Part shown: positions 1 to 64,000 of the stretch, in pieces | Layout of the letters: each line of letters opens with the position of its first letter | Position numbering within the stretch: position 1 is the stretch's first letter | IMG/VR virus record: IMGVR_UViG_3300047094_001064 | Location: 1-64,000 of that record | Direction: 5' to 3' (one strand) | DNA length: 64,000 nucleotides | Source: a virus | Notes under the pieces: model-generated | Seen by the model: the letters and a program-made list of their open reading frames with translations, nothing else | Database searches by the model: none | What the model was told of the DNA's origin: nothing | Program-made: the position numbers and the translations under genes

Positions 1-179
1 TAGTACAATCTAAAAAGACGTTGTCTTATATGGATGCTGTATTATTTTTCTGTGAGGAAAATGATATAGACCCTAGTACTGTGGCTAATTTAATATCTAA
101 ATCTATTAAAGATAAAATAACTGTAGAGGCTCAAAATTTAAACTATATACCTAAGACGGGTAGATTACCAGGAGTATAA
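1..179 (+). CDS. 33: Late-transcription coactivator gp33 (3' part only)
   Basis: The left edge of the window cuts this gene; 58 codons in the frame beginning at base 3 remain before the TAA at 177-179. The visible residues include SYMDAVLFFCEENDIDPSTV and later LISKSIKDKI, the pattern of the gp33-type late-transcription coactivators of marine T4-like phages. gp33 bridges host RNA polymerase and the sliding clamp so that the gp55 sigma factor can fire late promoters. Its position directly before gp59 and close to gp32 reproduces the T4 order 33-59-32, which supports the call. The 5' end and start codon lie outside the window. Confidence 0.75.
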   Translation, partial: VQSKKTLSYMDAVLFFCEENDIDPSTVANLISKSIKDKITVEAQNLNYIPKTGRLPGV

Positions 180-180
180 A

Positions 181-795
181 ATGTATGGTGGGTTTGATGT
201 ATTTAAAACATACCTTGCAGTTAAATTACACTTCACAACAGATAGTTATGACTACCATAAATATTCCGGTGAAGTTAACTGCACATTAGATACATTTACT
301 AAAAGAAATGATAGATATTTTTTTCACAAACTTAGCACCAGATATGGTAAAGATGATATATTGGGCTTTTTTGTTAGTAATTTTCTGGTTGATAGTAACA
401 AGTGGGTAAAGAGTTTAACAAATCAAGATGGTAAAGATGTTTTTACAGATTGGAAGAAACGTAATGAATCTTTTGAATATCATTTTAGAAATGATTGTAT
501 CACTATTACTAATGACTTTAATGCTAAGCAGTTTTCTTTTGATAATGGTTTTAGCGTTTTTGGTGGACAGCATCCTAGGTTTTTTCAATTGGTTTTATCA
601 AAAAAAATATCTTACGAAACTGCAATCGTTTTCAATAAAATCTTATCTTATAGTAAGTCTTGGGACAAACAGATTGTTGAACAGGTGGTTTGGCCAGTCC
701 ACTCCAAAAGGATAAAAAAATATACACCTTTTGTAAAGTATAATGAGACACAATGTAAATTAATAATGAAGGAGGTTTTTGTAAATGGATCATAG
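181..795 (+). CDS. 59: Helicase loader gp59
   Basis: This 204-residue protein has the length and layout of T4 gp59, the loader that puts the gp41 replicative helicase onto gp32-coated forked DNA. The N-terminal GGFDVFKTYLAVKLH segment followed by TKRNDRYFFHKLSTRY matches the T4 arrangement (short lead-in, YLMIKQH-like helix, KRRDKYFFQKLSEKY). An AGGAG ribosome site lies just upstream of the ATG, which starts two bases after the gp33 stop. Its 3' end overlaps the next gene by 11 bases. Neighbours gp33 and gp32 give the T4 gene order. The assignment is by family resemblance and synteny. Confidence 0.88.
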   Translation: MYGGFDVFKTYLAVKLHFTTDSYDYHKYSGEVNCTLDTFTKRNDRYFFHKLSTRYGKDDILGFFVSNFLVDSNKWVKSLTNQDGKDVFTDWKKRNESFEYHFRNDCITITNDFNAKQFSFDNGFSVFGGQHPRFFQLVLSKKISYETAIVFNKILSYSKSWDKQIVEQVVWPVHSKRIKKYTPFVKYNETQCKLIMKEVFVNGS

Positions 796-1003
796 ATTAA
801 AACAGTTAGTTGAAGAATTAAATAGAGCGAATTTACCTAATAACAATTTCAACCCATATATGGGTGCACCACAACAATTTAAGGAGGATCATATGGAAGT
901 AAAAAATAGTTTAAAATCTGAATTAAAAAAAACAGGAATAAAAATATTAATTAATGTAGGAATAGTCCTTACATTAATAACTTTATATTATATTTTTAGA
1001 TAA
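785..1003 (+). CDS. Small single-pass membrane protein, unknown
   Basis: This 72-residue protein has a soluble, asparagine-rich N-terminal part and one hydrophobic segment at about residues 50-70, ending in a short basic tail. The start overlaps the end of gp59, and a strong AAGGAGG (769-775) sits ten bases upstream of the ATG, so the gene looks genuinely translated and coupled to gp59. I recognise no family. Small tail-anchored membrane proteins are common in T4-like early regions, where they often affect the host envelope or membrane-bound replication, but no function can be read here. Confidence 0.6.
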   Translation: MDHRLKQLVEELNRANLPNNNFNPYMGAPQQFKEDHMEVKNSLKSELKKTGIKILINVGIVLTLITLYYIFR

Positions 1004-1004
1004 T

Positions 1005-1904
1005 ATGTCAGGCCAACCTTATGCTCCAGTTGTCGATATAAACGACTTGGGTGATGTACAACCACCTAAAGGGATTAATACTGTATTTTGTATTGGTAAC
1101 GGTGAAAGTAGAAAAGGTTTTGATTTAAATAGTTTAAAACCTCACGGTAAAATATATGGCTGTAATGCTCTTTATAGAGAGTTTACTCCTGATGTATTAG
1201 TTGCCGTTGATCCTGGAATTTCACACGAAATATATCAATCAGGTTATTGTAATAAGAACGTTGCTTATTTTAGAGAATGGATTAAATATGAGGCTAATCT
1301 ATATGATAATATTGTTAATGTAGGTTTAAATAAAAACGATATAGAGAACTTAAAAGATAATTACATTGTAAATGAAAGAACAGCAGAGACAAGTAAATTT
1401 GTAATGCATGGTAGTAATTTAAAACAAATTTTAGAAAATAAAAAAAACAATAATCAAAGAGCCAATGTTAAGATTAATTTTAAAGAACTTTACATTAGTT
1501 GGATAAAAGATAACGACTATTCTTTTAGTATTGATGATTTACCAATAAAAGATAAAGGTTGGTCTACCGGCGCATCATCAGGTTTAGTCGCATGTAATCA
1601 AAATCATTTTACTATCAAAGAACTATACTTAATAGGTCACGATCTTTTTAGTTATGATGATAACGTAAACAATCTATATAAAGATACACCTAATTATGTA
1701 AGAAGTAACGAAGGAGAAACTCCTTGTGTAAATTGGATATCACAATGGGCAGGATTAATATATGGTTATCCACGTGTACAATTTTATAAAGTAAACAGAA
1801 CTAAAGAAGATAATAAAGTAGATAGACCTATTAAAGAATGGAATGTATATAATAATTTAAAGTACATTACATATGAAGAATTAAAAGAAAAATTTAAATT
1901 ATGA
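1005..1904 (+). CDS. GNGESRKG-family protein, copy 1 (possible glycan-related)
   Basis: This 299-residue protein has a Rossmann-like start (VFCIGNGESRKGFDL) followed by IYGCNALYREFTPDVLVAVD and, near residue 210, LYLIGHDLFSY. The glycine-rich loop followed by a 'CNALYR...PDVLV.VD' strand recalls the DUF115/MAF-type proteins involved in surface-sugar metabolism and other phage proteins of unknown role; I treat that as a weak resemblance. It is clearly paralogous to the product at 2119-2970, which shares the same motifs in order. It begins one base after the previous stop and overlaps the next ATG (ATGA), so it is part of one operon. The function is not established. Confidence 0.65.
   Translation: MSGQPYAPVVDINDLGDVQPPKGINTVFCIGNGESRKGFDLNSLKPHGKIYGCNALYREFTPDVLVAVDPGISHEIYQSGYCNKNVAYFREWIKYEANLYDNIVNVGLNKNDIENLKDNYIVNERTAETSKFVMHGSNLKQILENKKNNNQRANVKINFKELYISWIKDNDYSFSIDDLPIKDKGWSTGASSGLVACNQNHFTIKELYLIGHDLFSYDDNVNNLYKDTPNYVRSNEGETPCVNWISQWAGLIYGYPRVQFYKVNRTKEDNKVDRPIKEWNVYNNLKYITYEELKEKFKL
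1086..1131 (+). repeat. 46-bp perfect direct repeat, copy 1
   Basis: These 46 bases are identical to 2128-2173. They encode the glycine-rich loop (GNGESRKGFDLN) at the start of both paralogous proteins. Identity at every base, including third codon positions, points to recent duplication or ongoing gene conversion. Confidence 0.9.
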
Positions 1905-2122
1905 TAAGATGGATTGCCTGTGTTTTTGGAATTGTTGCGGCAACAATACATGCTAGTGCCGTTATTTCATTACAATGGTTAGGATGGTTAATATGTTTAG
2001 TATCAATTTCATTATGGTTGTTTATTGCCTATAAAGATAAAGATACTGCAAGAGCAACTATGCAATTCTATTTCTTAATTATATCGATCATTGCTGTATA
2101 TAACTGGTTAAAACATATATGA
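1901..2122 (+). CDS. Three-helix inner-membrane protein, unknown
   Basis: This 73-residue, almost entirely hydrophobic protein has three probable transmembrane segments (about 3-22, 24-45 and 53-70). The stretch SLQWLGWLICLVSISLW and the closing VYNWLK resemble short YgjV/PnuC-like membrane proteins, but the similarity is too slight for a functional call. Its start overlaps the stop of the first GNGESRKG paralogue and its stop overlaps the start of the second, so it is sandwiched between them and would be lost if the flanking 46-bp repeats recombined. Confidence 0.6.
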   Translation: MIRWIACVFGIVAATIHASAVISLQWLGWLICLVSISLWLFIAYKDKDTARATMQFYFLIISIIAVYNWLKHI

Positions 2123-2970
2123 AAGTTTTTTGTATTGGTAACGGTGAAAGTAGAAAAGGTTTTGATTTAAATAAACTAAAACCATTTGGAAAAATATATG
2201 GTTGTAATGCTCTCTATAGAGAATTTTCTCCAGATGTTTTAGTATCTGTTGATCACGGTATAATGCACGAAATATATCATAGCGGTTATAGTATTAATAA
2301 CAATTGTATTTTTAGAGATTGGACAAAAATACCAGATTTACATTATCAAACATTAGTATATGAGGGTATGTCAGAAGATGATATAAACAGAATTACAAAA
2401 TGGGATATGATAAAACAAAATGACAAACCAAAGGGTAGTTGTGAATTTGTGATGCATGGTGCAAAATTAGAAGGTGTAGCTAAAATTGTAAATGGTTATA
2501 AGAATGATGAAATGATCATCAAAGAAAAATACGTTAATCAAACTCAATTATATATAAGTTGGTTACATACAGAAGATAAAGTAGCTTGTATTACAGATGT
2601 ACTAGGCTTTGATTATGGATACTCAGCAGGTACTACTTCATTATACGTATCAGCTGTTATAGACAAGCCAAAAGAAATATATCTGATAGGACACGATTTA
2701 AATACTACAACGGGCAATCTAAACAATATCTATAAAGATACAAAACATTATATGGCATCATATAATAAACAAACTGATTTTGAAAAATGGATAAATCAAT
2801 TAAAAACAATATTCACTAATAATCCCGATATACAATTCTATAAAGTTAATAATTCATTAAACCCTTTAAATAATGATGATAAAGTTAATATAATATGGGA
2901 AGAATTTAAAGGGATCAAAAATCTACATTATATCACATATGAAGCACTTGACAAACACCTACAATTGTGA
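2119..2970 (+). CDS. GNGESRKG-family protein, copy 2
   Basis: This 283-residue paralogue of the 1005-1904 product starts directly at the glycine loop (MKVFCIGNGESRKG) without the 25-residue N-terminal extension of copy 1. It shares GKIYGCNALYREF, PDVLVSVD, HEIYHSGY, a central FVMHGAKL, LYISWL and IYLIGHDL with copy 1, in the same order. The C-terminal half has diverged more than the N-terminal half. Such a pair suggests a heteromeric enzyme or two substrates, which is inference. A sigma70-type -35 box lies inside the last codons of this gene and serves the downstream gp32. Confidence 0.65.
   Translation: MKVFCIGNGESRKGFDLNKLKPFGKIYGCNALYREFSPDVLVSVDHGIMHEIYHSGYSINNNCIFRDWTKIPDLHYQTLVYEGMSEDDINRITKWDMIKQNDKPKGSCEFVMHGAKLEGVAKIVNGYKNDEMIIKEKYVNQTQLYISWLHTEDKVACITDVLGFDYGYSAGTTSLYVSAVIDKPKEIYLIGHDLNTTTGNLNNIYKDTKHYMASYNKQTDFEKWINQLKTIFTNNPDIQFYKVNNSLNPLNNDDKVNIIWEEFKGIKNLHYITYEALDKHLQL
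2128..2173 (+). repeat. 46-bp perfect direct repeat, copy 2
   Basis: Identical to 1086-1131. Recombination between the two copies would delete 1042 bp, removing most of the first paralogue and the membrane gene and leaving a single fused GNGESRKG gene. Confidence 0.9.
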
Positions 2971-2981
2971 TATTATAAATA
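2948..2981 (+). promoter_or_regulatory. Overlapping early (sigma70-like) and late promoters for gp32
   Basis: TTGACA at 2948-2953 and TATTAT at 2971-2976 are separated by exactly 17 bases, a near-consensus host sigma70 promoter. The T4-type late box TATAAATA lies at 2974-2981 and overlaps the -10 box. Both point at gp32 (ATG at 3034), whose product is needed through early and late infection. The match is by sequence only. Confidence 0.65.
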
Positions 2982-3033
2982 ATAATGATAGCGATTATAC
3001 AGCTAACACAAATACAAACATACGGAGAATACA

Positions 3034-3924
3034 ATGGACTTTAATACATTAAAATCAAGTCACTCTAACTTTGATAAACTTACCAAAGCTTTGGAGTCTA
3101 AACTAAATCCAGAAGAATCAACATCAAAAGACAAATACGCTGACGACAGAATATGGAAACCAGAACTAGATAAAACTGGTAGTGGTTATGCCGTACTTCG
3201 TTTCTTACCTGCTTCTGAAAAAGAAGATATGCCTTGGGTACGAGTGTGGTCACACGCATTTCAGGACAAAGGTGGTTGGTATATTGAAAACTCATTAACT
3301 ACTCTTAATCAAAAAGATCCTGTTAGTGAAGAAAATACTAGACTATGGAATACAGGTGTTGAATCTGATAAAGAGATAGCAAGAAAGAGAAAAAGAAAAT
3401 TATCTTATTACTCTAATATATTAGTTGTTAGTGATCCTAAGCATCCAGAGAATGAAGGTAAAGTATTCATATTCAAATATGGTAAAAAGATATTTGATAA
3501 GATTGCTGAAAGAATGAGTCCTGCATTTGAAGATGAACAACCAGTTAACCCGTTTGATTTTTGGAAAGGTGCGAACTTTAAACTAAAAATTAGAAAGGTA
3601 GATGGTTATTGGAACTATGATAAATCTGAATTTGAGCCTACTGCTCCAGTTGCTGATAGTGATGAGAAAATTAAAGCAATTTGGTCTAAACAGTACGCTC
3701 TAACGCCTTTCTTGGCCCCTAGTAATTTCAAATCCTATGATGAACTCAAAGAGAAACTGAATAGGGTTATTACGGGAACTAGAAATACTGCAACTGTTGA
3801 ATCTGCTGACCTCCCTCAAGCTAGAACAAATGGTTCGGTAAAAAGTAATGGTAAAACTACTCCAGCTGCTAGTGATGATGACGATACGTTATCTTACTTT
3901 AGTAAATTGGCAGATGACGAGTAA
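3034..3924 (+). CDS. 32: Single-stranded DNA-binding protein gp32
   Basis: This 296-residue protein has the full gp32 layout: a basic/polar N-terminal cooperativity segment, a core with WVRVWSHAF, GGWYIENSL, RKRKLSYYSNILVV and PENEGKVFIFKYGKKI, a GANFKLKI strand, and an acidic serine-rich C-terminal tail ending SYFSKLADDE. gp32 coats ssDNA and organises replication and recombination proteins through its acidic tail. The zinc finger of T4 gp32 is absent: the protein contains no cysteine at all, and the region that carries Cys-x2-Cys in T4 reads LNQKDPVSEENTRLW. From memory this also holds for other marine T4-like phages. A GGAGAAT ribosome site precedes the ATG, and a stem-loop follows the stop. 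Confidence 0.93.
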   Translation: MDFNTLKSSHSNFDKLTKALESKLNPEESTSKDKYADDRIWKPELDKTGSGYAVLRFLPASEKEDMPWVRVWSHAFQDKGGWYIENSLTTLNQKDPVSEENTRLWNTGVESDKEIARKRKRKLSYYSNILVVSDPKHPENEGKVFIFKYGKKIFDKIAERMSPAFEDEQPVNPFDFWKGANFKLKIRKVDGYWNYDKSEFEPTAPVADSDEKIKAIWSKQYALTPFLAPSNFKSYDELKEKLNRVITGTRNTATVESADLPQARTNGSVKSNGKTTPAASDDDDTLSYFSKLADDE

Positions 3925-3951
3925 TCTCTCTCTTTACTCATAACTTTGATG

Positions 3952-3974
3952 GTGGCCAGAAATGGCCACTATTT
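3952..3974 (+). terminator. Rho-independent terminator after gp32
   Basis: The stem GTGGCCA (3952-3958) with loop GAAA and complement TGGCCAC (3963-3969) is followed by TATTT. It lies between the gp32 stop and the stop of the convergent gene on the minus strand. The GC-rich stem with a tetraloop is conspicuous in AT-rich DNA. The U tract is short, and efficiency on the minus strand is doubtful. Confidence 0.7.
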
Positions 3975-5541
3975 AAACTGCTAAACTTGTTCCTATATTT
4001 CTAAAAGACCTATCATAATTATCTACTTCCATAGGAAAAGAAACTGAACTATTTTGATTTTGAGTTGACACATTATTGGTAGGAGCTATAACCATATTGT
4101 TGGCTGCTTCTTTCTCTTTCTTAGCCATATTTCTTTCTTTACTCAACTGATTAACACTATTTGCTTCCTGTTGTGACATAGGTAAGAAACGTTTATCAGG
4201 TATAAAATCTGGTCTAGGTGGTATTATTTTCTTCTCATTGTCATATGATTTAATAAAATCTTCTCTAGGTTCAGTCTTTATATCTTTAAAATTAGATGAA
4301 TCTTCTCTATCTACTTTAGAAGGTTCTTTATCCATTTTCAATTTGTCTTGTTCTGTTACATTTTTATTAGGATCTTTTTCAAGTTTCTTTGTATCATCAC
4401 CAAATAACCAACTAAATTTAGATTTTATCCAATCAGCTAATTTACTAATGGCCATAATAACACCTACTACTGCTAATCCTATTAATATAAATTTGGCTGA
4501 GGCCATTAATCCTGCTATAGCGAATCTACCTAAAACCATTGCACCTTTGGTTAATCCTGAACCTAATGAAGATAATCCTTTACCCAATAATGATATACCA
4601 TTTTTTGTTAAATTGCCTAATGATGAGGTTAAACTACCAATTTCTTTACCCATTGATTTAAAATAAACAAATAACTCTTTTGGTGCTTGTAATCCTTGTA
4701 ACATTTGATCTTTAGCACCACGTAATGTTTCTACAATAGGACCACCAGCGTAATTAGTTTGACCAGGTTTAACTCCTACTAAATCTTTTCTTTGTTGTAA
4801 TTTTTCTTCAGCTTTAATTATTAATTGGCGTCTGTTTAATATTTTTTTATTATCATCATCACTTAAAGTATTTTGTCTTAATAATCTTTGTTCTTCTCTT
4901 AAAAATTGTTCTTTTCTTCTCTCTAATTGTTTTTCTTGTTCTCTAATAGATATTTTTTCTTGTTTTTCTTCTTTTAATGTTCTAATTTTTAATTGTAAAT
5001 TTTCTTTATCTACATAGGTGTTAATATTATTTTGTTGTAATAAGACTCTTTCAGTCTCTAATTGAGATATCTTTTCTTCTCTTATTTGTTTTTCTTCAGC
5101 ACGTTTTTGTTTTTTTTCTTCTAATGCCTTTTCTAATTTACTAATACTTTCATTTAATTCTTTACTAAAGTTTTTTAAATTAACTCCAAATTTTTGTTGT
5201 AGTGTATCTATAATGTCTAATGCTTTTTGGTCATCATCTTCTCTATTAGTTTTTAATAATTCACCGATTTTATATAACTCATTTTCAATACTAGGAACTA
5301 TAGCTTTAGTAGCAGTTACAACTGTTGTTTGAACTTTTTGAACTATTGTTTGTGTAATGTTTCTAAGTGATTTTGTAAGTGTTTCAGTGCCTAAAGGACC
5401 ACCGGTAGACTGTTCAGTATAATCTTTTACAGCTCTTAGAAAAGAAGCCTTTTTCATTAAGTCGCCTCTACCCATACCCATTTCTTCAGGTCTAACACCT
5501 AATGCTAGTGATGTTGAATCGTCTATGAAATCTTTGGCCAT
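3973..5541 (-). CDS. Coiled-coil and membrane-segment protein, candidate virion/tape-measure type
   Basis: This 522-residue protein has a polar N-terminus, a long charged coiled coil at about residues 125-255 rich in E, K, R and Q, a glycine/serine-rich stretch, a strong hydrophobic segment at about 335-368 (FAIAGLMASAKFILIGLAVV within it) and a low-complexity acidic/polar C-terminus. A helical rod followed by hydrophobic helices is typical of tail tape-measure proteins, and no other protein in the window looks like one; T4 gp29 is of similar size (590 residues). Against this, it sits at the end of the operon right behind the holin, where a lysis or membrane role is possible. It starts 3 bases after the holin stop. 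I make no firm functional call. Confidence 0.55.
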   Translation of the reverse strand: MAKDFIDDSTSLALGVRPEEMGMGRGDLMKKASFLRAVKDYTEQSTGGPLGTETLTKSLRNITQTIVQKVQTTVVTATKAIVPSIENELYKIGELLKTNREDDDQKALDIIDTLQQKFGVNLKNFSKELNESISKLEKALEEKKQKRAEEKQIREEKISQLETERVLLQQNNINTYVDKENLQLKIRTLKEEKQEKISIREQEKQLERRKEQFLREEQRLLRQNTLSDDDNKKILNRRQLIIKAEEKLQQRKDLVGVKPGQTNYAGGPIVETLRGAKDQMLQGLQAPKELFVYFKSMGKEIGSLTSSLGNLTKNGISLLGKGLSSLGSGLTKGAMVLGRFAIAGLMASAKFILIGLAVVGVIMAISKLADWIKSKFSWLFGDDTKKLEKDPNKNVTEQDKLKMDKEPSKVDREDSSNFKDIKTEPREDFIKSYDNEKKIIPPRPDFIPDKRFLPMSQQEANSVNQLSKERNMAKKEKEAANNMVIAPTNNVSTQNQNSSVSFPMEVDNYDRSFRNIGTSLAV

Positions 5542-5544
5542 TTA

Positions 5545-5844
5545 TTAGCCTATCTGTTCTTCTTCTATTTTTTTGGCTTCTAACTTTTTAGTTTCAATCT
5601 TTTCTTGTGTTCTACCATATGCTGATATACCTAATACAGCTCCCATACAAATATGAAAGAAACCAGCACCTTGTAATGTAAGTGGCATCCATTGTGTAAA
5701 TACAATATTCTTTAAATAGGTTGCTTGTGCTAAATTCCATAGTACAGGAAATATAACAAAATCAAATGCACAAACAGCCAGATATAACCAACCCATTGCT
5801 GGACGCCATTTAGTATTAAAATTCGATTCTTTTTGATTATTCAT
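5545..5844 (-). CDS. Holin, GTA_holin_3TM type
   Basis: This 99-residue protein opens with KWRPAMGWLYLAVCAFDFV, matching the 'RWRP..GW.Y...C.FDF' signature I know from the three-helix holin family named after gene-transfer-agent release (PF11351). Hydrophobic segments lie at about 18-37 and 57-76, with a shorter amphipathic stretch between, and the C-terminus is a charged, lysine/glutamate-rich tail. Such holins permeabilise the inner membrane at the end of infection. No endolysin gene is recognisable beside it. A late-promoter box lies only five bases upstream of the ATG and no Shine-Dalgarno is visible, so the late transcript may be leaderless. Confidence 0.75.
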   Translation of the reverse strand: MNNQKESNFNTKWRPAMGWLYLAVCAFDFVIFPVLWNLAQATYLKNIVFTQWMPLTLQGAGFFHICMGAVLGISAYGRTQEKIETKKLEAKKIEEEQIG

Positions 5845-5849
5845 AATAC

Positions 5850-5857
5850 TATTTATA
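5850..5857 (-). promoter_or_regulatory. Late promoter box for the holin gene
   Basis: The minus strand reads TATAAATA here, followed by five bases and then the holin ATG (5844). With a T4-type start site about six bases past the box, transcription would begin at or next to the start codon. Confidence 0.6.
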
Positions 5858-6512
5858 TAGATAAACCTTTTTTTCTTATAGCTACTTGCACATTATTAGG
5901 TATATTAATCACATCTAATCTAGCCCAATTACAATGAATAAATGTATCTACAGCTAGTCTAGGAGTCAAACCTATATCATTACTTACATCTATTAATTTA
6001 AAATCGTAACTATATTTCCAAAACGTTGCATCATCTATTAACAATATACCACCAGAGTTTAATAGATTAAATGATAATGTTAAATCTTCCAACACCTTAT
6101 ATGAACGATGGTGACCATCTATGTAAATCAAATCAAATTTTTTATTTTCATTATACAATTTATTTAATACATTAAAAGATATATCTTTATGAAATGTTAT
6201 CTTATTCTTATAATCACATTTAGACAAATTATTTTTCCATTTACTTTCTATATCATCAAAATATGATTGTTCTACACCATAATTGATACCTTTAAATGGA
6301 TCTATTGTATGTAATTCAAAATGTTCGTGCTTACCTAATTGTTCTGCAATCCATAATGAATAAAAACCTTCAAATGTTCCTATTTCCAATATTTTATTAG
6401 GTATAAGAACCTTATCAAATATGTACTGTGAATTATCTATTGCAGATGGAGACCAGTTTTCACTAAAGGTATATTTACTTATTGGCTTGTGATTGTTCAC
6501 GCTGTCTTTCAT
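5853..6512 (-). CDS. Class I SAM-dependent methyltransferase (Methyltransf_24-like)
   Basis: This 219-residue protein carries the class I methyltransferase order: motif I ILEIGTFEGF (41-50) for SAM binding, an acidic strand end LHTIDPF (68-73), FDLIYIDGHHRSY (126-138), and LLNSGGILLIDDATF (150-164). IDGHH plus the late IDD is typical of the Methyltransf_24/cephalosporin-hydroxylase-like group that methylates small molecules or sugars. The substrate is unknown; in this operon it may modify a virion or surface component. The ATG has a good AAGGAAG site and lies inside the frameshift extension of gp26 (38-base overlap). Confidence 0.75.
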   Translation of the reverse strand: MKDSVNNHKPISKYTFSENWSPSAIDNSQYIFDKVLIPNKILEIGTFEGFYSLWIAEQLGKHEHFELHTIDPFKGINYGVEQSYFDDIESKWKNNLSKCDYKNKITFHKDISFNVLNKLYNENKKFDLIYIDGHHRSYKVLEDLTLSFNLLNSGGILLIDDATFWKYSYDFKLIDVSNDIGLTPRLAVDTFIHCNWARLDVINIPNNVQVAIRKKGLSI

Positions 6513-6669
6513 TTTCTTCCTTAATATAAGTCACTAATAATGAAACGTATATATCCCTCTCCCAAGGTAACATACTTTCTATTTCAGTCAATGAATATTT
6601 GTGATGCTGCATTAAGGCAAAATTAGTTTCGAAGTAGGCCTCTAGGCTACTGTGGGCGAGGCCAATTCG
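6475..6669 (-). CDS. gp26 -1 frameshift extension (tail-assembly chaperone-like)
   Basis: A second open frame runs off the 3' end of gp26 in the -1 frame and ends at the TAA at 6475-6477. The last 45 codons from an internal ATG (6612) read MQHHKYSLTEIESMLPWERD and then a charged helix with KEENERQREQ; the stretch just upstream is LEAYFETNFAL. The slippery heptamer T TTT TTC (6675-6669, in the correct codon phase) lies just before the gp26 stop. A -1 shift there joins gp26 residues 1-237 to a 64-residue tail, giving about 301 residues. Independent translation from 6612 is the alternative, but no Shine-Dalgarno precedes that ATG. The arrangement parallels the lambda G/GT assembly-chaperone pair. 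Confidence 0.7.
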   Translation of the reverse strand, partial: RIGLAHSSLEAYFETNFALMQHHKYSLTEIESMLPWERDIYVSLLVTYIKEENERQREQSQANK

Positions 6670-7379
6670 AAAAAATCTGCAATGCCAGATAAAGTTACTT
6701 TACTTACAACACCTGTTTTTGGATTAGTAACTTCAATTTCTTTTTGAAGTTTGGGCATGGTGTCAAAGAACTTTCTTATCTTATTGAATGCATCTTGAGG
6801 TAAATATTCTATGAACTCTTTTAATTCTTCGTTAGATGTATCCTTTGAAGGATAAATTTTATCACCTTCAAATATATGATCTATGCAATCAATCAAAATA
6901 GCAAATATAGATTCAACTTGTAAATTATCTGTACCTTTACCTATATCGTAATTTTTAAGTGTAGGATATTTCAATACAAGTCCTAAATTCTTTTTATCAT
7001 CTATTACAATTTTATTTGTATGACTATCATCTACATGCACTTCAACTTTAGTTAAATCAACTTCTGTTTCAGCATATGTTATTCCATCATCAGGACATAT
7101 TGTTCTAAATTTAACAATTTCTGCTACTGATTTTGCTCTGATATTTAAAAAAATATATTCAATATCAAATATTGGTAACTTATCTACCTTTAATGTATTA
7201 AATGTACAAGCATCAACAATTTCTTTTAATGCTGATACCATTTGTTTATTGTCACCTGTTTCCAGGGCAATGTATAATATCTTTTCTTCTTTAACTAGAA
7301 AAGGTCTGTATTTGATTTTTTTATCTTCTGATGGTAACGTCAATTCATACGTAGGCACATCAACTCTTGGCAACGCCAT
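6642..7379 (-). CDS. 26: Baseplate hub assembly protein gp26 (T4_baseplate family)
   Basis: This 245-residue protein begins LPRVDVPTYELTLPSEDKKI, then KYRPFLVKEEKILYIALE, VDKLPIFDIEYIFLNIRAKS and a DDG-containing loop. This is the pattern of the T4 gp26-type baseplate family (PF12322). In T4, gp26 is needed for assembly of the central hub. A clear AAGGAG lies upstream of the ATG, and a variant late box (AATAAATA, 7407-7414) sits 27 bases upstream. The 3' end carries the -1 slippery heptamer described separately, eight codons before the TAG, so two products are expected. Confidence 0.85.
   Translation of the reverse strand: MALPRVDVPTYELTLPSEDKKIKYRPFLVKEEKILYIALETGDNKQMVSALKEIVDACTFNTLKVDKLPIFDIEYIFLNIRAKSVAEIVKFRTICPDDGITYAETEVDLTKVEVHVDDSHTNKIVIDDKKNLGLVLKYPTLKNYDIGKGTDNLQVESIFAILIDCIDHIFEGDKIYPSKDTSNEELKEFIEYLPQDAFNKIRKFFDTMPKLQKEIEVTNPKTGVVSKVTLSGIADFFELASPTVA
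6669..6675 (-). promoter_or_regulatory. -1 ribosomal frameshift slippery site
   Basis: On the minus strand the gp26 frame reads GAT TTT TTC GAA, so the heptamer T-TTT-TTC has the X-XXY-YYZ phase required for simultaneous -1 slippage. Downstream the -1 frame stays open for 64 codons past the gp26 stop and encodes a plausible protein domain. I see no strong pseudoknot immediately 3'. Confidence 0.6.
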
Positions 7380-7406
7380 AATTATCTCCTTATTATATAA
7401 TATTAC

Positions 7407-7414
7407 TATTTATT
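7407..7414 (-). promoter_or_regulatory. Variant late promoter box for gp26
   Basis: The minus strand reads AATAAATA, one base from TATAAATA, 27 bases upstream of the gp26 ATG and followed by an AAGGAG ribosome site. It overlaps the gp54 stop codon. Confidence 0.4.
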
Positions 7415-8396
7415 ATAGATTTAATGGCGGTAAATTACCAAATGGAGGAAACACTCTACCACCTGTAACACCACCGATTGGTATACGTCTTTTAATACCT
7501 TCTAATACTTGTGTTCCAGCTCTACGTAATTCTGGTGGTAATCTATTCATTAATCCACCAAAAGCACCATAACTACTTTTTACATCTACATTTCTGAAGT
7601 TTGGTTCACCTAATGCAATAGTACCAGAACGATCTAAGAAATAATTTACCCAATATCTAAATGTAAATGTAACGTTAAACGTTGTTATAGTATCAGTATC
7701 AGCATATGCATAGTCAACAACTCCTATTGTCTTAGGGAAACAATCAAATAATTTTACAGCATATGTTACATCATCTCTCTCTGCCTTACTAGCATAACTT
7801 CCTAATTGAAATATGTTTATATCAGATACATAGTTATCATAAAAATTAAAGTTATGAGATTGAGTACTAAACGCAGCTGCTTGCCACGTTTCAAAGTATG
7901 ATCTTTCTCTTAAAAATTTATCACTATAGAATGTTGCTGTTATATCAGCTGATTTATAATCATATGCAATTTTACGAGCTGGACCTGCAGTTTTAACTTC
8001 TAACGTTTGTATATCTCTATCTGGCATAGATATTGCATTACAAAAAGCATTTACTCTTTTAGCATTTGAATTTTGAATAGGTATTAGATCGCTTTGTTTT
8101 TTAAATGTTTGTAATGTTTCTTCTGCACTTAAAGACGGTTCGCTTAAATCATCACCTAAAACAATTGGTTGTGCGCCTTTTGGTAAATAAAACTCTACAT
8201 AAAATCTTGCCTTACGAGCAAATCCTTCTGCCTCATTAACATATGAGTGCATTCTACCCATTGTAGTTTCTTTTTGAGGTCCTTGAGGTCGTCTAAATCT
8301 TTTATCGTTTTCTACATTGTCTAATGAACGATCACGTGGCAATCCTAATCTTACATCAAATCCACCAATACGAACTCCACCTCTTAAAATAGCCAT
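7413..8396 (-). CDS. 54: Baseplate tail-tube initiator gp54
   Basis: This 327-residue protein matches the gp54 group, which caps the baseplate hub together with gp48 and starts tail-tube polymerisation. Recognisable parts are the N-terminal glycine-rich lead, FYVEFYLPKG, the tube-protein-like core CNAISMPDRDIQTLEVKT, then YKSADITATFYSD, and the strand ITTFNVTFTFRYWVNYF, which parallels ITTFDVTFAYRVM in T4 gp54. The C-terminus is proline/glycine-rich. The gene overlaps the preceding stop by one base, so it is coupled to the 183-residue protein. gp26 and gp4 in the same operon and gp48 divergently next door support a hub/tube-junction role. Confidence 0.8.
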   Translation of the reverse strand: MAILRGGVRIGGFDVRLGLPRDRSLDNVENDKRFRRPQGPQKETTMGRMHSYVNEAEGFARKARFYVEFYLPKGAQPIVLGDDLSEPSLSAEETLQTFKKQSDLIPIQNSNAKRVNAFCNAISMPDRDIQTLEVKTAGPARKIAYDYKSADITATFYSDKFLRERSYFETWQAAAFSTQSHNFNFYDNYVSDINIFQLGSYASKAERDDVTYAVKLFDCFPKTIGVVDYAYADTDTITTFNVTFTFRYWVNYFLDRSGTIALGEPNFRNVDVKSSYGAFGGLMNRLPPELRRAGTQVLEGIKRRIPIGGVTGGRVFPPFGNLPPLNL

Positions 8397-8947
8397 TATA
8401 CCATACTCCTTGAAGCATTATAAACACTACCAGCAGGTCTTTTTTGAAACTGTTGTACTGGTAAATAACAAGCAATAGCTGCTTGTGTTAAATCTATTTT
8501 TAAAAAACTAGACCTAACGTGTTTATACAAATATTTTTTAATAGTCGGTTTAATCATAGGAATATTTTTAACTCTTGCCCAGCTAACATCAAATCTAGCA
8601 TCTTTCAATCTAGGACTTGTTGCATATCTTTGCATATTTTCTAATAATCTTAATCTTAATAATGGTGGTAGATAGTGAAAATTTAATCCACTGAATCCAC
8701 CTTTGATAGCTTCCAATGGTAACACTAATGGAAACGTATCGTAATACGGTAAACTTTCTTTATACTTTGGATCATAAAAGAATAAATTTAATAAACCTAG
8801 ATTGGGTCTAGCAGTCAATGTACCTTGTGCCATTAATTTATTAGCACTAATCTTTTGACCAATAGATGATATGGCGTTTTTATACCAACTTGCTGATTTA
8901 GTAGTATCGCCTTGTTTATTAGCTAATTTATCTAGTATTGAAACCAT
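8396..8947 (-). CDS. Conserved virion protein with PYYDTFPLVLPL motif
   Basis: This 183-residue protein has a central FFYDPKYKESLPYYDTFPLV, followed by GGFSGLNFHYLPPLLR and a basic, aromatic C-terminal half. I recognise the 'YDPK..dtLPYYD.FPLVlPl' signature from T4-like and jumbo phages, where it occurs in a protein of the tail/head-completion gene cluster, but I cannot name its role with certainty. It lies between gp4 and gp54 and is coupled to gp54. The late box is six bases before the ATG with no Shine-Dalgarno. Confidence 0.6.
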   Translation of the reverse strand: MVSILDKLANKQGDTTKSASWYKNAISSIGQKISANKLMAQGTLTARPNLGLLNLFFYDPKYKESLPYYDTFPLVLPLEAIKGGFSGLNFHYLPPLLRLRLLENMQRYATSPRLKDARFDVSWARVKNIPMIKPTIKKYLYKHVRSSFLKIDLTQAAIACYLPVQQFQKRPAGSVYNASRSMV

Positions 8948-8953
8948 TTACTA

Positions 8954-8961
8954 TATTTATA
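8954..8961 (-). promoter_or_regulatory. Late promoter box before the PYYD-motif gene
   Basis: TATAAATA on the minus strand between the gp4 stop and the next ATG (8947), leaving six bases. The predicted start site coincides with the start codon. Confidence 0.6.
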
Positions 8962-9396
8962 TTAACTATAGACACCTATGTCTTTTTCAGTAAAGATTTT
9001 AAACTCTAAATCGTTACCTTCACAGTACACTTTAGCGGCTTGCCATTTAGCTTGATTCTTAATATATTCTAATTGTTCACGCATAAAAGAACGTCCTTGT
9101 TTCTTTGGTTTCTTAGGTGGAAAGCATTGGCGATATGGTTTTATTTCAACCATAAATTTTTTACCTGTTTTTAACTTGAATATAAAATCTGGATAGTATC
9201 TGTGAATGCGGTAATCAATAGGTGAACGATAGATAATAGGTATTTCTTCACTAGCCCAAAACTCAATAGCATCATTTTTATCCAAATACACCATCATGCG
9301 CCTTTCCAATAGTGAACGATAAACTATTCTATTAGGATCACCAGCGTACTTTTTAGGGTGTGTAGGTTTGTAAATTCCTTTATAACTTGTTCTCAT
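8962..9396 (-). CDS. 4: Head completion protein gp4 (TnsA/PD-(D/E)xK-like fold)
   Basis: This 144-residue protein matches T4 gp4 (also called 50/65): KKYAGDPNRIVYRSLLERR parallels KYRGDPKKITYRSNWEKFF in T4, followed by IEFWASEEIPIIY, HRYYPDF and FMVEIKP. E31, D70 and E84-x-K86 form a PD-(D/E)xK-type nuclease site like that of the TnsA N-terminal domain. In T4 the protein acts at the end of packaging, on filled heads before tail attachment. A divergent promoter region separates it from gp48. A variant late box (CATAAATA, 9430-9437) lies 33 bases upstream. Confidence 0.85.
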   Translation of the reverse strand: MRTSYKGIYKPTHPKKYAGDPNRIVYRSLLERRMMVYLDKNDAIEFWASEEIPIIYRSPIDYRIHRYYPDFIFKLKTGKKFMVEIKPYRQCFPPKKPKKQGRSFMREQLEYIKNQAKWQAAKVYCEGNDLEFKIFTEKDIGVYS

Positions 9397-9402
9397 ATCA
9401 CA

Positions 9403-9410
9403 TATAAATA
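9403..9410 (+). promoter_or_regulatory. Late promoter box for gp48 operon
   Basis: TATAAATA, 24 bases before the gp48 ATG. It drives the gp48-gp53-gp27-like run rightward. Confidence 0.65.
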
Positions 9411-9429
9411 TTACTATTAATCATATAAC

Positions 9430-9437
9430 TATTTATG
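9430..9437 (-). promoter_or_regulatory. Variant late promoter box for gp4 operon
   Basis: The minus strand reads CATAAATA, one base from the late consensus, and overlaps the gp48 start codon. It lies 33 bases upstream of the gp4 ATG and would drive the leftward hub operon. Confidence 0.4.
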
Positions 9438-10637
9438 GCACTATCAAAGGTAGCAAATTTAATTCAAAAGAATTTAGGTAATTTAACAGGTGGAGGTCTG
9501 GCTGGTATTGGCGCTGGATTAGTAGGAGGATTATTAGATGGTGCAAAGAATAGTGTACAGACAAATGCCGCTGCTGCTAAAATATTAAACAAATCACCTT
9601 TAGAAATAGACGATACAAGTCCTGTGTCGCATATGAAAGAAAATCCATATAACTATGGTACAGTGTATTATCCATCTGATATACAAAATTTAGGTACAGG
9701 TCATTATATGCTATTTGATGTTATAGTTAATGATCATACGACATATCAAAATGCATCATTTAAAAATAATAAAATAAGTCCTAACAAAGTTACGAATAGA
9801 GTTTTAGGTCAAGATATAGACGCAGCAGCTGTAGGTGGAACATTTTCTGGTTCAACAGTTAAACAAAAAGGTTTTACAGGTAGAGTTGCTACATTAAAAG
9901 AAAATGGATTAGAACAAAGTAGAATTACAACTTTATCATCAGGAATTCAAAAAGGTAAAGGTGCAGGTGTAGGAGCAACACATAATAGAGTAACAGATAC
10001 GATTGTACTATATACTCCTAAAGATTTAAAAACAACTTATCTTGTGAATCACGAAGGTGCTGAAACAGGAATGTTAGGTGATTTAGCAGGAATAGATTTT
10101 ACATCACCAAGTGATATTGCAGGAAGATTAAAAGAAATTCCAACAAGATTTTTAACTGAAGTTGCTGCTATGGGATTAGCAATTATACCAGGTGCTGGTG
10201 ATTTAAAAGCGGCAATGACACGTACTACTGGTAGAGCATTTAATAACAATTTAGAAATGGTATTTAAAGGTGTACCAATGAGAGAATTTTCTTATGAATT
10301 TGAATTTGCACCACGTAATAGAAAAGAATTAGATAGTGCACAAAAGATTATTAACTTATTTAAATTTCATATGCATCCAGAATTAGGTAGTGGTAATGAT
10401 TTTATAACACCATCTGAATTTCAAATAACATATATGTATATGCAAAATAGAAATTCATATATTCCTAGAATCAGCAGATGCGTATGTACTTCATTAGAAT
10501 TATCACACGGAGCAGAAGGCGTATTCAGTACTTTTGCTGGTGATGAATTAGGCGCAGCACCCATATACACAAAAATGTTATTAAAATTTAGTGAAACAGA
10601 AATTATGACTAAGAAAACTATTGCTGAAGGATTTTAA
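9435..10637 (+). CDS. 48: Baseplate tail-tube cap gp48
   Basis: This 400-residue protein has a glycine/alanine-rich N-terminus (about residues 14-35), then YNYGTVYYPSDIQNLGTGHY, and a C-terminal domain with MREFSYEFEFAPRNRKELDS, IINLFKFHMHPE and a final LLKFSETEIMTK. The 'F.F.PRN.kE...i..I...Fk.hm' segment and the closing 'l...F.E' strand are the tube-fold features shared by gp48, gp54 and gp19. gp48 sits on the hub under the tail tube. Stop and next start share bases (TAATG), so it is coupled to gp53. A glycine-rich signal-like N-terminus is normal for this family. Confidence 0.8.
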   Translation: MALSKVANLIQKNLGNLTGGGLAGIGAGLVGGLLDGAKNSVQTNAAAAKILNKSPLEIDDTSPVSHMKENPYNYGTVYYPSDIQNLGTGHYMLFDVIVNDHTTYQNASFKNNKISPNKVTNRVLGQDIDAAAVGGTFSGSTVKQKGFTGRVATLKENGLEQSRITTLSSGIQKGKGAGVGATHNRVTDTIVLYTPKDLKTTYLVNHEGAETGMLGDLAGIDFTSPSDIAGRLKEIPTRFLTEVAAMGLAIIPGAGDLKAAMTRTTGRAFNNNLEMVFKGVPMREFSYEFEFAPRNRKELDSAQKIINLFKFHMHPELGSGNDFITPSEFQITYMYMQNRNSYIPRISRCVCTSLELSHGAEGVFSTFAGDELGAAPIYTKMLLKFSETEIMTKKTIAEGF

Positions 10638-11170
10638 TGTATTTCTCATATTTTCCAAAAGGTTTATACGATTTAAAAGGTGATGGTAATTATAAACTAG
10701 TCACTGATTTATTAAAACGTGTAAAGGTTAGATCAAAAGTTTTAAACGAAGCTAGTTTATATGATTTATACGATATACCAGAAGGCGAGACACCTGAAAT
10801 GACAGCATTCAAACATTTTGGAAGTACTGCATATCACTGGATTATATTAATGACAAATAATATTACAGATCGTTATTATGGCTGGCCATTGACAACAGAA
10901 CAATTTGATACCTATGTTGCTGATAAGTACACAAATCCTAACGGCATACATCATTACGAAATTACACAACTTAGCGGCAATACAACAACATCAGGTCCAA
11001 GTGACTACAGTATGAAAATTGAAGTAAATTCCACAACACCTAACGCTGTTGCTGTGACTAATAGAGAATATGAGGAAAGATTACAAGACGAAAAAAGACA
11101 AATCAAATTATTAAATGTTGCTTACTTACCTGTATTATTAGAAGAATTTGAAAACTTGATGGTTGAATAA
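10637..11170 (+). CDS. 53: Baseplate wedge protein gp53
   Basis: This 177-residue protein shows the gp53 pattern: MYFSYFPKGLYD at the start, then an unusually diagnostic stretch FKHFGSTAYHWIILMTNNI-TDRYYGWPLT, parallel to 'YGNPQLYWVLLMCNDNYDPYYGW' in T4. The C-terminus (YEERLQDEKRQIKLLNVAYL) matches the gp53 'YE..LNEEKR.IK' helix. gp53 joins neighbouring wedges around the hub (LysM-like fold in T4). Coupled by TAATG to both neighbours. Confidence 0.88.
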   Translation: MYFSYFPKGLYDLKGDGNYKLVTDLLKRVKVRSKVLNEASLYDLYDIPEGETPEMTAFKHFGSTAYHWIILMTNNITDRYYGWPLTTEQFDTYVADKYTNPNGIHHYEITQLSGNTTTSGPSDYSMKIEVNSTTPNAVAVTNREYEERLQDEKRQIKLLNVAYLPVLLEEFENLMVE

Positions 11171-12654
11171 TGAGTACCATATATGATACACTGGACGCAA
11201 GTACCTTAAGAAAACCTGGTGCGTTTTCATTAACAGATATAAATTTAGTATCCTATTCTAGCGCAAAAGGCGATACTGAACCTAAAAGAATTTCAATTGA
11301 GACTATGGTCGTAGATTTAAATATCTATGAAAGCATATTCAATAAATGTTTATCCGGTAATCTATTGGTTGTTGACTCTAACAATGTAGTTGGAAATATG
11401 CCATTGACTGGCTATGAACGTTTAGAATTTAAATTCTTTACACCATCAAGCTCCAAGGGTTATGATTTTTCAGTTAAATCAGGTAACCCAATGTACATAT
11501 ACAAAATCAGCAAGAGACAAGCTATTAATCCTAGAACGCAAATGTATATATTACATTTTTGTAGTAAAGAATTAATGACGAATGAGGAAGTAAAAGTACA
11601 AAATGCACAGACTGATACCTATACGAATATGGTAGCTAATATTGTTACAAATTCAGATTTTTTAAATACTGCTAAAAATATATATGTAGAACCTTCACAA
11701 GGATTACACACAGAAGTGTTTGGTAGTGATAGACCTTTTGACGCAATAGAACATTTATCACTTAAAACAATTAGTTCAAAGTATAATAACGCTGGTTATC
11801 ATTTTTACGAAACTTCTGATGGATTCTTTTATCGCTCATTAGAAAGTATGTTAGCTGTTGAATCAAATACAGCAAGACCCGTACTTGCAAAGTTTAGACC
11901 TAAACCAGCCAATATACGTGACGGTGGTAATAAGGATATAAAGAACGAAATGCAAATCGCTATTAAGTTTAAAATCGTAGATCAATTTGATACATTGAAA
12001 AATTTAAGAAATGGCGTATATGCAAGTAAACTCATTACACACGATGCAACCTATAAACAGTTTAAAGTACACGATTTTGATTATAATACAGAATATGAAC
12101 AATCAATGCACACTGAACCAGGTAAAGATGGTATACGTACAGACAATACAGGAATACTGCCGTTGTTTAATAAAGAAGGTAAATTCCTTTCTTCACAATA
12201 CAATACAAGCAGAATGTTTGCATCGAGTACACAGAAAATACACGATAACACAGAACTTCCAAATCCAAGAGACTATTTACAAAAACGATTATCACAGCGC
12301 CTTGCGTTTACATCTTTTAAATTAGAAATTACAGTACCAGGATTTACCGGATTAACAGCAGGAGATTTAATTACTTTTGAAATGCCATCGTTTCAACCTT
12401 ATGGCGAAGGCAATCCACGTGATAATGACCCTTATATGAGTGGCCGTTATTTAATTACTTCTATACGTCATCAATTAAATCGTAAACAAAATAAACACAT
12501 AATGATTTTAGAGTGTATGAAAGACAGTGTAAGAAAACCTTATCCTGAAGAAAATGTAGATACATTCACAGGTAAAGAAAAAGAACGTAGAGGTATAATC
12601 AATATATACGAATTGGATAAAAATACAACAAACGCATTAAACAACTTTTTTTAA
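11170..12654 (+). CDS. Baseplate hub protein, gp27-like
   Basis: This 494-residue protein begins with a 'SLTDINLVSYSS...ISIETMVVDLNIYESIF' strand set, followed by LSGNLLVVDSNNVVGNMPL, typical of the first tube-like domain of hub proteins. It ends with a GLTAGDLITFEMPSFQPYGE, SGRYLITSIRHQLNR segment, comparable to the gp27 'l.pG.ki.f......yYVDeviHelsn' domain. It is about 100 residues longer than T4 gp27. Its place between gp53 and the OB-fold spike matches the hub position, since gp27 trimers form the collar on the gp5 spike. The name is by context plus fold-level resemblance, so I leave the symbol empty. Confidence 0.65.
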   Translation: MSTIYDTLDASTLRKPGAFSLTDINLVSYSSAKGDTEPKRISIETMVVDLNIYESIFNKCLSGNLLVVDSNNVVGNMPLTGYERLEFKFFTPSSSKGYDFSVKSGNPMYIYKISKRQAINPRTQMYILHFCSKELMTNEEVKVQNAQTDTYTNMVANIVTNSDFLNTAKNIYVEPSQGLHTEVFGSDRPFDAIEHLSLKTISSKYNNAGYHFYETSDGFFYRSLESMLAVESNTARPVLAKFRPKPANIRDGGNKDIKNEMQIAIKFKIVDQFDTLKNLRNGVYASKLITHDATYKQFKVHDFDYNTEYEQSMHTEPGKDGIRTDNTGILPLFNKEGKFLSSQYNTSRMFASSTQKIHDNTELPNPRDYLQKRLSQRLAFTSFKLEITVPGFTGLTAGDLITFEMPSFQPYGEGNPRDNDPYMSGRYLITSIRHQLNRKQNKHIMILECMKDSVRKPYPEENVDTFTGKEKERRGIINIYELDKNTTNALNNFF

Positions 12655-12662
12655 CCGCAGAG

Positions 12663-12673
12663 ACGCTCGCTAA
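12663..12673 (+). repeat. Left arm of 11-bp inverted repeat
   Basis: ACGCTCGCTAA here is the exact reverse complement of TTAGCGAGCGT at 13066-13076. The two arms flank the GC-richer insert. The sequence is GC-rich in an AT-rich genome, which makes a chance match less likely. Confidence 0.6.
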
Positions 12674-12770
12674 GACGGCCGGCTAACGGCTGAAAAATAT
12701 GAGAATATATATACGGCCTATACAGCTACGGTGCCTAAATATACATAACAACTGATAGAGGAGTAAATCA

Positions 12771-12866
12771 ATGATTAATGAACTAAACTTTACAGGTTTC
12801 AAAGAAGCCTTGAGAAATATAAAGAAATGGCTCACTGCCAGAAAATGTAAGTGTAAACAAAAATGA
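12771..12866 (+). CDS. 31-residue basic mini-protein
   Basis: ATG at 12771 is preceded by GAGGAG (12758-12763) at ideal spacing. The product MINELNFTGFKEALRNIKKW continues to a basic tail with two cysteines (KCKCKQK). Its TGA overlaps the ATG of the next frame (ATGA). I recognise no family. The strong ribosome site and coupled overlap are the only support. Confidence 0.45.
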   Translation: MINELNFTGFKEALRNIKKWLTARKCKCKQK

Positions 12867-13000
12867 ATGAAAAAAAGACATTATCGGAACAGCTGAAAGA
12901 ACTCTATGTTAAATGCCGTCTTGCGACCTTTACGAACAGTGAATACTGGCTTTATGTATGTATTATATTGTTTTGTTTATGGTATTTAAAGGCCGCGTGA
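12863..13000 (+). CDS. 45-residue single-pass membrane mini-protein
   Basis: The frame starts at 12863 with an ATGA overlap to the upstream mini-gene. It encodes a charged N-terminus (NEKKTLSEQLKELYVKCR) and a hydrophobic helix with aromatic residues (YWLYVCIILFCLWYL) near the C-terminus. The topology suggests a small inner-membrane protein. Function unknown; T4 has the small repEA/repEB products in the same place between gp5 and later wedge genes, but I see no similarity. Confidence 0.45.
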   Translation: MNEKKTLSEQLKELYVKCRLATFTNSEYWLYVCIILFCLWYLKAA

Positions 13001-13016
13001 GTTTGCGTAGAATAGG

Positions 13017-13024
13017 AATAAATA
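13017..13024 (+). promoter_or_regulatory. Variant late promoter box before gp5-like gene
   Basis: AATAAATA, one base from the late consensus, 63 bases upstream of the spike ATG. It offers a plausible separate late start for the spike gene behind the insert. Confidence 0.35.
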
Positions 13025-13065
13025 GATGTTTATGACGTATGCCGTTGTGTTATTATCGTTCGGCT

Positions 13066-13076
13066 TTAGCGAGCGT
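13066..13076 (+). repeat. Right arm of 11-bp inverted repeat
   Basis: TTAGCGAGCGT, the reverse complement of 12663-12673, ending 11 bases before the spike-gene ATG. Confidence 0.6.
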
Positions 13077-13087
13077 TCGGAGAGAAT

Positions 13088-13960
13088 ATGAATGAAAATT
13101 TTTTAGGCCAAAACGGCTTTATATGGTTTGTCGGTGTTGTAGAAGATCGGCAAGATCCATTACGTATCGGCCGTGTGCGTGTAAGAGTGCTTGGTGTACA
13201 TACGGAGAATAAACAAATATTGCCGACTGAGAATTTGCCTTGGGCGACTATTGTGTTGCCGGTGATCTCTAGCGGCATTAGTGGATTTGGTTGGTCAAAG
13301 CCGTTTTTGGTTGAGGGCAGTTGGGTGATGGGTTATTTCCGTGATGGAATGGGAAAACAGGAACCGGTGGTGCTTGGCAGTTTACCTGGTTATACAATTG
13401 CATATGGTGATCCAAAGATTGGCTTTAGCGATCCTAGACCACGTGAGGATAATGAAGAGCTTTCCGTTTATCCTTTATATACAAACGAATCTGATGTTTC
13501 ACGTATAGCGGTGGGTGATGAAGAAAAGCCGCATCCGAGCCGAGCCGTTATGCAGGCTGCACGTGTAACCGGTATAACAAGTGTCAATACAACTTGGGAT
13601 CAACCAGCCATACCCGGCATATCATCTTATCCATACAATAACACATATGAAACAGAAGCTGGCCATACATTTACATTTGACGACACACCCGGCAATGAAC
13701 ACGTAACTCTAAGATCAAACACTGGCTCATATATCACAATGGATAGCAATGGCAATGTGATCTCATATACTAAGAATAACAGCTATAGCATTACAGAAAA
13801 CAATAGTCATATATACATACAAGGTGAATGGAATGTAACAGCGAATGGAAATCTAAACATACATAGCAATAACAATTTAAATCTATTTGCAGCCGGGAAT
13901 ATGAATTTAACTGCCGGTGGCGCAGTGGCCATCAGTGGCGCAACAATTGATCTGAACTAA
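13088..13960 (+). CDS. 5: Central baseplate spike, gp5-like without lysozyme
   Basis: This 290-residue protein starts with a clear gp5 OB-fold domain: WFVGVVEDRQDPLRIGRVRV, LPTENLPWATIVLPV, GWSKPFLVEGSWVMGYF and PVVLGSLPGY (residues about 12-100). The C-terminal third is a repetitive beta-prism/needle (GNEHVTLRSNTGSYITMDS, then NLNIHSNNNLNLFAAGNMNL, ending ISGATIDLN), the membrane-piercing spike. The T4 lysozyme domain that lies between them is absent; T4 gp5 is 575 residues. A GGAGAGA site precedes the ATG. The first half is GC-richer (about 47% in 13201-13320 by hand count) than the needle part (about 32% in 13741-13860). Confidence 0.85.
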   Translation: MNENFLGQNGFIWFVGVVEDRQDPLRIGRVRVRVLGVHTENKQILPTENLPWATIVLPVISSGISGFGWSKPFLVEGSWVMGYFRDGMGKQEPVVLGSLPGYTIAYGDPKIGFSDPRPREDNEELSVYPLYTNESDVSRIAVGDEEKPHPSRAVMQAARVTGITSVNTTWDQPAIPGISSYPYNNTYETEAGHTFTFDDTPGNEHVTLRSNTGSYITMDSNGNVISYTKNNSYSITENNSHIYIQGEWNVTANGNLNIHSNNNLNLFAAGNMNLTAGGAVAISGATIDLN

Positions 13961-14122
13961 CGAAGTATACCAAAGCCGGCCGGCCATATAATTTAAAAGC
14001 CAAGCAGTAAACTATAATGACTCAATAACGGTATCCATTATATAACGGCTTCGTATATAAGGTGGGTGGGGGCAAATCTATAGAGCTTTATGTAGTATCT
14101 TTAGTTGTAAAAATTTTTTCGA
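13961..14122 (+). other. Convergent intergenic region with G-rich tract
   Basis: This lies between the stops of the rightward spike gene and the leftward oxygenase gene. It contains GGCCGGCC (a palindrome) and the tract GGTGGGTGGGGG (14061-14072), unusual in this DNA. I see no hairpin with a U tract good enough to call a terminator and no coding frame of note. Confidence 0.4.
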
Positions 14123-14704
14123 CTATTTTTTTTCTTCGTATATCGTGTCAAATGCTATTGTGATTCTTTCACTGTCACACGGCTTTGTATAATGATTGAT
14201 ATAACTAGAGAACAATACAAGTAAACCATTCTCTGGTTGTAGTATCATTTCTTTTCGTGTATAGTTGTTTTCTACGTTATATTTACAATCTACCATACGA
14301 TATATGTTCAATGGATTTTCAAGTATTAATGGACTTGTTTTATCATTTACAACAGGATAATAGACTCCACTGATTACAGATAGTTCGTGGCGATGTGGAA
14401 GTATCATACCATTGGATTGCGTGATATTAAACCAAGATGATGATATACTTACTTTTGGTATACCTATTGTGGAACAATACTCATATACTTTGTTTTGCAA
14501 TACTGTTCCGGTAGAAATAAAGTTTGTTTCATTTAACAATGTTTCAGTATTGTCAAAGTAACTTGTTATGCCATTATGTACTAATGGTTCTGATGTATTG
14601 ATTTTTTTATAATTGCGTAGATTGGTTACAAGGGTTTCGTTGTTTATTTCATCGGCTGTTATATTATATAAACCAATGGGTATACTAAATCCAGGAACGA
14701 CCAT
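14123..14704 (-). CDS. Putative 2OG-Fe(II) oxygenase (2OG-FeII_Oxy_5 type)
   Basis: This 193-residue protein matches the phage-borne 2OG-Fe(II) oxygenase family PF13759: SSSWFNITQSNGMILPHRHE, then ISGVYYPV, a SPLILENP loop, a glycine-led strand NGLLVLFSSYINHYTKP, and SERITIAFD. H104 and/or H106 with H171 are the likely iron ligands, and R180 the 2-oxoglutarate-binding arginine. These enzymes hydroxylate proteins or small molecules; the phage substrate is unknown. It is last in the leftward accessory operon, nine bases after the nuclease stop, and has no obvious Shine-Dalgarno. Confidence 0.78.
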   Translation of the reverse strand: MVVPGFSIPIGLYNITADEINNETLVTNLRNYKKINTSEPLVHNGITSYFDNTETLLNETNFISTGTVLQNKVYEYCSTIGIPKVSISSSWFNITQSNGMILPHRHELSVISGVYYPVVNDKTSPLILENPLNIYRMVDCKYNVENNYTRKEMILQPENGLLVLFSSYINHYTKPCDSERITIAFDTIYEEKK

Positions 14705-14713
14705 AATTAGATT

Positions 14714-15145
14714 TTAGTTACACCACGACTCTTTTGCAAGACCGTAATACTCTCGTGCGTATCCATTTTGTATTAATAATACACGTAACGATTTACCATC
14801 TATTAATACATCACCTAATACACGTCCACCAAACTTATCCCAATCAGATATGGCGATTTGTATTTTCTTGCCGTTAGCAATTGTTTTCTTTGTAAATTCA
14901 GATGCGGCTAGACCTTTAGCGTTTTCAGATTCACATTTAGCACGAAATCCTTTTTCTGGCGTATCCACACCATAGACACGAATCAGTAATTCTTTTTTAA
15001 GTGGATCGGGTAGAAACTTCGCTTCAAAACCTACAGTATCACCATCTAATACTCTTGTTAATTTATAATCATATACTTTCATTTCTACTTGCTTCGCCAG
15101 CGCCAAAGAGGGTAGAAACATACATAACAATAATAATATTTTCAT
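14714..15145 (-). CDS. Secreted staphylococcal-nuclease-like endonuclease
   Basis: This 143-residue protein has a clean signal peptide (MKILLLLCMFLPSLALA, cleavage after A17) and a complete SNase domain. The catalytic set is present: D34 and D36 in LDGDT, R56 in IRVYGVD, D61, T62 and E64 in DTPE, and R108 in KFGGRVLGDV; the family ends with LIQNGYAREYYG. SNase enzymes hydrolyse DNA and RNA with calcium. Export to the periplasm suggests degradation of extracellular or competing phage DNA, or nutrient scavenging, which is inference. A near-perfect sigma70 promoter lies seven bases before the ATG. Confidence 0.85.
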   Translation of the reverse strand: MKILLLLCMFLPSLALAKQVEMKVYDYKLTRVLDGDTVGFEAKFLPDPLKKELLIRVYGVDTPEKGFRAKCESENAKGLAASEFTKKTIANGKKIQIAISDWDKFGGRVLGDVLIDGKSLRVLLIQNGYAREYYGLAKESWCN

Positions 15146-15152
15146 ATGTTCT

Positions 15153-15181
15153 AATATATCATCATTTAATCATTTTGTCAA
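15153..15181 (-). promoter_or_regulatory. Consensus sigma70-like promoter for the nuclease gene
   Basis: The minus strand reads TTGACA (15181-15176), 17 bases, then TATATT (15158-15153). Only seven bases separate the -10 box from the nuclease ATG, so the transcript would begin at or next to the start codon. The -35 box overlaps the stop codon of the small gene upstream. A host-type promoter implies early expression, apart from the late operons. Confidence 0.65.
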
Positions 15182-15339
15182 GTGCTTTTTATAGATATCC
15201 AAGGATAGGTAAATGCCGTTACTAAATGAATTTGATTATATGTTATATTCCAGGCACATTCTATCCACTCTCTTTCATAATCATATTCCTGAAAATTGCC
15301 AGCATTATACTGAGGTTCGTTTTGTCTGTCTGTGTACAT
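15178..15339 (-). CDS. 53-residue acidic/aromatic mini-protein
   Basis: The frame from ATG 15339 to TGA 15178-15180 encodes MYTDRQNEPQYNAGNFQEYD, then EREWIECAWNITYNQIHLVT and a short end. It follows the previous stop by four bases and ends inside the -35 box of the nuclease promoter. Tyrosine, tryptophan and charged residues give a protein-like composition rather than a random frame, but no Shine-Dalgarno is clear and I recognise no family. Confidence 0.5.
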   Translation of the reverse strand: MYTDRQNEPQYNAGNFQEYDYEREWIECAWNITYNQIHLVTAFTYPWISIKST

Positions 15340-15343
15340 ACTA

Positions 15344-15589
15344 TTATTTAGACAATAGTTTCTTTATTTCTTCATACCAATAGATACCACTATCTCTTAA
15401 TTTTTCATTCGAAGTACGTAGTTTTTCCATACGTCTTTTAAAATAGGCCAGTTGAGTACGATTTAATAAATCTTTATTCTCAACATAATTAATAATATGG
15501 TCTATATCAGGACAAGTAAAGTCAGGTATCTTTGGTGCTTTTTTCTTTAAAGTTTTTAAATTAGGTTTTCTTTGTTTTCTACCAACCAC
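15344..15589 (-). CDS. 81-residue basic protein, unknown
   Basis: The start is a GTG at 15589 with a good TAGGAG six to seven bases upstream; no ATG serves. The product is basic at the N-terminus (VGRKQRKPNLKTLKKK), has PDFTCPDIDHIINYVENKDL in the middle and a charged C-terminal helix (RRMEKLRTSNEKLRDSGIYW). It overlaps the stop of the membrane mini-gene upstream by 11 bases. The 'YVE...LLNRTQLAYFKRRMEKL' helix suggests a protein- or nucleic-acid-binding helical bundle. Function unknown. Confidence 0.55.
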   Translation of the reverse strand: MVGRKQRKPNLKTLKKKAPKIPDFTCPDIDHIINYVENKDLLNRTQLAYFKRRMEKLRTSNEKLRDSGIYWYEEIKKLLSK

Positions 15590-15746
15590 GTTTTCTCCTA
15601 CCTTTTAACGCTAACAGTTTAAGTTTTTTTAATTGTTTTAGTCTTTTTAAATAGCGTTTTGTTTGACAAAAGATAGAGATGTAAATATATCCTAAACCAG
15701 CAATGATACTGGCAAGTATGATTAATCCTACGTATAGATGGTTCAT
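15579..15746 (-). CDS. 55-residue membrane protein with basic tail
   Basis: ATG at 15746 to TAG at 15579-15581. The N-terminus is one hydrophobic helix (LYVGLIILASIIAGLGYIYI) and the C-terminal half is strongly basic (KRYLKRLKQLKKLKLLALKG then RRKRGW). This topology, a single helix with a cationic cytoplasmic tail, is common for small phage membrane effectors. The ribosome site AAAGGG is buried in a predicted hairpin (15751-15772), so translation may be controlled. Confidence 0.5.
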   Translation of the reverse strand: MNHLYVGLIILASIIAGLGYIYISIFCQTKRYLKRLKQLKKLKLLALKGRRKRGW

Positions 15747-15750
15747 TTAT

Positions 15751-15791
15751 ACCCTTTGTTGTGTCAAAGGGTGCCTAGCTTCCTAGGCACC
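15751..15791 (-). promoter_or_regulatory. Two overlapping hairpins, one masking a ribosome site
   Basis: Hairpin one: GGTGCCTAG (15770-15778) pairs with CTAGGCACC (15783-15791), nine pairs with a four-base loop. Hairpin two: ACCCTTTG (15751-15758) pairs with CAAAGGGT (15765-15772), eight pairs with a six-base loop. They share 15770-15772. In the leftward transcript hairpin one forms first; hairpin two contains the AAAGGG ribosome site of the 55-residue membrane gene. The first could be a terminator for the acidic gene upstream, though its U tract is poor. Confidence 0.5.
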
Positions 15792-15808
15792 TGAAATATA
15801 GATTGTTA

Positions 15809-15964
15809 TTATTCTTCGTCTGTTTCGTCTATTTCTTCTTCTTCTTCATACGAAACACTTATCTTATCTTCTAAGTCGTATAATAAGTCGTCAATTTCAG
15901 ATTGCTTTTCTTTTATAGATTCAATGATATCTTCAGGAGTTACTATTTTCTTTTTTTTAGCCAT
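15809..15964 (-). CDS. 51-residue acidic protein
   Basis: I place the start at the ATG at 15964, which has GGAG six bases upstream; the longer open frame upstream of it runs across the promoter boxes and is not needed. The product starts MAKKKKIVTPEDIIESIKEK and ends in an acidic tail (EEEEEIDETDEE), with a helical middle (SEIDDLLYDLEDKI). It leads the leftward accessory operon behind a late box 26 bases upstream. Function unknown. Confidence 0.55.
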   Translation of the reverse strand: MAKKKKIVTPEDIIESIKEKQSEIDDLLYDLEDKISVSYEEEEEIDETDEE

Positions 15965-15989
15965 AAAACTCCTATGTTGTTGGCAATAG

Positions 15990-15997
15990 TATTTATA
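15990..15997 (-). promoter_or_regulatory. Late promoter box, leftward (accessory operon)
   Basis: The minus strand reads TATAAATA, 25-26 bases upstream of the acidic-protein ATG. It overlaps the rightward box at 15994-16001, making a palindromic TATTTATAAATA. Confidence 0.65.
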
Positions 15998-16001
15998 AAT
16001 A
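15994..16001 (+). promoter_or_regulatory. Late promoter box, rightward (fibre pair A)
   Basis: TATAAATA, 25 bases upstream of the ATG at 16027. It shares four bases with the leftward box at 15990-15997, so only one polymerase can bind at a time. Confidence 0.65.
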
Positions 16002-16026
16002 GTAGTGCTCAAATTAAAAAAGAAAT

Positions 16027-16692
16027 ATGGCATATAATCGTAGTCTTATAAAAATTAGCCCTAAAACATTTCCTGATCAATTTAGAAGTTCAGTAAATAG
16101 AGAAACGGGTAAAATACTAGACGAATTAGTTTTAATAGATTCAAGTAAATTATCTACTACAAATTTAAATTCATCAATTGATAATAAATTATCTGTAGTA
16201 GGAGTGGCTTCAACAATTATACCTACAACAACAGGTGTAAGTGATTTAGGAAGTTCAACTAAAAAATTCAGAGCTTTAAATTTAAGTTCTAATATTACTG
16301 CGGCAGGAACATTAAATACTTTTGGTACAGTAGAAATAAGTGGAAATACAATTCGCTCTACAGATACAACCTTATTAACTATAAATGATAATTTAACAGT
16401 TCAAGGCGCAGTGAATGCAACATCAGTTGTATCGTCAGGTTCAGTATCAGGAACAACAGGTGTTTTCAGTGGAGCAGTTTCAGGTACAAGTTTTACAGGA
16501 GCAGTTTCAGGTGCAGTTACAGGTAATGTAACAGGAAACGTATTAGGAAATTTAACAGGTAACGTAACAGGAAACGTACAAGGTAATTTAACAGGTAACG
16601 TAAATGCTACAACAGTAACAACATCAACGGCAATAGTAGGTGGTTCAAATATAAGATCATTTGCTGTGGCTATGGGTGTAGCACTATCATAA
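16027..16692 (+). CDS. Small repetitive fibre protein, pair A
   Basis: This 221-residue protein has an N-terminal lead (NRSLIKISPKTFPDQFRSSV), a 'TTTGVSDLGSSTKKFRALNL' segment common in phage fibre shafts, then low-complexity S/G/T/V strands. Residues about 166-192 are seven 'GN[VL]x' units. The C-terminus (RSFAVAMGVALS) resembles the end of the 25803-26477 product. Each small protein lies immediately upstream of one of two related giant fibre proteins, so the two sets look like a duplicated pair. Virion attachment or trimer shaft role is inferred. Confidence 0.6.
   Translation: MAYNRSLIKISPKTFPDQFRSSVNRETGKILDELVLIDSSKLSTTNLNSSIDNKLSVVGVASTIIPTTTGVSDLGSSTKKFRALNLSSNITAAGTLNTFGTVEISGNTIRSTDTTLLTINDNLTVQGAVNATSVVSSGSVSGTTGVFSGAVSGTSFTGAVSGAVTGNVTGNVLGNLTGNVTGNVQGNLTGNVNATTVTTSTAIVGGSNIRSFAVAMGVALS
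16522..16602 (+). repeat. Seven tandem 12-bp repeats coding GN[V/L]x
   Basis: Successive units of the form GGTAACGTAACA, with synonymous and conservative changes, encode GNVT GNVL GNLT GNVT GNVQ GNLT GNV. The unit length keeps the frame. Regular short-repeat beta turns are typical of fibre shafts, and the array can change copy number by slippage. Confidence 0.75.
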
Positions 16693-16701
16693 ATAATCAC
16701 A

Positions 16702-19700
16702 ATGGCTAAAACATTAGTAAAACAATATTCATTTACAAAAGGCGCAGTAGGAGTAGGAACAGTAAAAATTCCTGGTATCGTATCTCTAAATTCACTACTA
16801 TTAATTACTAACGTTACACGAAATATTATACTTTATAATTTTGCGGACTCTGCATTTACTGGAACTACAGTTACATATAGTAGAACAAATACTGATCCTT
16901 TTACAACTACATTAGATAACACAGATGGAATTACAACAATAACTTTACAAGTAGATACAACTGCACAAAACAATAATGATGTAATTCAAGTTTTTATAGA
17001 TAAGCCAGAAACTATTGTAAGACCTTGGGAAATGGGTACAGATGCATTTGAACGTACTCGTACAGCAAATCCTAAGTCAATGATTGACGCTGACTTTGAA
17101 TATGGATTACAACCTACTAAATGGCAGACAATAGATTTATTAAGAGGTTATCCAAGTATATACGAATTACCTGGAACAGACTTAGCAGTATCTTCAGTAA
17201 CAACTGATGCATCAGTTCCTACCTCAGGAGTAGGAGCAAGTTTAATTACAATTAACTCAGTTGGTAATCACGGATTTACAGTAGGAACACCAGTCTTAGT
17301 TAAAGGATATGCAAATACAATTTTAGGATTTAGTAGAGCAGAAGGTACATTTTTCATTAATTCTGTTCCAACAGGAAACAGTTTTACATATTACGCTAAA
17401 GCAAAAGTTGGTACAACATTCAATGAAGTTTTATCAACTACATATACACAAGTTAGGAGAGGTGGTTTATATACTGGTGCTACAATTGGAGTTCCCACAT
17501 TCACATATAGTAACGTTACATCTCCTTCTACAATTACAGTTACTTTTGCTACTGCTCACGGATTAGTTCCAGGAACAAGTCTTACAGTAACACAATCAAG
17601 TGACAATGGATCTAATAATCATACTTTAGCTTCTGGACCATTTTTTGTAGAAACAGTTCCTTCCACAACTACTATAACATATACTGCACGTGCAGCTGGA
17701 ACTATTACAGGAGTAATATCAGGAGCAGTTTATACTCGACCAGATTGTTTTTATATTCATAGACCTTTTGATGGTGGAGTTCAATTAGGTACTGGCGGTC
17801 CTCAACACGGAGCACAAGCTATTCGTCAAAGTAAAAAATATGTACGTTATCAATCAGGTAAAGCAATTAATTATAATACAGGTGCTCTTTTTGCTCCTGT
17901 TTATGATATTAGATCATTAACATCTACAGGAACAATTGTTGGTAGTACAGTAACATTAACAACTGATGACACAGATCACGGTTGTCAAGTTGGAGCACAA
18001 ATATCAATATCTGGAGTTACTACAAGTGGTTATAATGGAACATATATTGTTTCAGCAATAACTGATGAAAGAACATTAACTTTTTCAGCTACACAAACAT
18101 TAGGTGCAACGACAGCAGTTATTGGAAGTCCTTGTACTATGTCCGTATTAAATTGGCATGGTTCTACAGTTCGTGCAGGAACTTTTGATGATCAAAACGG
18201 AATGTTTTGGCAATATGATGGTCAACAAATGGCGTTAGGTAGAAGATCGTCAACATTTCAATTATCAGGTGTAGTAAGTGTTAACAGTGATTCAAATGCA
18301 GTTACAGGATCAAATACAAGATTTACTCAACAATTAGCAAATGGACAACGTATAGTAATAAGAGGTATGACACACGTTGTTGCAAATATTATTAGTGATA
18401 CTTCAATGACAGTTACTCCTGACTATCGAGGAGCCGTTAATGCTGTTGGTGTTAAAATATGTAAAACTATAGATTATATTATACCTCAAAATGAATGGAA
18501 TATGGATCGTTGCGATGGTACAAATGGTCCTTTCAATCCAAGTGGATATCTTTTAAAACCAGATAAAATGCAAATGATAGGTATGCAATGGACTTGGTAT
18601 GGTGCAGGATTTATAGATTATATGTTAAGAGGTCCAGAAGGTAAATATATTTTTGTACACCGTATAAAAAATTCAAATGTAAATACTGAAGCTTATATGA
18701 GAACAGGAAACATGCCTGTTCGTTATGAAGTTATAAATGAAGCTGCAGAATCAGAATTATCTAGTGCAATTAATAGTTCAGTAACAACTTTACCAATAAA
18801 CGATACAACTTATTTTCCTACTACTGGAACAGTATATATTGACAATGAAATTATTAGATACACAGGAAAGAGTACATCTACAGGACCTGGAAATTTAACA
18901 GGTTGTACAAGAGCAACAAATTTATCATTATTTACTGCTGGTAGTTTACGTTCTTTTACAGCTGAAGCTGCTGCTTCTCATAATATAAATGCTGGAGTTA
19001 TTTTAATAAGTCAAACTGCAACACCAATTATTAGTCATTGGGGTTCTGCTATGATGTCTGATGGTGGATTTGATGAAGATAGAGGATATATTTTTAACTA
19101 TCAATCTACAAACACAAGTATTAGCACAAGAAAAACATCAGCTTTTGCTATTAGATTAGCACCTACAGTATCTAATGCAATCACAGGAGATTTAGGAGTA
19201 AGAGAATTATTAAATAGAGCTCAATTATTACTTCAAGGTATTGAGGTTACAGCAGGAGGTAGTACGAATTTAAACTCAGCTCTTGTAATTGAAGGAGTTT
19301 TAAATCCACAAAATTATCCAACAAACCCTGCTTTAATTACTTGGAACACTTTAAACTCAGCAGCTTTTGGAGGACAACCTAGTTTTGCACAAATTGCTAC
19401 AGGAGCAAGCGTTACATTTAATAATACATTTTCATTATCTACTACTACTTCAGGAGCAGCGGTAGGTGCAACTACCATACCAGTAGCAAATACAACAGGA
19501 TTACAAATAGGTGATGATATTATTTCAACTTCTGTAACGAATGCTTTTGCTGGAAATACTCGTATTACAGCAATAAATGCTGGTACAAGTGTTGTGATTA
19601 GTGCTCCACTTATTACAGCTTTAACGGCTAGTGCCAATGTTACTTTTTTCCGTAATACTTATGCAGTACCAGGAGAAACTATTTTTTCATTTATTGCAGG

Positions 19701-19878
19701 ACAATCTAGTAGAGACGCTTTAGATTTAGTGAACTTAAAAGAATTAACAAATACACCAATTGGTGGTAGAGGAACATTTCCAAATGGACCTGATGTCTTG
19801 TTTATAAATTTATATTTAACTCAAGGATCTCCAATTTTAGGTAACGTTATTCTTCGTTGGGGTGAGGCTCAAGCGTAA
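16702..19878 (+). CDS. Large fibre/structural protein, pair A (1058 residues)
   Basis: This 1058-residue protein is rich in T, S, G, N and V and lacks catalytic motifs. It is homologous to the 1822-residue product at 26479-31947: both contain ETIVRPWEMGTDAFERTR-like, MIDADFEYGLQPTKWQ, HRPFDGGVQLGTGGPQHG, RRSSTFQLSG, GYIFNYQST-like, RELLNRAQLLLQGIE and finish FPNGPDVL...LRWGEAQA. A module at about residues 690-715 (LPINDTTYFPTTGTVYIDNE) recurs in both. No chaperone or peptidase signature is visible. A host-binding or baseplate-periphery role is inferred from position. The last 42 bases overlap a convergent mini-gene. Confidence 0.65.
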   Translation: MAKTLVKQYSFTKGAVGVGTVKIPGIVSLNSLLLITNVTRNIILYNFADSAFTGTTVTYSRTNTDPFTTTLDNTDGITTITLQVDTTAQNNNDVIQVFIDKPETIVRPWEMGTDAFERTRTANPKSMIDADFEYGLQPTKWQTIDLLRGYPSIYELPGTDLAVSSVTTDASVPTSGVGASLITINSVGNHGFTVGTPVLVKGYANTILGFSRAEGTFFINSVPTGNSFTYYAKAKVGTTFNEVLSTTYTQVRRGGLYTGATIGVPTFTYSNVTSPSTITVTFATAHGLVPGTSLTVTQSSDNGSNNHTLASGPFFVETVPSTTTITYTARAAGTITGVISGAVYTRPDCFYIHRPFDGGVQLGTGGPQHGAQAIRQSKKYVRYQSGKAINYNTGALFAPVYDIRSLTSTGTIVGSTVTLTTDDTDHGCQVGAQISISGVTTSGYNGTYIVSAITDERTLTFSATQTLGATTAVIGSPCTMSVLNWHGSTVRAGTFDDQNGMFWQYDGQQMALGRRSSTFQLSGVVSVNSDSNAVTGSNTRFTQQLANGQRIVIRGMTHVVANIISDTSMTVTPDYRGAVNAVGVKICKTIDYIIPQNEWNMDRCDGTNGPFNPSGYLLKPDKMQMIGMQWTWYGAGFIDYMLRGPEGKYIFVHRIKNSNVNTEAYMRTGNMPVRYEVINEAAESELSSAINSSVTTLPINDTTYFPTTGTVYIDNEIIRYTGKSTSTGPGNLTGCTRATNLSLFTAGSLRSFTAEAAASHNINAGVILISQTATPIISHWGSAMMSDGGFDEDRGYIFNYQSTNTSISTRKTSAFAIRLAPTVSNAITGDLGVRELLNRAQLLLQGIEVTAGGSTNLNSALVIEGVLNPQNYPTNPALITWNTLNSAAFGGQPSFAQIATGASVTFNNTFSLSTTTSGAAVGATTIPVANTTGLQIGDDIISTSVTNAFAGNTRITAINAGTSVVISAPLITALTASANVTFFRNTYAVPGETIFSFIAGQSSRDALDLVNLKELTNTPIGGRGTFPNGPDVLFINLYLTQGSPILGNVILRWGEAQA

Positions 19879-20022
19879 TTCGTCCACTTCTTTACACCAA
19901 TCAGTAATTTCATCTTCAGCCATAACGTTAGAAAAACCACTATATCTTACTAAAAATATTTTTTTACCCCACGCATTTAAACCCATATGTTCTAATTCGT
20001 GTTTTACAACAGATGTTTTCAC
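19837..20022 (-). CDS. 61-residue HExxH mini-protein (metallopeptidase-like)
   Basis: The best start is GTG at 20022, which overlaps the upstream TGA as GTGA; an ATG further up (20040) would add six residues. The product reads KTSVVKHELEHMGLNAWGKK, then FLVRYSGFSNVMAEDEITDW and a polar tail. HELEH is a complete HExxH zinc-peptidase motif, and E/D residues that could be a third ligand follow at AEDE. The protein is far shorter than known metallopeptidases, so it may be a remnant or a zinc-binding regulator. It overlaps the end of the large fibre gene tail to tail. Confidence 0.4.
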   Translation of the reverse strand: MKTSVVKHELEHMGLNAWGKKIFLVRYSGFSNVMAEDEITDWCKEVDELRLSLTPTKNNVT

Positions 20023-20150
20023 AGGCAACCTATTATACAAGCAGCTTCAGCATACTTTACAATATATTTTGCACCTACGTAAAATAAAATATATGAACCA
20101 GTTACAATAGAACCAGCTAATAGTAGAGATTTAACATCATTTTTAGTCAT
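20019..20150 (-). CDS. 43-residue membrane mini-protein
   Basis: The longer open frame begins at 20315, but the compact start at ATG 20150 gives MTKNDVKSLLLAGSIVTGSY followed by ILFYVGAKYIVKYAEAACII, a single long hydrophobic helix with a cysteine near the end. It is coupled to the HELEH gene by a GTGA overlap. No Shine-Dalgarno is evident. Unknown function. Confidence 0.4.
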   Translation of the reverse strand: MTKNDVKSLLLAGSIVTGSYILFYVGAKYIVKYAEAACIIGCL

Positions 20151-20265
20151 TTTTTTATTTTTGTTGTTAATATACATATAATATACACTGTATTTTTCAT
20201 TAAAACAAGGGTTAAATTGGTATTTTTTAAAGAAATATGTCAATAAAATCAATGACTTATCTATT

Positions 20266-20427
20266 ATGATTAAAAAAATCAAACTAAATAGTAAATATAT
20301 GATTGATTTTGACAAAATTGATGATTTATCATTTATGATTGATGATATTGATTCGAAAAAACGAAAAAAGGTAAAAAATTATGGCAAAAAAAGTAAAAGG
20401 AAATACAAATTCCTCAAAAAAAGATAG
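20266..20427 (+). CDS. Possible 53-residue lysine-rich protein
   Basis: A frame from ATG 20266 to TAG 20425-20427 encodes an N-terminal half with repeated I/D/F pattern (MIDFDKIDDLSFMIDDID) and a basic C-terminal half (KKRKKVKNYGKKSKRKY). It overlaps the next, better supported basic gene by 47 bases in another frame, and the lysine-rich part may simply be the shadow of that A-rich DNA. Weak support only. Confidence 0.25.
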   Translation: MIKKIKLNSKYMIDFDKIDDLSFMIDDIDSKKRKKVKNYGKKSKRKYKFLKKR

Positions 20428-20530
20428 TACACCTAAAAAAACAAGTATAGGTCGTGGGCACTTCAGTACAAAAACATTAAACAAACATAAAAAAAGAAGT
20501 TTAAAACCTTATAGAGGTCAAGGTAGATAA
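20381..20530 (+). CDS. 49-residue basic protein before PAAR gene
   Basis: ATG at 20381 to TAA at 20528-20530, which overlaps the PAAR ATG as TAATG. The product starts MAKKVKGNTNSSKKDSTPKK and ends RSLKPYRGQGR. I recall a short basic protein with a closing 'YRGQGR' in this position in other marine T4-like phages, which supports a real gene. It may be a minor baseplate or DNA-binding protein; no function is assignable. Confidence 0.55.
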   Translation: MAKKVKGNTNSSKKDSTPKKTSIGRGHFSTKTLNKHKKRSLKPYRGQGR

Positions 20531-20829
20531 TGCCAGCAGTTTGCAGACAAGGAGATACTCTTACTACTGGACATTCTTGTTCAAGTACAACAACTTTAGA
20601 CGTACCAAGTCAAGGTACAGTAAGAGCCAACGGAATATTAATTGCAAGAGTTGATGACGTAACAGTTTCTCATTCTGCCCCTCCCGCACCTCCTTGTCCC
20701 AATCACGTTAGATTTGTTAATATGGGCTCTTCTACAGTTAGTGTTGTAGGTAAATTTATTGCAAGAATAGGTGACTCAACAGATTCAGGCGAAATGATTA
20801 CAGGTTCTGCTAATGTCTTTGCTGGGTAA
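20530..20829 (+). CDS. PAAR spike-tip protein (gp5.4-like)
   Basis: This 99-residue protein has the PAAR-type pattern: MPAVCRQGDTLTTGHSC at the start, VDDVTVSHSAP in the middle, CPNHVRFVN, and a final strand set VVGKFIARIGDSTDSG. C5, H15, C17, H48, C56 and H59 are candidate zinc ligands. PAAR proteins form the sharpened tip on the gp5 needle. T4 gene 5.4 has this role and lies between gp5 and gp6, consistent with gp25 and gp6 being the next genes here. Confidence 0.85.
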   Translation: MPAVCRQGDTLTTGHSCSSTTTLDVPSQGTVRANGILIARVDDVTVSHSAPPAPPCPNHVRFVNMGSSTVSVVGKFIARIGDSTDSGEMITGSANVFAG

Positions 20830-20831
20830 CG

Positions 20832-20839
20832 TATAAATA
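20832..20839 (+). promoter_or_regulatory. Late promoter box for gp25
   Basis: TATAAATA, with only seven bases before the gp25 ATG (20847) and no Shine-Dalgarno between. Transcription should start at or within two bases of the start codon. Confidence 0.6.
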
Positions 20840-20846
20840 TTGTAAT

Positions 20847-21281
20847 ATGCCAAATTACGATGCATCAAGTACAGTTTCCTTAAACAAAAGTAAACGAGCT
20901 ACTAGATTATATAAAGATTTAGATTTAGATTTCGGTCGTAATTTAGTAACAAATGATGTTAATAAATTGACTGATGTTGAAGCTGTTAAAAGAAGTGTTC
21001 GTAACTTAATTAACACATCACACTTTGAAAGACCTTTCCATCCAGAGATAGGTTCTAATGTTAGAGCGATGTTATTTGAACCAATGACGCCGTTAACTGC
21101 ATTGAATTTGCAAAGAAAGGTACAAGAAGTATTAATTAATTTTGAACCTAGAATAAGATTAGTTCAAATATTAGCAAGACCTGATTATGATAAAAATTCT
21201 TATGATTTAAGAATTATGTTTTATGTTGTAGGAACACAAGAACCGGTAGAAGTGCAAACATTTTTAGAAAGATTAAGATAA
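20847..21281 (+). CDS. 25: Baseplate wedge protein gp25
   Basis: This 144-residue protein has the gp25 fold signature: DLDLDFGRNLVTNDVNKLTD, VEAVKRSVRNLINTSHFERP, FHPEIGSNVRAMLFEP, and a C-terminal YDLRIMFYVVGTQEPV strand. The EPR-like core motif region reads NFEPRIRLVQILARPDYD. gp25 (related to lysozyme-like sheath-initiator proteins of other contractile systems) starts sheath assembly at the baseplate. Length and order before gp6 are as expected. Confidence 0.92.
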   Translation: MPNYDASSTVSLNKSKRATRLYKDLDLDFGRNLVTNDVNKLTDVEAVKRSVRNLINTSHFERPFHPEIGSNVRAMLFEPMTPLTALNLQRKVQEVLINFEPRIRLVQILARPDYDKNSYDLRIMFYVVGTQEPVEVQTFLERLR

Positions 21282-21282
21282 G

Positions 21283-23142
21283 ATGGCAAGTAATAAATTA
21301 GAAATATCAGATTTTGATTTTGACAGTATAAAAGCCAATTTAAAAACATTTTTACAAAGTCAATCAGAATTCCAAGATTATAATTTTGAAGGTTCTGGAT
21401 TTTCAATTCTTTTAGATACACTTGCTTACAATACACACTACCTAGGTTTTAATGCTAATATGTTAGCTAATGAAATGTACTTAGATAGTGCTGACATTAG
21501 AAAAAATATTGTGTCATTAGCAAAGATGTTAGGTTACACACCAACTTCAGTAAGAACACCTATTGCAAATATTAATATAGCTGTCAATGATGGAACAGGT
21601 AATTCAATTACTATGACAAAAGGAACTACATTTACATCTACTGTAGATGGTATTGGATATCAATTTATAACAAATTCGGATATAACAATTACTCCTATCA
21701 ATGGAGTTTATAATTTTTCAAACGTATCAATATATGAAGGCACTCCTGTTTCATTTAGATATGTGGTAGATACAAATGACCCAGATCAAAAATTTGTAAT
21801 ACCAAGTTCTTTAGCTGATACATCAACACTTGTTGTTAAAGTACAAAATAGTTCAGTTGATACAACTACATTTACATATTCATTAGCTAATGGATTACAA
21901 AACGTTTCAAATTTAACAAAAGCATATTTTTTACAAGAGGCAGAAGATGGTAAATTTGAAGTTTATTTTGGTGATGGAATAATAGGTACATCTTTAATAG
22001 ATGGTAACATAGTCATCTTAGAATATATCGTTACAAATGCTACAGGAGCCAATGGAGCAGCTACATTTTCTGCAACTTCTACTATAAGTGGATTTAGTAA
22101 TTTAACTATAACAGTAAATTCAGTTGCACAAGGTGGAACTTCTGCCGAAAGTAAAGAGTCAATTCGTTTCAATGCTCCTTTAAATTATGCAGCACAAAAT
22201 AGAGCAGTAACTACAACTGATTATGAAACAATTGTTAAATCAATTTATCCAAATGCTCAATCTGTAAGTGCTTGGGGTGGAGAAGATGAAGAAAATCCTG
22301 TTTATGGTACAGTTAAAATTGCAATTAAACCATTGTCTGGTTCATCATTAACATCGGCTACTAAAGCAAGTATTGTTACTCAATTAAAAAAATATAATGT
22401 TGCGTCTGTTAGACCTGTAATTGTTGATCCCGAAACTACTACAATATTATTAACGTCATATGTTAAATATGATCAAAAGTCAACTACTAAAACAGCTGAA
22501 AATTTAAAAACAGATATAGTATCATCATTAACAAATTATAATAATAGTACTTTACAAAAATTTGACAGTATTTTTAGATATTCAAAAATATTAAGATTGA
22601 TAGATGATGCTGATACGAGTATTGTATCAAATATTACTACATTAAAAATAAGAAAAACATTTACACCCATATTAGAATCTTCAACTAGATACGATATTTA
22701 CTTTAGAAACCCAGCATATAATCCAGTTGAAGGATATAATGCTTTAAATGGTGGTATTTTAGAATCAAGTGGTTTTAAAATATATGGAGATAGTACAAAT
22801 GTTTATTTTTTAGATGATGATGGTTTAGGAAATGTAAGAAGATACAGATTGACAGGTTCAGTAAAAATTTATAATGCAACACCACAGGGTACGATTAATT
22901 ATTTAACAGGTCAAATTACTTTAAATTCATTAAACGTATCAGATGTTGAGGATATTAGAGGAGAACTATCTACAGCTATTGAATTAACTATTAAGCCAAA
23001 TTCTAATGACATAGTTCCAGTAAGAGATCAAATTATTAATATTGATATTTCAAATTCTACAATCATTGTTGACCCAGATACTTTTTTAGGAGGTTCAGCT
23101 GATGCAGGTATAGGTTATACAACAACACCTAGTAACAATTAA
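21283..23142 (+). CDS. 6: Baseplate wedge protein gp6
   Basis: This 619-residue protein shows the gp6/J-like pattern: an N-terminal KTFLQSQSEFQDYNFEGSGF, then ILLDTLAYNTHYLGFNANML, ANEMYLDSADIRKNIVSLAK and MLGYTPTSVRTP. Mid-protein FEVYFGDGIIG and NRAVTTTDYETIVKSIYPNA are the conserved baseplate_J features, with PEDE-type loops following. gp6 dimers form the continuous inner ring joining the wedges. Starts one base after gp25 stop and ends two bases before the next gene. Confidence 0.92.
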   Translation: MASNKLEISDFDFDSIKANLKTFLQSQSEFQDYNFEGSGFSILLDTLAYNTHYLGFNANMLANEMYLDSADIRKNIVSLAKMLGYTPTSVRTPIANINIAVNDGTGNSITMTKGTTFTSTVDGIGYQFITNSDITITPINGVYNFSNVSIYEGTPVSFRYVVDTNDPDQKFVIPSSLADTSTLVVKVQNSSVDTTTFTYSLANGLQNVSNLTKAYFLQEAEDGKFEVYFGDGIIGTSLIDGNIVILEYIVTNATGANGAATFSATSTISGFSNLTITVNSVAQGGTSAESKESIRFNAPLNYAAQNRAVTTTDYETIVKSIYPNAQSVSAWGGEDEENPVYGTVKIAIKPLSGSSLTSATKASIVTQLKKYNVASVRPVIVDPETTTILLTSYVKYDQKSTTKTAENLKTDIVSSLTNYNNSTLQKFDSIFRYSKILRLIDDADTSIVSNITTLKIRKTFTPILESSTRYDIYFRNPAYNPVEGYNALNGGILESSGFKIYGDSTNVYFLDDDGLGNVRRYRLTGSVKIYNATPQGTINYLTGQITLNSLNVSDVEDIRGELSTAIELTIKPNSNDIVPVRDQIINIDISNSTIIVDPDTFLGGSADAGIGYTTTPSNN

Positions 23143-23144
23143 CA

Positions 23145-25748
23145 ATGACAAAGTTTAAAAACAAAATATCTAACCTGATAAATTCTCAGGTTCCAGAATT
23201 TGTATTATCAGAGCACCCTAAATTTTTAGAATTTTTAAAAGTGTATTACACTTTTATGGAATCTGCTGAATTAAATATTACAGGAATTCAAACTACTGAT
23301 GGTATTGCTTTAGAAGCAGAAAGTCAAGTATTACAAAACATATTATTAGATGGAACACGTATTGAATCAGATAGAACACCAGCAGATGAGGGTGATAAAT
23401 TAATTTTAGAAAGTTCTTCTTTTGGTAAATTTACTAGAGGTGAAATAATACAAGGACAAACATCAAAAGCACAATCAACAATATTAGCAGAAGATATAGA
23501 TAGCTCTAAACTATATATTTCTTCTCAAAATAAATTTATAATGGGCGAAACCGTACTTGGTTTAACGTCTAACGCAAGTGCAATTGTAAATAACTATCGT
23601 CCTAATCCAGTAACAAATATACAAGAATTATTAGACTTTAGAGATCCTGATAAAGTAATCTCTAATTTTTTAAAACAATTTAGAAATGAATTATTTGCTA
23701 CTTTACCTGACAAAGTTGATGATAATATTAATAAAAGAACATTAATAAAAAATATTAAATCTTTATATCGTTTAAAAGGTACAAATGTAGGTAATCAAAT
23801 ATTTTTTAGATTATTATTTGGTTTAGAATCAGAAACTTCATACCCTAGAGAACAAGTTTTAAGACTTTCAGATGGTAAATGGAATACAAGTAAAATATTA
23901 AGAGGAATAGCAACACAGGGTGATACAGGTTTATTGATAGGTAGAACAATATTGGGTGTAACTTCAGGAACTACTGCCATAATTGAAAACGTATTTAAAT
24001 TTCAAATTGGTAGTGATGAGATAACCGAATTTGTTTTGAACACTAGTTCTATTTCAGGCAATTTTATTATAGGAGAAGAAGTTAGAGGAACACAATTTGA
24101 TAATGATTTCAATTTTATAAAAGTAAACGTTACAGGATTACCAAATATTCCCGTTATAACAAATTCAGGAAATTTATATACAGAAAATACAGTAATTGAT
24201 TTAATAAGTGGTGGTCAAGGAGCATTAATACAAGTAGAAAATGTTGGTCGTTCAGGATTGACAGATATATTTGTAGAAAATGGAGGAACAAATTACGAAA
24301 TAGGTGATGATGTAGTATTTAATAATGCAAATACTAATGGTGGAGCTGCTGTTGCTAAAGTTTCAGTTGTAAATGGTGGATTTACACAAGAAGAAAGTTC
24401 AAGTTTAATTGACGATCATATTATTTTAGAAGATGAAACTGTTAAAGGTGATTTATATGTAGGAAATAAATTTGTACAAGAATCTAGCACTGGAAATAAA
24501 GATATTACTGATGTTAGACTTATAAATCCAGGTTATAATTATTCTAATTTACCTACAGCAACTGTAAATAGTTTTTTAGGTGCTTCTGCCGTATTAAAAA
24601 CATACAGTCCTAATATTGGAAAAATTTTATCATTAAAAATAGTAGAACCTGGTAAAGGATATCAAAATTCTCCTGCTCTTACTTTAAATCTTCCAGTTAA
24701 TCTATTTTATTTAAATCGTGCAGGAACATTTTTAGTTGGAGAAACTGTATCTGCTTTAAGTAACGATAATTCTACTATAATTACAGGAACATTAAGATCT
24801 CAAAATAGTGGAATAAACGTTTTATATTTAAATCCTGTATCTGGTACGTTTAAAAAAAATGCAACTATAACTGGATTAACTTCAGGAGCAACTGCAACAA
24901 TAAAAGAATTTAATCAAGCAACTGCAACTTCTAATATTGTTTCAGTTTTAAATACTAATGGAACTTATATAAATCAAGACGGACAAGTTTCAGAAAATAC
25001 AATTAAAATACAAGATAGTTTATTATATCAAGATTTTTCTTATATTATAAAAGTAGGAAGAACAATTAATGATTGGAGAGATAGTTTTAAAAAAACAAAC
25101 CATTCTGCAGGATTTTATTTTATAAGCACTTTAAATATCGAATCAAATCTAAACGTAAGAATATCATCTCCTGTTGCTGGAATAACTTCAGGCATTATTG
25201 ATACGCCTATATACAGTGTTGTCAACACGTTATTTGCTACAATTTTTGGTAGAAGATTAGGAACATTAACAGATGGAACTTCTTTAAGAGCAAATGCTAA
25301 TAGAGGAGTAGCAGCAGATTTAAATCCTGCAACAATTGAACATTTTACACCTAATACTAGAGATTTAACTTTAATATCAAAAAATAATTTTAACTTTGTT
25401 TTGAAAGAAAATACAAATATAAGAAATAATGATACAAGATTTGGTAGAGCTCTTAGTATTAATTTAAAATCATTGGATTCTTTGTTATTAGATCAAAATT
25501 TTTCTACACAAATAGATTTACAACAATTAAGTTCAGTTACACTTATAGGAACTAAAAATGTTGCAATAGATGGTGAATCATTAAATATGGGAGATTTTCT
25601 ATTTAAAAATAAAACGTATTTTACAATACCATCTGAATCAACAAGAGATTTAACAAATGGAGCAGATACTTTTGATGAAGATATCAACACTTTTGATAAT
25701 ACTATTGTAACAACTGACGCCACTCCTGTTCCTAATCCGGGTATATAA
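23145..25748 (+). CDS. Large baseplate protein in gp7 position
   Basis: This 867-residue protein has an N-terminal domain conserved in my memory of marine T4-like phages (LINSQVPEFVLSEHPKFLEF and LKVYYTFMESA, then FLKQFRNELFATLPDKVDDN and IKSLYRLKGTNVGNQIFFRL). It is followed by a repetitive middle with at least five copies of the 'F..GE.i.G.TS.A.a.i' module and three 'GxxY' strands. Sited between gp6 and gp8, it occupies the position of T4 gp7, the large wedge protein, but I do not see gp7 sequence similarity. A wedge or short-fibre attachment role is inferred. Confidence 0.65.
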   Translation: MTKFKNKISNLINSQVPEFVLSEHPKFLEFLKVYYTFMESAELNITGIQTTDGIALEAESQVLQNILLDGTRIESDRTPADEGDKLILESSSFGKFTRGEIIQGQTSKAQSTILAEDIDSSKLYISSQNKFIMGETVLGLTSNASAIVNNYRPNPVTNIQELLDFRDPDKVISNFLKQFRNELFATLPDKVDDNINKRTLIKNIKSLYRLKGTNVGNQIFFRLLFGLESETSYPREQVLRLSDGKWNTSKILRGIATQGDTGLLIGRTILGVTSGTTAIIENVFKFQIGSDEITEFVLNTSSISGNFIIGEEVRGTQFDNDFNFIKVNVTGLPNIPVITNSGNLYTENTVIDLISGGQGALIQVENVGRSGLTDIFVENGGTNYEIGDDVVFNNANTNGGAAVAKVSVVNGGFTQEESSSLIDDHIILEDETVKGDLYVGNKFVQESSTGNKDITDVRLINPGYNYSNLPTATVNSFLGASAVLKTYSPNIGKILSLKIVEPGKGYQNSPALTLNLPVNLFYLNRAGTFLVGETVSALSNDNSTIITGTLRSQNSGINVLYLNPVSGTFKKNATITGLTSGATATIKEFNQATATSNIVSVLNTNGTYINQDGQVSENTIKIQDSLLYQDFSYIIKVGRTINDWRDSFKKTNHSAGFYFISTLNIESNLNVRISSPVAGITSGIIDTPIYSVVNTLFATIFGRRLGTLTDGTSLRANANRGVAADLNPATIEHFTPNTRDLTLISKNNFNFVLKENTNIRNNDTRFGRALSINLKSLDSLLLDQNFSTQIDLQQLSSVTLIGTKNVAIDGESLNMGDFLFKNKTYFTIPSESTRDLTNGADTFDEDINTFDNTIVTTDATPVPNPGI

Positions 25749-25764
25749 AGTTTATGAATAAGTA

Positions 25765-25772
25765 TATAAATA
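25765..25772 (+). promoter_or_regulatory. Late promoter box (first of tandem pair)
   Basis: TATAAATA; the second copy begins 12 bases downstream. It serves fibre pair B. Confidence 0.55.
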
Positions 25773-25776
25773 GTCG

Positions 25777-25784
25777 TATAAATA
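25777..25784 (+). promoter_or_regulatory. Late promoter box (second of tandem pair)
   Basis: TATAAATA, 18 bases before the TTG start at 25803, with the AAAAGGAAT ribosome site between. Confidence 0.6.
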
Positions 25785-25802
25785 ATATAAAAGGAATTAC
25801 AA

Positions 25803-26477
25803 TTGTCTAAACAATCAGTTAATATTGGAAGTGTAGCAAACGACGGTACAGGTACAACACTACGTGCTGGCGGTAATATAATCAATTCTAATTTTACAGA
25901 ACTATATAACAATTTAGGTGACGGTAGTAATTTAAAAATAAACGTTGCTGGTGCATCAGCTAATAATGTTTTAATATATGATTCGGCAAATGCTAGATTT
26001 CAACCTGGTGCTGTGGCAGCTACATACTCACTATTTGTACAAGGTACTTCTGGTGCAGCTCAACTATTAAATAGTGGAGACACATTAAATATATTAGCTG
26101 GTACTGGTATTAATACAATATCAGCATCAACAGATACAGTTACAGTTTCAGTTGATAATAGTGTTGTTACTCTTACAGGCAATCAAACTTTAACTAATAA
26201 AGTTTTGACTTCTCCTGTTATAAATGGAGGAACAACTCTTACAGCAACATCAACAGAATTAAATTTATTAACTGGAGCAACTGGTATAATTACAGCAAAT
26301 AATGCAGTAACTTTAACAAATAAAACAATTAATGGATCAAACAATACAATTACAAACATTAATGCTTCTTCTATAGGAAGTGGAAATGTTTCAAATACAG
26401 AATTTGAATACTTAGATGGTGTATCAAGTAATATTCAAAATCAATTGTATGTTTTATCTGTGGCATTAGGTTCTTAA
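25803..26477 (+). CDS. Small fibre protein, pair B
   Basis: The start is a TTG at 25803 placed eight bases after AAAAGGA; no in-frame ATG gives the full N-terminus. The 224-residue product begins SKQSVNIGSVANDGTGTTLR and 'AGGNIINSNFTELYNNLGDG', the usual opening of phage fibre/shaft proteins. Later it has VTLTGNQTLTNKVLTSPVIN and LTNKTINGSNNTITN, the 'LTNKTI' repeat widely seen in fibre proteins. The end (NQLYVLSVALGS) resembles that of pair A. It lies directly before the 1822-residue fibre. Confidence 0.65.
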   Translation: MSKQSVNIGSVANDGTGTTLRAGGNIINSNFTELYNNLGDGSNLKINVAGASANNVLIYDSANARFQPGAVAATYSLFVQGTSGAAQLLNSGDTLNILAGTGINTISASTDTVTVSVDNSVVTLTGNQTLTNKVLTSPVINGGTTLTATSTELNLLTGATGIITANNAVTLTNKTINGSNNTITNINASSIGSGNVSNTEFEYLDGVSSNIQNQLYVLSVALGS

Positions 26478-26478
26478 T

Positions 26479-29400
26479 ATGGCAAAAAAATTACGTCAAA
26501 ATTATTACTTTCAACCTGGTATACCTTTATCTAGTAATAGAAATCCTATTGCATATGCAAAAATTGTAGCAAATAAAGAATTTATAAAAGATGAAGTTGA
26601 GGCATATGTTAATCAGCAAAAGCTGGCTGGTAACGCTCCATACATTGGTTATGTTTTTTCAAGTGCTGCATTACAAAATGATATTGATGCAATTATAGAA
26701 GCAGCAATATATGATTTACGATATGATGGTAACGCTTCGACTAGAACAAAAGCTGCAACATATTGGGTAGGTGCAACTCCTATAATTTCTGGTACAAGAG
26801 TTCCTGAAACTACTTATATCACTTACTGTAGAAATATTATCAATAATTATATTTTAACAAATACAATATATCCTACATTACAAAGTCCTGTAATGACTAC
26901 TCAAAATATAAATTCTGCTACAACAGCAGAAGCAGGCGCAACTGCAAAAATTACTACTGGATTTACAACAATCACAGATACTATAACAAATGGATTATCT
27001 AGTTTACCTGTTCTATCTCCTAACGTAATTAGTTCTATAGAATTAATAGGAAAAGTAGATTTAAATGATTTATTATTAATTACAAATGTTACAGATAATG
27101 AAGTACTTTATAGTTTTGGTGATCCTCTAAGAGGAGCATCAGTTACTTTCTCAGCTGCAAATTCTGTAAACTTTCCTAATGCATTAACAGTTGATAATGG
27201 TACAACAACAATTTATTTAAAATACAATACTGATGCAATGGCAACTTCTGATATTTTACAAATATTTGAAGAAAATGCTGAAATGATTGTAAGACCTTAC
27301 GATTTTGGAACAGATGCAATTGAGCGTATGAGAGTTGCAAGACCTCAAGCGATGATTGATGCTGACTTTGAATATGGATTACAACCTACTAAGTGGCAAG
27401 CAATTGCAACACAAAGAGGATATCCATCTACTTACGAAATACCAGGTACAGAAAAAAATGTACAGTCTGTTACAACTGATGCCTCTGTTACAAGTGCTGG
27501 AGTTGGACCTTCAATTATTACTGTGACTACTCAAGGAGCGCATGGATGGAGTGTAGGACAACCTTTTACAATTAAAGCATTATCTCCGTCTACTTTAGGA
27601 TTTTCAAGAGCTGAAGGAAGTTTTATTGTAAATAGTGTACCAACTTCTTCTTCATTTACTTATTACGCTAAAGCAAAAGTTGGAACTTCAAGTGGACAAA
27701 CAGTAGTAACTTCAACAACTCTTTTAAGAGAAGCAGGATTTTATACTGGAGCAGGAGTAGGTAATCCTACATATTCAATATTTTCAAATGGTTCAAGTGG
27801 TTCTTTTTCAACGATATTAGCAGCGCCTCTAGGTGCTACAAGTTTAACTTTTACAGGAGCAGTTCCACCAAGTGGCGCTCCTATAACTGCATCTTCAACA
27901 ACTTCATCTGCTGCTTATATAACAGTAGGTACACAAGTTACTTCAAATTCAGGAACAGGAGGAACAGTTTCAACAAATTACGTTGCTTCAGATGCTGCAA
28001 ACGGTTCATCATCAGTTACACTTTCAACTGTATCGGGATTAGTTCCAGGAATGGCTATTAATAATGGAACAGGAACACAAGCTATAATTACTAACATAGT
28101 AGGAAATACATTATCTTTAAGTTCTGCTTTAACAACATCACTTCAAGGAGATGTTCAAACATACACAACTGTAGCATATTCAGAAATTTTATCAACTGGA
28201 GTAAATGCTAGATTTAACATTTCAAGAGCTGCTGGTTCTTATACTGTTTCGGGAATTTCTATACCGGGTTCAGGTTATGCTGTAGCAGACACTTTAAAAA
28301 TTTTGGGTTCAGATTTAGGTGGAGTTGAAAATAATAATGAAACATATAATTCTGTAACATTAACTGAAATTGTATCAACAGGAACAAGTGCAACTTTTAA
28401 CGTAAATAAAACTGCAGGAGTGTATGATACTGTAACGATAAACAATGCAGGTACTGGATATTTTATAGGAGATGCAATTAATATACCAGGAACAAGTTTA
28501 GGAGGTACTTCTCCAACACACGATTTAAGTATTATTATTACAGGTGTTACGAATGATACTACAGGTGGAGCAATTACAACAATTGGTTTTGGTGGAACTG
28601 CAAATGGTTCAGGTGCTTATACTGCAGTTTTTGGTACAAATACTTCTACATTATCATCAGGACTTGATATTAATATTAATAGAAATGCTGGAGTATATAC
28701 TGTTCCAACAATTAATAATGGTGGAAATGATTACTTTTTAGGTACAAGATTTTTATGTACAGGAACTTCTTTAGACGGAACTTCTCCTACAAATGATGCT
28801 GTAGTAAGAGTAGCTACTACAAGCGGAAGTGTTGTTACATCAGTTACAATAACAGGAACTGCAGTTTTAGGAAATGATTTAATATTAAGAGTGGCAACAC
28901 TTTCTGGTTCAGGTATTGCTACAGTAACAATAGTTTCTGGATTAGCTGTTGCAGGTACTGCAAACTATTCAAGTAGAATTCCTTATGCAACAAGTAATGG
29001 TTCTACTGGTGCTTCTGTTAATATAACAAGAAATGGTGGATTATATACTTCCGCAGTTACTGCTGGGGGTAGTGGTTATGTTATAGGACAAAGATATAAA
29101 GTATTAGGAACTCAATGCGAAGGATTAGATGTTACGAATGATGTGTTACTTACAGTAAGTGGTGTAAGTACAGGTGCTGTAACTACTTTTACTACAACTG
29201 GAACAGCTATTAGAGGTAGTCAAATTCCTATATATTCAACATTAGCATTAAGTGCTCCTACTATATTAGCTTCTGCAGCAACTGCTACAGCGTCTTATGC
29301 TTCAATTGCTGTAGTTCAAGTTGATTTTGCATCACCACACGGATTTGTCCCTGGTATGTCTTTATTATCTGTTGTTAGTTCTGATGCTGGTTCAAATAAT

Positions 29401-31947
29401 CATAATTTAGCTTCTGGTCCTATTATAGTTAATGATATTCAAAGTTCTACTAGAATAAGATACACTGCAAGAGCATCAGGTACCATTTTAACGTTATTAA
29501 ATGATTCTTCTGTAGGTGCTGCAAATATTCAAGGAACAATTTACGTAAGACCAGATGCATTTTTTGTACATAGACCTTTTGATGGTGGAGTTCAATTAGG
29601 TACTGGAGGTCCTCAGCATGGAGGTCAAGCAATTCGTCAAAGTAAAAAATATATTCGTTATCAATCAGGAAAAGGCGCTATGTATAATACAGGTGCTCTT
29701 TTTGCTCCTAGTTATCAATTAAGAAGTGTTACTGCATCAGGAACAGCAGTAAATTCTTTAATTACAATTGTTGCAGATGATACTGACCACGGATGCCAAG
29801 TAGGTGCTGAAATTAGAATAGAAGGTGTTATTACGCCAGGTTATGACGGACACTATATTGTATCAAGTATTATTGATGAAAGAACTTTAACAGTTATTGC
29901 AACTAATGTTCTTTCTAATTCTACAGCTGAATTAAGTGCTGATGCTAAAATGAATTTATATAAATGGAAAGGGGCTGTTGTAAGATCAGGTCCTTATGAT
30001 GATCAAAATGGAATATTTTGGCAATACGATGGAGAAGAATTTTCTGTAGGAAGAAGATCATCTACATTTCAATTAGGCGGTACTATTGCAGTTAACACAA
30101 ACTCAAATGCAATTACAGGTACAAATACAAGATTCGTTGATCAATTAAAAGCTGGAGATAGAGTTGTTATAAAAGGTATGACACACGTGGTATCTAATAT
30201 TACAAGTCAAACTTCAATGTCTGTTACTCCTGATTTTAGAGGTGTATCAAATGTATCTGGTGGTTCAATTTGTAAAGTACAAGATTTAATTATACCTCAA
30301 TCAGAATGGAATTTAGATAAGTGTGACGGTACAGGACCAAGTGGATATGTAATAGATCCTACTAAAATGCAAATGATAGGTATACAATTTAGCTGGTATG
30401 GTGCTGGATTTATAGATTGGATGCTAAGAGGTCCTAACGGTAATTATGTATTCTGTCACAGATTAAAAGGAAACAATTTAAATACTGAAGCTTATATGAG
30501 AACAGGTAACGCACCAGTTCGATATGAAGTTTTAAATGAAATACCAAGTACTAGACTAGATGGAGCTATTAATAGTTCAGTAACAACTATTACAGTGGAA
30601 GATGTTACAGGTTTACCAACTTCAGGTGTTGTATATATTGATAATGAGCTAATTTCATATACAGGTAAAAATGCTACAGCAAATACATTAACGGGTTGCG
30701 TAAGAGGTACAACATTAACTAATTTTAATGCTGGAGCAACACGTTCATACTCTGCTGGAGCCGCTGCTTCACACAATGATAATGCAGGAGTAGTTTACGT
30801 AACAAATACTTGTAGTCCGGCAATATCTCATTGGGGTTCTGCATATTTAATTGATGGAGAATTTGATGAAGATAGAGGATATATTTTTAACTATGCTCAA
30901 ACAAACTTATCAGCAACAACTACTAAACAAACTGCATTTTTAATTAGATTAGCACCTAGCGTATCAAACGCAATTATAGGTGATCTAGGAGAAAGAGAAT
31001 TATTAAATAGAGCTCAATTATTACTTGAAGGTATTGAAATAACTTCAGATTCAGGTAGTACGGGTGCAATTATTGTAGAAGGTGTTTTAAATCCACAAAA
31101 TTATCCTATTGATCCAGCTTCAGTATCTTGGACAACATTACAAGGTGTTGCTCAAGGAGGACAACCTAGTTTTGCTCAAATTGCATCAGGAGGTTCTGTA
31201 ACTTGGAAATCTGGAGCGGGTACAACAACTCAAACAGGAACTACTACGGCTGCTTTAACTGCTTCAGCAATAATTGCTTATAACACAGGTAATGGTAGTT
31301 CAACACTATATTTTACTTCAGCAAGTTGGAACACAACAGGAATAGTTGTAGGATCATCAATTACAACTGCTGGATATAATAATGCTATTATAACTTCAAT
31401 AACAGATTTTGGATTTTATACACAAGTTAATTTTAATAGATCATTGCCTTCTACCAATTCTGGCGCAACAATTGCATTTACTTTTGCAGGTAATGCTTCA
31501 GCAGGTACAAGTATTTTATATTTTACAAAAGCATCTTTTGACTCTAGTGGCGCAATTGCAGGAACAACTGTTCAAGATGCAAAATTTCCAGCAAATACAA
31601 AAGTAGCTACAATATCACCTACACTTACATATGGTGGAGTGCAATACTATAGAGTAACATTTACTCAAAACGCTGTTTCTTCAGTTTCTGCTGGAGCCAC
31701 AGTTACATTCCAATTCTTCCAACCTGCTTATGCATTACCAGGTGAAACCGTATTTTCATTCATTGCAAACTCAGGAGAAAGTAACAGTTTAGCTTTAGGA
31801 AAATTAAAAGAATTAACAACTACTACATTAGGTGGTAGAGGAACATTTCCAAATGGCCCAGATGTTTTGGCGATAAATATATACAAAGCTTCTGGTACTG
31901 CGGTTAATACAAACATATTATTACGTTGGGGAGAAGCACAAGCTTAA
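26479..31947 (+). CDS. Giant fibre/structural protein, pair B (1822 residues)
   Basis: This 1822-residue homologue of the 1058-residue pair-A protein shares the conserved blocks (MIDADFEYGLQPTKWQ, HRPFDGGVQLGTGGPQHG, RELLNRAQLLLEGIE, closing LRWGEAQA). It is longer at the N-terminus (about 190 extra residues) and in a central insert (about residues 435-925) built of at least four repeats of about 75-110 residues with 'N..G.GY..GD...I.G..LGG..P.ND'. A further insert near the end carries two 'TSILYFTKASFDSSG' type repeats. The expansion of one copy only points to domain shuffling and selection on the exposed part. Role inferred: tail fibre or baseplate appendage. Confidence 0.65.
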   Translation: MAKKLRQNYYFQPGIPLSSNRNPIAYAKIVANKEFIKDEVEAYVNQQKLAGNAPYIGYVFSSAALQNDIDAIIEAAIYDLRYDGNASTRTKAATYWVGATPIISGTRVPETTYITYCRNIINNYILTNTIYPTLQSPVMTTQNINSATTAEAGATAKITTGFTTITDTITNGLSSLPVLSPNVISSIELIGKVDLNDLLLITNVTDNEVLYSFGDPLRGASVTFSAANSVNFPNALTVDNGTTTIYLKYNTDAMATSDILQIFEENAEMIVRPYDFGTDAIERMRVARPQAMIDADFEYGLQPTKWQAIATQRGYPSTYEIPGTEKNVQSVTTDASVTSAGVGPSIITVTTQGAHGWSVGQPFTIKALSPSTLGFSRAEGSFIVNSVPTSSSFTYYAKAKVGTSSGQTVVTSTTLLREAGFYTGAGVGNPTYSIFSNGSSGSFSTILAAPLGATSLTFTGAVPPSGAPITASSTTSSAAYITVGTQVTSNSGTGGTVSTNYVASDAANGSSSVTLSTVSGLVPGMAINNGTGTQAIITNIVGNTLSLSSALTTSLQGDVQTYTTVAYSEILSTGVNARFNISRAAGSYTVSGISIPGSGYAVADTLKILGSDLGGVENNNETYNSVTLTEIVSTGTSATFNVNKTAGVYDTVTINNAGTGYFIGDAINIPGTSLGGTSPTHDLSIIITGVTNDTTGGAITTIGFGGTANGSGAYTAVFGTNTSTLSSGLDININRNAGVYTVPTINNGGNDYFLGTRFLCTGTSLDGTSPTNDAVVRVATTSGSVVTSVTITGTAVLGNDLILRVATLSGSGIATVTIVSGLAVAGTANYSSRIPYATSNGSTGASVNITRNGGLYTSAVTAGGSGYVIGQRYKVLGTQCEGLDVTNDVLLTVSGVSTGAVTTFTTTGTAIRGSQIPIYSTLALSAPTILASAATATASYASIAVVQVDFASPHGFVPGMSLLSVVSSDAGSNNHNLASGPIIVNDIQSSTRIRYTARASGTILTLLNDSSVGAANIQGTIYVRPDAFFVHRPFDGGVQLGTGGPQHGGQAIRQSKKYIRYQSGKGAMYNTGALFAPSYQLRSVTASGTAVNSLITIVADDTDHGCQVGAEIRIEGVITPGYDGHYIVSSIIDERTLTVIATNVLSNSTAELSADAKMNLYKWKGAVVRSGPYDDQNGIFWQYDGEEFSVGRRSSTFQLGGTIAVNTNSNAITGTNTRFVDQLKAGDRVVIKGMTHVVSNITSQTSMSVTPDFRGVSNVSGGSICKVQDLIIPQSEWNLDKCDGTGPSGYVIDPTKMQMIGIQFSWYGAGFIDWMLRGPNGNYVFCHRLKGNNLNTEAYMRTGNAPVRYEVLNEIPSTRLDGAINSSVTTITVEDVTGLPTSGVVYIDNELISYTGKNATANTLTGCVRGTTLTNFNAGATRSYSAGAAASHNDNAGVVYVTNTCSPAISHWGSAYLIDGEFDEDRGYIFNYAQTNLSATTTKQTAFLIRLAPSVSNAIIGDLGERELLNRAQLLLEGIEITSDSGSTGAIIVEGVLNPQNYPIDPASVSWTTLQGVAQGGQPSFAQIASGGSVTWKSGAGTTTQTGTTTAALTASAIIAYNTGNGSSTLYFTSASWNTTGIVVGSSITTAGYNNAIITSITDFGFYTQVNFNRSLPSTNSGATIAFTFAGNASAGTSILYFTKASFDSSGAIAGTTVQDAKFPANTKVATISPTLTYGGVQYYRVTFTQNAVSSVSAGATVTFQFFQPAYALPGETVFSFIANSGESNSLALGKLKELTTTTLGGRGTFPNGPDVLAINIYKASGTAVNTNILLRWGEAQA

Positions 31948-31953
31948 AAAAAT

Positions 31954-33423
31954 ATGCCGGCAATTATAACAAATAAATTTAGAATACACAACAGTGAACA
32001 GTTTGTAGAGTCTTTTTCTGAAGCTGCGTCTAACGCTTATTATCTAGGTATTGGCGCTCCTTTATCTTGGGGAACATATACAAGAGCAGATTTAAGAACA
32101 GACAATACAGGTTCTGATAGTTCTCCTATTGTACCTGCAGACAGTGTTACAGAAGAATTTTATACTTTTGATGATTTATTAGCTGCTAAAAAAATTTCGG
32201 CTTCAAACGTAAGTTATGTTATTCCTAGAAGAAATTGGACTGTGGGTACGATTTATGATATGTACAGAAATGATTATGGTAATAGAATAACAGGAACAAC
32301 AACTACTTTAACATCAACAAGTGGTGCTTCAAATTTATTTGACTCAACTTTTTATGTTTTAAATTCCGCATACAACGTATATAAATGTTTAGATAATAAT
32401 AATGGCGTTGCTTCTACAGTTGAACCTACAGGAACTTCAACTTCTATACTTTCAACAGGCGATGGTTATAAATGGAAATTTATGTACACTTTAAGTGCCT
32501 CTCAACAAATAAATTTTTTATCTACAGATTTTATGGCTGTTCAAACAAACAGTACAGTACAAAGTGCAGCAGTAGATGGAGGAGTAAATATAATTAAAAT
32601 TAAAAATGGTGGTACTGGAGGAACAAACGGCACTTATGCAGGTATTCCTTTAAGAGGAGATGGTTCAGGTGGATTTTGTACAGTAGTAATTTCAGGAACA
32701 GCTGTTACAAGTGTAACAGTTACAAGTGCAGGTACTGGTTATACTTTTGCTTCAGTAAGAAACGCTGATATTAATACTGCAAGTTCTGGATTCTTAACAG
32801 GAGCAGAATTAGATTGTATTATTGAACCTAAAGGTGGACACGGTTTTAACGCAGTAAAAGAACTTGGTGGATTTTTTGTTATGTTGAATATTAATTTAGA
32901 AGGAACAGAATCAGCAAACACTGGAGATTTTACAACTGAAAACGATTTTAGAAAAATAGTATTATTAAAAGACCCAGAATCATTAGGAAGTGTTGCAACA
33001 GCATCTACGTTAAGAACAACGAAAGCAATTAGAATTGCTGCTTCACCTACACCAGGAACTTTTCAAGTAGATGAAAAAATTAGTCAAGTAACTACAGGTG
33101 CTGTAGGTAGAGTCGTAGAATGGGACTCTGTTAATAGAATTTTACATTATGTTCAAACAAGATTTGTAGATGGTGGTATTAATGCTAGTGGAAATTTAGT
33201 TGCATTTAGTGGAGCAAACATTATTACTGGCGCAACATCTGGAGCAACAGCTACTCCAAGTGCTTCTGCTAGTGAAACAGCTGATAGTATAACGTTTTCT
33301 AATGGTTATGCTGCTTCAGAATTAGATGTTGATAAAGGTGATGTTATTTACATTGAAAACAGAGCACCAATTACAAGAGCAGCGGACCAAACTGAAAATA
33401 TTAAACTAATTATTGAATTTTAA
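31954..33423 (+). CDS. 8: Baseplate wedge protein gp8
   Basis: This 489-residue protein aligns in pattern with T4 gp8 (334 residues): MPAIITNKFRIHNSEQFVES, YYLGIGAPLSW, then YVIPRRNWTVGTIYDMYRND ('VIPRRDW' in T4), VYKCLDNNNG, STGDGYKWKFMYTLS ('GDGYVWEYLFEI') and the closing IYIENRAPITRAADQTENIK ('IYMENRPPIIMAMDQTEEIN'). The extra length comes from a 'GxGY' module at about 245-275 and two TSGA-type modules near 370 and 430. gp8 dimers link the wedge core to gp7/gp10. Confidence 0.9.
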   Translation: MPAIITNKFRIHNSEQFVESFSEAASNAYYLGIGAPLSWGTYTRADLRTDNTGSDSSPIVPADSVTEEFYTFDDLLAAKKISASNVSYVIPRRNWTVGTIYDMYRNDYGNRITGTTTTLTSTSGASNLFDSTFYVLNSAYNVYKCLDNNNGVASTVEPTGTSTSILSTGDGYKWKFMYTLSASQQINFLSTDFMAVQTNSTVQSAAVDGGVNIIKIKNGGTGGTNGTYAGIPLRGDGSGGFCTVVISGTAVTSVTVTSAGTGYTFASVRNADINTASSGFLTGAELDCIIEPKGGHGFNAVKELGGFFVMLNINLEGTESANTGDFTTENDFRKIVLLKDPESLGSVATASTLRTTKAIRIAASPTPGTFQVDEKISQVTTGAVGRVVEWDSVNRILHYVQTRFVDGGINASGNLVAFSGANIITGATSGATATPSASASETADSITFSNGYAASELDVDKGDVIYIENRAPITRAADQTENIKLIIEF

Positions 33424-33431
33424 AGGAAGAT

Positions 33432-36400
33432 ATGCCAAGTCCAACTGACTTTAATCTTTCTCCATACTATGATGATTTTAATGAAAATAAAAATTTTCAT
33501 AGAGTACTGTTTAGACCTTCATTTGCAGTACAAGCGAGAGAATTAACACAGTCACAAACAATATTACAAAATCAGATTGAAAAATTTTCTGATCACGTCT
33601 TTAAAAAAGGCGCAATGGTCATACCTGGTCAAGTAGCATTTGATTTAAATTACTATGCTATTAAATTAAGTGCTAAATCTTTAAGTAATATAAATTCATA
33701 TATCGGTGTAATTTTAACAGGTGTAACTTCAGGAGTTCAAGCAGAAGTTGTTAATGCTGTAGCAAGTACTGGTACTGATCCTGATACTCTTTACGTTAAA
33801 TATATTAAAACTGGAACTAATAATACTAGTTTTGTATTTACGAATGGTGAAATTTGTAATTGTACCGTAAGTTCAGCTGCTCAGACAGTAACAGTTAATA
33901 CAACTGCAACAGGTTCATCTGCATCAATTGCAAAAGGTGTTTATTATATTAATGGATATTACGTTACAATTTTAGATCAAACAATAATATTAGACAAATA
34001 TACAGATACTCCAAGTTATCGTATTGGTGTTGATATAGTAGAATCATTTATAACTGCTAACGAAGATGGTACACTAGTTGATAATGCAGCAGGTACATCT
34101 AATTTTAATGCTCCAGGTGCACACAGATTTAAAATATCATTAACACTATCAAAAAGAGCTTTAAATTCTGTTGATGATTCAAACTTTATAGAATTATTAA
34201 GATTAGAAAATGGAATACTACAAAATCAAATTAGAACAACTGAATATTCTGTTTTAGAAGATACGTTTGCAAGAAGAACGTATGACGAATCAGGAGACTA
34301 CAGTGTAAAAGATTTTGATATAGATTTAAGAGAACATTTACTATCAGGAACTAATAGAGGTATTTACGCATCTGGTAATGGTGGGGTAGAAACAAAATTA
34401 GTAGCTGCAATTGGTCCTGGTAAAGCTTATGTTAAAGGTTATGAAATTGAAACAATAGGTACAACGTTTTTAGATGTTGATAAGGCAAGAGATTTTAGTA
34501 CATCTAATAATTTTAAAACTAGATTTGATTTAGAAAGTTATGTAAATGTTTCTAATGTTTATAATACTCCAGATATTACATACAATCCTGGAGAAACTGA
34601 AACATTTAAAAATGTAAATTTATACGACACCAGTACAACTAATAATAGATTATCATATTTAAGTGCTACAGGAGCTGATGTAAGAGGTTCATTAAAATCT
34701 ACATCTGGTGTGGCTGTACCTCAAATAGGTAGAGCAAAGTCTAGAGGTTTTGAATTAAATAATGGTATTGCAAGTTCTAATTTATTTGCAACATCATCTT
34801 TAACAAGTAACGTTTATAAACATTATCTTTTTGATATAGAAATGTTTACACATCTTAACGTATCTAAAGCAGTCGCATTTACTAACGGAGAAAAAATTAC
34901 AGGAAGTACATCTGGAGCTACAGGTTACGTTCAAACTATTTCATCATACAAATCGGCTGTAATTAGCAATATGTCTATTGCAAATCCTTCTATTGTTACT
35001 TCTACAGCTCATACATTTAAAGAAGGTATGCAAGTTGAGATTTCAGGAGGTACTTGGTCAATTAATTCAGTTTCAGTTCTTACTGCTGCTGTTTATACAG
35101 TAAAAAATCCAACAGAAAATACTTTTGAATTATATGCATCTAATGGAACTAGTCCTGTAAATGTTACATCATTTAGTTCTGGAGGAACTGCAAATCACGG
35201 TGTTGTTGTATTAGCTAACGTTTTAGGAATATTTACTAATGGAGAAAGTATTACAGGGTCAACATCACTAGTAACATCAACAATACAAAATAACGTTTTA
35301 GGATTTCACGGTGTACAAAACTTTGATTTTTCTTCTGTAAAACAAATTGGTATGACAGGTGGAGCAGGAATAAACTATACTGCTGATACAGAAACTAGTG
35401 CAGCTTTTGGAGATAATTACCAACTATTTGGAACGTTTTCAATTGCAAACAATGGAACAGTAGTTACTGGTTATGGAACATTATTTTTAACAGAATTAAG
35501 ACTAGGAGATACAATACATTTTACAGCTGACAATGGAACTATTATAACTAAAATTGTTGAGTCTGTAACATCTAATACTAGTTTAACATTTTCAACTGCA
35601 GTAGGTGCATCTGATGTATCAACAAAAACAGTTGGTGTAAGAAGAAGATCGAAACTAAATGGATCTAATAAAAACATTTCAATATTTAAGTTACCATACG
35701 AAACTATCAAAACTTTAAAAACATCATCTAATAATAATATTACAGATACAAATTTTTACGTAAGAAGAAATTTTATAGCATTATTATCTGCAAATGGTGA
35801 TGCTCAAATAACTGCAGGAACAAATGAGACATTTACAGGATTATCTGAAAGAGATTTCACTGTTTCTATTATAAATTTAGGCGCTGGTCCTTCTGGAAAT
35901 ATAGGAGATATTTTTAGTTTATCAGGAAATAATCACGAAGGCGATCCAATATTTACTTTAACAGGTACTCCTACTGGAAAAACTTTATCATTAGATTTTG
36001 GTGCAAATTTTGCAGGACATAAAATAAAAATAGTTGCCACAATATCACGTACTGTTGCTAATGAAAAAACAAAAACGCTTGTATTAAATTCTAGTTTATC
36101 TATTTCAACTCAAACAACAATACAATCTGGTTTAATAGGTTTAAGTAAAGCAGATGTATACAGAATTAATGCAGTTTATATGTCAGCAAATTTTTCTACA
36201 AATGCTACATCTTCTGATACTGATATTAAATCAAGATTCGATTTAGATACTGGACAAAGAGATAATTTTTATGATATAGGTAGACTTAAATTAAAACCAG
36301 GTTCTCTTAATCCTACCGGTAGATTATTAATAGACTTTGATTATTTTTCTCACGGTTCTGGAGATTATTTTTCTGTTGATTCTTATACAAGTGTTATTGA

Positions 36401-39400
36401 CTATAAGGATATCCCTTCTTATACTTCAGATACTTCAGGATTAACATATCAGTTACGTGATTGTTTAGATTTTAGACCTAGAGTTGATGATGCATCTATT
36501 GTTGTTGGTTCTGGTCAATTAAGACAATACAACGGATTGGGAGCATCTACCGTAGATCCTGTTCAATTCAATTCTGATATTACTACAGATTTAGAATATT
36601 ATTTAAAACGATTTGATAAAATATTTTTAGATAAAGATGGTAATTTTAAAGTTGTTAAAGGAGCAAGTTCTTTAACTCCTCAACTTCCTAAAAATTTAGA
36701 TAATGCTATGCATTTATTTACATTAGCTTTAAATAGTTATACATTATCATTAAAAACTTCAGATATAGATATTGAAAAAATTGATAATCGAAGATATACA
36801 ATGAGAGATATTGGTCGTTTAGAAAAAAGAATATCAAATGTAGAATATTATACTCAATTATCTTTACTAGAAACACAAGCACAATCTTTACAAATACAAG
36901 ATGCAGAAGGTTTTGACAGATTTAAAAACGGATTTATTGTAGACAATTTTACGGGTCACGGTATTGGCGATGTAGGTAATTTTGATTATAAAGTTTCTAT
37001 GGATATGGCTGGTGGATTCCTTAGACCAATGTTTAATTCTGAATCTGTAAAATTGATTGAAGCAACAAGTTCAGGAAACACTACAATTTTAACAGCTGAT
37101 AGACTAGCTTCTAATTATCAAAAAACTGGAGATTTAATTACTTTACCTTACACAGAAGTAAATTTAATAGAACAACCTTATGCTAGTAAATATCTAAATG
37201 TTAATCCTTTTAATATATTTACTTGGGCAGGTTCAGTTGCACTTGATCCTCCAGGCGATGAATGGAAAGAAACAAATAGAGTTCCTGATTTATTAGTTAA
37301 TGAAAGAGGTGCTTTTGATACAATGGTTGAAGCACTAGGTAATCCTAATTTAGATAGCGTAGAAATTGATACTGTATGGAATGAGTGGCAAGATTTTTGG
37401 CAAGGATCTTCAGCAGATAGAATTAGTAGCGAAAGTACAAGATGGGCTGGAAGAGCTCTTGTAAGAGATAGAACAATTGAAACATCACAACAAGTTTCTC
37501 AAACAAGAACAGGTATTAGAACATCTTTAGTACCTCAAGTTGTAAGAACTGCTTTGGGTGATAGAGTATTAAATATAGCATTTATACCTTTTATAAGAAG
37601 TAGAATAATAAATTTTACAGCTACAAGAATGAAACCAAATACAAAAGTTTATCCATATTTTGATAATATAAGTATTGCTTCTTATATAACTCCTACAGGA
37701 GGAGCTCTTGGAGGAGATTTAATAACAAACGTAAATGGTTCTGTATCAGGTACTTTTAGTATTCCTGATTCTACTAATAATAATAATCCAAGATGGAGAA
37801 CTGGTCAAAGAGTATTCAGATTAACTAGTTCAATTACAAATTCAACAACAGATGTTGAAACTTCTGCTGAAGCAGATTATATAGCTAAAGGTTCTTTAGA
37901 AACTGTACAGAATACAATTGTATCAACAAGAGAGCCACGTTTAGTAAGAATTGACGTTAATGATACTAGAAATATTACAAGAACATCAACAAGAGAAACT
38001 TCTGATATTATAGGTTGGAATGATCCTCTTGCACAAACATTTTTAATAGATAATACAGGTGGAGTATTCATTACTTCATTAGATTTGTATTTACAATCTA
38101 AAGATACAAATATTCCTATTACAGTACAAATTAGAGAAGTAGTAAATGGTTATCCTTCTAGGACTGTAATACCTTTTGGTGAAATAACATTAAATCCTTC
38201 TTCAGTTAATATCAGTGAAGATGCAAGTATTGCAACTAAGTTTACTTTCCCATCTCCTGTTTATCTACAAGAAAAAACTGAATATTGTTTTGTAGTATTA
38301 TCTGATTGTAATAACTATAATGCTTTTGTTGCAAGATTAGGTGATACTCAAATTGGTTCAAATAGAACAATATCTGAAAATCCTTATGCTGGAGTATTAT
38401 TTAAATCTCAAAATGGTTCAACTTGGACAGCTGAACAAATGGAAGATATAAAATTTAAAATTAATAGAGCAGAATTTGAAAACGTAAGTGGTAGCGTTAC
38501 TTTAGTGAACGATACTGTACCTACAAGAACATTAAATCTTAACCCTCTAAGAACAACGTCTGGTTCTGGTGTTATTACAGTTACTTGTAGAAATCACGGA
38601 ATGCATAGTTTAACTAATAATGTTACAATTTCAGGTGTACCTGCTGGAACATATAATGGTATAACTCATACACAAATAAATGGAACTTACACTTCTATTT
38701 CAAATGTTACTTTAGATACATTTAGTATTACTACTGCTGGTACTGCAACATCTACTGGTGACGTTGGAGGAAGTTCTGTTGTAACAACACAAAATAGATT
38801 ATTTGATGTTGCTTGTTTAAATATTTCAACTATGACAGTTCCAGGAACTAGATTAGGATACTCTTTAAGAACAACAAGTGGAAGTTCAATACACGGCACA
38901 GAAACATCATTCTTATTAGAATCATCAAGTCAAGCAATCAATGTAACTCCTTCAGATAACATTAATTTTACTTCTCCTAGATTAGTTGCAAGTTCAATTA
39001 ATGAAACTAATGAAATGTCAGGTAGTAAATCATTATTTAATATTTTAACTTTAACTACTGAAAATACAAAAATTTCTCCTGTTTTAGATACCTCAAGAAT
39101 GAGTATGGTTGCGGTACAAAATAGATTAAATAATCCAACAGTTTCAAATACGCCAAATTTTGTTTCTGATTTTAACTCATCAGGAACATCATCAGCTGCA
39201 GTATATGTAACTAGACCTATATTGTTAGAAAATGCGTCAACTGCATTAGATGTAAGACTAACTCAAAATGTAAGAACTTCATCTTCAGTAAAAGTATTTT
39301 ATAGAGTAACTGGTGCTGATGAAGTTAGAAATATTAACGATTTAACTTGGAATGCTTTTAATATTGACGGTAGTGAAGATGATACTGTATCTCCTGCTGA

Positions 39401-39548
39401 AAATGATAGTTCATTTAAAGAATACAAATATAGTATTACTGGATTAGGTGAATTTACAGCGTTTCAAATTAAAGTAGTATTAAAAGGAACTAATTCTTCT
39501 TATCCTCCTATTATTAGAGATTTAAGAGGTATAGCATTAGCGTTGTAA
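33432..39548 (+). CDS. Giant baseplate/fibre protein with DUF4815-type N-terminus (2038 residues)
   Basis: The N-terminus (FNLSPYYDDFNENKNFHRVL, FRPSFAVQARELTQSQTILQ, NQIEKFSDHVFKKGAMVIPG) is the DUF4815-type structural domain of marine myoviruses. The middle contains three TSGA modules and 'TAHTFKEGMQVEISGG'. Around 1380-1480 is an aspartate/arginine-rich linker, and near 1520-1660 a conserved exterior domain with PVYLQEKTEYCFVVLSDCNN and GVLFKSQNGSTWTAEQMED. It closes in a beta-rich part ending PPIIRDLRGIAL. Position after gp8 suggests the place of gp10 and outer wedge/fibre-binding proteins, but no clear T4 homology. AAGGAAG precedes the ATG. Confidence 0.68.
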   Translation: MPSPTDFNLSPYYDDFNENKNFHRVLFRPSFAVQARELTQSQTILQNQIEKFSDHVFKKGAMVIPGQVAFDLNYYAIKLSAKSLSNINSYIGVILTGVTSGVQAEVVNAVASTGTDPDTLYVKYIKTGTNNTSFVFTNGEICNCTVSSAAQTVTVNTTATGSSASIAKGVYYINGYYVTILDQTIILDKYTDTPSYRIGVDIVESFITANEDGTLVDNAAGTSNFNAPGAHRFKISLTLSKRALNSVDDSNFIELLRLENGILQNQIRTTEYSVLEDTFARRTYDESGDYSVKDFDIDLREHLLSGTNRGIYASGNGGVETKLVAAIGPGKAYVKGYEIETIGTTFLDVDKARDFSTSNNFKTRFDLESYVNVSNVYNTPDITYNPGETETFKNVNLYDTSTTNNRLSYLSATGADVRGSLKSTSGVAVPQIGRAKSRGFELNNGIASSNLFATSSLTSNVYKHYLFDIEMFTHLNVSKAVAFTNGEKITGSTSGATGYVQTISSYKSAVISNMSIANPSIVTSTAHTFKEGMQVEISGGTWSINSVSVLTAAVYTVKNPTENTFELYASNGTSPVNVTSFSSGGTANHGVVVLANVLGIFTNGESITGSTSLVTSTIQNNVLGFHGVQNFDFSSVKQIGMTGGAGINYTADTETSAAFGDNYQLFGTFSIANNGTVVTGYGTLFLTELRLGDTIHFTADNGTIITKIVESVTSNTSLTFSTAVGASDVSTKTVGVRRRSKLNGSNKNISIFKLPYETIKTLKTSSNNNITDTNFYVRRNFIALLSANGDAQITAGTNETFTGLSERDFTVSIINLGAGPSGNIGDIFSLSGNNHEGDPIFTLTGTPTGKTLSLDFGANFAGHKIKIVATISRTVANEKTKTLVLNSSLSISTQTTIQSGLIGLSKADVYRINAVYMSANFSTNATSSDTDIKSRFDLDTGQRDNFYDIGRLKLKPGSLNPTGRLLIDFDYFSHGSGDYFSVDSYTSVIDYKDIPSYTSDTSGLTYQLRDCLDFRPRVDDASIVVGSGQLRQYNGLGASTVDPVQFNSDITTDLEYYLKRFDKIFLDKDGNFKVVKGASSLTPQLPKNLDNAMHLFTLALNSYTLSLKTSDIDIEKIDNRRYTMRDIGRLEKRISNVEYYTQLSLLETQAQSLQIQDAEGFDRFKNGFIVDNFTGHGIGDVGNFDYKVSMDMAGGFLRPMFNSESVKLIEATSSGNTTILTADRLASNYQKTGDLITLPYTEVNLIEQPYASKYLNVNPFNIFTWAGSVALDPPGDEWKETNRVPDLLVNERGAFDTMVEALGNPNLDSVEIDTVWNEWQDFWQGSSADRISSESTRWAGRALVRDRTIETSQQVSQTRTGIRTSLVPQVVRTALGDRVLNIAFIPFIRSRIINFTATRMKPNTKVYPYFDNISIASYITPTGGALGGDLITNVNGSVSGTFSIPDSTNNNNPRWRTGQRVFRLTSSITNSTTDVETSAEADYIAKGSLETVQNTIVSTREPRLVRIDVNDTRNITRTSTRETSDIIGWNDPLAQTFLIDNTGGVFITSLDLYLQSKDTNIPITVQIREVVNGYPSRTVIPFGEITLNPSSVNISEDASIATKFTFPSPVYLQEKTEYCFVVLSDCNNYNAFVARLGDTQIGSNRTISENPYAGVLFKSQNGSTWTAEQMEDIKFKINRAEFENVSGSVTLVNDTVPTRTLNLNPLRTTSGSGVITVTCRNHGMHSLTNNVTISGVPAGTYNGITHTQINGTYTSISNVTLDTFSITTAGTATSTGDVGGSSVVTTQNRLFDVACLNISTMTVPGTRLGYSLRTTSGSSIHGTETSFLLESSSQAINVTPSDNINFTSPRLVASSINETNEMSGSKSLFNILTLTTENTKISPVLDTSRMSMVAVQNRLNNPTVSNTPNFVSDFNSSGTSSAAVYVTRPILLENASTALDVRLTQNVRTSSSVKVFYRVTGADEVRNINDLTWNAFNIDGSEDDTVSPAENDSSFKEYKYSITGLGEFTAFQIKVVLKGTNSSYPPIIRDLRGIALAL

Positions 39549-39549
39549 T

Positions 39550-39768
39550 ATGAAATTAAAAGTAGAAGGTTTTGAAAATTTAGAAAGAGATGTTAAAACA
39601 AATGCTATTGTTAATACATCTAAAAATGAATACACAATTTATATGAAAAGAATGAAGATGAGAGAACAACAAAGCGATCAAATAAGAAGTGCTATAAAAG
39701 AAATAAATACTTTAAAACAAGAATTGTTTGAAATTAAAAATTTATTAAAAGAGGTTATTAAAAAATAA
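39550..39768 (+). CDS. Short coiled-coil protein
   Basis: This 72-residue protein has an N-terminal 'GFENLERDVKTNAIVNTSKN' followed by YTIYMKRMKMREQQSDQIRS and a heptad-like helix ending LKQELFEIKNLLKEVIKK. A short 'L.RD..T.AIVNT....Y..Y...R' protein with a coiled coil recurs after the DUF4815 gene in other marine T4-like phages in my memory. It overlaps the next gene by one base. It may be a trimerisation or assembly factor; not established. Confidence 0.55.
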   Translation: MKLKVEGFENLERDVKTNAIVNTSKNEYTIYMKRMKMREQQSDQIRSAIKEINTLKQELFEIKNLLKEVIKK

Positions 39769-40391
39769 TGCCTATAAGAACAGTTGCAACAACAGACACA
39801 GTTAACACGTTTAGAACAACGTTTAACTCTTTGGGTACAGACGTAGGAGATTTATCTGGTCTATCTACTTCAAATAAGACAAGTATTGTTGCTGCTATTA
39901 ACGAAACTTATAATAACCCAAAAGATTTTATTCTTAGAGATAGTGCTTTAAATCAAACAACAGTAAGTTCAAATGATGTTATTAACGTAACAGGCTCTAC
40001 AGGAATTACTGCAGTTGTATCTACAGACACTTTAACTATTTCAGCAGACTTAACTGATATATTAACAGGATTAACTTTTGCAACAGTTGATACTGATAAA
40101 TTTTTAGTTGCTGATGGTAACACTTTAAAATATAGAACTGGTAATGAAATTAGAGCAGATATAGGTGCAATAGCAGGGGTTACTTTTAACGTTAGATCTT
40201 ATACAGGAGATGGTACTCAAACATCTTTTGGTGTAACTGTAGGTCAATCTACAGCCACAATAATAGTAACGGAAAATGGAATAGTTCAAAGACCAACAAC
40301 GGATTATAGCGTTGTAGGTAATAACTGTATATTTACTTCTGCTCCTGATACTGGAAATGCCATTCAAATAAGAGAATTAATACTAACATAA
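39768..40391 (+). CDS. Small fibre protein (207 residues)
   Basis: An N-terminal TTDTVNTFRTTFNSLGTDVG followed by LSTSNKTSIVAAINETYNNP is the 'sL..DG.....LADL..S.....VAAINE' opening shared by short fibre proteins. A beta-rich middle has GSTGITAVVSTDTLTISADL. The C-terminal 70 residues contain FNVRSYTGDGTQTSFGVTVG and RPTTDYSVVGNNCIFTSAP, the 'tGDG..t.F.l......V.ENGV.Q.Ps.DY.v.G..i.F...P' module used to display adhesion elements in many phage tails. Virion fibre role inferred. Confidence 0.65.
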   Translation: MPIRTVATTDTVNTFRTTFNSLGTDVGDLSGLSTSNKTSIVAAINETYNNPKDFILRDSALNQTTVSSNDVINVTGSTGITAVVSTDTLTISADLTDILTGLTFATVDTDKFLVADGNTLKYRTGNEIRADIGAIAGVTFNVRSYTGDGTQTSFGVTVGQSTATIIVTENGIVQRPTTDYSVVGNNCIFTSAPDTGNAIQIRELILT

Positions 40392-40399
40392 ATAATATT

Positions 40400-40597
40400 A
40401 TGACACAACGAATTACAAATAAAAATATTACGGATACAACAATATTGGCTGATGATTTGGCTTCAGACTCAGTTACTAATCCTAAAATTCAAAATTCAGC
40501 AGTAACAATTAATAAATTTAGTACTCAAGTTACTTTGAATATTATAGCTTCAGACGGAACAACAGTTTTAAAAACTTTAGTAACACCTGGAGTATAA
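40400..40597 (+). CDS. 65-residue fibre fragment
   Basis: Short protein with ITNKNITDTTILADDLASDS and TNPKIQNSAVTINKFSTQVT, typical of fibre shaft/connector repeats ('iT...I.d..I....l...v'). It may be a complete connector or the N-terminal piece of a once longer fibre. A variant late box (CATAAATA, 40387-40394) lies immediately upstream, overlapping the preceding stop. Confidence 0.45.
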   Translation: MTQRITNKNITDTTILADDLASDSVTNPKIQNSAVTINKFSTQVTLNIIASDGTTVLKTLVTPGV

Positions 40598-40611
40598 CCT
40601 AGGTATATATA

Positions 40612-41901
40612 ATGGCTATTAGAACACCTTTATTTTATAACACAATTACAGGAGATTTAACTAATTTATCTAGTGGTGAAATTAATCAAATTATAAATCA
40701 TATTGCTTATAGATGGTCTATAAATCCTACAGTTACTCTTTCAGTTACAGCTAATAGTGGTTCAAATATAACAGCCATAAACGACACTCGTTGGAGCGCT
40801 GGAGCAACATCACAAACAAATACGGCATTTCCAACTGAAGCTACAACACAAGAACCTCAGTTAGTAACAGTATCATATCAAAAAATTTTACAAACAGTAT
40901 CGTCACTATCTTTACCTGCAAGTACGCTTACAGATTGGCCTGCTTATTTAACAGCAGGTGGTAATATACAAGCAATGAGTTTACAAGATATGAAAGATAC
41001 TTTTTTTCACCCTGCAATAGATGTAATAACTTCTGCTTCAACTGCATCTACATTAACAGGAAATACGTATTCAATTTCCACTTCAACTGTTTTAGCTAAT
41101 CATACTGCTGTTATTCAGCCAGTTGTTGGTATAACAAGAAATTATAGCGTAACGAATGCTGGTAGTGGTGCATATACTTTTTCAGGAGATATATCAGGAT
41201 CAAATCCTACTGTAAACGCTACTGTAGGAGATACATTAGTATTTGTTCTAAACGCATCAGGTCACCCTTTTTGGATAAAAGCTGAAGCATCAACAGGATC
41301 TGCAAATGGTTTAACAACAGGAACAACAAATAATGGTTCTGCTGTAGGAACTATTACTTGGAATACTACAGGTTATGCGCCAGGAACATATTATTATAAT
41401 TGTGAATTACACGGGTCAATGAGAGGTCAAATAGTATTAGTAGATCCTCCAGCAACTGCAGTATTTACAGATACTAGAGCTGATTTAACTTTATTTACTG
41501 CTGGTGGTATACCAGAAGCACAAGATCAACCAATTACAATTAACAATTATTATTTACATAAAAGAAACACAGGAAGTGATCCTGATTATACCGTAGTACC
41601 TGTTTTTATAACTCCAACAGGTAATATACAGGTGTATGATAAAACAACTTTTTCAAACAATTTAACTACTTGGCTTAGATATTTAACTGTAAACTCTCCT
41701 GATAATTATAGAATAAGATATAATATAAATGGAACAGGAAATCAAAGAGGAACAAGTATGTTAAATTCAATTGTAGGAGTAACAAACACAGGTAATTATC
41801 AAACAGTACAAATTGGTGATGATTATAGAGCTCAAGAATTTCCTGCCGATGTTGCTGTTGAAATTGCAAATGTGTATAATTTAACGATAGATAAAACATA
41901 A
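40612..41901 (+). CDS. Structural protein with cupredoxin-like domain
   Basis: This 429-residue protein has a conserved N-terminus (RTPLFYNTITGDLTNLSSGE, INQIINHIAYRWSINPTVTL) seen in marine phage fibre-associated proteins. At about residues 180-277 lies a cupredoxin-like domain: GDTLVFVLNASGHPFWIK, then GYAPGTYYYNCELHGSMRGQ, IVLVD. H218, C264, H267 and M270 form a His/Cys-x2-His-x2-Met set resembling a type-1 copper site with a short Met loop. The C-terminal part is beta-rich with a long 'QPITINNYYLHKRN' strand. Copper binding by a virion protein would be unusual and needs testing; a degenerate fold is the alternative. Confidence 0.65.
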   Translation: MAIRTPLFYNTITGDLTNLSSGEINQIINHIAYRWSINPTVTLSVTANSGSNITAINDTRWSAGATSQTNTAFPTEATTQEPQLVTVSYQKILQTVSSLSLPASTLTDWPAYLTAGGNIQAMSLQDMKDTFFHPAIDVITSASTASTLTGNTYSISTSTVLANHTAVIQPVVGITRNYSVTNAGSGAYTFSGDISGSNPTVNATVGDTLVFVLNASGHPFWIKAEASTGSANGLTTGTTNNGSAVGTITWNTTGYAPGTYYYNCELHGSMRGQIVLVDPPATAVFTDTRADLTLFTAGGIPEAQDQPITINNYYLHKRNTGSDPDYTVVPVFITPTGNIQVYDKTTFSNNLTTWLRYLTVNSPDNYRIRYNINGTGNQRGTSMLNSIVGVTNTGNYQTVQIGDDYRAQEFPADVAVEIANVYNLTIDKT

Positions 41902-41922
41902 TAATATAATGAAGGAGTTGAT

Positions 41923-42387
41923 ATGGCTGTTTTTAGTAATAAAATAAAAGAGGTTTGTTTTTACGATAAAAATAAAACTACGATTGAAGTTTTATATAAT
42001 GAAAATAATAGTACGGTAAATTATTTTGTACCAGTAGATTTTCAAAATTCAGATTTTAAAGACTTATTAACTGAAGTAGATTTGGAACAGATAGAAAAGA
42101 ATACTAAAAATAAACAAAAAGTATATCGTCAACAATTGACTAACTATATAACTAACGTAACTGATAGTTTAAAATATCAATCAGAAAATAGTGATGAAAA
42201 ATTTTTAGATAGATTTGATAAATTTTTATTTAATTATGATGACAAAGATGATGAACTTCTATTTAAACTAAAATTAAAAATGTTTGAATCAGCTAAACTT
42301 AAAAATTGTAATGATACTGATAAAAAATCAAAGATAAGAACAGCAACAAATCCCTTACAATTAGTAAAAGAATTTGAAAACATATAA
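41923..42387 (+). CDS. Small acidic hypothetical protein (154 residues)
   Basis: A strong GAAGGAG precedes the ATG. The product is acidic and lysine/glutamate-rich with a beta-strand start (IKEVCFYDKNKTTIEVLY) and helical end (FKLKLKMFESAKL, PLQLVKEFENI). Similar short charged proteins follow fibre genes in T4-like phages and may act in fibre maturation, but I see no specific chaperone motif. It immediately precedes the modification cassette. Confidence 0.5.
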   Translation: MAVFSNKIKEVCFYDKNKTTIEVLYNENNSTVNYFVPVDFQNSDFKDLLTEVDLEQIEKNTKNKQKVYRQQLTNYITNVTDSLKYQSENSDEKFLDRFDKFLFNYDDKDDELLFKLKLKMFESAKLKNCNDTDKKSKIRTATNPLQLVKEFENI

Positions 42388-42395
42388 AAATTACA

Positions 42396-42980
42396 ATGAA
42401 CAAAATAACTGTTTATTGTCTTAAATGGGGAGTTAAGTACAATAGAAAATTTGTAGAAGATTTAAAATCGTCATTAGAAAAATATTTAACTATTGATTAT
42501 GATTTTAAATGTTATACAGATAAACCCGAAACTGATTATGATATACCTGTTAAATATAATTATTTAGAAGGTGTGTGGCATAAAATTGCTTTATTAGAAT
42601 TTACTGGACCTTCTTTATATTTTGATTTAGATGTTAAAATTAGCGATAACATAAATTTTTTAGCAAGTGATTTTAAAGACTTTACAGTTATTGATTCTCA
42701 GCCTTGGAAAAAAACATCAAGTAAAACTTCTTTTGATTTTAAATTTAAATTATTTAATAACACCTTTATAAACACTTCTATAATGCGTTGGTCAAATAGT
42801 ACAGATATATGTAATTATTTTTTATCAAACAAAGATAAGTTTATAAAAGATTATAAAGCAACAGATAGATTCATATACAACGAGAAATTGCCATATAAAT
42901 ATTTTATAACAGACAAAATTTCTAGTTGGAAAGAGAACAAAGAAAATACAATAGTCTTATATAATGGATTTTACAAATGA
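42396..42980 (+). CDS. GT-A-type glycosyltransferase (small)
   Basis: This 194-residue protein fits the short GT-A type: a strand start MNKITVYCLKWG, cysteine-flanked FKCYTDKP, then LYFDLDVKI in which D77-x-D79 is the metal/nucleotide-sugar-binding DxD, and a closing W-rich acceptor region. Such enzymes move a sugar from a nucleotide donor onto protein, lipid or sugar. It opens the coupled cassette; its stop overlaps the next ATG (ATGA). The target is unknown. Confidence 0.7.
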   Translation: MNKITVYCLKWGVKYNRKFVEDLKSSLEKYLTIDYDFKCYTDKPETDYDIPVKYNYLEGVWHKIALLEFTGPSLYFDLDVKISDNINFLASDFKDFTVIDSQPWKKTSSKTSFDFKFKLFNNTFINTSIMRWSNSTDICNYFLSNKDKFIKDYKATDRFIYNEKLPYKYFITDKISSWKENKENTIVLYNGFYK

Positions 42981-43657
42981 AAGATTACTATAAAATAGCA
43001 AGAGATATTATAGAAAATCATAAACTATACTATCTTAAATTAAATATTACTTTACCTAAAGAATCTTTAGAAGAAGTATTGGCTGTTTACAATCAAAAAT
43101 TTTTTGTAAAACATAGAGGTTGGAATCATAAAGGTTGGTTATCCGCTGCACTACATTCTGTCAATGGAGATTTTTGGAAAACAATGAGTGGTAAACAATA
43201 TGGTTATGAAAACGATTCTGATGAATCTATAAAATGGAATTGGACTGATGTTTGCGATTATGCTCCAAAAACAACTGAATTTTTTAAAAAAGAATTTCCC
43301 GCAAATGGTTATAGAAGATTAAGATATATGTTATTAGAACCATCTGGTTTTATAGAAGAACATTGTGATGCGCCTAGTAAAGTACCTTACAATCCTAGAA
43401 AAGTAGATTCTATTTTTAGTGCATTGAATATGTGTATTACTCAACCCGACAATTGTGAATTAACTCATTTAGATAATGGTCCTGTTCCGTTTAAACCATT
43501 TGAAATATATCTTTTTAATAATGATGAAATGCATTACGCATTTAATAAATCAGATAAAAATAGATTTCATATTATAGCTCACGCTAATTATAATGATGAT
43601 TTTTGTAAGTTATTTGTAGAAAGTTTTGAAAAAAATTATGAACCTATTTACAAGTGA
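42977..43657 (+). CDS. 2OG-Fe(II) oxygenase, Asp/Asn beta-hydroxylase-like
   Basis: This 226-residue protein has the aspartyl/asparaginyl hydroxylase layout: RRLRYMLLEPSGFIEEHCDA gives H129-x-D131, then LNMCITQPDNCELTHLDNG, and FEIYLFNNDEMHYAFNKSDK with H186 as the distal iron ligand and R196 (KNRFHII) for 2-oxoglutarate. The N-terminal third is family-specific (WNHKGWLSAALHSVNGD). Enzymes of this group hydroxylate residues in proteins. Overlaps with both neighbours show coupled expression. Confidence 0.82.
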   Translation: MKDYYKIARDIIENHKLYYLKLNITLPKESLEEVLAVYNQKFFVKHRGWNHKGWLSAALHSVNGDFWKTMSGKQYGYENDSDESIKWNWTDVCDYAPKTTEFFKKEFPANGYRRLRYMLLEPSGFIEEHCDAPSKVPYNPRKVDSIFSALNMCITQPDNCELTHLDNGPVPFKPFEIYLFNNDEMHYAFNKSDKNRFHIIAHANYNDDFCKLFVESFEKNYEPIYK

Positions 43658-45092
43658 AAATCAATCCTTAAAAGGTAATCCAAAAATAAAACCCAATACT
43701 ATTGCTATTGCTGTTATTGATGATAGAGAAATAATAAAACACGACTTAGTAAGATACCTTGTAGAGACTTACACTGAAAATACTTTATTTAATTTACAAA
43801 AACGTAGATGCGATATATTAGGATTTTTTAAAGAAACAGAAATAGATGATATAATAGAAACTTCATATAAACAAAACTATGAATTATTAGTTATTATAAA
43901 AACGGGAACTTTTATTAACAGTAGTTTCTTTTTTGAAAATTTAAAAGAAATGATTAATAATAACATAGCTTTAATGGGACACGTTTTAGATTATAAAGAG
44001 TCTTATTATTTTTTACACGAACAATGTTTTTTTATAAACTTAAAGTCTTGGAAACTGTCAGGATCTCCTCAGTATTTTTCAACAGAAAACAATCTTATTA
44101 ATGTAGATAGATCAATTGATAATTTCCACGATAACTATACACCAAAATGGATTAAAGTAGGAAAAGATAAAAAGAAATATGATAAGACATTACCCGGAGG
44201 TTATTTGATATCTTCTCTATTAGAAAGTGGTTATAATGTAAGTCCATTTAAACACGAAAGAGATTTAAAATTCTTTACATATCATAGTGATACTATGAAG
44301 TCTTTAATGAAGTTTATTAATTTAAGTAATACAAAATATACAGTTGGTTTTTTTTCAACTGAAACTGAAACTATTAAGAATATTGATCTAAGGGATAAAA
44401 ATATAGATACAGTATTAAGTATTGCTTCTGCCTTTCACCCATTTAAATTAGTTAAGAAAACAAATATAGAAAGTACATTAAAAAATTTAATTATATATGA
44501 TTATAGTCCTGTGGCTATAGATGTATATAAAAATATGTTACACGTTTGGGATGGCAAGAACTATTTAAGTTTATTAAAAAACACAAAAACTTTTGAATTT
44601 AAAGCAGGTCATAATGAAGTACTATCTGAAAAAAGTTTTATAGAAATGATAGAATTATGTAATGGTAATTCAGATTGGATTGAATATTTTAATCATATTT
44701 GTAAATTAAATAAAGATTTTTTAACTGGTAACTTAATATCGGAAACTTTTCATAAAAAAATTACTAATAAATTAGAAAAAGATAATATCTGTCTATTTAA
44801 TGTAAGTAACATATTTACATATGAAACCGAAACGTTTTGGATAGATATATTTCAACGATATTTTTCTTTTTTCAATTTATATATGTTAATGAAACACAAC
44901 ACTAAGACGACTTACTTTTTAGGTTCATTATTTAATTTTGACAGTTTAATATCTACGAATGATTTTACACTTGAAGATTTTATTATAAAATCTAAAGAAT
45001 TAGCAATAACTCCTTGGCAAAAAGAAAGATTAAAAGACTTTGAAAGTTCTTTAATTAAAAGATATGAAGATATTAGCAATAAGAATAGGTAA
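43638..45092 (+). CDS. Unknown two-domain protein of the modification cassette
   Basis: I start at ATG 43638; a TTG four codons earlier is possible but unnecessary. The 484-residue product has an N-terminal half with IAIAVIDDREIIKHDLVRYL, LMGHVLDYKESYYFLHEQCF, FINLKSWK, reminiscent of GT-A-like proteins without a clear DxD. A second half has VLSIASAFHPFKLVKK and NLIIYDYSPVAIDVYKNMLH-VWDGKNY, like a Rossmann methyltransferase core. I recall similar two-part proteins in other marine T4-like phages beside glycosyltransferases. It overlaps both neighbours by 20-29 bases. Function unknown, probably carbohydrate-related. Confidence 0.6.
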   Translation: MNLFTSENQSLKGNPKIKPNTIAIAVIDDREIIKHDLVRYLVETYTENTLFNLQKRRCDILGFFKETEIDDIIETSYKQNYELLVIIKTGTFINSSFFFENLKEMINNNIALMGHVLDYKESYYFLHEQCFFINLKSWKLSGSPQYFSTENNLINVDRSIDNFHDNYTPKWIKVGKDKKKYDKTLPGGYLISSLLESGYNVSPFKHERDLKFFTYHSDTMKSLMKFINLSNTKYTVGFFSTETETIKNIDLRDKNIDTVLSIASAFHPFKLVKKTNIESTLKNLIIYDYSPVAIDVYKNMLHVWDGKNYLSLLKNTKTFEFKAGHNEVLSEKSFIEMIELCNGNSDWIEYFNHICKLNKDFLTGNLISETFHKKITNKLEKDNICLFNVSNIFTYETETFWIDIFQRYFSFFNLYMLMKHNTKTTYFLGSLFNFDSLISTNDFTLEDFIIKSKELAITPWQKERLKDFESSLIKRYEDISNKNR

Positions 45093-45768
45093 TAAGTACG
45101 GACCCGAGTACGAAACCTATTTAGAAAAAAAATTACCAGAATACGAATTTATATGGTTAAGAGAAGCATATGATAGTAGAGTACTATTACAGTGGAATAA
45201 AATGTATGGTATGGCTTTAGATATTGATGAACCTATCTGTGTTATAGATATTGATATATTATTAATTAATGAATATAAAAAACTATTTGAGTATCCTATT
45301 AATCGTGGAGAATTTTTAGCAATCCCTGGTTGGTGGAGAGATACTAAAAAAGAAGGATATAAAATTAATGGTGGATTTTTTAAATACTATCCGAAAGATT
45401 GTAAATATATCTATGATAAGTTTATGTCAAATATTGATTACTGGCAAAATTATTATATTAAAAAGGGTGTTACCACTGGTCCTGTAAACGGCGAACAATA
45501 TTTTGTTGAAGATAGTGTTAAAGAAAAATTAACTTTAAAAACTATACCAAATTCTTGGGTTACACGTTGGGTATCGAATGATATTATTGTAAGTTCTGAA
45601 GATAATAAACAATGGCAAACAAAGTTAACAACAAAATATAAAACATTAACAGGCAATCAATACATATACTTAGGTGGCGAATTTCACAATGATATAAAAT
45701 TGGTTCATTTTACTCACGCCATAAATAAACCTACTGAATGGAAAGAATACACAAAATTTAATGACTGA
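45064..45768 (+). CDS. GT-A-type glycosyltransferase
   Basis: This 234-residue protein begins MKILAIRIGNKYGPEYETYL, then a long WNKMYGMALDIDEPICVIDI-DILL segment with D62-x-D64 as the metal-binding DxD. Acceptor-side features are the W-rich IPGWWRDTKK and GGFFKYYPKDC; the C-terminus has LVHFTHAINKPTEW, the 'vHftG..KPw' ending typical of the GT8/GT32-like phage enzymes. It overlaps the preceding gene by 29 bases and the following by eight. The product is likely a sugar added to a fibre protein or host glycan; not proven. Confidence 0.75.
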   Translation: MKILAIRIGNKYGPEYETYLEKKLPEYEFIWLREAYDSRVLLQWNKMYGMALDIDEPICVIDIDILLINEYKKLFEYPINRGEFLAIPGWWRDTKKEGYKINGGFFKYYPKDCKYIYDKFMSNIDYWQNYYIKKGVTTGPVNGEQYFVEDSVKEKLTLKTIPNSWVTRWVSNDIIVSSEDNKQWQTKLTTKYKTLTGNQYIYLGGEFHNDIKLVHFTHAINKPTEWKEYTKFND

Positions 45769-47077
45769 TAAAAAACAATTTAGCTCATTTGAAAATATAG
45801 AAAAAGATTTTGTTGATGAAACAGGTATTGAATGGTTTTGTCCCGAACCCTATGGTAATATTTACACTGAAACAACTGGTGAATATAAAGCGTGCTGTTC
45901 TGGTGCAGATTTTTATGATGTTAAAACTGATACACATACTCCTATTGAGGCAATGAATTGTAGTAAGGCAAAAGAATTAAGAAAAGCTTTTGTTACCAAA
46001 GATAAAAAAATATTAAACGAACATTGTCAAATGTGTATTGTACAAGAGAAAAGTGGTATAAAAAGTTCTAGGCAATATTCAATGGAACACTATGTTGATA
46101 ATAAAACTGGTTTTGATAGTGCAGTAAAAATAGCTAAACAAGTAAAAGAAGATCCTAAAATAGATATTAAGCCAGAGTTTTTTCATACAATGGAGCACTT
46201 GGCTGGAGGAGGTAATTTTTGCAACTTAAAATGTTTAATGTGTCACCCTTATAAAAGTTCTTCTTTTGCAAGTGAGGCTTTAGAATTGGGAGAAGATATT
46301 AGCGTATTTAATGTAACTAAACCTTTAATAAAACCTCCAACTAATAAAAAAGTTAATGATGAAATACAAGGTTATATATTAGAAAGGTTAGATGAAATAA
46401 AATTTACTGGTGGTGAACCATTAATGATACCTTACAATTATGAATTGTTACAAAAAGCTGTAGATTTAAAAACATCTTACAAACAAAATTTAAGAATTAT
46501 TACTAATGGTACAAATATTCCTAAAATGAAAGGTAAAGATATTTTTGATTATATACCTCATTTTAAATATGTTACTTTTAATATTTCAATAGAAGCTTGG
46601 GGAGTAAGAAATAATTATATAAGATATCCTAGTGACTTTAATGAAATTTTAGATAACGCAAATAAACTAGCAAATACTTTTTCTAACGTTAGTGTTTCTT
46701 TTGTATCTACGATCAATTCTCTAAACATAGGTTATGTAGATGATTTTTTTAGATATCCACCGTTAGTTAATAAAAAATTTAGACAACCTGTTATGTCCTC
46801 TTACGTATTGAAATGGGAAGATTTTAAAACTGACTCATATCACGGTATGAATATATCTTCTTTACCTTATGATATTAGAGAAAAATATTTAAATAGATAC
46901 TATACATTAGAATCTGATGTTGCTATAAAAATGAGACCATATATAAAAATATTAGAAAATAGAGATCATAATATGGACGATACTAAAATCTTAATTAGTA
47001 GATTGAAAAAACGAGACAAGTTAAGAAATACAAATTTTTTAGAAATGTGGCCAGAGTGGGAAAAGTACTATGTATGA
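45761..47077 (+). CDS. Radical SAM protein with N-terminal twitch-like domain
   Basis: This 438-residue protein has the radical SAM core: CNLKCLMC (C154, C158, C161, the CxxxCxxC 4Fe-4S ligands), FTGGEPL (215-221, SAM binding), then LRIITNGT and FNISIEAWG strands. The 100 residues ahead hold a cysteine-rich twitch-like domain (C27, C45, C46, C67, C89 and C92: 'CC..' and HCQMC), an arrangement I know as an N-terminal-twitch radical SAM protein in phages. The auxiliary cluster suggests peptide or other macromolecular modification. It is coupled to both neighbours. Confidence 0.82.
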   Translation: MTDKKQFSSFENIEKDFVDETGIEWFCPEPYGNIYTETTGEYKACCSGADFYDVKTDTHTPIEAMNCSKAKELRKAFVTKDKKILNEHCQMCIVQEKSGIKSSRQYSMEHYVDNKTGFDSAVKIAKQVKEDPKIDIKPEFFHTMEHLAGGGNFCNLKCLMCHPYKSSSFASEALELGEDISVFNVTKPLIKPPTNKKVNDEIQGYILERLDEIKFTGGEPLMIPYNYELLQKAVDLKTSYKQNLRIITNGTNIPKMKGKDIFDYIPHFKYVTFNISIEAWGVRNNYIRYPSDFNEILDNANKLANTFSNVSVSFVSTINSLNIGYVDDFFRYPPLVNKKFRQPVMSSYVLKWEDFKTDSYHGMNISSLPYDIREKYLNRYYTLESDVAIKMRPYIKILENRDHNMDDTKILISRLKKRDKLRNTNFLEMWPEWEKYYV

Positions 47078-47645
47078 AATTAAAGAATTTAACGAACATT
47101 TAAATTTAAATTTTTTTTATAACAAATGTAACGAAAAAAAATTTTATAATAACAGTTCTAAAGAGAAGTTATATGATTCATTAAAAAATGAAAAAGAATT
47201 TAAATTGTGGATATTGTATTACAATAACAACCCTGTTGGTAGTACTGCTGTTCATAGTTTTGATGATGTAATGGGTACAAGTAGTTATAGAATATGTGCA
47301 AGAACGTGTGTACTTAGTGAAGAAACACATTTACATAATATAAGAACTTTAAACAAAACTATTTTACAACATCAAAATATAACCTCTCAATTTTTTATAC
47401 CTATATGTTTAGAGTGGGTTAATAAAAAAGGTAATGTATATATTACTACAAGTAACAAAGATGTAGCTAGTATGAAAGGTGTACATAATGTATATGCCCC
47501 TGCATTATCTAAAAAAGGTATATTAAAGAACATAAAAGACGTTCTTTATAAAGGAACAAAACAAACTGTATGGCAACTATTTCCTGATATTTTCTTAAAT
47601 AGTTTAAATAAGTATCATAAATGGGATTATAAATATATAAATTAA
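47070..47645 (+). CDS. Possible GNAT-like acyltransferase
   Basis: This 191-residue protein has KLWILYYNNNPVGSTAVHSF, MGTSSYRICARTCVLSEETH, and QFFIPICLEWVNKKGNVYIT, a strand order compatible with GNAT N-acetyltransferases (a 'G.iVGs....' first strand and an acceptor strand), but no clear acetyl-CoA Q/RxxGxG/A loop. It closes the cassette, overlapping the radical SAM gene by eight bases. Function is uncertain. Confidence 0.5.
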   Translation: MYEIKEFNEHLNLNFFYNKCNEKKFYNNSSKEKLYDSLKNEKEFKLWILYYNNNPVGSTAVHSFDDVMGTSSYRICARTCVLSEETHLHNIRTLNKTILQHQNITSQFFIPICLEWVNKKGNVYITTSNKDVASMKGVHNVYAPALSKKGILKNIKDVLYKGTKQTVWQLFPDIFLNSLNKYHKWDYKYIN

Positions 47646-47655
47646 GGAGTGAATT

Positions 47656-47844
47656 ATGACAATTAAAATTAATGGTAAAGATTATGATGAAACTAAATTT
47701 AGTGATAAATTAAAAAATTACATCATAGCAAGACAAGAGATACAAAACAATAAAACAAGATTAATTGTAGAACTTGAAAAAATAGACGTATTGACTGAAT
47801 ATTATAATAATAAGATAACAGAAGAATTAAAAATAGAAAGTTAA
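47656..47844 (+). CDS. 62-residue DUF6447-like small protein
   Basis: A GGAG site lies 11 bases upstream of the ATG. The product reads MTIKINGKDYDETKFSDKLK, then an amphipathic helix (QEIQNNKTRLIVELEKIDVL). 'I.I.GK.YD...LSd..K..i....i...i..l...l..l..y' is the pattern of the short DUF6447-type phage proteins. Function unknown. Confidence 0.55.
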   Translation: MTIKINGKDYDETKFSDKLKNYIIARQEIQNNKTRLIVELEKIDVLTEYYNNKITEELKIES

Positions 47845-47850
47845 TATTAA

Positions 47851-48192
47851 ATGGCAGCTGTAGCAAACCTATCAATAGATCAAGGAGCAACATTTTCTTC
47901 AGATGTTACGATTAAAGGATTTGATGGAAATGTTTTTAACTTGACAGGTTACACAGCTAGAGCAAAGTTAGCCAAAGGTTATTCATCTACAAGAACAAGA
48001 ACAAATATTACTTGTACTATTGCCAATGACGCCACTTCTGGCGTAATTACATTGTCTCTTACAGATGCTCAAACTGCTGCTTTAGACGCAGAAAGATATG
48101 TTTACGACTTGGAAATAGTCTCAGGTAACGGTGTAGTTACAAGAGCTTTAGAAGGTATAATAACTGTTAGACCAGAAGTTACTACCGCTTAA
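47851..48192 (+). CDS. Beta-sandwich virion protein (113 residues)
   Basis: This protein starts ANLSIDQGATFSSDVTIKGF, then LTGYTARAKLAKGYSST and SGVITLSLTDAQTAALDAER-YVYDLEI, closing ALEGIITVRPEVT. The 'qG.tf...v.l.d..g.p.dltgy.a...ir......t.v........i.l.l....t..l..g.YvYDlel' pattern is the phage baseplate/fibre-linked beta-sandwich found in many tailed phages. It likely decorates or connects fibres. Confidence 0.7.
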   Translation: MAAVANLSIDQGATFSSDVTIKGFDGNVFNLTGYTARAKLAKGYSSTRTRTNITCTIANDATSGVITLSLTDAQTAALDAERYVYDLEIVSGNGVVTRALEGIITVRPEVTTA

Positions 48193-48219
48193 TTATTGTA
48201 TATTATAAGTTAAAATTAA

Positions 48220-48227
48220 TATAAATA
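48220..48227 (+). promoter_or_regulatory. Late promoter box for the fibre operon
   Basis: TATAAATA, 18 bases upstream of the ATG at 48246, with AAAAAGG between. Confidence 0.6.
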
Positions 48228-48245
48228 TAGAGAAAAAGGTACTGA

Positions 48246-48530
48246 ATGGCTAACATAACTGCTACTATTAATTCTAATAATACAACTAGCGCACAGATTA
48301 ACTCACCGACTTCAACGGGTCCTCAAAGAGTATCAATTACTATACCTGCGGGTTCAGCAGTTGTTAATGGCCAATTACAATTAAAATTATTAGCAGATGT
48401 AGATACTGTAACGGAAGGTTTAAATGATGGCGCAATGTTACAATATAGAGCAAGCGATCAAAAATTTGTTACACGTAACGAAATAATTACTACTACAGGA
48501 AATCTTACTATGAACGGAGGAGAGTACTAA
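48246..48530 (+). CDS. Short fibre N-terminal protein
   Basis: This 94-residue protein has NITATINSNNTTSAQINSPT, an 'RVSITIPAGSAVVNGQLQLK LLADVDT' stretch, 'LNDGAMLQYRASDQKFVTRN' and a C-terminus NGGEY. The 'l..LaDVDt...l.dGa.L.Y.a...kFv..n.i' string is a very common fibre-attachment element. It shares a '[ND]GG[ES]Y' terminus with the downstream 708-residue fibre. Confidence 0.65.
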   Translation: MANITATINSNNTTSAQINSPTSTGPQRVSITIPAGSAVVNGQLQLKLLADVDTVTEGLNDGAMLQYRASDQKFVTRNEIITTTGNLTMNGGEY

Positions 48531-48533
48531 TTA

Positions 48534-50660
48534 ATGGCAACAATTTTAAGGATAAAACGTTCATCAGCTGCAGGAAAACCCGCTACACTTAAATTAGGGG
48601 AAATTGCTTATGCTTATGGTACTACGCCCGGTAGTTTTCCAAAACAATTATTTTTAGGGGTAGATGGTGTTGATGGAAATGGTGATGCCCAACGTATTGC
48701 AGTAATAGGTGGAGAATTTTTTACAGCATTATTAGATCATGCACCAGGTACATTAACTGCTGGTTCAAGTATAATTGTAGATTCTAATAAAGCTATTGAT
48801 TCTTTAATTATTGGTAACTCAACATCTTTAGGTGGTGAATTACAATTAAAAGAAGCTACTGATAATGGTGCTAATTATATAGGATTAAAAGCTCCTAATA
48901 ATGTTGCAGTAACTAAAGTTTATACACTACCTTTATTAGATGGTAGTTCTGGACAGTATTTAAAAACTGATGGTAATGGCCAATTATCTTTTGGCGTTGC
49001 AGATGAATTTGTTATAGGAAATAATACTTCTTCAGGCGGGGTATTAAAATTAAATGAAGCGACAAATAATGGAACTAATTATGTAGGATTTCAAGCTCCT
49101 GTTGCTCTTGCTGGTAATCAAATTTGGACATTACCTGCAGTAGATGGAGCTAATGAAGAATATTTAAAGACAGATGGTGCAGGTAATTTATCTTTTGGTA
49201 TAGCAAACAATATAAATGTAGGTAATAGTTCTTCTGTAACTGGTAGTATTAGATTTAGAGAACTTACTACTAACGGAACAAATTATGTAGAATTAAAAGC
49301 TCCAACCGCACTTGCAGCTAATAGATCTTTTACTTTACCTTCAACAGATGGAACTGCTGGTCAATATTTAAAAACTGACGGTTCAGGTAATTTAGCTTTT
49401 CAAACAGTTGATACTACACTTGAAATATCCACTGATTCTGGTTCAGGATCTTTTGAAACAAATCAAACATTAACAATTGCCGGCGGTACAGCATTAGATT
49501 CATCTTTTGATGATGCGACAAATACAATTACAATTAATGTAACTAATAGTTCAATTGGTACAACTCAATTAACTGATGCTGGTGTTACAAACGTAAAATT
49601 AGCAAACTCTACAATCATATTAGGTAGTTCAACATTAACTTTAGGTGCAACAACAACTGATATTGCAGGATTAACTTCTTTAGTAGTAGATGACATTACA
49701 ATTAATGGTCAAACAATTTCAACAACTGCTTCAAATAAAGATATTACTTTAACTCCTCACGGAACAGGCACAGTTGTAGTTCCAGCAGGATATAAAGACA
49801 GAGCAGGATTTACTGATGATTCTTTAACAACAAAACAATATGTTGATTCAGTTGCTTCAGGTTTAAATGTAAAAGATTCTGTTAGAGCTGCTTCTACAGC
49901 AAATTTAGTTGCAACATATTCTAATGGAACATTCGGTGTAGGTGCAACATTAACATCTAATTCAAGTGGAAGAATTGTTTTAGATGATATTCTTGTTCCT
50001 TTAAATAGCAGAGTTTTAATTAAAGATCAAACTTTACAAGAACATAATGGTATATATAAAGTAACTGTAATTGGTGACAGTTCAACATCTTGGGTTTTAA
50101 CAAGAGATGTAGAAGCTGATACATCAGCAGAATTAACTGGCGGTTCTTTTGTATTCGTTGAAGAAGGAACAATTGGTGCTGATAATGGTTACGTATTTAC
50201 TCATACAGGTGCTCCAACAATGGGTAGTACTGCATTACCAGTTTCTCAATTTTCTGGTGCAGGACAAATTACTGCTGGAGCAGCATTATCTAAAATTGGT
50301 AATCAATTAGATGTAAATGTAGATAATAGTTCTATAGAAGTAAATGCTGATGCTTTAAGAATTAAAGCGTTAGGTGTAACAAATAGTATGTTAGCTGGTT
50401 CTATTGCAAATAGTAAATTAGCTTATCCTACAATTACAATATCAGACGAAAGTTCTACACAAGGCTCTATATCTTTAGGTCAAAATTTTGAAATTTTGGC
50501 AGGAGAAGGTATAGATACACAAATTAATGGAAACATATTAAGAATTATTGGTGAATTGGCTTCAAATTCAAATATTGGAGTTGCGTCATTTCATTTAGAT
50601 AATTTTGCAGTATCATCAGGTGTTGTTACTGTATCAACAATAGACGGAGGAAGCTACTAA
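48534..50660 (+). CDS. Tail fibre protein with three internal repeats (708 residues)
   Basis: The N-terminus (LRIKRSSAAGKPATLKLGEI and YAYGTTPG, then FFTALLDHAPGTLTAGSSII) is the conserved attachment domain of marine T4-like fibres. Three consecutive repeats of about 65 residues follow ('IGN.[TS]S.GG.L.L.EAT.NG.NY[VI]G..AP....', '.TLP..DG....YLKTDG.G.LSF'), at about 90-295. Then come an 'LTDAGVTNVKLANSTI' shaft, TASNKDITLTPHGTGTVVVP, and a QYVDSVASGLNVKDSVRAAS domain. It ends with VVTVSTIDGGSY. Rapidly variable host-recognition region expected. Confidence 0.75.
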   Translation: MATILRIKRSSAAGKPATLKLGEIAYAYGTTPGSFPKQLFLGVDGVDGNGDAQRIAVIGGEFFTALLDHAPGTLTAGSSIIVDSNKAIDSLIIGNSTSLGGELQLKEATDNGANYIGLKAPNNVAVTKVYTLPLLDGSSGQYLKTDGNGQLSFGVADEFVIGNNTSSGGVLKLNEATNNGTNYVGFQAPVALAGNQIWTLPAVDGANEEYLKTDGAGNLSFGIANNINVGNSSSVTGSIRFRELTTNGTNYVELKAPTALAANRSFTLPSTDGTAGQYLKTDGSGNLAFQTVDTTLEISTDSGSGSFETNQTLTIAGGTALDSSFDDATNTITINVTNSSIGTTQLTDAGVTNVKLANSTIILGSSTLTLGATTTDIAGLTSLVVDDITINGQTISTTASNKDITLTPHGTGTVVVPAGYKDRAGFTDDSLTTKQYVDSVASGLNVKDSVRAASTANLVATYSNGTFGVGATLTSNSSGRIVLDDILVPLNSRVLIKDQTLQEHNGIYKVTVIGDSSTSWVLTRDVEADTSAELTGGSFVFVEEGTIGADNGYVFTHTGAPTMGSTALPVSQFSGAGQITAGAALSKIGNQLDVNVDNSSIEVNADALRIKALGVTNSMLAGSIANSKLAYPTITISDESSTQGSISLGQNFEILAGEGIDTQINGNILRIIGELASNSNIGVASFHLDNFAVSSGVVTVSTIDGGSY

Positions 50661-50800
50661 TGGCATTTTTAACTTGGCATTTAATTGCAATACTTACAGT
50701 TATGGCCGTATCTTTTTTAATAGGATATAGCGTAGGTAAAAAAGAAGATAGAAGAAATTACAATTATATTGATAGACTAAAAAATTTATTTAAAAAATAA
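50660..50800 (+). CDS. 46-residue single-pass membrane protein
   Basis: The ATG shares its first base with the fibre stop (TAATG). The product MAFLTWHLIAILTVMAVSFL IGYSVGKK continues with a charged tail DRRNYNYIDRLKNLFKK. One N-terminal helix with a basic cytoplasmic tail resembles small holin- or spanin-like phage proteins, but there is no lysis gene next to it. It is a real-looking gene too short for routine calling. Confidence 0.6.
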   Translation: MAFLTWHLIAILTVMAVSFLIGYSVGKKEDRRNYNYIDRLKNLFKK

Positions 50801-50807
50801 TTAAATT

Positions 50808-51188
50808 ATGACAACTGTAATTAAACCAAAACGTTCGGAAACCCTTAACGCCGTTCCTTTACCAGGTCAACTAGAAGTAGGAGAGTTGGCAATTAATATA
50901 ACGGATGGTAAACTATTTACAAAAAAAACTGATGGTACTATAAAAGAATTAGGAGGTGCCGGTGCAGTTAGTTTACAAGCGGCTACAAACTCTGGTAATA
51001 TTACAACTAATGATATAGTATTGAATGGATCTAATTTAGTTTTCGAAGGAAGTATTGACGATACTTTTGAAACAATTTTAACTGTAGAAAATCCTACACA
51101 AGATAGAACAATTACAATACCAAATCAAAGTGGGGCATTAGCAATGGATGGAGATGCGTTAGCATACTCTATAGTTTTTGGATCATAG
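50808..51188 (+). CDS. Short fibre/attachment protein (126 residues)
   Basis: It opens with the fibre-attachment motif TTVIKPKRSETLNAVPLPGQ, LEVGELAINITDGKLFTKKT, then DGTIKELG. The 'kRs.....P....L..GElAiN..dgkLf.k..dGti..l' opening is widespread on phage fibre proteins. The C-terminus has 'TILTVENPTQDRTITIPNQS', a strand repeat. It may be an adaptor or trimming remnant of a longer fibre. Confidence 0.65.
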   Translation: MTTVIKPKRSETLNAVPLPGQLEVGELAINITDGKLFTKKTDGTIKELGGAGAVSLQAATNSGNITTNDIVLNGSNLVFEGSIDDTFETILTVENPTQDRTITIPNQSGALAMDGDALAYSIVFGS

Positions 51189-51196
51189 GATAAAAA

Positions 51197-51526
51197 ATGG
51201 CAAGTGCATTTAAAAGTAAAGCTGCAGTTTTAGGAACAGTTAATAGTTCAGCGGCAACTATATATACTTGTCCAGCAGGTACAAAGGCAGTTATACACGC
51301 AGTTTATATATCTAATACTAATGAAAGTTTAGATATTAATGCTAGTATAACAATAACTGTTGATGCTGTATCTTATTTTTATTATTTGGGTAAAGATTTA
51401 AACGTGGTTTCCGGAAATACACTAGTATTAGATAAACCAATAAACATGCAACAAAATGATAGATTGCGTGTATGGTGTGATGTTTCTGGGGGTAATGTTT
51501 TTTTAAGTATTTTAGAAATAACATAA
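51197..51526 (+). CDS. Conserved small beta-rich virion protein (109 residues)
   Basis: This compact beta protein reads LGTVNSSAATIYTCPAGTKA, VIHAVYISNTNESLDINASI, with a 'DKPINMQQNDRLRVW' late strand. The pattern 'tvyt.pag..a.v..i.vsN......sv.i.v...........v.g..tl.l....l.l..gD.l.v' is that of a short adhesin or capsid-decoration-like fold common in tailed phages. Exact role unknown. Confidence 0.6.
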   Translation: MASAFKSKAAVLGTVNSSAATIYTCPAGTKAVIHAVYISNTNESLDINASITITVDAVSYFYYLGKDLNVVSGNTLVLDKPINMQQNDRLRVWCDVSGGNVFLSILEIT

Positions 51527-51533
51527 AAGGTTT

Positions 51534-51541
51534 TATAAATA
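51534..51541 (+). promoter_or_regulatory. Late promoter box for the 51.5-kb gene
   Basis: TATAAATA, 16 bases upstream of the ATG at 51558. Confidence 0.6.
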
Positions 51542-51557
51542 GTAAGAAAGATTTTAA

Positions 51558-51977
51558 ATGGCATATCTAGTATCAACACAACCTGATATCGGCGGTTATA
51601 GTAGAACTGCTGCCGTACATACACTAAGAAAAGATGATACTGGGATTTTATATTATACTAAAGTAAAGTTTTTTGGTGATAGTGGTACAATAGATTTATC
51701 AAATGGACAAGGATTTCCTTATTCAGTTGAGCAAGTTGAAACAGGATTAGCAACTGATGAACAAACATTACATAATACAATTCCACTATTAACTGATGAA
51801 GGAACTACTGTAAGAGATTATAATTATCTACATAGAAATTATGATCAAATAAAAGTAGATCAAAAAAAAGTAACTTATTATGTTAACGACATTGGATTTT
51901 TAGTTGCAAGATATGATGCAAATTATTTATATTCAGCAACACAAAATGGTGCAACAGCAAACTGGATTGCTCCATAA
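51558..51977 (+). CDS. Conserved fibre-region protein (139 residues)
   Basis: This 139-residue protein reads YLVSTQPDIGGYSRTAAVHT, LRKDDTGILYYTKVKFFGDS, and later FLVARYDANYLYSATQNGAT. The central TDEGTTVRDYNYLHRNYDQI segment is charged. I recognise it only as a recurrent partner of the fibre with aromatic repeats that follows. No domain assignment. Confidence 0.5.
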   Translation: MAYLVSTQPDIGGYSRTAAVHTLRKDDTGILYYTKVKFFGDSGTIDLSNGQGFPYSVEQVETGLATDEQTLHNTIPLLTDEGTTVRDYNYLHRNYDQIKVDQKKVTYYVNDIGFLVARYDANYLYSATQNGATANWIAP

Positions 51978-51993
51978 ACAAAAAGAGAGATAG

Positions 51994-54900
51994 ATGGCAG
52001 ATTTTATTTTAGGTCGTATTAAGTTTCACTTTGTTGGTGATTGGGTTACAGCATATTCATACATAAAAGATGATGTTGTAAGATTTGGTGGTAACGCTTT
52101 TGTTTGTAAAGTTAATCACACGTCTGCTGCAAGTTTTTATACAGATTTAAATTTTGCTACACCAAGATGGGCAAAAATGACAGCAGGTACCGAGTTCAAA
52201 GGTAACTGGACTGCAACAACAGTTTATAAACTTGACGATATTGTTAAATGGGGTGCTTACATATATATTTGTAACACTGCTCACACATCTCAAGCTAATT
52301 TATACCAAGATGAAGCCAAATGGACAATATACAATACAGGTTTTGATTGGAAAGGTAATTTTGCTAACGGTGTTGCATACAAATTAAATGATGTTGTAAA
52401 ATATGGACCTTCTTTATATATTTGTACAGACGATCATACTTCATCAGGTTCTGTAATTAATTTAACAAAATTTACTTTATTCGTTCCAGGATTAGAATTT
52501 GAAGATACTTGGAATGCAGGAACATCATATCAACCAGGAGATATAGTAGCTTACGGTGGTTATGTATATACAGCAATTTTATCAAATACTGGTGTTGTAC
52601 CTTATGCAAATACAGCAACTTGGGAAGTATTTACAACAGGATTTAAATTAGAAGGTATATTTAATCCAGCTACATTTTATAAAGTAGGAAGCGTAGTTAA
52701 ATTTGGTGGTGGCGTATTTGTTGCAATACAAAATACTACAGGCAATTCACCAGATCCTACATTTGGTGGTGGAGCTTATTGGGAACAAATCCAAGATGGT
52801 ATAAACTGGAGAGATACTTGGTCTGTAGGTCTTGATTATTTACCAGGAGATTCAGTATCATACGGTTCATCATCATATAGAGCAAAAGTTTCTCACACAG
52901 CTTCAAATGGTTCTGATAGACCAGATAATGATACAACAGGATTATATTGGGATTTACTTGCAGAAGGAGATTCAAATTTTGCATTAACTACAAGAGGAGA
53001 TTTACTAACACGTAATGCTTCTGTTAATACAAGATTAGCTATAGGTGGTTCAGGAACTTTCTTAAAAAGTGATGGAACAGATCCTGTATGGTCACATAGA
53101 ACAGGAACAACAAACGTATTATGGGTTGCACCTCACGGTACAGACGACACTGCAACTGCAAGAGGTTTATCTGAAGATAGACCATATTTAACAATTAGAT
53201 ATGCTGCGACAAGAGCATTAGCACTTGGAGGCACAGGAACAATTCACGTAAAAACTGGACAGTATAATGAGTTATGTCCTATTAGAGTTCCAGCTAACTG
53301 GTGTGTACTAGGAGAAGAATTAAGATCAACAAGAATATCACCTAATACTTCACAAGATTTAGGTTTTGGTGTAGGTATATCTGCAGATGGTTCTACACCT
53401 AATAATAGATCAAAAATGTTCTTAATGAATAATGGAACAGGATTAAGAAACTGTACATTAACAGGTATGACAGGAGTATTTAATTCTGCTGATGCTTATG
53501 GAACAGTTACAGTTGACGGAGGTCAATATGTAGCTTTTGATCCTGCTGGAGCAATTACATCTAAGTCTCCATATGTTCAAGGTGTTTCAACATTTGGTAC
53601 AAGATGTGTAGGAATGAGATTAGATGGTAGTGTACAAGCATCAGGTTATAAAACTATGGTTGCTAATGACTTCACACAAATATTAGATGACGGTATTGGT
53701 ATATGGGCAAGTAATAATGCTAGAGCTGAATTAGTTTCTGTATTTACATATTACAATAAAATAGGTTATCTTGCACAGTCTGGTTCAGTTCTGCGTGCTA
53801 CTAATGGTAATAACTCTTATGGAGATTACGGTAGCGTAGCTTCAGGATTTGATGCAACTGAAACTCCTTACACTGCAACAGTTAATAATAGAGATAATGA
53901 AGCACAAGTAGGAAGAACATTAATTGCAAACGGAGCTGTTTCTCGTTTAGAATTTTTATACGCAGGAGAAAATTATACAACTGCTTCATACACATTTTCA
54001 GGAACAGGTTCTGGTGCATCTGTATCAGGTACAACATTTGCTAATAACGGAGTAAAATATATTGATGTTGTTACAGGTGGAGCAAATCATAGAATAGCAT
54101 CGAGTTTTGCTCAAACAGGAAATACTACACAAATTACACTTACTGCATCTGATACTGCAAGTACAAGTAGTTACAATGGTATGAGAATTAACCTTGTAGA
54201 TGGAACAGGCGCAGGACAGACAGGTATAATTTCAACATATAATGGTGGTACAAAAGTTGCAACTATAGTTGATGAAGCAGGTAATCCGGGTTGGGATACT
54301 TGGACAGGTGCTTCAGTTGTTGCTACTTTAGATACAACAACAAAATATGAAATAGAACCTAGAGTTAGAATTAATGGTGGTGGACCTACAAATACTGCAA
54401 AAGCTAGAGCTGTTGTAGAAGGTGGAGCTATAGTAAGAATATATATTTTAGATTCTGGTTCAGGATATGTATCAACTCCAAGTGTTGTAATTACAGATCC
54501 AAATGCAACTGTTTTAGGAACTGGACAAGTAGTTTTAGGTTCAGGTGTTATTAGAACTGTTGCTTTCTCATCAGGAGGAAGTGGATTCGAACAATTATCA
54601 GCTGCTACAACAGTTGCTGGTGATGGTTTTGCTGAAATTAAACCTATAGGTTCTATTGTAAAAATTGCAGGATTATCACAAGAGCCTAGACCTGGTGCTT
54701 CTTTTCAGTTTGCTGGTGATTCTATTACAAATTACTTTGTTGTTTCTGTAGGAAGTTATACACCCAATTCAGTAGGTGGTGGTGGTGGAACAGCTCAATT
54801 AAGTGTATCTCCTTCAATTGTAAAATCTGTTTCTCCTAATCACGCCGTAACAGTTACATTTAGAGAAAGATATTCAAACATTAGATTAACAGGTCACGAT

Positions 54901-55668
54901 TTTTTAAATATAGGAACAGGCGGATTTACTAGTACAAATTATCCAGGAATTCCAGCTATTGCTCCTGATCAAACTAAAGAAGTTGAAGAAAGAAATTTAG
55001 GTAGAGTATTCTATACAAGCACAGACCAAGATGGTAATTTTAGAGTTGGTAGTTTATTCAGAATTGAACAGGCAACAGGTATTGCAACTTTAAATGCTGA
55101 AGCTTTTGATTTAACAGGATTATCTGAAATTTCTCTAATACCTATTTCAGGATTTTCAAGTGTAGTTGAAGAATTTTCTTCAGATGGAACATTAGTTGCT
55201 AATTCAAATAGTAAATTACCTACACAACAAGCTGTTAAAACTTATATTGATACACAACTTGGAGGTGGTGGTAACGATTTAGTTGTTAACAGTGCAAGAG
55301 CAGGATTAGTTAGAATTACAGGTGGAACAATATCAACTTTTGATGGTGGTTCTGCTTCATTAAATTTATCTATAGAAACTCAAGGTGCTGGAATAATTAC
55401 ATTTAACGATCAAACTCAAATTGGTATAGTTCCAAGTGCAAATAATGATATCACAAATAAATCATATGTTGATGATAATGCTACTGAATCATTACAAACT
55501 TTAACAATTACAGCTAATAATGAAATTCAATCAGCAAAAATAACAAACTACAACAGTGGTGCACAAAATGTTGTAATAGAAAATTATGATACTTCTTCTC
55601 TAATAAGCAAAAACACGTCTATGAGTGTAAACGCTAATGGAAGACTTATTATAACATTACCCCTATAG
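51994..55668 (+). CDS. Large fibre with six carbohydrate-binding-like repeats and a beta-helix
   Basis: Residues about 1-325 hold six tandem repeats of about 50 residues: 'F.GnW...t.Y...DiVk.g...Y.c...HTs....' (for example FKGNWTATTVYKLDDIVKWG and WKGNFANGVAYKLNDVVKYG), similar in pattern to chitin-binding type 3/CBM5_12 modules. Next comes a right-handed beta-helix (LWVAPHGTDDTATARGLSED, TIRYAATRALALGGTGTIHV, SNNARAELVSVFTYYNKIGY), typical of fibres and depolymerase-like proteins, with a 'GSGYVSTPSVVI' module and 'DQDGNFRVGSLFRIEQATGI' conserved close. It finishes with an AVKTYID-type shaft. Sugar binding is inferred. Confidence 0.75.
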   Translation: MADFILGRIKFHFVGDWVTAYSYIKDDVVRFGGNAFVCKVNHTSAASFYTDLNFATPRWAKMTAGTEFKGNWTATTVYKLDDIVKWGAYIYICNTAHTSQANLYQDEAKWTIYNTGFDWKGNFANGVAYKLNDVVKYGPSLYICTDDHTSSGSVINLTKFTLFVPGLEFEDTWNAGTSYQPGDIVAYGGYVYTAILSNTGVVPYANTATWEVFTTGFKLEGIFNPATFYKVGSVVKFGGGVFVAIQNTTGNSPDPTFGGGAYWEQIQDGINWRDTWSVGLDYLPGDSVSYGSSSYRAKVSHTASNGSDRPDNDTTGLYWDLLAEGDSNFALTTRGDLLTRNASVNTRLAIGGSGTFLKSDGTDPVWSHRTGTTNVLWVAPHGTDDTATARGLSEDRPYLTIRYAATRALALGGTGTIHVKTGQYNELCPIRVPANWCVLGEELRSTRISPNTSQDLGFGVGISADGSTPNNRSKMFLMNNGTGLRNCTLTGMTGVFNSADAYGTVTVDGGQYVAFDPAGAITSKSPYVQGVSTFGTRCVGMRLDGSVQASGYKTMVANDFTQILDDGIGIWASNNARAELVSVFTYYNKIGYLAQSGSVLRATNGNNSYGDYGSVASGFDATETPYTATVNNRDNEAQVGRTLIANGAVSRLEFLYAGENYTTASYTFSGTGSGASVSGTTFANNGVKYIDVVTGGANHRIASSFAQTGNTTQITLTASDTASTSSYNGMRINLVDGTGAGQTGIISTYNGGTKVATIVDEAGNPGWDTWTGASVVATLDTTTKYEIEPRVRINGGGPTNTAKARAVVEGGAIVRIYILDSGSGYVSTPSVVITDPNATVLGTGQVVLGSGVIRTVAFSSGGSGFEQLSAATTVAGDGFAEIKPIGSIVKIAGLSQEPRPGASFQFAGDSITNYFVVSVGSYTPNSVGGGGGTAQLSVSPSIVKSVSPNHAVTVTFRERYSNIRLTGHDFLNIGTGGFTSTNYPGIPAIAPDQTKEVEERNLGRVFYTSTDQDGNFRVGSLFRIEQATGIATLNAEAFDLTGLSEISLIPISGFSSVVEEFSSDGTLVANSNSKLPTQQAVKTYIDTQLGGGGNDLVVNSARAGLVRITGGTISTFDGGSASLNLSIETQGAGIITFNDQTQIGIVPSANNDITNKSYVDDNATESLQTLTITANNEIQSAKITNYNSGAQNVVIENYDTSSLISKNTSMSVNANGRLIITLPL

Positions 55669-55676
55669 TTTATGAA

Positions 55677-55684
55677 TATAAATA
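55677..55684 (+). promoter_or_regulatory. Late promoter box for the first RCC1 fibre
   Basis: TATAAATA, 25 bases upstream of the ATG at 55710, with AAAAGGA between. Confidence 0.6.
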
Positions 55685-55709
55685 CTAATACAAAAGGATA
55701 TATATTATA

Positions 55710-58457
55710 ATGGCAATTACAACTTCAATTTTAGGAAATTTACAGTTTAGATATAGAGGTACTTACAGTGGTGCCACAGCGTACATAATTGATGATGTTG
55801 TAGATTTTAATGGTACAGAATATGTTTGTACTCAAAATACAACAGGTAATTCGCCTACTGCAAATCCTGAAACAAAAGCCAGAGTTACTGTATCAGGATC
55901 TACGTTTTTTATCAATGGTACAACAAATCCTATTTTGAATGAAAAAAGAGGAGAAAAAATTATATTTGATCAAGATGATGCATCAAATGCCAATCACGTA
56001 TTACAGTTTGCTACAACAAGTACATCTCAAACATCAAATTACTATACAACAAACGTATCTTATTTTTTAAATAATGTAAACGTAACTGAAACTGTATATA
56101 GAAATACTACAACTTTTAATGCTGCATCAAGAAGAAGAATTGAAATAACATTAGATAGTACTGCTCCAAGCACTCTTTGGTATTTTTCAAATGCTGGTGG
56201 TGCAAGTTATGGTAATTCAATTGCAATTACAAACGTACTTTATTGGAAACCATTAAGATATGCTTTTAATTTTAGAGGAAATCATAATAATACATCAACA
56301 CTATATAGAGTTGGTGATGTTGTAAGAGTAGTTCCTAGAGTTAATAATAATAATCAAACATATATGCCAGGTCAATTTGTTGATTCTGAAGCATTTTATA
56401 TTTGTACTGAAGAACATACATCAGGAGGAACAGATACATCTTTACCTCAAAACAATACAAATACAAACAAAATTAATAACAAATGGAATTTATTAGAATC
56501 AGAATATGATTATGATGATAATTCATTTACTGTTAGAGGAGATATTTTAACTGTAACAACATCTACAGCAGCAAATGCTTTAAGAACTGCTGGTACATAT
56601 ATGGGAGTTCAAGGAACCGCATCAGGCTCTCCAACAGATCCAGCGTTATTTGATATAATAGTTGCACCAACTACTGGAGCAATTTCTTTAGTATCTGTAA
56701 GTTGGGGTGGATTAGGATATGCAGAAGGTGGTACAGTAACTATTACTGATGCCAATTTAGGAGCAGGTGGCGCACCTAACGTAGTATTAGACATCACTTC
56801 AGTAGGAAAATATGTAAGAGGTCAAAATGCTATGTTTACAGGTAATCATAGAGACTGTATTGCATTAGCTAATAGAGATGGTGTTATAGGACAGAATGAA
56901 AGATGGTATAGAAAATATGGACATCACAATGGAAAAAACGTTGTTGATTGGCCTTGTTTTATTGATGGTTCAGGAGGAATTAAAACTTGGGGTTCTACAT
57001 CTACAGGTCAAAATGGAGTTATAAGTGCACAAAGAGTTGCAACAAGTATGTGTTTTACTTTCCACGATTGGTACAGAAGTACTGATAATGGTGGTACGGG
57101 TATACACACAACACCAGATGGACAAGTTCCAAAATGTATTCAATTAGAAGCTGGTTATAGTAGTGGTATGGCTTTATTCAACAATGGAGAAGTTTACCAT
57201 TGGGGTTATGGTGGTCACGGTCAACACGGAGATGCTTCAACAACAGATAGAGCATATCCTGTACGTGTAGGTGGTACATACGGTAACGTATTTGGTGCAG
57301 CTAATACAGCAAACCATACTTTTTTAAATACTAAAATTGTAAAAATTTGGATTTCAAATAAATATTCTGACGACACAACTACTCACACTTGTTATGCTTT
57401 AGATGATACAGGTGGATTATGGGCTTGGGGTTATAACTTGTACGGACAGTTAGGTGATAACAGTACAACAAATAGAAGTCAACCTCAACTAATTAATAAA
57501 ACTTCATATTTTAATGGAAATAATATTGTAGCTTTTTGGACTGCTGGTGGCGCATATGTACATTGTATGGCATTAGATAATGCAAATAGATTATATGTTT
57601 GGGGTTATAACGGTTACGGACAATTAGGCGATAACAGTACAACTCAAAGAAACGTTCCTGTAGAAATTACATCTCCACTGTTTACTGATGCTGGTGTTGG
57701 AAAAATTGCAAAAGTTTTAAAAGATGACCACGGTTCATATGGTAGAACAGCAATTTTAACAGACAAAGGTAGAGTATTTGGTTGTGGTTATAATGCTTAT
57801 GGTTGGATGGGAAATAACAACACTACACAATTAAATATATTAACTCAAATTGGTTCTGGCGTAGGTTCAGCTTCCAATCCAACTTGCGTAAATATGTGGT
57901 TTACAGGAAATGGTCAATACCATTCAATGTTTACTAAAGCTTTAAATGGAACAATTTCTGCTTATGGTAGAAATAATAATTTTCAATTAGGTGATACTAC
58001 ATCTACTGATAGAACAGTTGCAGTAACTCCTAACTGGAGAATTAGAGGTACAAATTATGCATTAAGAGATGTTAAGTGTATATCTGGACATTCGTCTGGT
58101 GATCATCACCGAACATACGTATTAACTAATTCTGGTTGGTTATTTGTAGCTGGAAGAAATAATTTTGGTTGTTCATCTATGGGGTTCTCATCAACTTATG
58201 TGCATGACAGAAGTAATCCTAATGGTATAGAAGAAAGTACATCACAAGTATTTCAAATACCTAGAATGATGAACGATATGCAAGGTAATATAGAAGATGC
58301 ACAAGGTTTTGGATACGGTACATCAAACGTATATTTCCGTACAGAAGTAAAAACAAAAGACAATAGATATATGAGTTCTGGTTATTCTGGTTCACAAATG
58401 AGTGGACACAACAGTAACCCTAGTGAAACACAATTTCAACCACCTAACTTAGGATAA
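55710..58457 (+). CDS. RCC1-propeller fibre protein 1 (915 residues)
   Basis: The N-terminal module FRYRGTYSGATAYIIDDVVD is the same aromatic carbohydrate-binding-like unit as in the upstream fibre. A beta domain follows with FLNNVNVTETVYR. From about residue 430 the protein has RCC1-type blades: 'GEVYHWGYGGHGQHGDASTT', 'LWAWGYNLYGQLGDNSTTNR', 'LYVWGYNGYGQLGDNSTTQR' and more degenerate ones to the end. The G-Y-x-G-x-x-G-Q-L-G-D motif is diagnostic of RCC1/BLIP-II blades. Seven-bladed propellers bind proteins; here a receptor-binding tip is inferred. Confidence 0.8.
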   Translation: MAITTSILGNLQFRYRGTYSGATAYIIDDVVDFNGTEYVCTQNTTGNSPTANPETKARVTVSGSTFFINGTTNPILNEKRGEKIIFDQDDASNANHVLQFATTSTSQTSNYYTTNVSYFLNNVNVTETVYRNTTTFNAASRRRIEITLDSTAPSTLWYFSNAGGASYGNSIAITNVLYWKPLRYAFNFRGNHNNTSTLYRVGDVVRVVPRVNNNNQTYMPGQFVDSEAFYICTEEHTSGGTDTSLPQNNTNTNKINNKWNLLESEYDYDDNSFTVRGDILTVTTSTAANALRTAGTYMGVQGTASGSPTDPALFDIIVAPTTGAISLVSVSWGGLGYAEGGTVTITDANLGAGGAPNVVLDITSVGKYVRGQNAMFTGNHRDCIALANRDGVIGQNERWYRKYGHHNGKNVVDWPCFIDGSGGIKTWGSTSTGQNGVISAQRVATSMCFTFHDWYRSTDNGGTGIHTTPDGQVPKCIQLEAGYSSGMALFNNGEVYHWGYGGHGQHGDASTTDRAYPVRVGGTYGNVFGAANTANHTFLNTKIVKIWISNKYSDDTTTHTCYALDDTGGLWAWGYNLYGQLGDNSTTNRSQPQLINKTSYFNGNNIVAFWTAGGAYVHCMALDNANRLYVWGYNGYGQLGDNSTTQRNVPVEITSPLFTDAGVGKIAKVLKDDHGSYGRTAILTDKGRVFGCGYNAYGWMGNNNTTQLNILTQIGSGVGSASNPTCVNMWFTGNGQYHSMFTKALNGTISAYGRNNNFQLGDTTSTDRTVAVTPNWRIRGTNYALRDVKCISGHSSGDHHRTYVLTNSGWLFVAGRNNFGCSSMGFSSTYVHDRSNPNGIEESTSQVFQIPRMMNDMQGNIEDAQGFGYGTSNVYFRTEVKTKDNRYMSSGYSGSQMSGHNSNPSETQFQPPNLG

Positions 58458-58460
58458 ATA
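58453..58460 (+). promoter_or_regulatory. Variant late promoter box for the second RCC1 fibre
   Basis: GATAAATA, one base from the late consensus, overlapping the stop of the preceding fibre and four bases before the next ATG. The short spacing again predicts a near-leaderless transcript. Confidence 0.35.
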
Positions 58461-58464
58461 TAAT

Positions 58465-61080
58465 ATGGCAACTATAGATGTAGGACGTATAAAATTATCA
58501 CTTCAAGGTGATTGGAGTAATTCAACAGTTTATACTGTTGGAGATATGGTTTTATTCAAAAATAAAATATGGATTTTAAAAAGAGCTTACACTCCTAACA
58601 GTTCTACAAACTATGCTCCAGGTACTAAGTCTATGGGGCACCAAGAATTTATTTCTAAAGAAGATTTATTAACACGTACAAGTATTGGTGATTACGATTT
58701 ATTTTCTGCTACTCAAAATTTAGGGCCAGGAAATACTAATGAAGAAATTGGAGTAAATGACGAATATTTAACTATTAATGACGATCCTAGATTTGCATAT
58801 AACTATAGACAATTTAAAAATACACATTCTGTAAAAGTTACTGGAACTACACCTAACTTTAAATTTGTAATAGATGGTGTTACTGCTAACATAGGATCTG
58901 CTTTACAATTATTAGAAGGTGAAACTTACGGTTTTGAACAACACGATCAAACGAATTATCTAATGCCTTTAAGCTTTAGTTTAGCAGCAGAACCGTCAGC
59001 AGTAAGTATGTTTGCTACAGGTAATGTAAAATATTTTTTAAATAATACTGAAGTAACAGAAACATTTTATAGAACACAATTTGCAACTGATGCTCTTTTT
59101 AGAAAATCTGCACATAGACGTGTAGAATTAACAGTTCCAATTGGAAGTACGATTATATATCCATTTAATAATACTTACACTGCTTCTTATAACGGAACAG
59201 GAATTTCAGTAACTAAATCTTGGGAAGGTTATTTGTATTGGGACGAAGTACAAACAACTTTAAGATATAGAGGAGATTGGAGTTCTAATATTCAATACTA
59301 TCATAATGATTTAGTAACAATAAAAAATTATCCTACACATAAATTATTTGCTGCTCCAAGTCCTAATAGATTATTAACTATGGGTTCAGAATTATATAGA
59401 TGTTTAGTTGATAATATAGATTGCGCTCCTGTTCGAGGAACAATGGAAAAAACTAGATCGCCATTAATGACAGCGGCAACAACAACATCAGGAAGATTGT
59501 CTAGTAACGTAAATAGCAGACAAACAAAGTGGGAATCTTTTTCAGGAGATACAGAAAATAACGCAGCTGCGTGGTTTCCAAACCAAGGTCCTATAGCTTG
59601 GCCATATAAACATCATACTTGTAATGGTGCAAACGTTTATAGATTAATTAAATACATTGATAAAAATGGAACGGTATGGGTAAGAGGTGGGGGTTCTGAT
59701 GGAGATACAGCAAACGGAGATGGTAACGTAATATCTTTCTTTAGCGAAATTTGTTTTAAATTTAGAGAGTGGGACGATTCAGAAGATAGAAATAGAGGCG
59801 GATTTCAGGAACGCAGAGGAACAAAATATACAAGACACGGAAACGTTCCTAAATGTATTCAAATGGAACAAGGATATGGACACACTTTATACTTATTTGA
59901 TAATGGAGAAGTAAAACATTCAGGATACGGCGGACACGGACAAAATGGAACAGGTAACTTTACTAGTTATAACCAGCCTACAAACATAAATGGTTTAGAG
60001 CACGTAAGAATAATAAAAGTTGCTATGAATATAACACAAGAAGATACTGCTCATACTTGTATGGCATTATCTGAAGATGGTGACGTATATACTTGGGGTT
60101 ATAATCTTTATGGTCAACTTGGTTTTGGTAGAACAGAAAACTGGGCTTCTGCTAGAAAAATACCTAGAGAATATTTTGGTAATAGAAAAATTATTGATAT
60201 AGCTATAAGCGGTAATGCTGAAGCTGCTTGTTTTGCTAGAACTTCTGATGATAATATTTATGCTTGGGGTAGAAATAACAGCGGTTGGTTGGGAACAAAC
60301 GATACAACTGATAGATACAGACCAAATTTAATGCAAGGTTGGAACCCATCTGCAAATGGTGGAATTAGAGTGTTTCAAGTTGCTGGTTACGGTAGCAATG
60401 GTGTTGCATATATTTTAGATGGTAATGGTTTTATTTGGAGTTGTGGTTATGGTGGTATGGGAAATAGATTTTCTGGTAACACTTCCAACGTAAATACTTT
60501 TACACAGGCAACTGGTACACCAGGTGGTGACATAGTTGATATATGGGCTGTACATTGGAATTCTTATCATAGCACATTTGCTAGACTTAAAAACGGAACT
60601 ACTTATTTTGCAGGAGCTTCACGTACATATTACGTAGGCGCAACAGGTGCAACAGGTGATACTACTACACCAGCATTATTAAATGCTAAAATGAACAATT
60701 TAAAAGAAGTACATATTTTAGGTACTACTAGTGATGTTGCAACAGCTTATTATTTATTTGATAATGGTAAAATGCTAACACAGGGTTATGATAGTTATAA
60801 TAGTTTACCAAATCCTTTTGCAGGTAGTAACTACACTGGAGAAGATGGAACATTTTTACCTTTTCACGCATATGTACCAGCAGGAACTAGAATTACATCA
60901 ATATGTGGACAAGGTATATGGCAATCAACAAACTATTTTGGTATGATAAGTTTTTTAGGAACTGAAAATGGTCAATTATTTAGTTGGGGATATAGTGGTA
61001 ATTATGTTCACGGTAGTAATGATTGGAATAACGGTGGAGATAACGGCGGAATTATGACCCAAGGTGGTCAAGGAAGATAA
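58465..61080 (+). CDS. RCC1-propeller fibre protein 2 (871 residues)
   Basis: The N-terminus has LSLQGDWSNSTVYTVGDMVL, again the aromatic module, and a second copy LRYRGDWSSNIQYYHNDLVT at about 268. The domain with YFLNNTEVTETFYR matches that in the preceding protein. RCC1 blades follow: 'GEVKHSGYGGHGQNGTGNFT', 'DVYTWGYNLYGQLGFGRTEN', 'NIYAWGRNNSGWLGTNDTTD', with looser blades to the C-terminus. It is a paralogue of the preceding gene (shared N-terminal module, YFLNN domain and blades), probably from tandem duplication. Confidence 0.8.
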   Translation: MATIDVGRIKLSLQGDWSNSTVYTVGDMVLFKNKIWILKRAYTPNSSTNYAPGTKSMGHQEFISKEDLLTRTSIGDYDLFSATQNLGPGNTNEEIGVNDEYLTINDDPRFAYNYRQFKNTHSVKVTGTTPNFKFVIDGVTANIGSALQLLEGETYGFEQHDQTNYLMPLSFSLAAEPSAVSMFATGNVKYFLNNTEVTETFYRTQFATDALFRKSAHRRVELTVPIGSTIIYPFNNTYTASYNGTGISVTKSWEGYLYWDEVQTTLRYRGDWSSNIQYYHNDLVTIKNYPTHKLFAAPSPNRLLTMGSELYRCLVDNIDCAPVRGTMEKTRSPLMTAATTTSGRLSSNVNSRQTKWESFSGDTENNAAAWFPNQGPIAWPYKHHTCNGANVYRLIKYIDKNGTVWVRGGGSDGDTANGDGNVISFFSEICFKFREWDDSEDRNRGGFQERRGTKYTRHGNVPKCIQMEQGYGHTLYLFDNGEVKHSGYGGHGQNGTGNFTSYNQPTNINGLEHVRIIKVAMNITQEDTAHTCMALSEDGDVYTWGYNLYGQLGFGRTENWASARKIPREYFGNRKIIDIAISGNAEAACFARTSDDNIYAWGRNNSGWLGTNDTTDRYRPNLMQGWNPSANGGIRVFQVAGYGSNGVAYILDGNGFIWSCGYGGMGNRFSGNTSNVNTFTQATGTPGGDIVDIWAVHWNSYHSTFARLKNGTTYFAGASRTYYVGATGATGDTTTPALLNAKMNNLKEVHILGTTSDVATAYYLFDNGKMLTQGYDSYNSLPNPFAGSNYTGEDGTFLPFHAYVPAGTRITSICGQGIWQSTNYFGMISFLGTENGQLFSWGYSGNYVHGSNDWNNGGDNGGIMTQGGQGR

Positions 61081-61086
61081 TAAATA
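61079..61086 (+). promoter_or_regulatory. Variant late promoter box before the 61.1-kb gene
   Basis: AATAAATA, one base from the late consensus, overlapping the stop of RCC1 fibre 2. It lies 15 bases upstream of the ATG at 61102, with AGGA in between. Confidence 0.35.
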
Positions 61087-61101
61087 ACAATAGGATAATT
61101 T

Positions 61102-61521
61102 ATGGCAAATCAAATATTTCAACTTAAAAACATATCAATAGGTGATGATTATATTCACCCTACTTTAAAAGAAGGAAAAACTGTTTACAATATACAATAT
61201 TTACATTCAAATAATACTCACGCATTCTTTTCTTTTAATCCAGAAGATATAACTATAAAAACTGATGGAATTAATTTAAGTAAGTATGATGTAAAAATAT
61301 TAGATAAAACTGATGAAGATAATGCAGAAGTATTAAATTTTATAAAATCTAATTCACAATATATTAAACTTGCAATTGTTGATATTGAAGCTAAAATATC
61401 AGCTAAATATTCTTTAGTAACTTTATTTTCTAAAATTGCGGCTAATGATTTAACTGTTAAATCAGAATTAGCAGCAAACCAACAAGAAAAAGCAGATTTT
61501 ATTACAGGACTAGGATTTTAA
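61102..61521 (+). CDS. Hypothetical protein between RCC1 fibres (139 residues)
   Basis: This protein has FQLKNISIGDDYIHPTLKEG, KTVYNIQYLHSNNTHAFFSF and a helical C-terminal third (LFSKIAANDLTVKSELAANQ). Small soluble proteins beside fibre genes are often fibre-specific assembly chaperones, as with T4 gp38/gp57; that is an inference from position and size only. No motif recognised. Confidence 0.45.
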   Translation: MANQIFQLKNISIGDDYIHPTLKEGKTVYNIQYLHSNNTHAFFSFNPEDITIKTDGINLSKYDVKILDKTDEDNAEVLNFIKSNSQYIKLAIVDIEAKISAKYSLVTLFSKIAANDLTVKSELAANQQEKADFITGLGF

Positions 61522-61530
61522 ATAAAAAAA

Positions 61531-63699
61531 ATGTCAACTATAGATATATCAAAAGTAAAATTAAAGTGGAAAGGCAAGTGGAGAGCTCGACAACAATATT
61601 TTAAAAATGATGTTGTTCAGTGGATGGGTAAATCTTTTAAATGTATAAAAGATACTCCTATTGAATTTGTTATTAGATCTAGTTCTAAAGTATCTTCTGG
61701 TAACTTTTCTTTTGATCCTCCTCAACTTGTAAGAAGAAGTTATAGACCAGAAAATCCTAAGTATTGGTCTTTATTTGTTAGAGGAACTGACAGAATTAAA
61801 TTATGGAATTGGTTGAAACAATATTATCCAGGAGAAATGGTACGAGTTAAAGGTGAAGTATTTTTATGTACTAATACAACAAGATATAAAAATACATATG
61901 TAACTGAAACTAATTATTGGACTAAAATTTATCAATCTCCTAAAACTGCAAAGTATAGACACGAATCAATAATGTTTTGTAACCGTGCTCCATTAGGTTG
62001 GAAATATAATATGGGAGAAAATCAGTGGGGTGGTGGTGATATGGGTTATAATACTACTGTTATTAATACTGACGGAACTTCAATGTGTATTGGCGGACCA
62101 GATTCTACATCAAGGAATGGTAGAGGTGCAGATGGTGTTGGTGGCTCTCAACAAATGGGAAAACATCAATATACAAATTTTACTTTTGTTGATTGGTTAA
62201 CATCAACAGATCAATCTTCTTGGCAAACACAAGACAACACTGGAAAGTTAACTACTCCGGATGGTAAATGTCCTAAAGTAATTCAAATTGCAGCCGGGTC
62301 TGATACAACTCTTTGGTTAATGAATAATGGTGAAGTATATTCATCAGGATTTAATACTCAAGGTCAATTAGGTATTTCTAATACAACAAATTACGCTTAC
62401 ACAAATAGAGTTACAGCATCTGATACTACTGATTGGAATGGAAACACTATACCAAATACTTTTAACCAAACAAAAATTGTAAAAGTTGGTATTACAAATC
62501 AAATGCAAACATCAAGTACTTCTTCTTGTTTCGCATTAGGAGAAGATGGTTCTGTTTGGGTATGGGGACATAATAACCAAGGTCAATTAGGATTAGGTAA
62601 TCCTGGAGTAAACAACTCAGCTGATGCAAGTGGTTTTTATACATCAAATCAAACAAGACCTAGAAGAATATGCCAAGATTTATTTGATGGAAAATTTATT
62701 ATTGATATGTGGTGTAATGGTTCTGGTTCAGGAAGATTTTGGGCACTTGATGAAGAAGGTAAATTATGGGCTTGGGGTTATAACCAATATGGAGAATTAG
62801 GAGTTGGACATAGAGATGGTACTTACTATGTTTATCACCCAATGCCAGTTACAGTAGATTTTAAACAGTATGGTGGCGTTAAAAAATTTATGACAGTTTG
62901 TAATGACGCAGGTGTTACAACAACTTATGTTTTAGATCACGAAGGTTGGTTATGGGCCTGTGGTTATACAACAGCTGGTTCAGTTCCTGGAGCTGTACCA
63001 ACAGGAGGTACATCTACATTACAATGGGGTGCATTTAGAAGATTAGACTTTTATATGAATGGTGATATTGAAGAATTTTGGGTAGGTGGTGATGAATCAC
63101 AATGGTGTATTATAAGACAAAAAAATTCAGATTTAGTTTGGCAAACAAACGGTAGATATTCTAACGGATCAGATGGTGCTGGTGTTCAACAATCTTCTTA
63201 TTGGTATACTTCTGGTGGACAAGCAAACTCATTTAACGTTATAGATGGTCCTAGAGGTTGCAGATTTGCTGCAGGTCATTCTGTAAGTAGAGTAGATGCT
63301 TCTCAACAATGGGCGGATCCTATTATATTTGATGACGATGGTGTTATGTGGGCCGGCGGAAGAAACTATTATGGTTTTTCATCATTAGGATTTGATGGGG
63401 CAAACGATACTGAATGGGCAGATGGGGGTCCTCATTCTCCAGATCAAGATATGAATGATAATGAATATAACTTTAATAAAAAGCGTAAACTTTTTGTTCA
63501 ATCAGGTTTGTCAATCGTAGATATTCACGCATTTGGTTTTGGTTCAGCTACTATGTTTTGCTGGAGAGATGAAGCAGGTAAAATATTATTTGCTGGTTTC
63601 GATGGAACAGCTGCTACTTCTTATCAGTACAATAGATCCAGTGTTGTAGCAAGTGATGTTCGACATAGACATTTTATGCATAGTGGACCAAACGATTAA
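61531..63699 (+). CDS. RCC1-propeller fibre protein 3 (722 residues)
   Basis: The N-terminus LKWKGKWRARQQYFKNDVVQ is the same aromatic module, here with a different linker (about residues 1-150). RCC1 blades: 'GEVYSSGFNTQGQLGISNTT', 'SVWVWGHNNQGQLGLGNPGV', 'KLWAWGYNQYGELGVGHRDG', 'WLWACGYTTAGSVPG', and a late 'VMWAGGRNYYGFSSLG'. The protein lacks the YFLNN domain of the first two. As the last gene of the fibre run it may be the most distal tip. Function as an adhesin is inferred. Confidence 0.8.
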   Translation: MSTIDISKVKLKWKGKWRARQQYFKNDVVQWMGKSFKCIKDTPIEFVIRSSSKVSSGNFSFDPPQLVRRSYRPENPKYWSLFVRGTDRIKLWNWLKQYYPGEMVRVKGEVFLCTNTTRYKNTYVTETNYWTKIYQSPKTAKYRHESIMFCNRAPLGWKYNMGENQWGGGDMGYNTTVINTDGTSMCIGGPDSTSRNGRGADGVGGSQQMGKHQYTNFTFVDWLTSTDQSSWQTQDNTGKLTTPDGKCPKVIQIAAGSDTTLWLMNNGEVYSSGFNTQGQLGISNTTNYAYTNRVTASDTTDWNGNTIPNTFNQTKIVKVGITNQMQTSSTSSCFALGEDGSVWVWGHNNQGQLGLGNPGVNNSADASGFYTSNQTRPRRICQDLFDGKFIIDMWCNGSGSGRFWALDEEGKLWAWGYNQYGELGVGHRDGTYYVYHPMPVTVDFKQYGGVKKFMTVCNDAGVTTTYVLDHEGWLWACGYTTAGSVPGAVPTGGTSTLQWGAFRRLDFYMNGDIEEFWVGGDESQWCIIRQKNSDLVWQTNGRYSNGSDGAGVQQSSYWYTSGGQANSFNVIDGPRGCRFAAGHSVSRVDASQQWADPIIFDDDGVMWAGGRNYYGFSSLGFDGANDTEWADGGPHSPDQDMNDNEYNFNKKRKLFVQSGLSIVDIHAFGFGSATMFCWRDEAGKILFAGFDGTAATSYQYNRSSVVASDVRHRHFMHSGPND

Positions 63700-63725
63700 A
63701 TTTAAAAATATGAAAACTTTATATT

Positions 63726-64000
63726 ATGGATATAAAACAGTTAACAGCTGAACATCATAAACTAGCAGAAAATCAAGATTTTGTAAAAATCCTTATGTCA
63801 GGAAATATTAATCCTGAATTGTATGGTATTTACATTTACAATCTTTTACAATGTTATTCTGTATTAGAAAAATATTGTTTTGAAAATGGTTTGTTTAGAC
63901 AAATTCCAAATATTGAAAGATCAGAAAGACTTGATTATGATTACCGAAAACTTTGGCCTAATACTGATACTCCTCCTCGTATAACAGATAGTGTATTACG
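63726..64000 (+). CDS. Heme oxygenase (5' part)
   Basis: The frame runs off the window; 91 codons are visible. The product reads MDIKQLTAEHHKLAENQDFV, LMSGNINPELYGIYIYNLLQ, YSVLEKYCFENGLF and IERSERLDYDYRKLWP. 'L...EHHKLAEN' aligns with 'TKE.H..AEN' of HO-1, making H11 the proximal heme ligand, and 'ERSERLDYDYRKLW' matches the conserved 'R...L..DL..L'. Heme oxygenase opens heme to biliverdin, CO and iron. Here it would serve as an auxiliary metabolic gene, for iron release or bilin supply. The 3' half, including the distal glycine helix, is outside the window. Confidence 0.75.
   Translation, partial: MDIKQLTAEHHKLAENQDFVKILMSGNINPELYGIYIYNLLQCYSVLEKYCFENGLFRQIPNIERSERLDYDYRKLWPNTDTPPRITDSVL

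Follow-up and report, generated by a model that had tools for sequence, protein, structure and literature searches.

The gp26 locus of an uncultured T4-like marine virus, studied in a window of 64,000 bases (the whole stretch of DNA analysed) out of the 65,139-base IMG/VR record IMGVR_UViG_3300047094_001064, very probably encodes a tail assembly chaperone (TAC) of the lambda G/GT type, its short form (TAC-N) and long form (TAC-NC) being produced by −1 frameshifting. Comparison of related sequences gives very strong support to the frameshift signal, to a coding extension in the −1 frame and to the homology with T4 gp26 and gp51; that slippage takes place, how often it does so, which protein is the client and what each form does, we infer.

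The short form of 245 amino acids is encoded on the minus strand at 6642..7379, stop codon included, with its ATG at 7379 and its TAG at 6644-6642, and is preceded by a strong Shine-Dalgarno sequence, AAGGAG, at 7386..7391 on the same strand. It matches PF12322 (T4_baseplate, E = 1e-61) with 208.9 bits against a curated cut-off of 24.5, which places it in the T4 gp26 family, and phrog_150 (baseplate hub, E = 1.5e-68); no second copy of PF12322 was found in the whole record. The proposed shift site, the slippery heptamer TTTTTTC at 6669..6675 (minus strand), is phased T TTT TTC so that it encodes gp26 residues 236-237, and eight sense codons separate it from the gp26 stop. Read in the −1 frame from this point, the sequence encodes FF-RIGLAHSSLEAYFETNFALMQHHKYSLTEIESMLPWERDIYVSLLVTYIKEENERQREQSQANK up to the stop codon TAA at 6477-6475, giving a 64-amino-acid extension after the Phe-Phe pair, the putative TAC-C domain (6475..6669, minus strand), and a fusion of 237 + 64 = 301 amino acids. 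The first in-frame ATG of the extension (6610..6612, minus strand) has no Shine-Dalgarno sequence, and a start at 6612 would yield merely a 45-amino-acid C-terminal piece. The original prediction, namely a phased heptamer at 6675-6669 eight codons ahead of the gp26 stop, a −1 frame open for 64 codons, a fusion of about 301 residues and an internal ATG without a ribosome site, agrees with the sequence in all its coordinates and in the length.

A lone heptamer of this kind means little. In the window about 208 in-frame heptamers of the form XXXYYYZ occur in 19,214 codons, i.e., one per 92, and T TTT TTC encodes three of the 36 Phe-Phe pairs; window-only statistics were thus rejected as a source of significance, since a single heptamer near a stop is expected often enough in an AT-rich genome. 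It is the conservation of the heptamer that goes far beyond chance. Among 180 complete gp26 loci gathered from IMG/VR and from named phages, 178 have TTTTTTN in frame close to the gp26 stop (168 TTTTTTC, eight TTTTTTT, one TTTTTTG, and one TTTTTTA), mostly 3 or 10 codons ahead of it. These loci come from window-like marine viruses, cyanophages, pelagiphages, KVP40, EniLVp02, Aeh1, pf16, rhizobial phages, and others. The extension is likewise conserved, in 49 representatives, so that the check proposed together with the prediction, the retention of heptamer and extension in relatives, came out in its favour. The two loci devoid of the standard heptamer belong to Stenotrophomonas phage IME-SM1 and to Klebsiella phage KpS110, a distant member of the Ackermannviridae.

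In IME-SM1 (just before position 1930 of its locus) the run lacks one T that 15 other matching Stenotrophomonas records have, a 1-base indel seen in alignments to these records, of which the Mendera sequence was read directly. The missing T moves the extension into the +1/−2 frame and makes the annotated gp26 longer. A +1/−2 frameshift was considered for this phage and rejected, since all 15 others have the additional T and a homopolymer sequencing error is likelier. In KpS110 no standard slippery heptamer was found in the gp26 homologue, and an extension-like reading, ISELMPWHLDMLTETLKARL, is present in the −1 frame at about 1950-2170 of the locus.

The selective constraint on the site is best seen at the level of codons, for which 132 distinct complete alleles were analysed. 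The codon before the first Phe is NNT in all 132, the first Phe of the slip site is encoded by TTT in all 132, and the second by TTC in 122. The freeze of synonymous positions is limited to exactly these three codons; those immediately before them vary about as much as the background. As the alleles are related, such counts are not independent trials; the neighbouring codons serve as the control, and kinship is accounted for because the slip codons contrast with them. In the 59 AT-type loci TTC occupies the slip position in 55, though it constitutes only 10% of the Phe codons elsewhere in gp26. One other codon of this 132-allele set stands out. At codon 10 before the slip site, a distance of about 30 nt, a conserved Ser is encoded by AGT in 103 of 111 alleles, a synonymous conservation that far exceeds the background.

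Genomes with a separate gp51 gene form a natural control, as judged from their sequences. None of the eight that were checked (T4, KARL-1, SFHK24, phiP4-3, Aeromonas 31, PEi26, ZHF, and RB43) has a Phe-Phe slippery heptamer at the gp26 C-terminus, and two of them, T4 and PEi26, retain the Phe-Phe pair, encoded by TTC TTT. These data bear directly on the proposal that the heptamer is a by-product of a conserved Phe-Phe pair and AT-rich codon usage, followed by a decayed remnant of a gene. The pair does belong to the protein family (T4 gp26 ends in EFFELL) and heptamers are common in the window, but codon usage accounts neither for the fixation of the rarer Phe codon, TTC, at the second position nor for a preceding codon that always ends in T, and T4-type phages with the pair and a separate gp51 have no heptamer. 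Nor does the extension look like a remnant: the −1 frame is open for 55-74 codons, with the domain intact, in every complete allele. A by-product is therefore hardly credible.

The extension appears to lack a start of its own. Between the opening of the −1 frame and 12 codons past the slip site, 90 of the 132 distinct alleles have no ATG, GTG, or TTG, and in the remaining ones the candidate start is accompanied by a Shine-Dalgarno match of at most four bases; for comparison, 67 of 128 gp26 starts have matches of 5-7 bases. An independent start for the extension, which would have told against the predicted frameshift, is thus not usable in most relatives. The competing explanation makes the extension a small gene of its own, gp51, whose translation would begin at an internal start or by re-initiation once the gp26 stop has been reached. 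It is annotated as such, as a short gp51, in S-SM1, P-SSM2, KVP40, Mosig, and HTVC008M, and the gp26 stop codons of KVP40, EniLVp02, and Mendera share bases with an ATG (TAATG or TGATG), an arrangement that could permit re-initiation. Against it stand the absent or poorly equipped start codons, the position of the window's first ATG inside the conserved domain of the extension, and the fact that re-initiation leaves the frozen heptamer unexplained, the KVP40-type phages retaining the heptamer too. The separate-gene reading of gp51 was rejected on the absent start codons and is regarded as very unlikely; it is also at odds with the structure of T4 gp51, described below.

The identity of the extension follows from profile comparisons. 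It matches phrog_634, "baseplate hub assembly catalyst" (E = 3.5e-30), and aligns by hhalign to the C-terminus of T4 gp51 (E = 1.9e-5); a Pfam search of the extension gave nothing above the cut-off. By sequence, it is the domain that annotators name gp51. T4 gp26 and T4 gp51 both match PF12322 (E = 9e-64 and 4e-52, respectively), and because the C-terminus of gp51 aligns with the extension as well, T4 gp51 can be read from these alignments as a gp26-like domain and the extension joined in one gene; it follows that the fused form is functional in T4. Both T4 proteins thus belong to the same families as gp26 and the extension of the window, but T4 has a gene for each form, the two genes having diverged, and its gene 26 is devoid of the slippery heptamer, whereas in the window one gene serves for both. 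The original prediction recognized a coherent −1 frame domain, which holds, and overlooked that this domain is gp51.

The same reading accounts for several peculiarities of annotation. Both gp26 and gp51 of T4 are listed as hub assembly chaperones in Table 2 of PMC3004832, where gp51 is described as absent from the final particle. Sullivan et al. 2010 (PMC3037559) noted that cyanophage gp51 has about 20% of the length and that Aeh1 has none. The cyanophage protein would be short because the missing part is gp26, joined to it by frameshifting, and gp51 would seem to be missing in Aeh1 because its extension is unannotated: in Aeh1, as in AsFcp_2, the heptamer and the extension lie just after the gp26 stop without annotation. 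In most of the single-gene records examined gp51 is either given as a short gene from a probably unused start codon or left out. The two-gene arrangement of T4 also qualifies the statement of PMC5009743 that G-T frameshifting is conserved "except T4".

Downstream of the heptamer lies a stem-loop, overlooked in the prediction, in which the slippery heptamer was the only part of the signal to be recognized. It is formed by GGCCTC (6663-6658) and GAGGCC (6642-6637) with a 15-nt loop (6637..6663, minus strand) and begins 5 nt past the heptamer. With 50 nt folded its minimum free energy is −12.2 kcal/mol (z = −2.23, 200 dinucleotide shuffles); the z value falls to −0.97 with 65 nt folded. Its core, GCCTC/GAGGC, is present in 49-50 of 50 distinct window-like alleles, including those in which the stop lies upstream of the core, and the Glu codon of the right arm is GAG in 50 of 50, versus about 22% of Glu codons in gp26. 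Inside this clade the stem is invariant and shows no covariation. Across the alleles, the folding energy is unusual solely at position +9 (mean z of −2.2, versus −0.4 to +0.1 at other positions), where about 48% of alleles have z below −2, in window-like and other clades alike. A single consensus RNA structure for all clades was sought among the pooled non-window clades with RNAalifold and none was found; instead the other clades have stems of a different sequence and in a slightly different register, with G-C to C-G swaps in one of them (the clade of locus L126). Its conservation and folding make the stem-loop a probable frameshift stimulator.

Upstream of the slip site, at about 7 nt, an SD-like stretch occurs in 68% of alleles versus 0-39% at control positions, a signal that comes partly from an invariant Gly codon. 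No such stretch precedes the slip site of the window itself, and the claim of an SD-like stimulator was dropped for it.

The structure of the signal also bears on whether the shift would occur in translation or in transcription. Slippage of RNA polymerase, adding or dropping a base so that part of the mRNAs would encode the fusion, deserves consideration at a run of six T residues and is known in some AT-rich genomes. Six-base runs are, however, short for efficient transcriptional slippage, and the run is closed by C and seldom lengthened (168 TTTTTTC versus eight TTTTTTT) despite AT-rich codon usage; moreover, a stem-loop spaced 5-6 nt from the slip site is a classical ribosomal signal. Transcriptional slippage is accordingly considered highly improbable, more so than a separate gp51 gene.

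Ribosomal frameshifting would proceed as follows. The majority of ribosomes would read gp26 to its stop, giving the short form, and a minority, delayed at T TTT TTC by the stem-loop 5-6 nt downstream, would undergo a tandem slip back by one base, with tRNA-Phe re-pairing from TTT/TTC to TTT/TTT. The slipped ribosomes would pass the gp26 stop and complete the 301-amino-acid TAC-NC, which ends in a domain of three helices. If lambda gpG/gpGT may serve as a guide, the short form, in excess, would form a coat on the tape measure protein; the long form, in the minority, would recruit or link tail tube or hub subunits, the ratio of short to long being set by the efficiency of the slip.

Structure prediction is consistent with such a role. 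The AlphaFold2 model of gp26 (pLDDT of 86) has as its top solved match the HK97 tail assembly chaperone 2ob9 (Z of 7.9 over 83 of 107 residues; the next chain scores 4.7), which suggests a TAC-N fold with moderate strength, Z of 7.9 being below the level that is safe alone. The two proteins are 6% identical, 2ob9 covers only residues 1-85 of gp26, and gp26 has a further beta-rich part outside the match; Foldseek alone ranked 2ob9 weakly (E = 5.6). The model of the extension consists of three helices (pLDDT of 84), for which Foldseek gave no significant match in the PDB, and a sequence search of solved structures with the alignments of both parts found no relatives.

The gene order is that of a tail assembly chaperone: a tail tube initiator, gp26 with its extension, small genes, and a probable tape measure gene. 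Directly upstream of gp26 is a gp54-like tail tube initiator (7413..8396, minus strand; phrog_45 tail tube, E = 9e-36). Two genes downstream, at 3973..5541 on the minus strand, a protein of 522 amino acids, charged in its N-terminal half and with a single strongly hydrophobic segment near residue 351, is the candidate client. It has no PHROG match and no significant Pfam match, and is probably the tape measure protein, judging by its character, its position and synteny with HTVC008M, in which a tape measure is annotated at the equivalent place. In 49 of 66 long loci the extension is followed by a homologue of its gene. Together with the HK97 structural match and the T4 gp51 fusion, this order supports the lambda-like −1 frameshift originally proposed.

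The similarity to lambda is one of arrangement, and the differences are considerable. The lambda slip site is G GGA AAG and gpG is smaller than the T4-like short form, which has 208-282 amino acids in the genomes read; the T4-like slip site is poly-T, and gpG/gpGT belong to a protein family different from that of gp26. The client of the lambda chaperone is the tape measure protein, and neither form of the chaperone is found in the mature lambda virion (PMC5009743).

Frameshifting of a T4-like gp26, put forward as new in the original prediction, had in fact already been reported by Vladimirov, Gautam & Davidson 2022 (Virology 566:9-15). According to the accounts of that work in PMC10885494 and PMC12846349, it identified the TAC genes of T4-like phages; the TAC-N genes are described as having poly-T −1 slippery sites (PMC12846349), and some T4-like phages as using, in place of frameshifting, one gene for the short protein and another for a longer fusion (PMC10885494). 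The concept is known, and the uncultured virus described here adds another case of a T4-like frameshifting TAC, with the stem-loop and the exclusion of start codons as supporting detail. Vladimirov and colleagues reportedly found frameshifting to be conserved in several T4-like groups, with T4 using genes 26 and 51. A broader reading, towards which we lean only slightly, is that the T4-like signal is a three-part cassette, in which T TTT TTC is optionally preceded, at about 7 nt, by an SD-like element and is followed by a stem-loop of fixed position with clade-variable sequence and register; this cassette would be the ancestral way of setting the TAC ratio, replaced in the T4 lineage by gene duplication with loss of the heptamer. 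If so, T4-like phages would form a natural series for the replacement of recoding by duplication. Part of this broader reading may already be contained in the 2022 paper.

It is also worth noting what lies between the extension and the probable tape measure gene of the window. A methyltransferase-like gene (5853-6512, minus strand; PF13578, E = 5e-19), whose ATG is inside the last codons of the extension, separates the latter from a small membrane gene. Of the 66 long relatives, only the four closest (L002-L005) have this gene, so that it was probably inserted recently into the chaperone/tape measure interval. The small gene (5545-5844, minus strand) encodes a membrane protein of 99 amino acids related to GTA_holin_3TM (PF11351, E = 8e-7) and to the holin family phrog_3427; such a holin-like gene is found near the extension in 42 of the 66 long loci, a position between the chaperone and the probable tape measure protein that is unusual for a holin.

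Follow-up and report, generated by a model that had tools for sequence, protein, structure and literature searches.

Three co-inherited genes for RCC1-type propeller proteins behind the tail fibre gene of a pelagimyophage-related virus: probable parts of a tail-tip adhesion module

SAR11 bacteria are among the most abundant bacteria of the sea, and we know of no account of how their large phages recognise them. In this study, we have explored a stretch of viral DNA of 64,000 nucleotides (hereafter the window), which belongs to an IMG/VR virus record 65,139 bases long and in which a tail fibre gene (F) is followed by three genes for proteins with RCC1 repeats (P1, P2 and P3). The locus raises the question of what three such proteins do behind a fibre, and whether they serve together or in place of one another. 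The features on which the argument rests are these:

51994..55668, plus strand: F, tail fibre protein of 1224 aa, directly upstream of the P1-P3 set, homologue of Mosig_00063
55710..58457, plus strand: P1, RCC1-propeller protein of 915 aa (ORF; Pfam RCC1 PF00415, E 9.4e-20)
55746..55874, plus strand: N-terminal CBM5/12-like module of P1, aa 13-55 (module profile, E ~1e-12, precisely 1.5e-12)
55872..56198, plus strand: YFLNN domain of P1, ~aa 55-163, with similarity to part of a baseplate wedge family (phrog_708, E 5e-15)
56841..58454, plus strand: propeller of P1, aa 378-915, with seven full blades and a predicted degenerate blade at the N-terminus (model, blade profile)
58465..61080, plus strand: P2, RCC1-propeller protein of 871 aa, paralogue of P1 (ORF; PF00415, E 1.8e-15)
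58501..58626, plus strand: N-terminal module of P2, aa 13-54 (module profile, E 2.6e-5)
58837..59184, plus strand: YFLNN domain of P2, ~aa 125-240 (profile alignment; limits set by eye)
59617..61077, plus strand: propeller of P2, ~aa 385-871 (blade profile with seven repeats, the first at aa 459; profile alignment to P1)
61102..61521, plus strand: 139-aa protein between P2 and P3 (ORF; position kept in most loci)
61531..63699, plus strand: P3, RCC1-propeller protein of 722 aa, paralogue without the YFLNN domain (ORF; PF00415, E 2.9e-18)
61561..61656, plus strand: N-terminal module of P3, aa 11-42 (module profile, E 5.9e-7 to 6e-9)
61948..63696, plus strand: propeller of P3, aa 140-722 (model, blade profile)
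63726-64304 and 64270-64953 of the record: heme oxygenase, then ferredoxin-dependent bilin reductase, directly after P3 and partly beyond the end of the window (15726-16953 in locus L036)

A preliminary description of this DNA had placed three adjacent RCC1 proteins at 55710-63699. The open reading frames fit that span exactly, and all three products, encoded on the plus strand, exceed the curated Pfam cut-offs of PF00415 and PF13540; strict adjacency holds for P1 and P2, and the 139-aa frame separates P2 from P3. The RCC1-like-domain model PF25390 also reaches E 1e-28 to 1e-42 on the three proteins, yet stays below its own cut-off, and all of them match PHROG 4219. In profile-profile comparison, P1 and P2 align nearly end to end (E 1.9e-102), and P1 aligns with P3 over 569 columns from the second module onward (E 1.4e-76); by these alignments all three proteins are paralogues. 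That the first two are a pair and the third differs was thus correct for the pair; P3 is a paralogue as well and, since it lacks the YFLNN domain, differs mainly in that respect. For the 139-aa protein, a chaperone or a small part of the virion would be our guess. It has no significant match to Mosig_00061, and it diverges fast (median dN/dS 0.518 over the wider divergence range, 0.23 among close pairs).

As judged by its genes, the record is a T4-like marine myovirus related to the pelagimyophages. By the baseplate protein gp8, the nearest isolate is Pelagibacter phage Mosig (65% identity, with 51% to HTVC008M and 46% to OM43 phage Melnitz). The bilin reductase is 68% identical to its Mosig counterpart, three tail genes upstream of F resemble Mosig genes at 74, 60 and 62% identity, and F matches Mosig_00063 in two stretches at 38-47%. 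Because of these resemblances, SAR11 or a comparable streamlined bacterium of the sea is the probable host. F itself contains five CBM_5_12 modules (Pfam PF02839, E 1.2e-24, five stretches) and matches the tail fiber family phrog_9851 (E 1e-195). The P1-P3 region, which follows it, lies between a VrlC-sized protein (phrog_358) and the heme oxygenase and bilin reductase, described in passages of PMC11480375 as a pigment-synthesis pair of marine phages of the PcyX/PcyA type; this pair also lies 3' of P3 in many related loci. Passages of PMC7029224 present the stretch from VrlC to the neck genes as the hypervariable host recognition cluster of pelagimyophages, and the main text of that paper has zero occurrences of RCC1, chromosome condensation or propeller. 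The variable region that precedes the fibre genes also encodes a radical SAM-like protein (window 45761-47077; phrog_14086, E 5e-12).

Two features tie P1-P3 to the fibre cluster. The first is the module at their N-termini, which the preliminary description had rightly taken to be common to the three proteins and the upstream fibre: a profile built solely from the modules of F and of its Mosig homologue matches P1, P2 and P3 within residues 11-55, clear of the 90 shuffled sequences used as controls (best control E 0.024), so that each protein begins with a module of fibre type. In the Pelagibacter podophages HTVC031P and Eistla, moreover, the gene next to that for the tail fibre, on its 3' side, encodes a protein whose N-terminus shares 58% identity with the module of P1. 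The second is position, as P1-P3 stand in the tail-fibre cluster at the slot that an adhesin-like gene takes in Mosig. Behind its fibre gene, Mosig encodes a 516-aa glycine-rich protein; then come a small gene, several genes of metabolism, those for heme oxygenase and bilin reductase, and the neck genes. The glycine-rich protein, Mosig_00062, matches Pfam Gly_rich_2 (PF21722, E 4.4e-13), as does gp065, encoded where the fibre cluster of HTVC008M ends (E 6.7e-18); in Melnitz-2 the tail region is different. Among the best 80 of 353 loci fetched with the Mosig fibre, a choice biased towards Mosig-like fibres, the fibre was followed by a glycine-rich gene in 44, by another gene in 21 (several of these truncated where the contig ends), by an unreadable one in 15 and by an RCC1 gene in 0, whereas in the RCC1 loci the gene after F is P1. 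Some Mosig-like fibres are followed by a gene that is not glycine-rich and whose start resembles the N-terminal module of P1-P3 by eye (L178 6035-6895, L181 5371-6216, L183 5386-6207). The glycine-rich protein of Mosig is only presumed to be an adhesin; by analogy, it may work like the T-even tip adhesin Gp38, and gp38 of phage PP01 is described as a receptor-binding protein of the tail fibre tip in PMC12892980.

The propeller fold was approached by repeats and by structure models. P1 and P3 served to build a blade profile, from which P2 was left out; it recognises seven full repeats per protein, in P1, P2 and P3 alike, and a further, degenerate N-terminal repeat that stays below significance (iE 6.3, 0.49 and 8.4, respectively). 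Single-chain models were made for P1 and P3 from 15 and 17 aligned sequences, and the fold of P2 is read from the profile. The P1 model (mean pLDDT 74, and 84-94 over most of blades 2-5) has UVR8 as its best solved match (Z 26.9, rmsd 4.1, 353 residues), with HERC2 at Z up to 26.7 and human RCC1 at Z 20.5. The P3 model (mean pLDDT 63) is best matched by HERC2 RLD2 (Z 22.0, rmsd 4.1, 319 residues), and bacterial BLIP-II reaches Z 13.4; on these models, P1 and P3 have an RCC1-type propeller fold. Eukaryotic RCC1, UVR8 and the HERC2 RLD, like bacterial BLIP-II, are seven-bladed, and seven blades had also been claimed for P1-P3. Each protein does have seven full repeats, but the claim is doubtful, and an eighth blade is probable in the P1 and P3 models, because seven-bladed RCC1 structures fit the P1 model at either 378-807 or 473-915, and ODA16, TBLR1 and the designed Ika8, which we take to be eight-bladed propellers, span ~374-894; this assignment comes from fold-match ranges in a model region of pLDDT 38-77. 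Three BFVD entries, I3ULP3, I3ULP0 and I3ULP2, match the P1 model at ranks 1, 2 and 26; their UniProt accessions are nearly consecutive, and they may represent a deposited triad.

The three genes travel together. We used 73 of the 74 fetched loci, leaving out the incomplete L017. P1, P2 and P3 occur in this order in 55 of them (in 48 away from the ends of the locus, in 7 close to an end), and the rest comprise one locus with P3 split, one with P2 split, the two divergent loci L114 and L115, and 14 cut by a contig or locus end. Where the whole stretch is present, three RCC1 genes were found in 59/59 loci and the P1-P2-P3 order in 57/59, and none of these 59 loci had only one or two of the three. 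The split frames (P3 in L045, 15822-17989; P2 in L106, 12014-14295) reflect either a sequencing error or a broken gene. In L114 (9419-17316) and L115 (9998-17629), three RCC1 genes are likewise present; the first alone belongs to the P1 clade, and the later two are not clear orthologues. As many contigs are near copies, rows were reduced at 90% identity to 33 for P1, 30 for P2 and 28 for P3, window included. In a tree made by a quick method with SH-aLRT support, P2 forms one clade (100), 31 of the 33 P1 rows another (96) and 26 of the 28 P3 rows a third (96), and the rows that fall outside the P1 and P3 clades come solely from L114 and L115. Pairwise distances of P1, P2 and P3 correlate with one another at r 0.985-0.991 (42-51 loci), and the values are lower between P1-P3 and F (0.957-0.962), between P1 and heme oxygenase (0.930) and with bilin reductase (0.88-0.90); permutations reached the observed value in 0/500 cases in every comparison, which cannot separate co-function from shared ancestry and leaves the ranking as the informative part. 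On these sequence comparisons, P1, P2 and P3 are inherited as one unit. Outside these loci, a tblastn search of 50,697 phage records for a cultured phage with the triad gave no match over at least 80% of P1 (E 1e-5) or of P2 (E 1e-3), no match to P3 at E 1e-5, and none over 80% of the query for the divergent relative in L115. The RCC1 relatives in isolated phages share ~24-35% identity with the queries and may do something else than P1-P3.

What is directly established for P1-P3, namely the genes, the fold class, the shared N-terminal module, the fixed order, the co-inheritance and the different gene at the slot in Mosig-like phages, is the starting point of our proposal. We consider it probable that P1-P3 are three non-interchangeable parts of a constant tail-tip adhesion module in a T4-like, pelagimyophage-related clade. 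The N-terminal module would dock each protein on the fibre or baseplate, and the single RCC1-type propeller of each would face outward, as a head that binds protein or glycan. The set would fill the slot that the glycine-rich, adhesin-like protein holds in Mosig. The three proteins would be made and used together, not singly, and would be carried in the virion, where they would bind the surface of the putative SAR11 host. A putative tail-fibre or adhesin role draws support from context, domain fusion, replacement at the slot and virion precedents in other phages. A bolder version of this proposal would assemble P1, P2 and P3 into a 1:1:1 hetero-oligomeric fibre tip, a pseudo-threefold heterotrimer of eight-bladed propellers that recognises a composite receptor on marine bacteria and is exchanged as a block against glycine-rich tips; phage fibre tips are usually homotrimers, and we regard this version as rather doubtful.

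The selection data bear on the proposal from the other side. Over pairs at dS 0.02-0.35, which share ancestry and are not independent, median dN/dS was 0.25 for P1, 0.21 for P2 and 0.24 for P3 (74, 72 and 75 pairs), after removal of end-open frames, low-scoring matches and short frames (the 850-aa limit for P1 excludes lineages of 700 aa). For F, heme oxygenase and bilin reductase, the corresponding medians are 0.19, 0.11 and 0.07. In P1, the loops stand at 0.19-0.27, the strands at 0.15-0.38 and the N-terminal modules at 0.23; an earlier run on more distant, partly saturated pairs gave no loop excess either, and gene-wide values for P1-P3 were 0.25-0.68 when the window was initially set against L001, L002 and L027. 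P1-P3 evolve faster than the enzymes and carry no diversifying signature at the level of gene averages and of P1 structural classes. Hypervariable blade loops had been expected; the loops of P1 change no faster than its strands or N-terminal modules, and the expectation finds no support at this level. Conserved blades free of diversifying selection are also one half of the outcome that the preliminary description had itself put forward as speaking against its reading; the other half would be absence from virions, and relatives of P1-P3 in other phages do occur there.

Purifying selection with no excess in loops counts against the adhesin reading, as a receptor arms race predicts otherwise, and it suits what we see as the main rival. 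On that view, P1-P3 would act as joints or spacers in the structure of fibre or baseplate, and another protein, for example F or an upstream fibre, would bind the receptor. The strict conservation of all three genes, as a fixed set across divergent phages, fits such parts too, as do the shared N-terminal modules and the kinship of the YFLNN domain with a baseplate wedge protein. Against this, P1-P3 occupy the place of the glycine-rich gene of Mosig-like phages, and in phages PollyC and SeaP2 the protein at the tail-fibre position has an RCC1 region as its C-terminal half and an N-terminus of T7-fibre type (PF03906 at E ~6e-5, just below the cut-off, and tail-fibre PHROGs to E 6e-67). We judge a purely structural role to be unlikely, though it is the alternative to be reckoned with first.

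The same data are harder on the idea, put forward in the preliminary description, that P1-P3 provide alternative or multi-receptor adhesion through variable adhesins for different receptors. Paralogous propellers, three of them within a short stretch, do invite it, and the adhesin part draws support from context. The alternative part does not survive well: tight co-inheritance and the lack, among the 59 complete loci, of any with fewer than three RCC1 genes mean that several parts used together fit better than alternatives, and dN/dS of ~0.2-0.25 with loops no faster than the rest is not the pattern of variable adhesins; we hold this idea to be improbable. Slightly less probable still is that P1-P3 are polysaccharide-degrading tail enzymes, a thought that arises as some phage propellers are endosialidases according to passages of PMC4901313; a Pfam search at E up to 0.1 matched P1-P3 to no enzyme family, and by fold the P1 and P3 models come closest to RCC1-type propellers.

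Returning to the tail-tip adhesion module that we favour, RCC1 proteins of other phages provide precedents of two kinds, tail context and virion presence. In S-SRM01, Jenst, BUCT-ZZ01 and phiCDIF1296T, the RCC1 genes adjoin fibre, adhesion, baseplate or tail genes or lie within a few genes of them, and in GAP32 the RCC1 gene adjoins one for a virion structural protein; in a Helicobacter prophage record, the gene labels around RCC1 were uninformative. Virions of coliphage W70 contain three adjacent RCC1 proteins, W70_237-239 of PHROG 4219 (passages of PMC11370258), the RCC1 protein GAP32_001 was found in virions (passages of PMC5259590), and several RCC1-like "DNA condensation proteins" are reported from phAPEC6 virions in passages of PMC7247149, whose authors suggest a role in ordering the packaged DNA. 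That P1-P3 act within the capsid to condense or order DNA, as the family name, that proposal and the presence of RCC1 proteins in phAPEC6, GAP32 and W70 virions would have it, is the least credible reading of all, since the proposal argues, in those passages, from the known eukaryotic interaction with DNA, and the fibre N-terminal modules and fibre-cluster position of P1-P3, with the fusions to T7-type fibre N-termini elsewhere, argue for the tail instead. PHROG 4219, 7220 and 16766 are categorised under DNA, RNA and nucleotide metabolism, though several of their members are tail-fibre fusions or tail neighbours. Our findings suggest that many phage proteins labelled "regulator of chromosome condensation" belong to the tail and that the database label is misleading.

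Seven-bladed propellers had been called unusual as receptor-binding tips, which holds in part: passages of PMC4901313 list phi11 Gp45, PRD1 P2, endosialidases and phiKZ gp131C as receptor-binding proteins or putative ones with propellers. Propeller receptor-binding proteins and RCC1 proteins in virions are already known. In open-licence PubMed Central, we found no paper on RCC1 propellers as phage receptor-binding proteins and none on the triad. Passages of PMC12923769 describe beta-propeller lectins in fibres of contractile injection systems, with no RCC1 in them, passages of PMC4909266 and PMC9004378 contain nothing on RCC1 function, and "RCC1" in those of PMC5723332, PMC10218006 and PMC11409702 is a strain name or locus tag. 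The triad offers three specific candidate proteins for host recognition by SAR11 phages and a natural either/or comparison of propellers with glycine-rich tips at one genomic slot.

Set beside known systems, P1-P3 share the slot after the fibre with Mosig_00062; that protein and HTVC008M gp065 are unrelated to them in sequence, and one gene stands there against three. With RCC1, UVR8, the HERC2 RLD and BLIP-II, the P1 and P3 models have the fold class in common, but they appear to have an eighth blade, and P1-P3 come with no GTPase or chromatin context. phiKZ gp131C (seven-bladed, 4GBF) and phi11 Gp45 (a five-bladed receptor-binding protein) likewise carry a propeller on a phage baseplate or receptor-binding protein; by the description in passages of PMC4901313, they are propellers of other types, and they are single genes as opposed to a triad. 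Closest are the RCC1-like proteins of other phages (PHROG 4219, 7220 and 16766; PollyC and SeaP2, W70_237-239, GAP32_001, phAPEC6), which have RCC1 repeats as P1-P3 do, with tail context or virion presence, and of which W70 even has three adjacent genes, as in the triad; P1-P3 differ from the proteins of these PHROGs in their CBM5/12-like N-terminal modules and in forming a fixed set of three genes.
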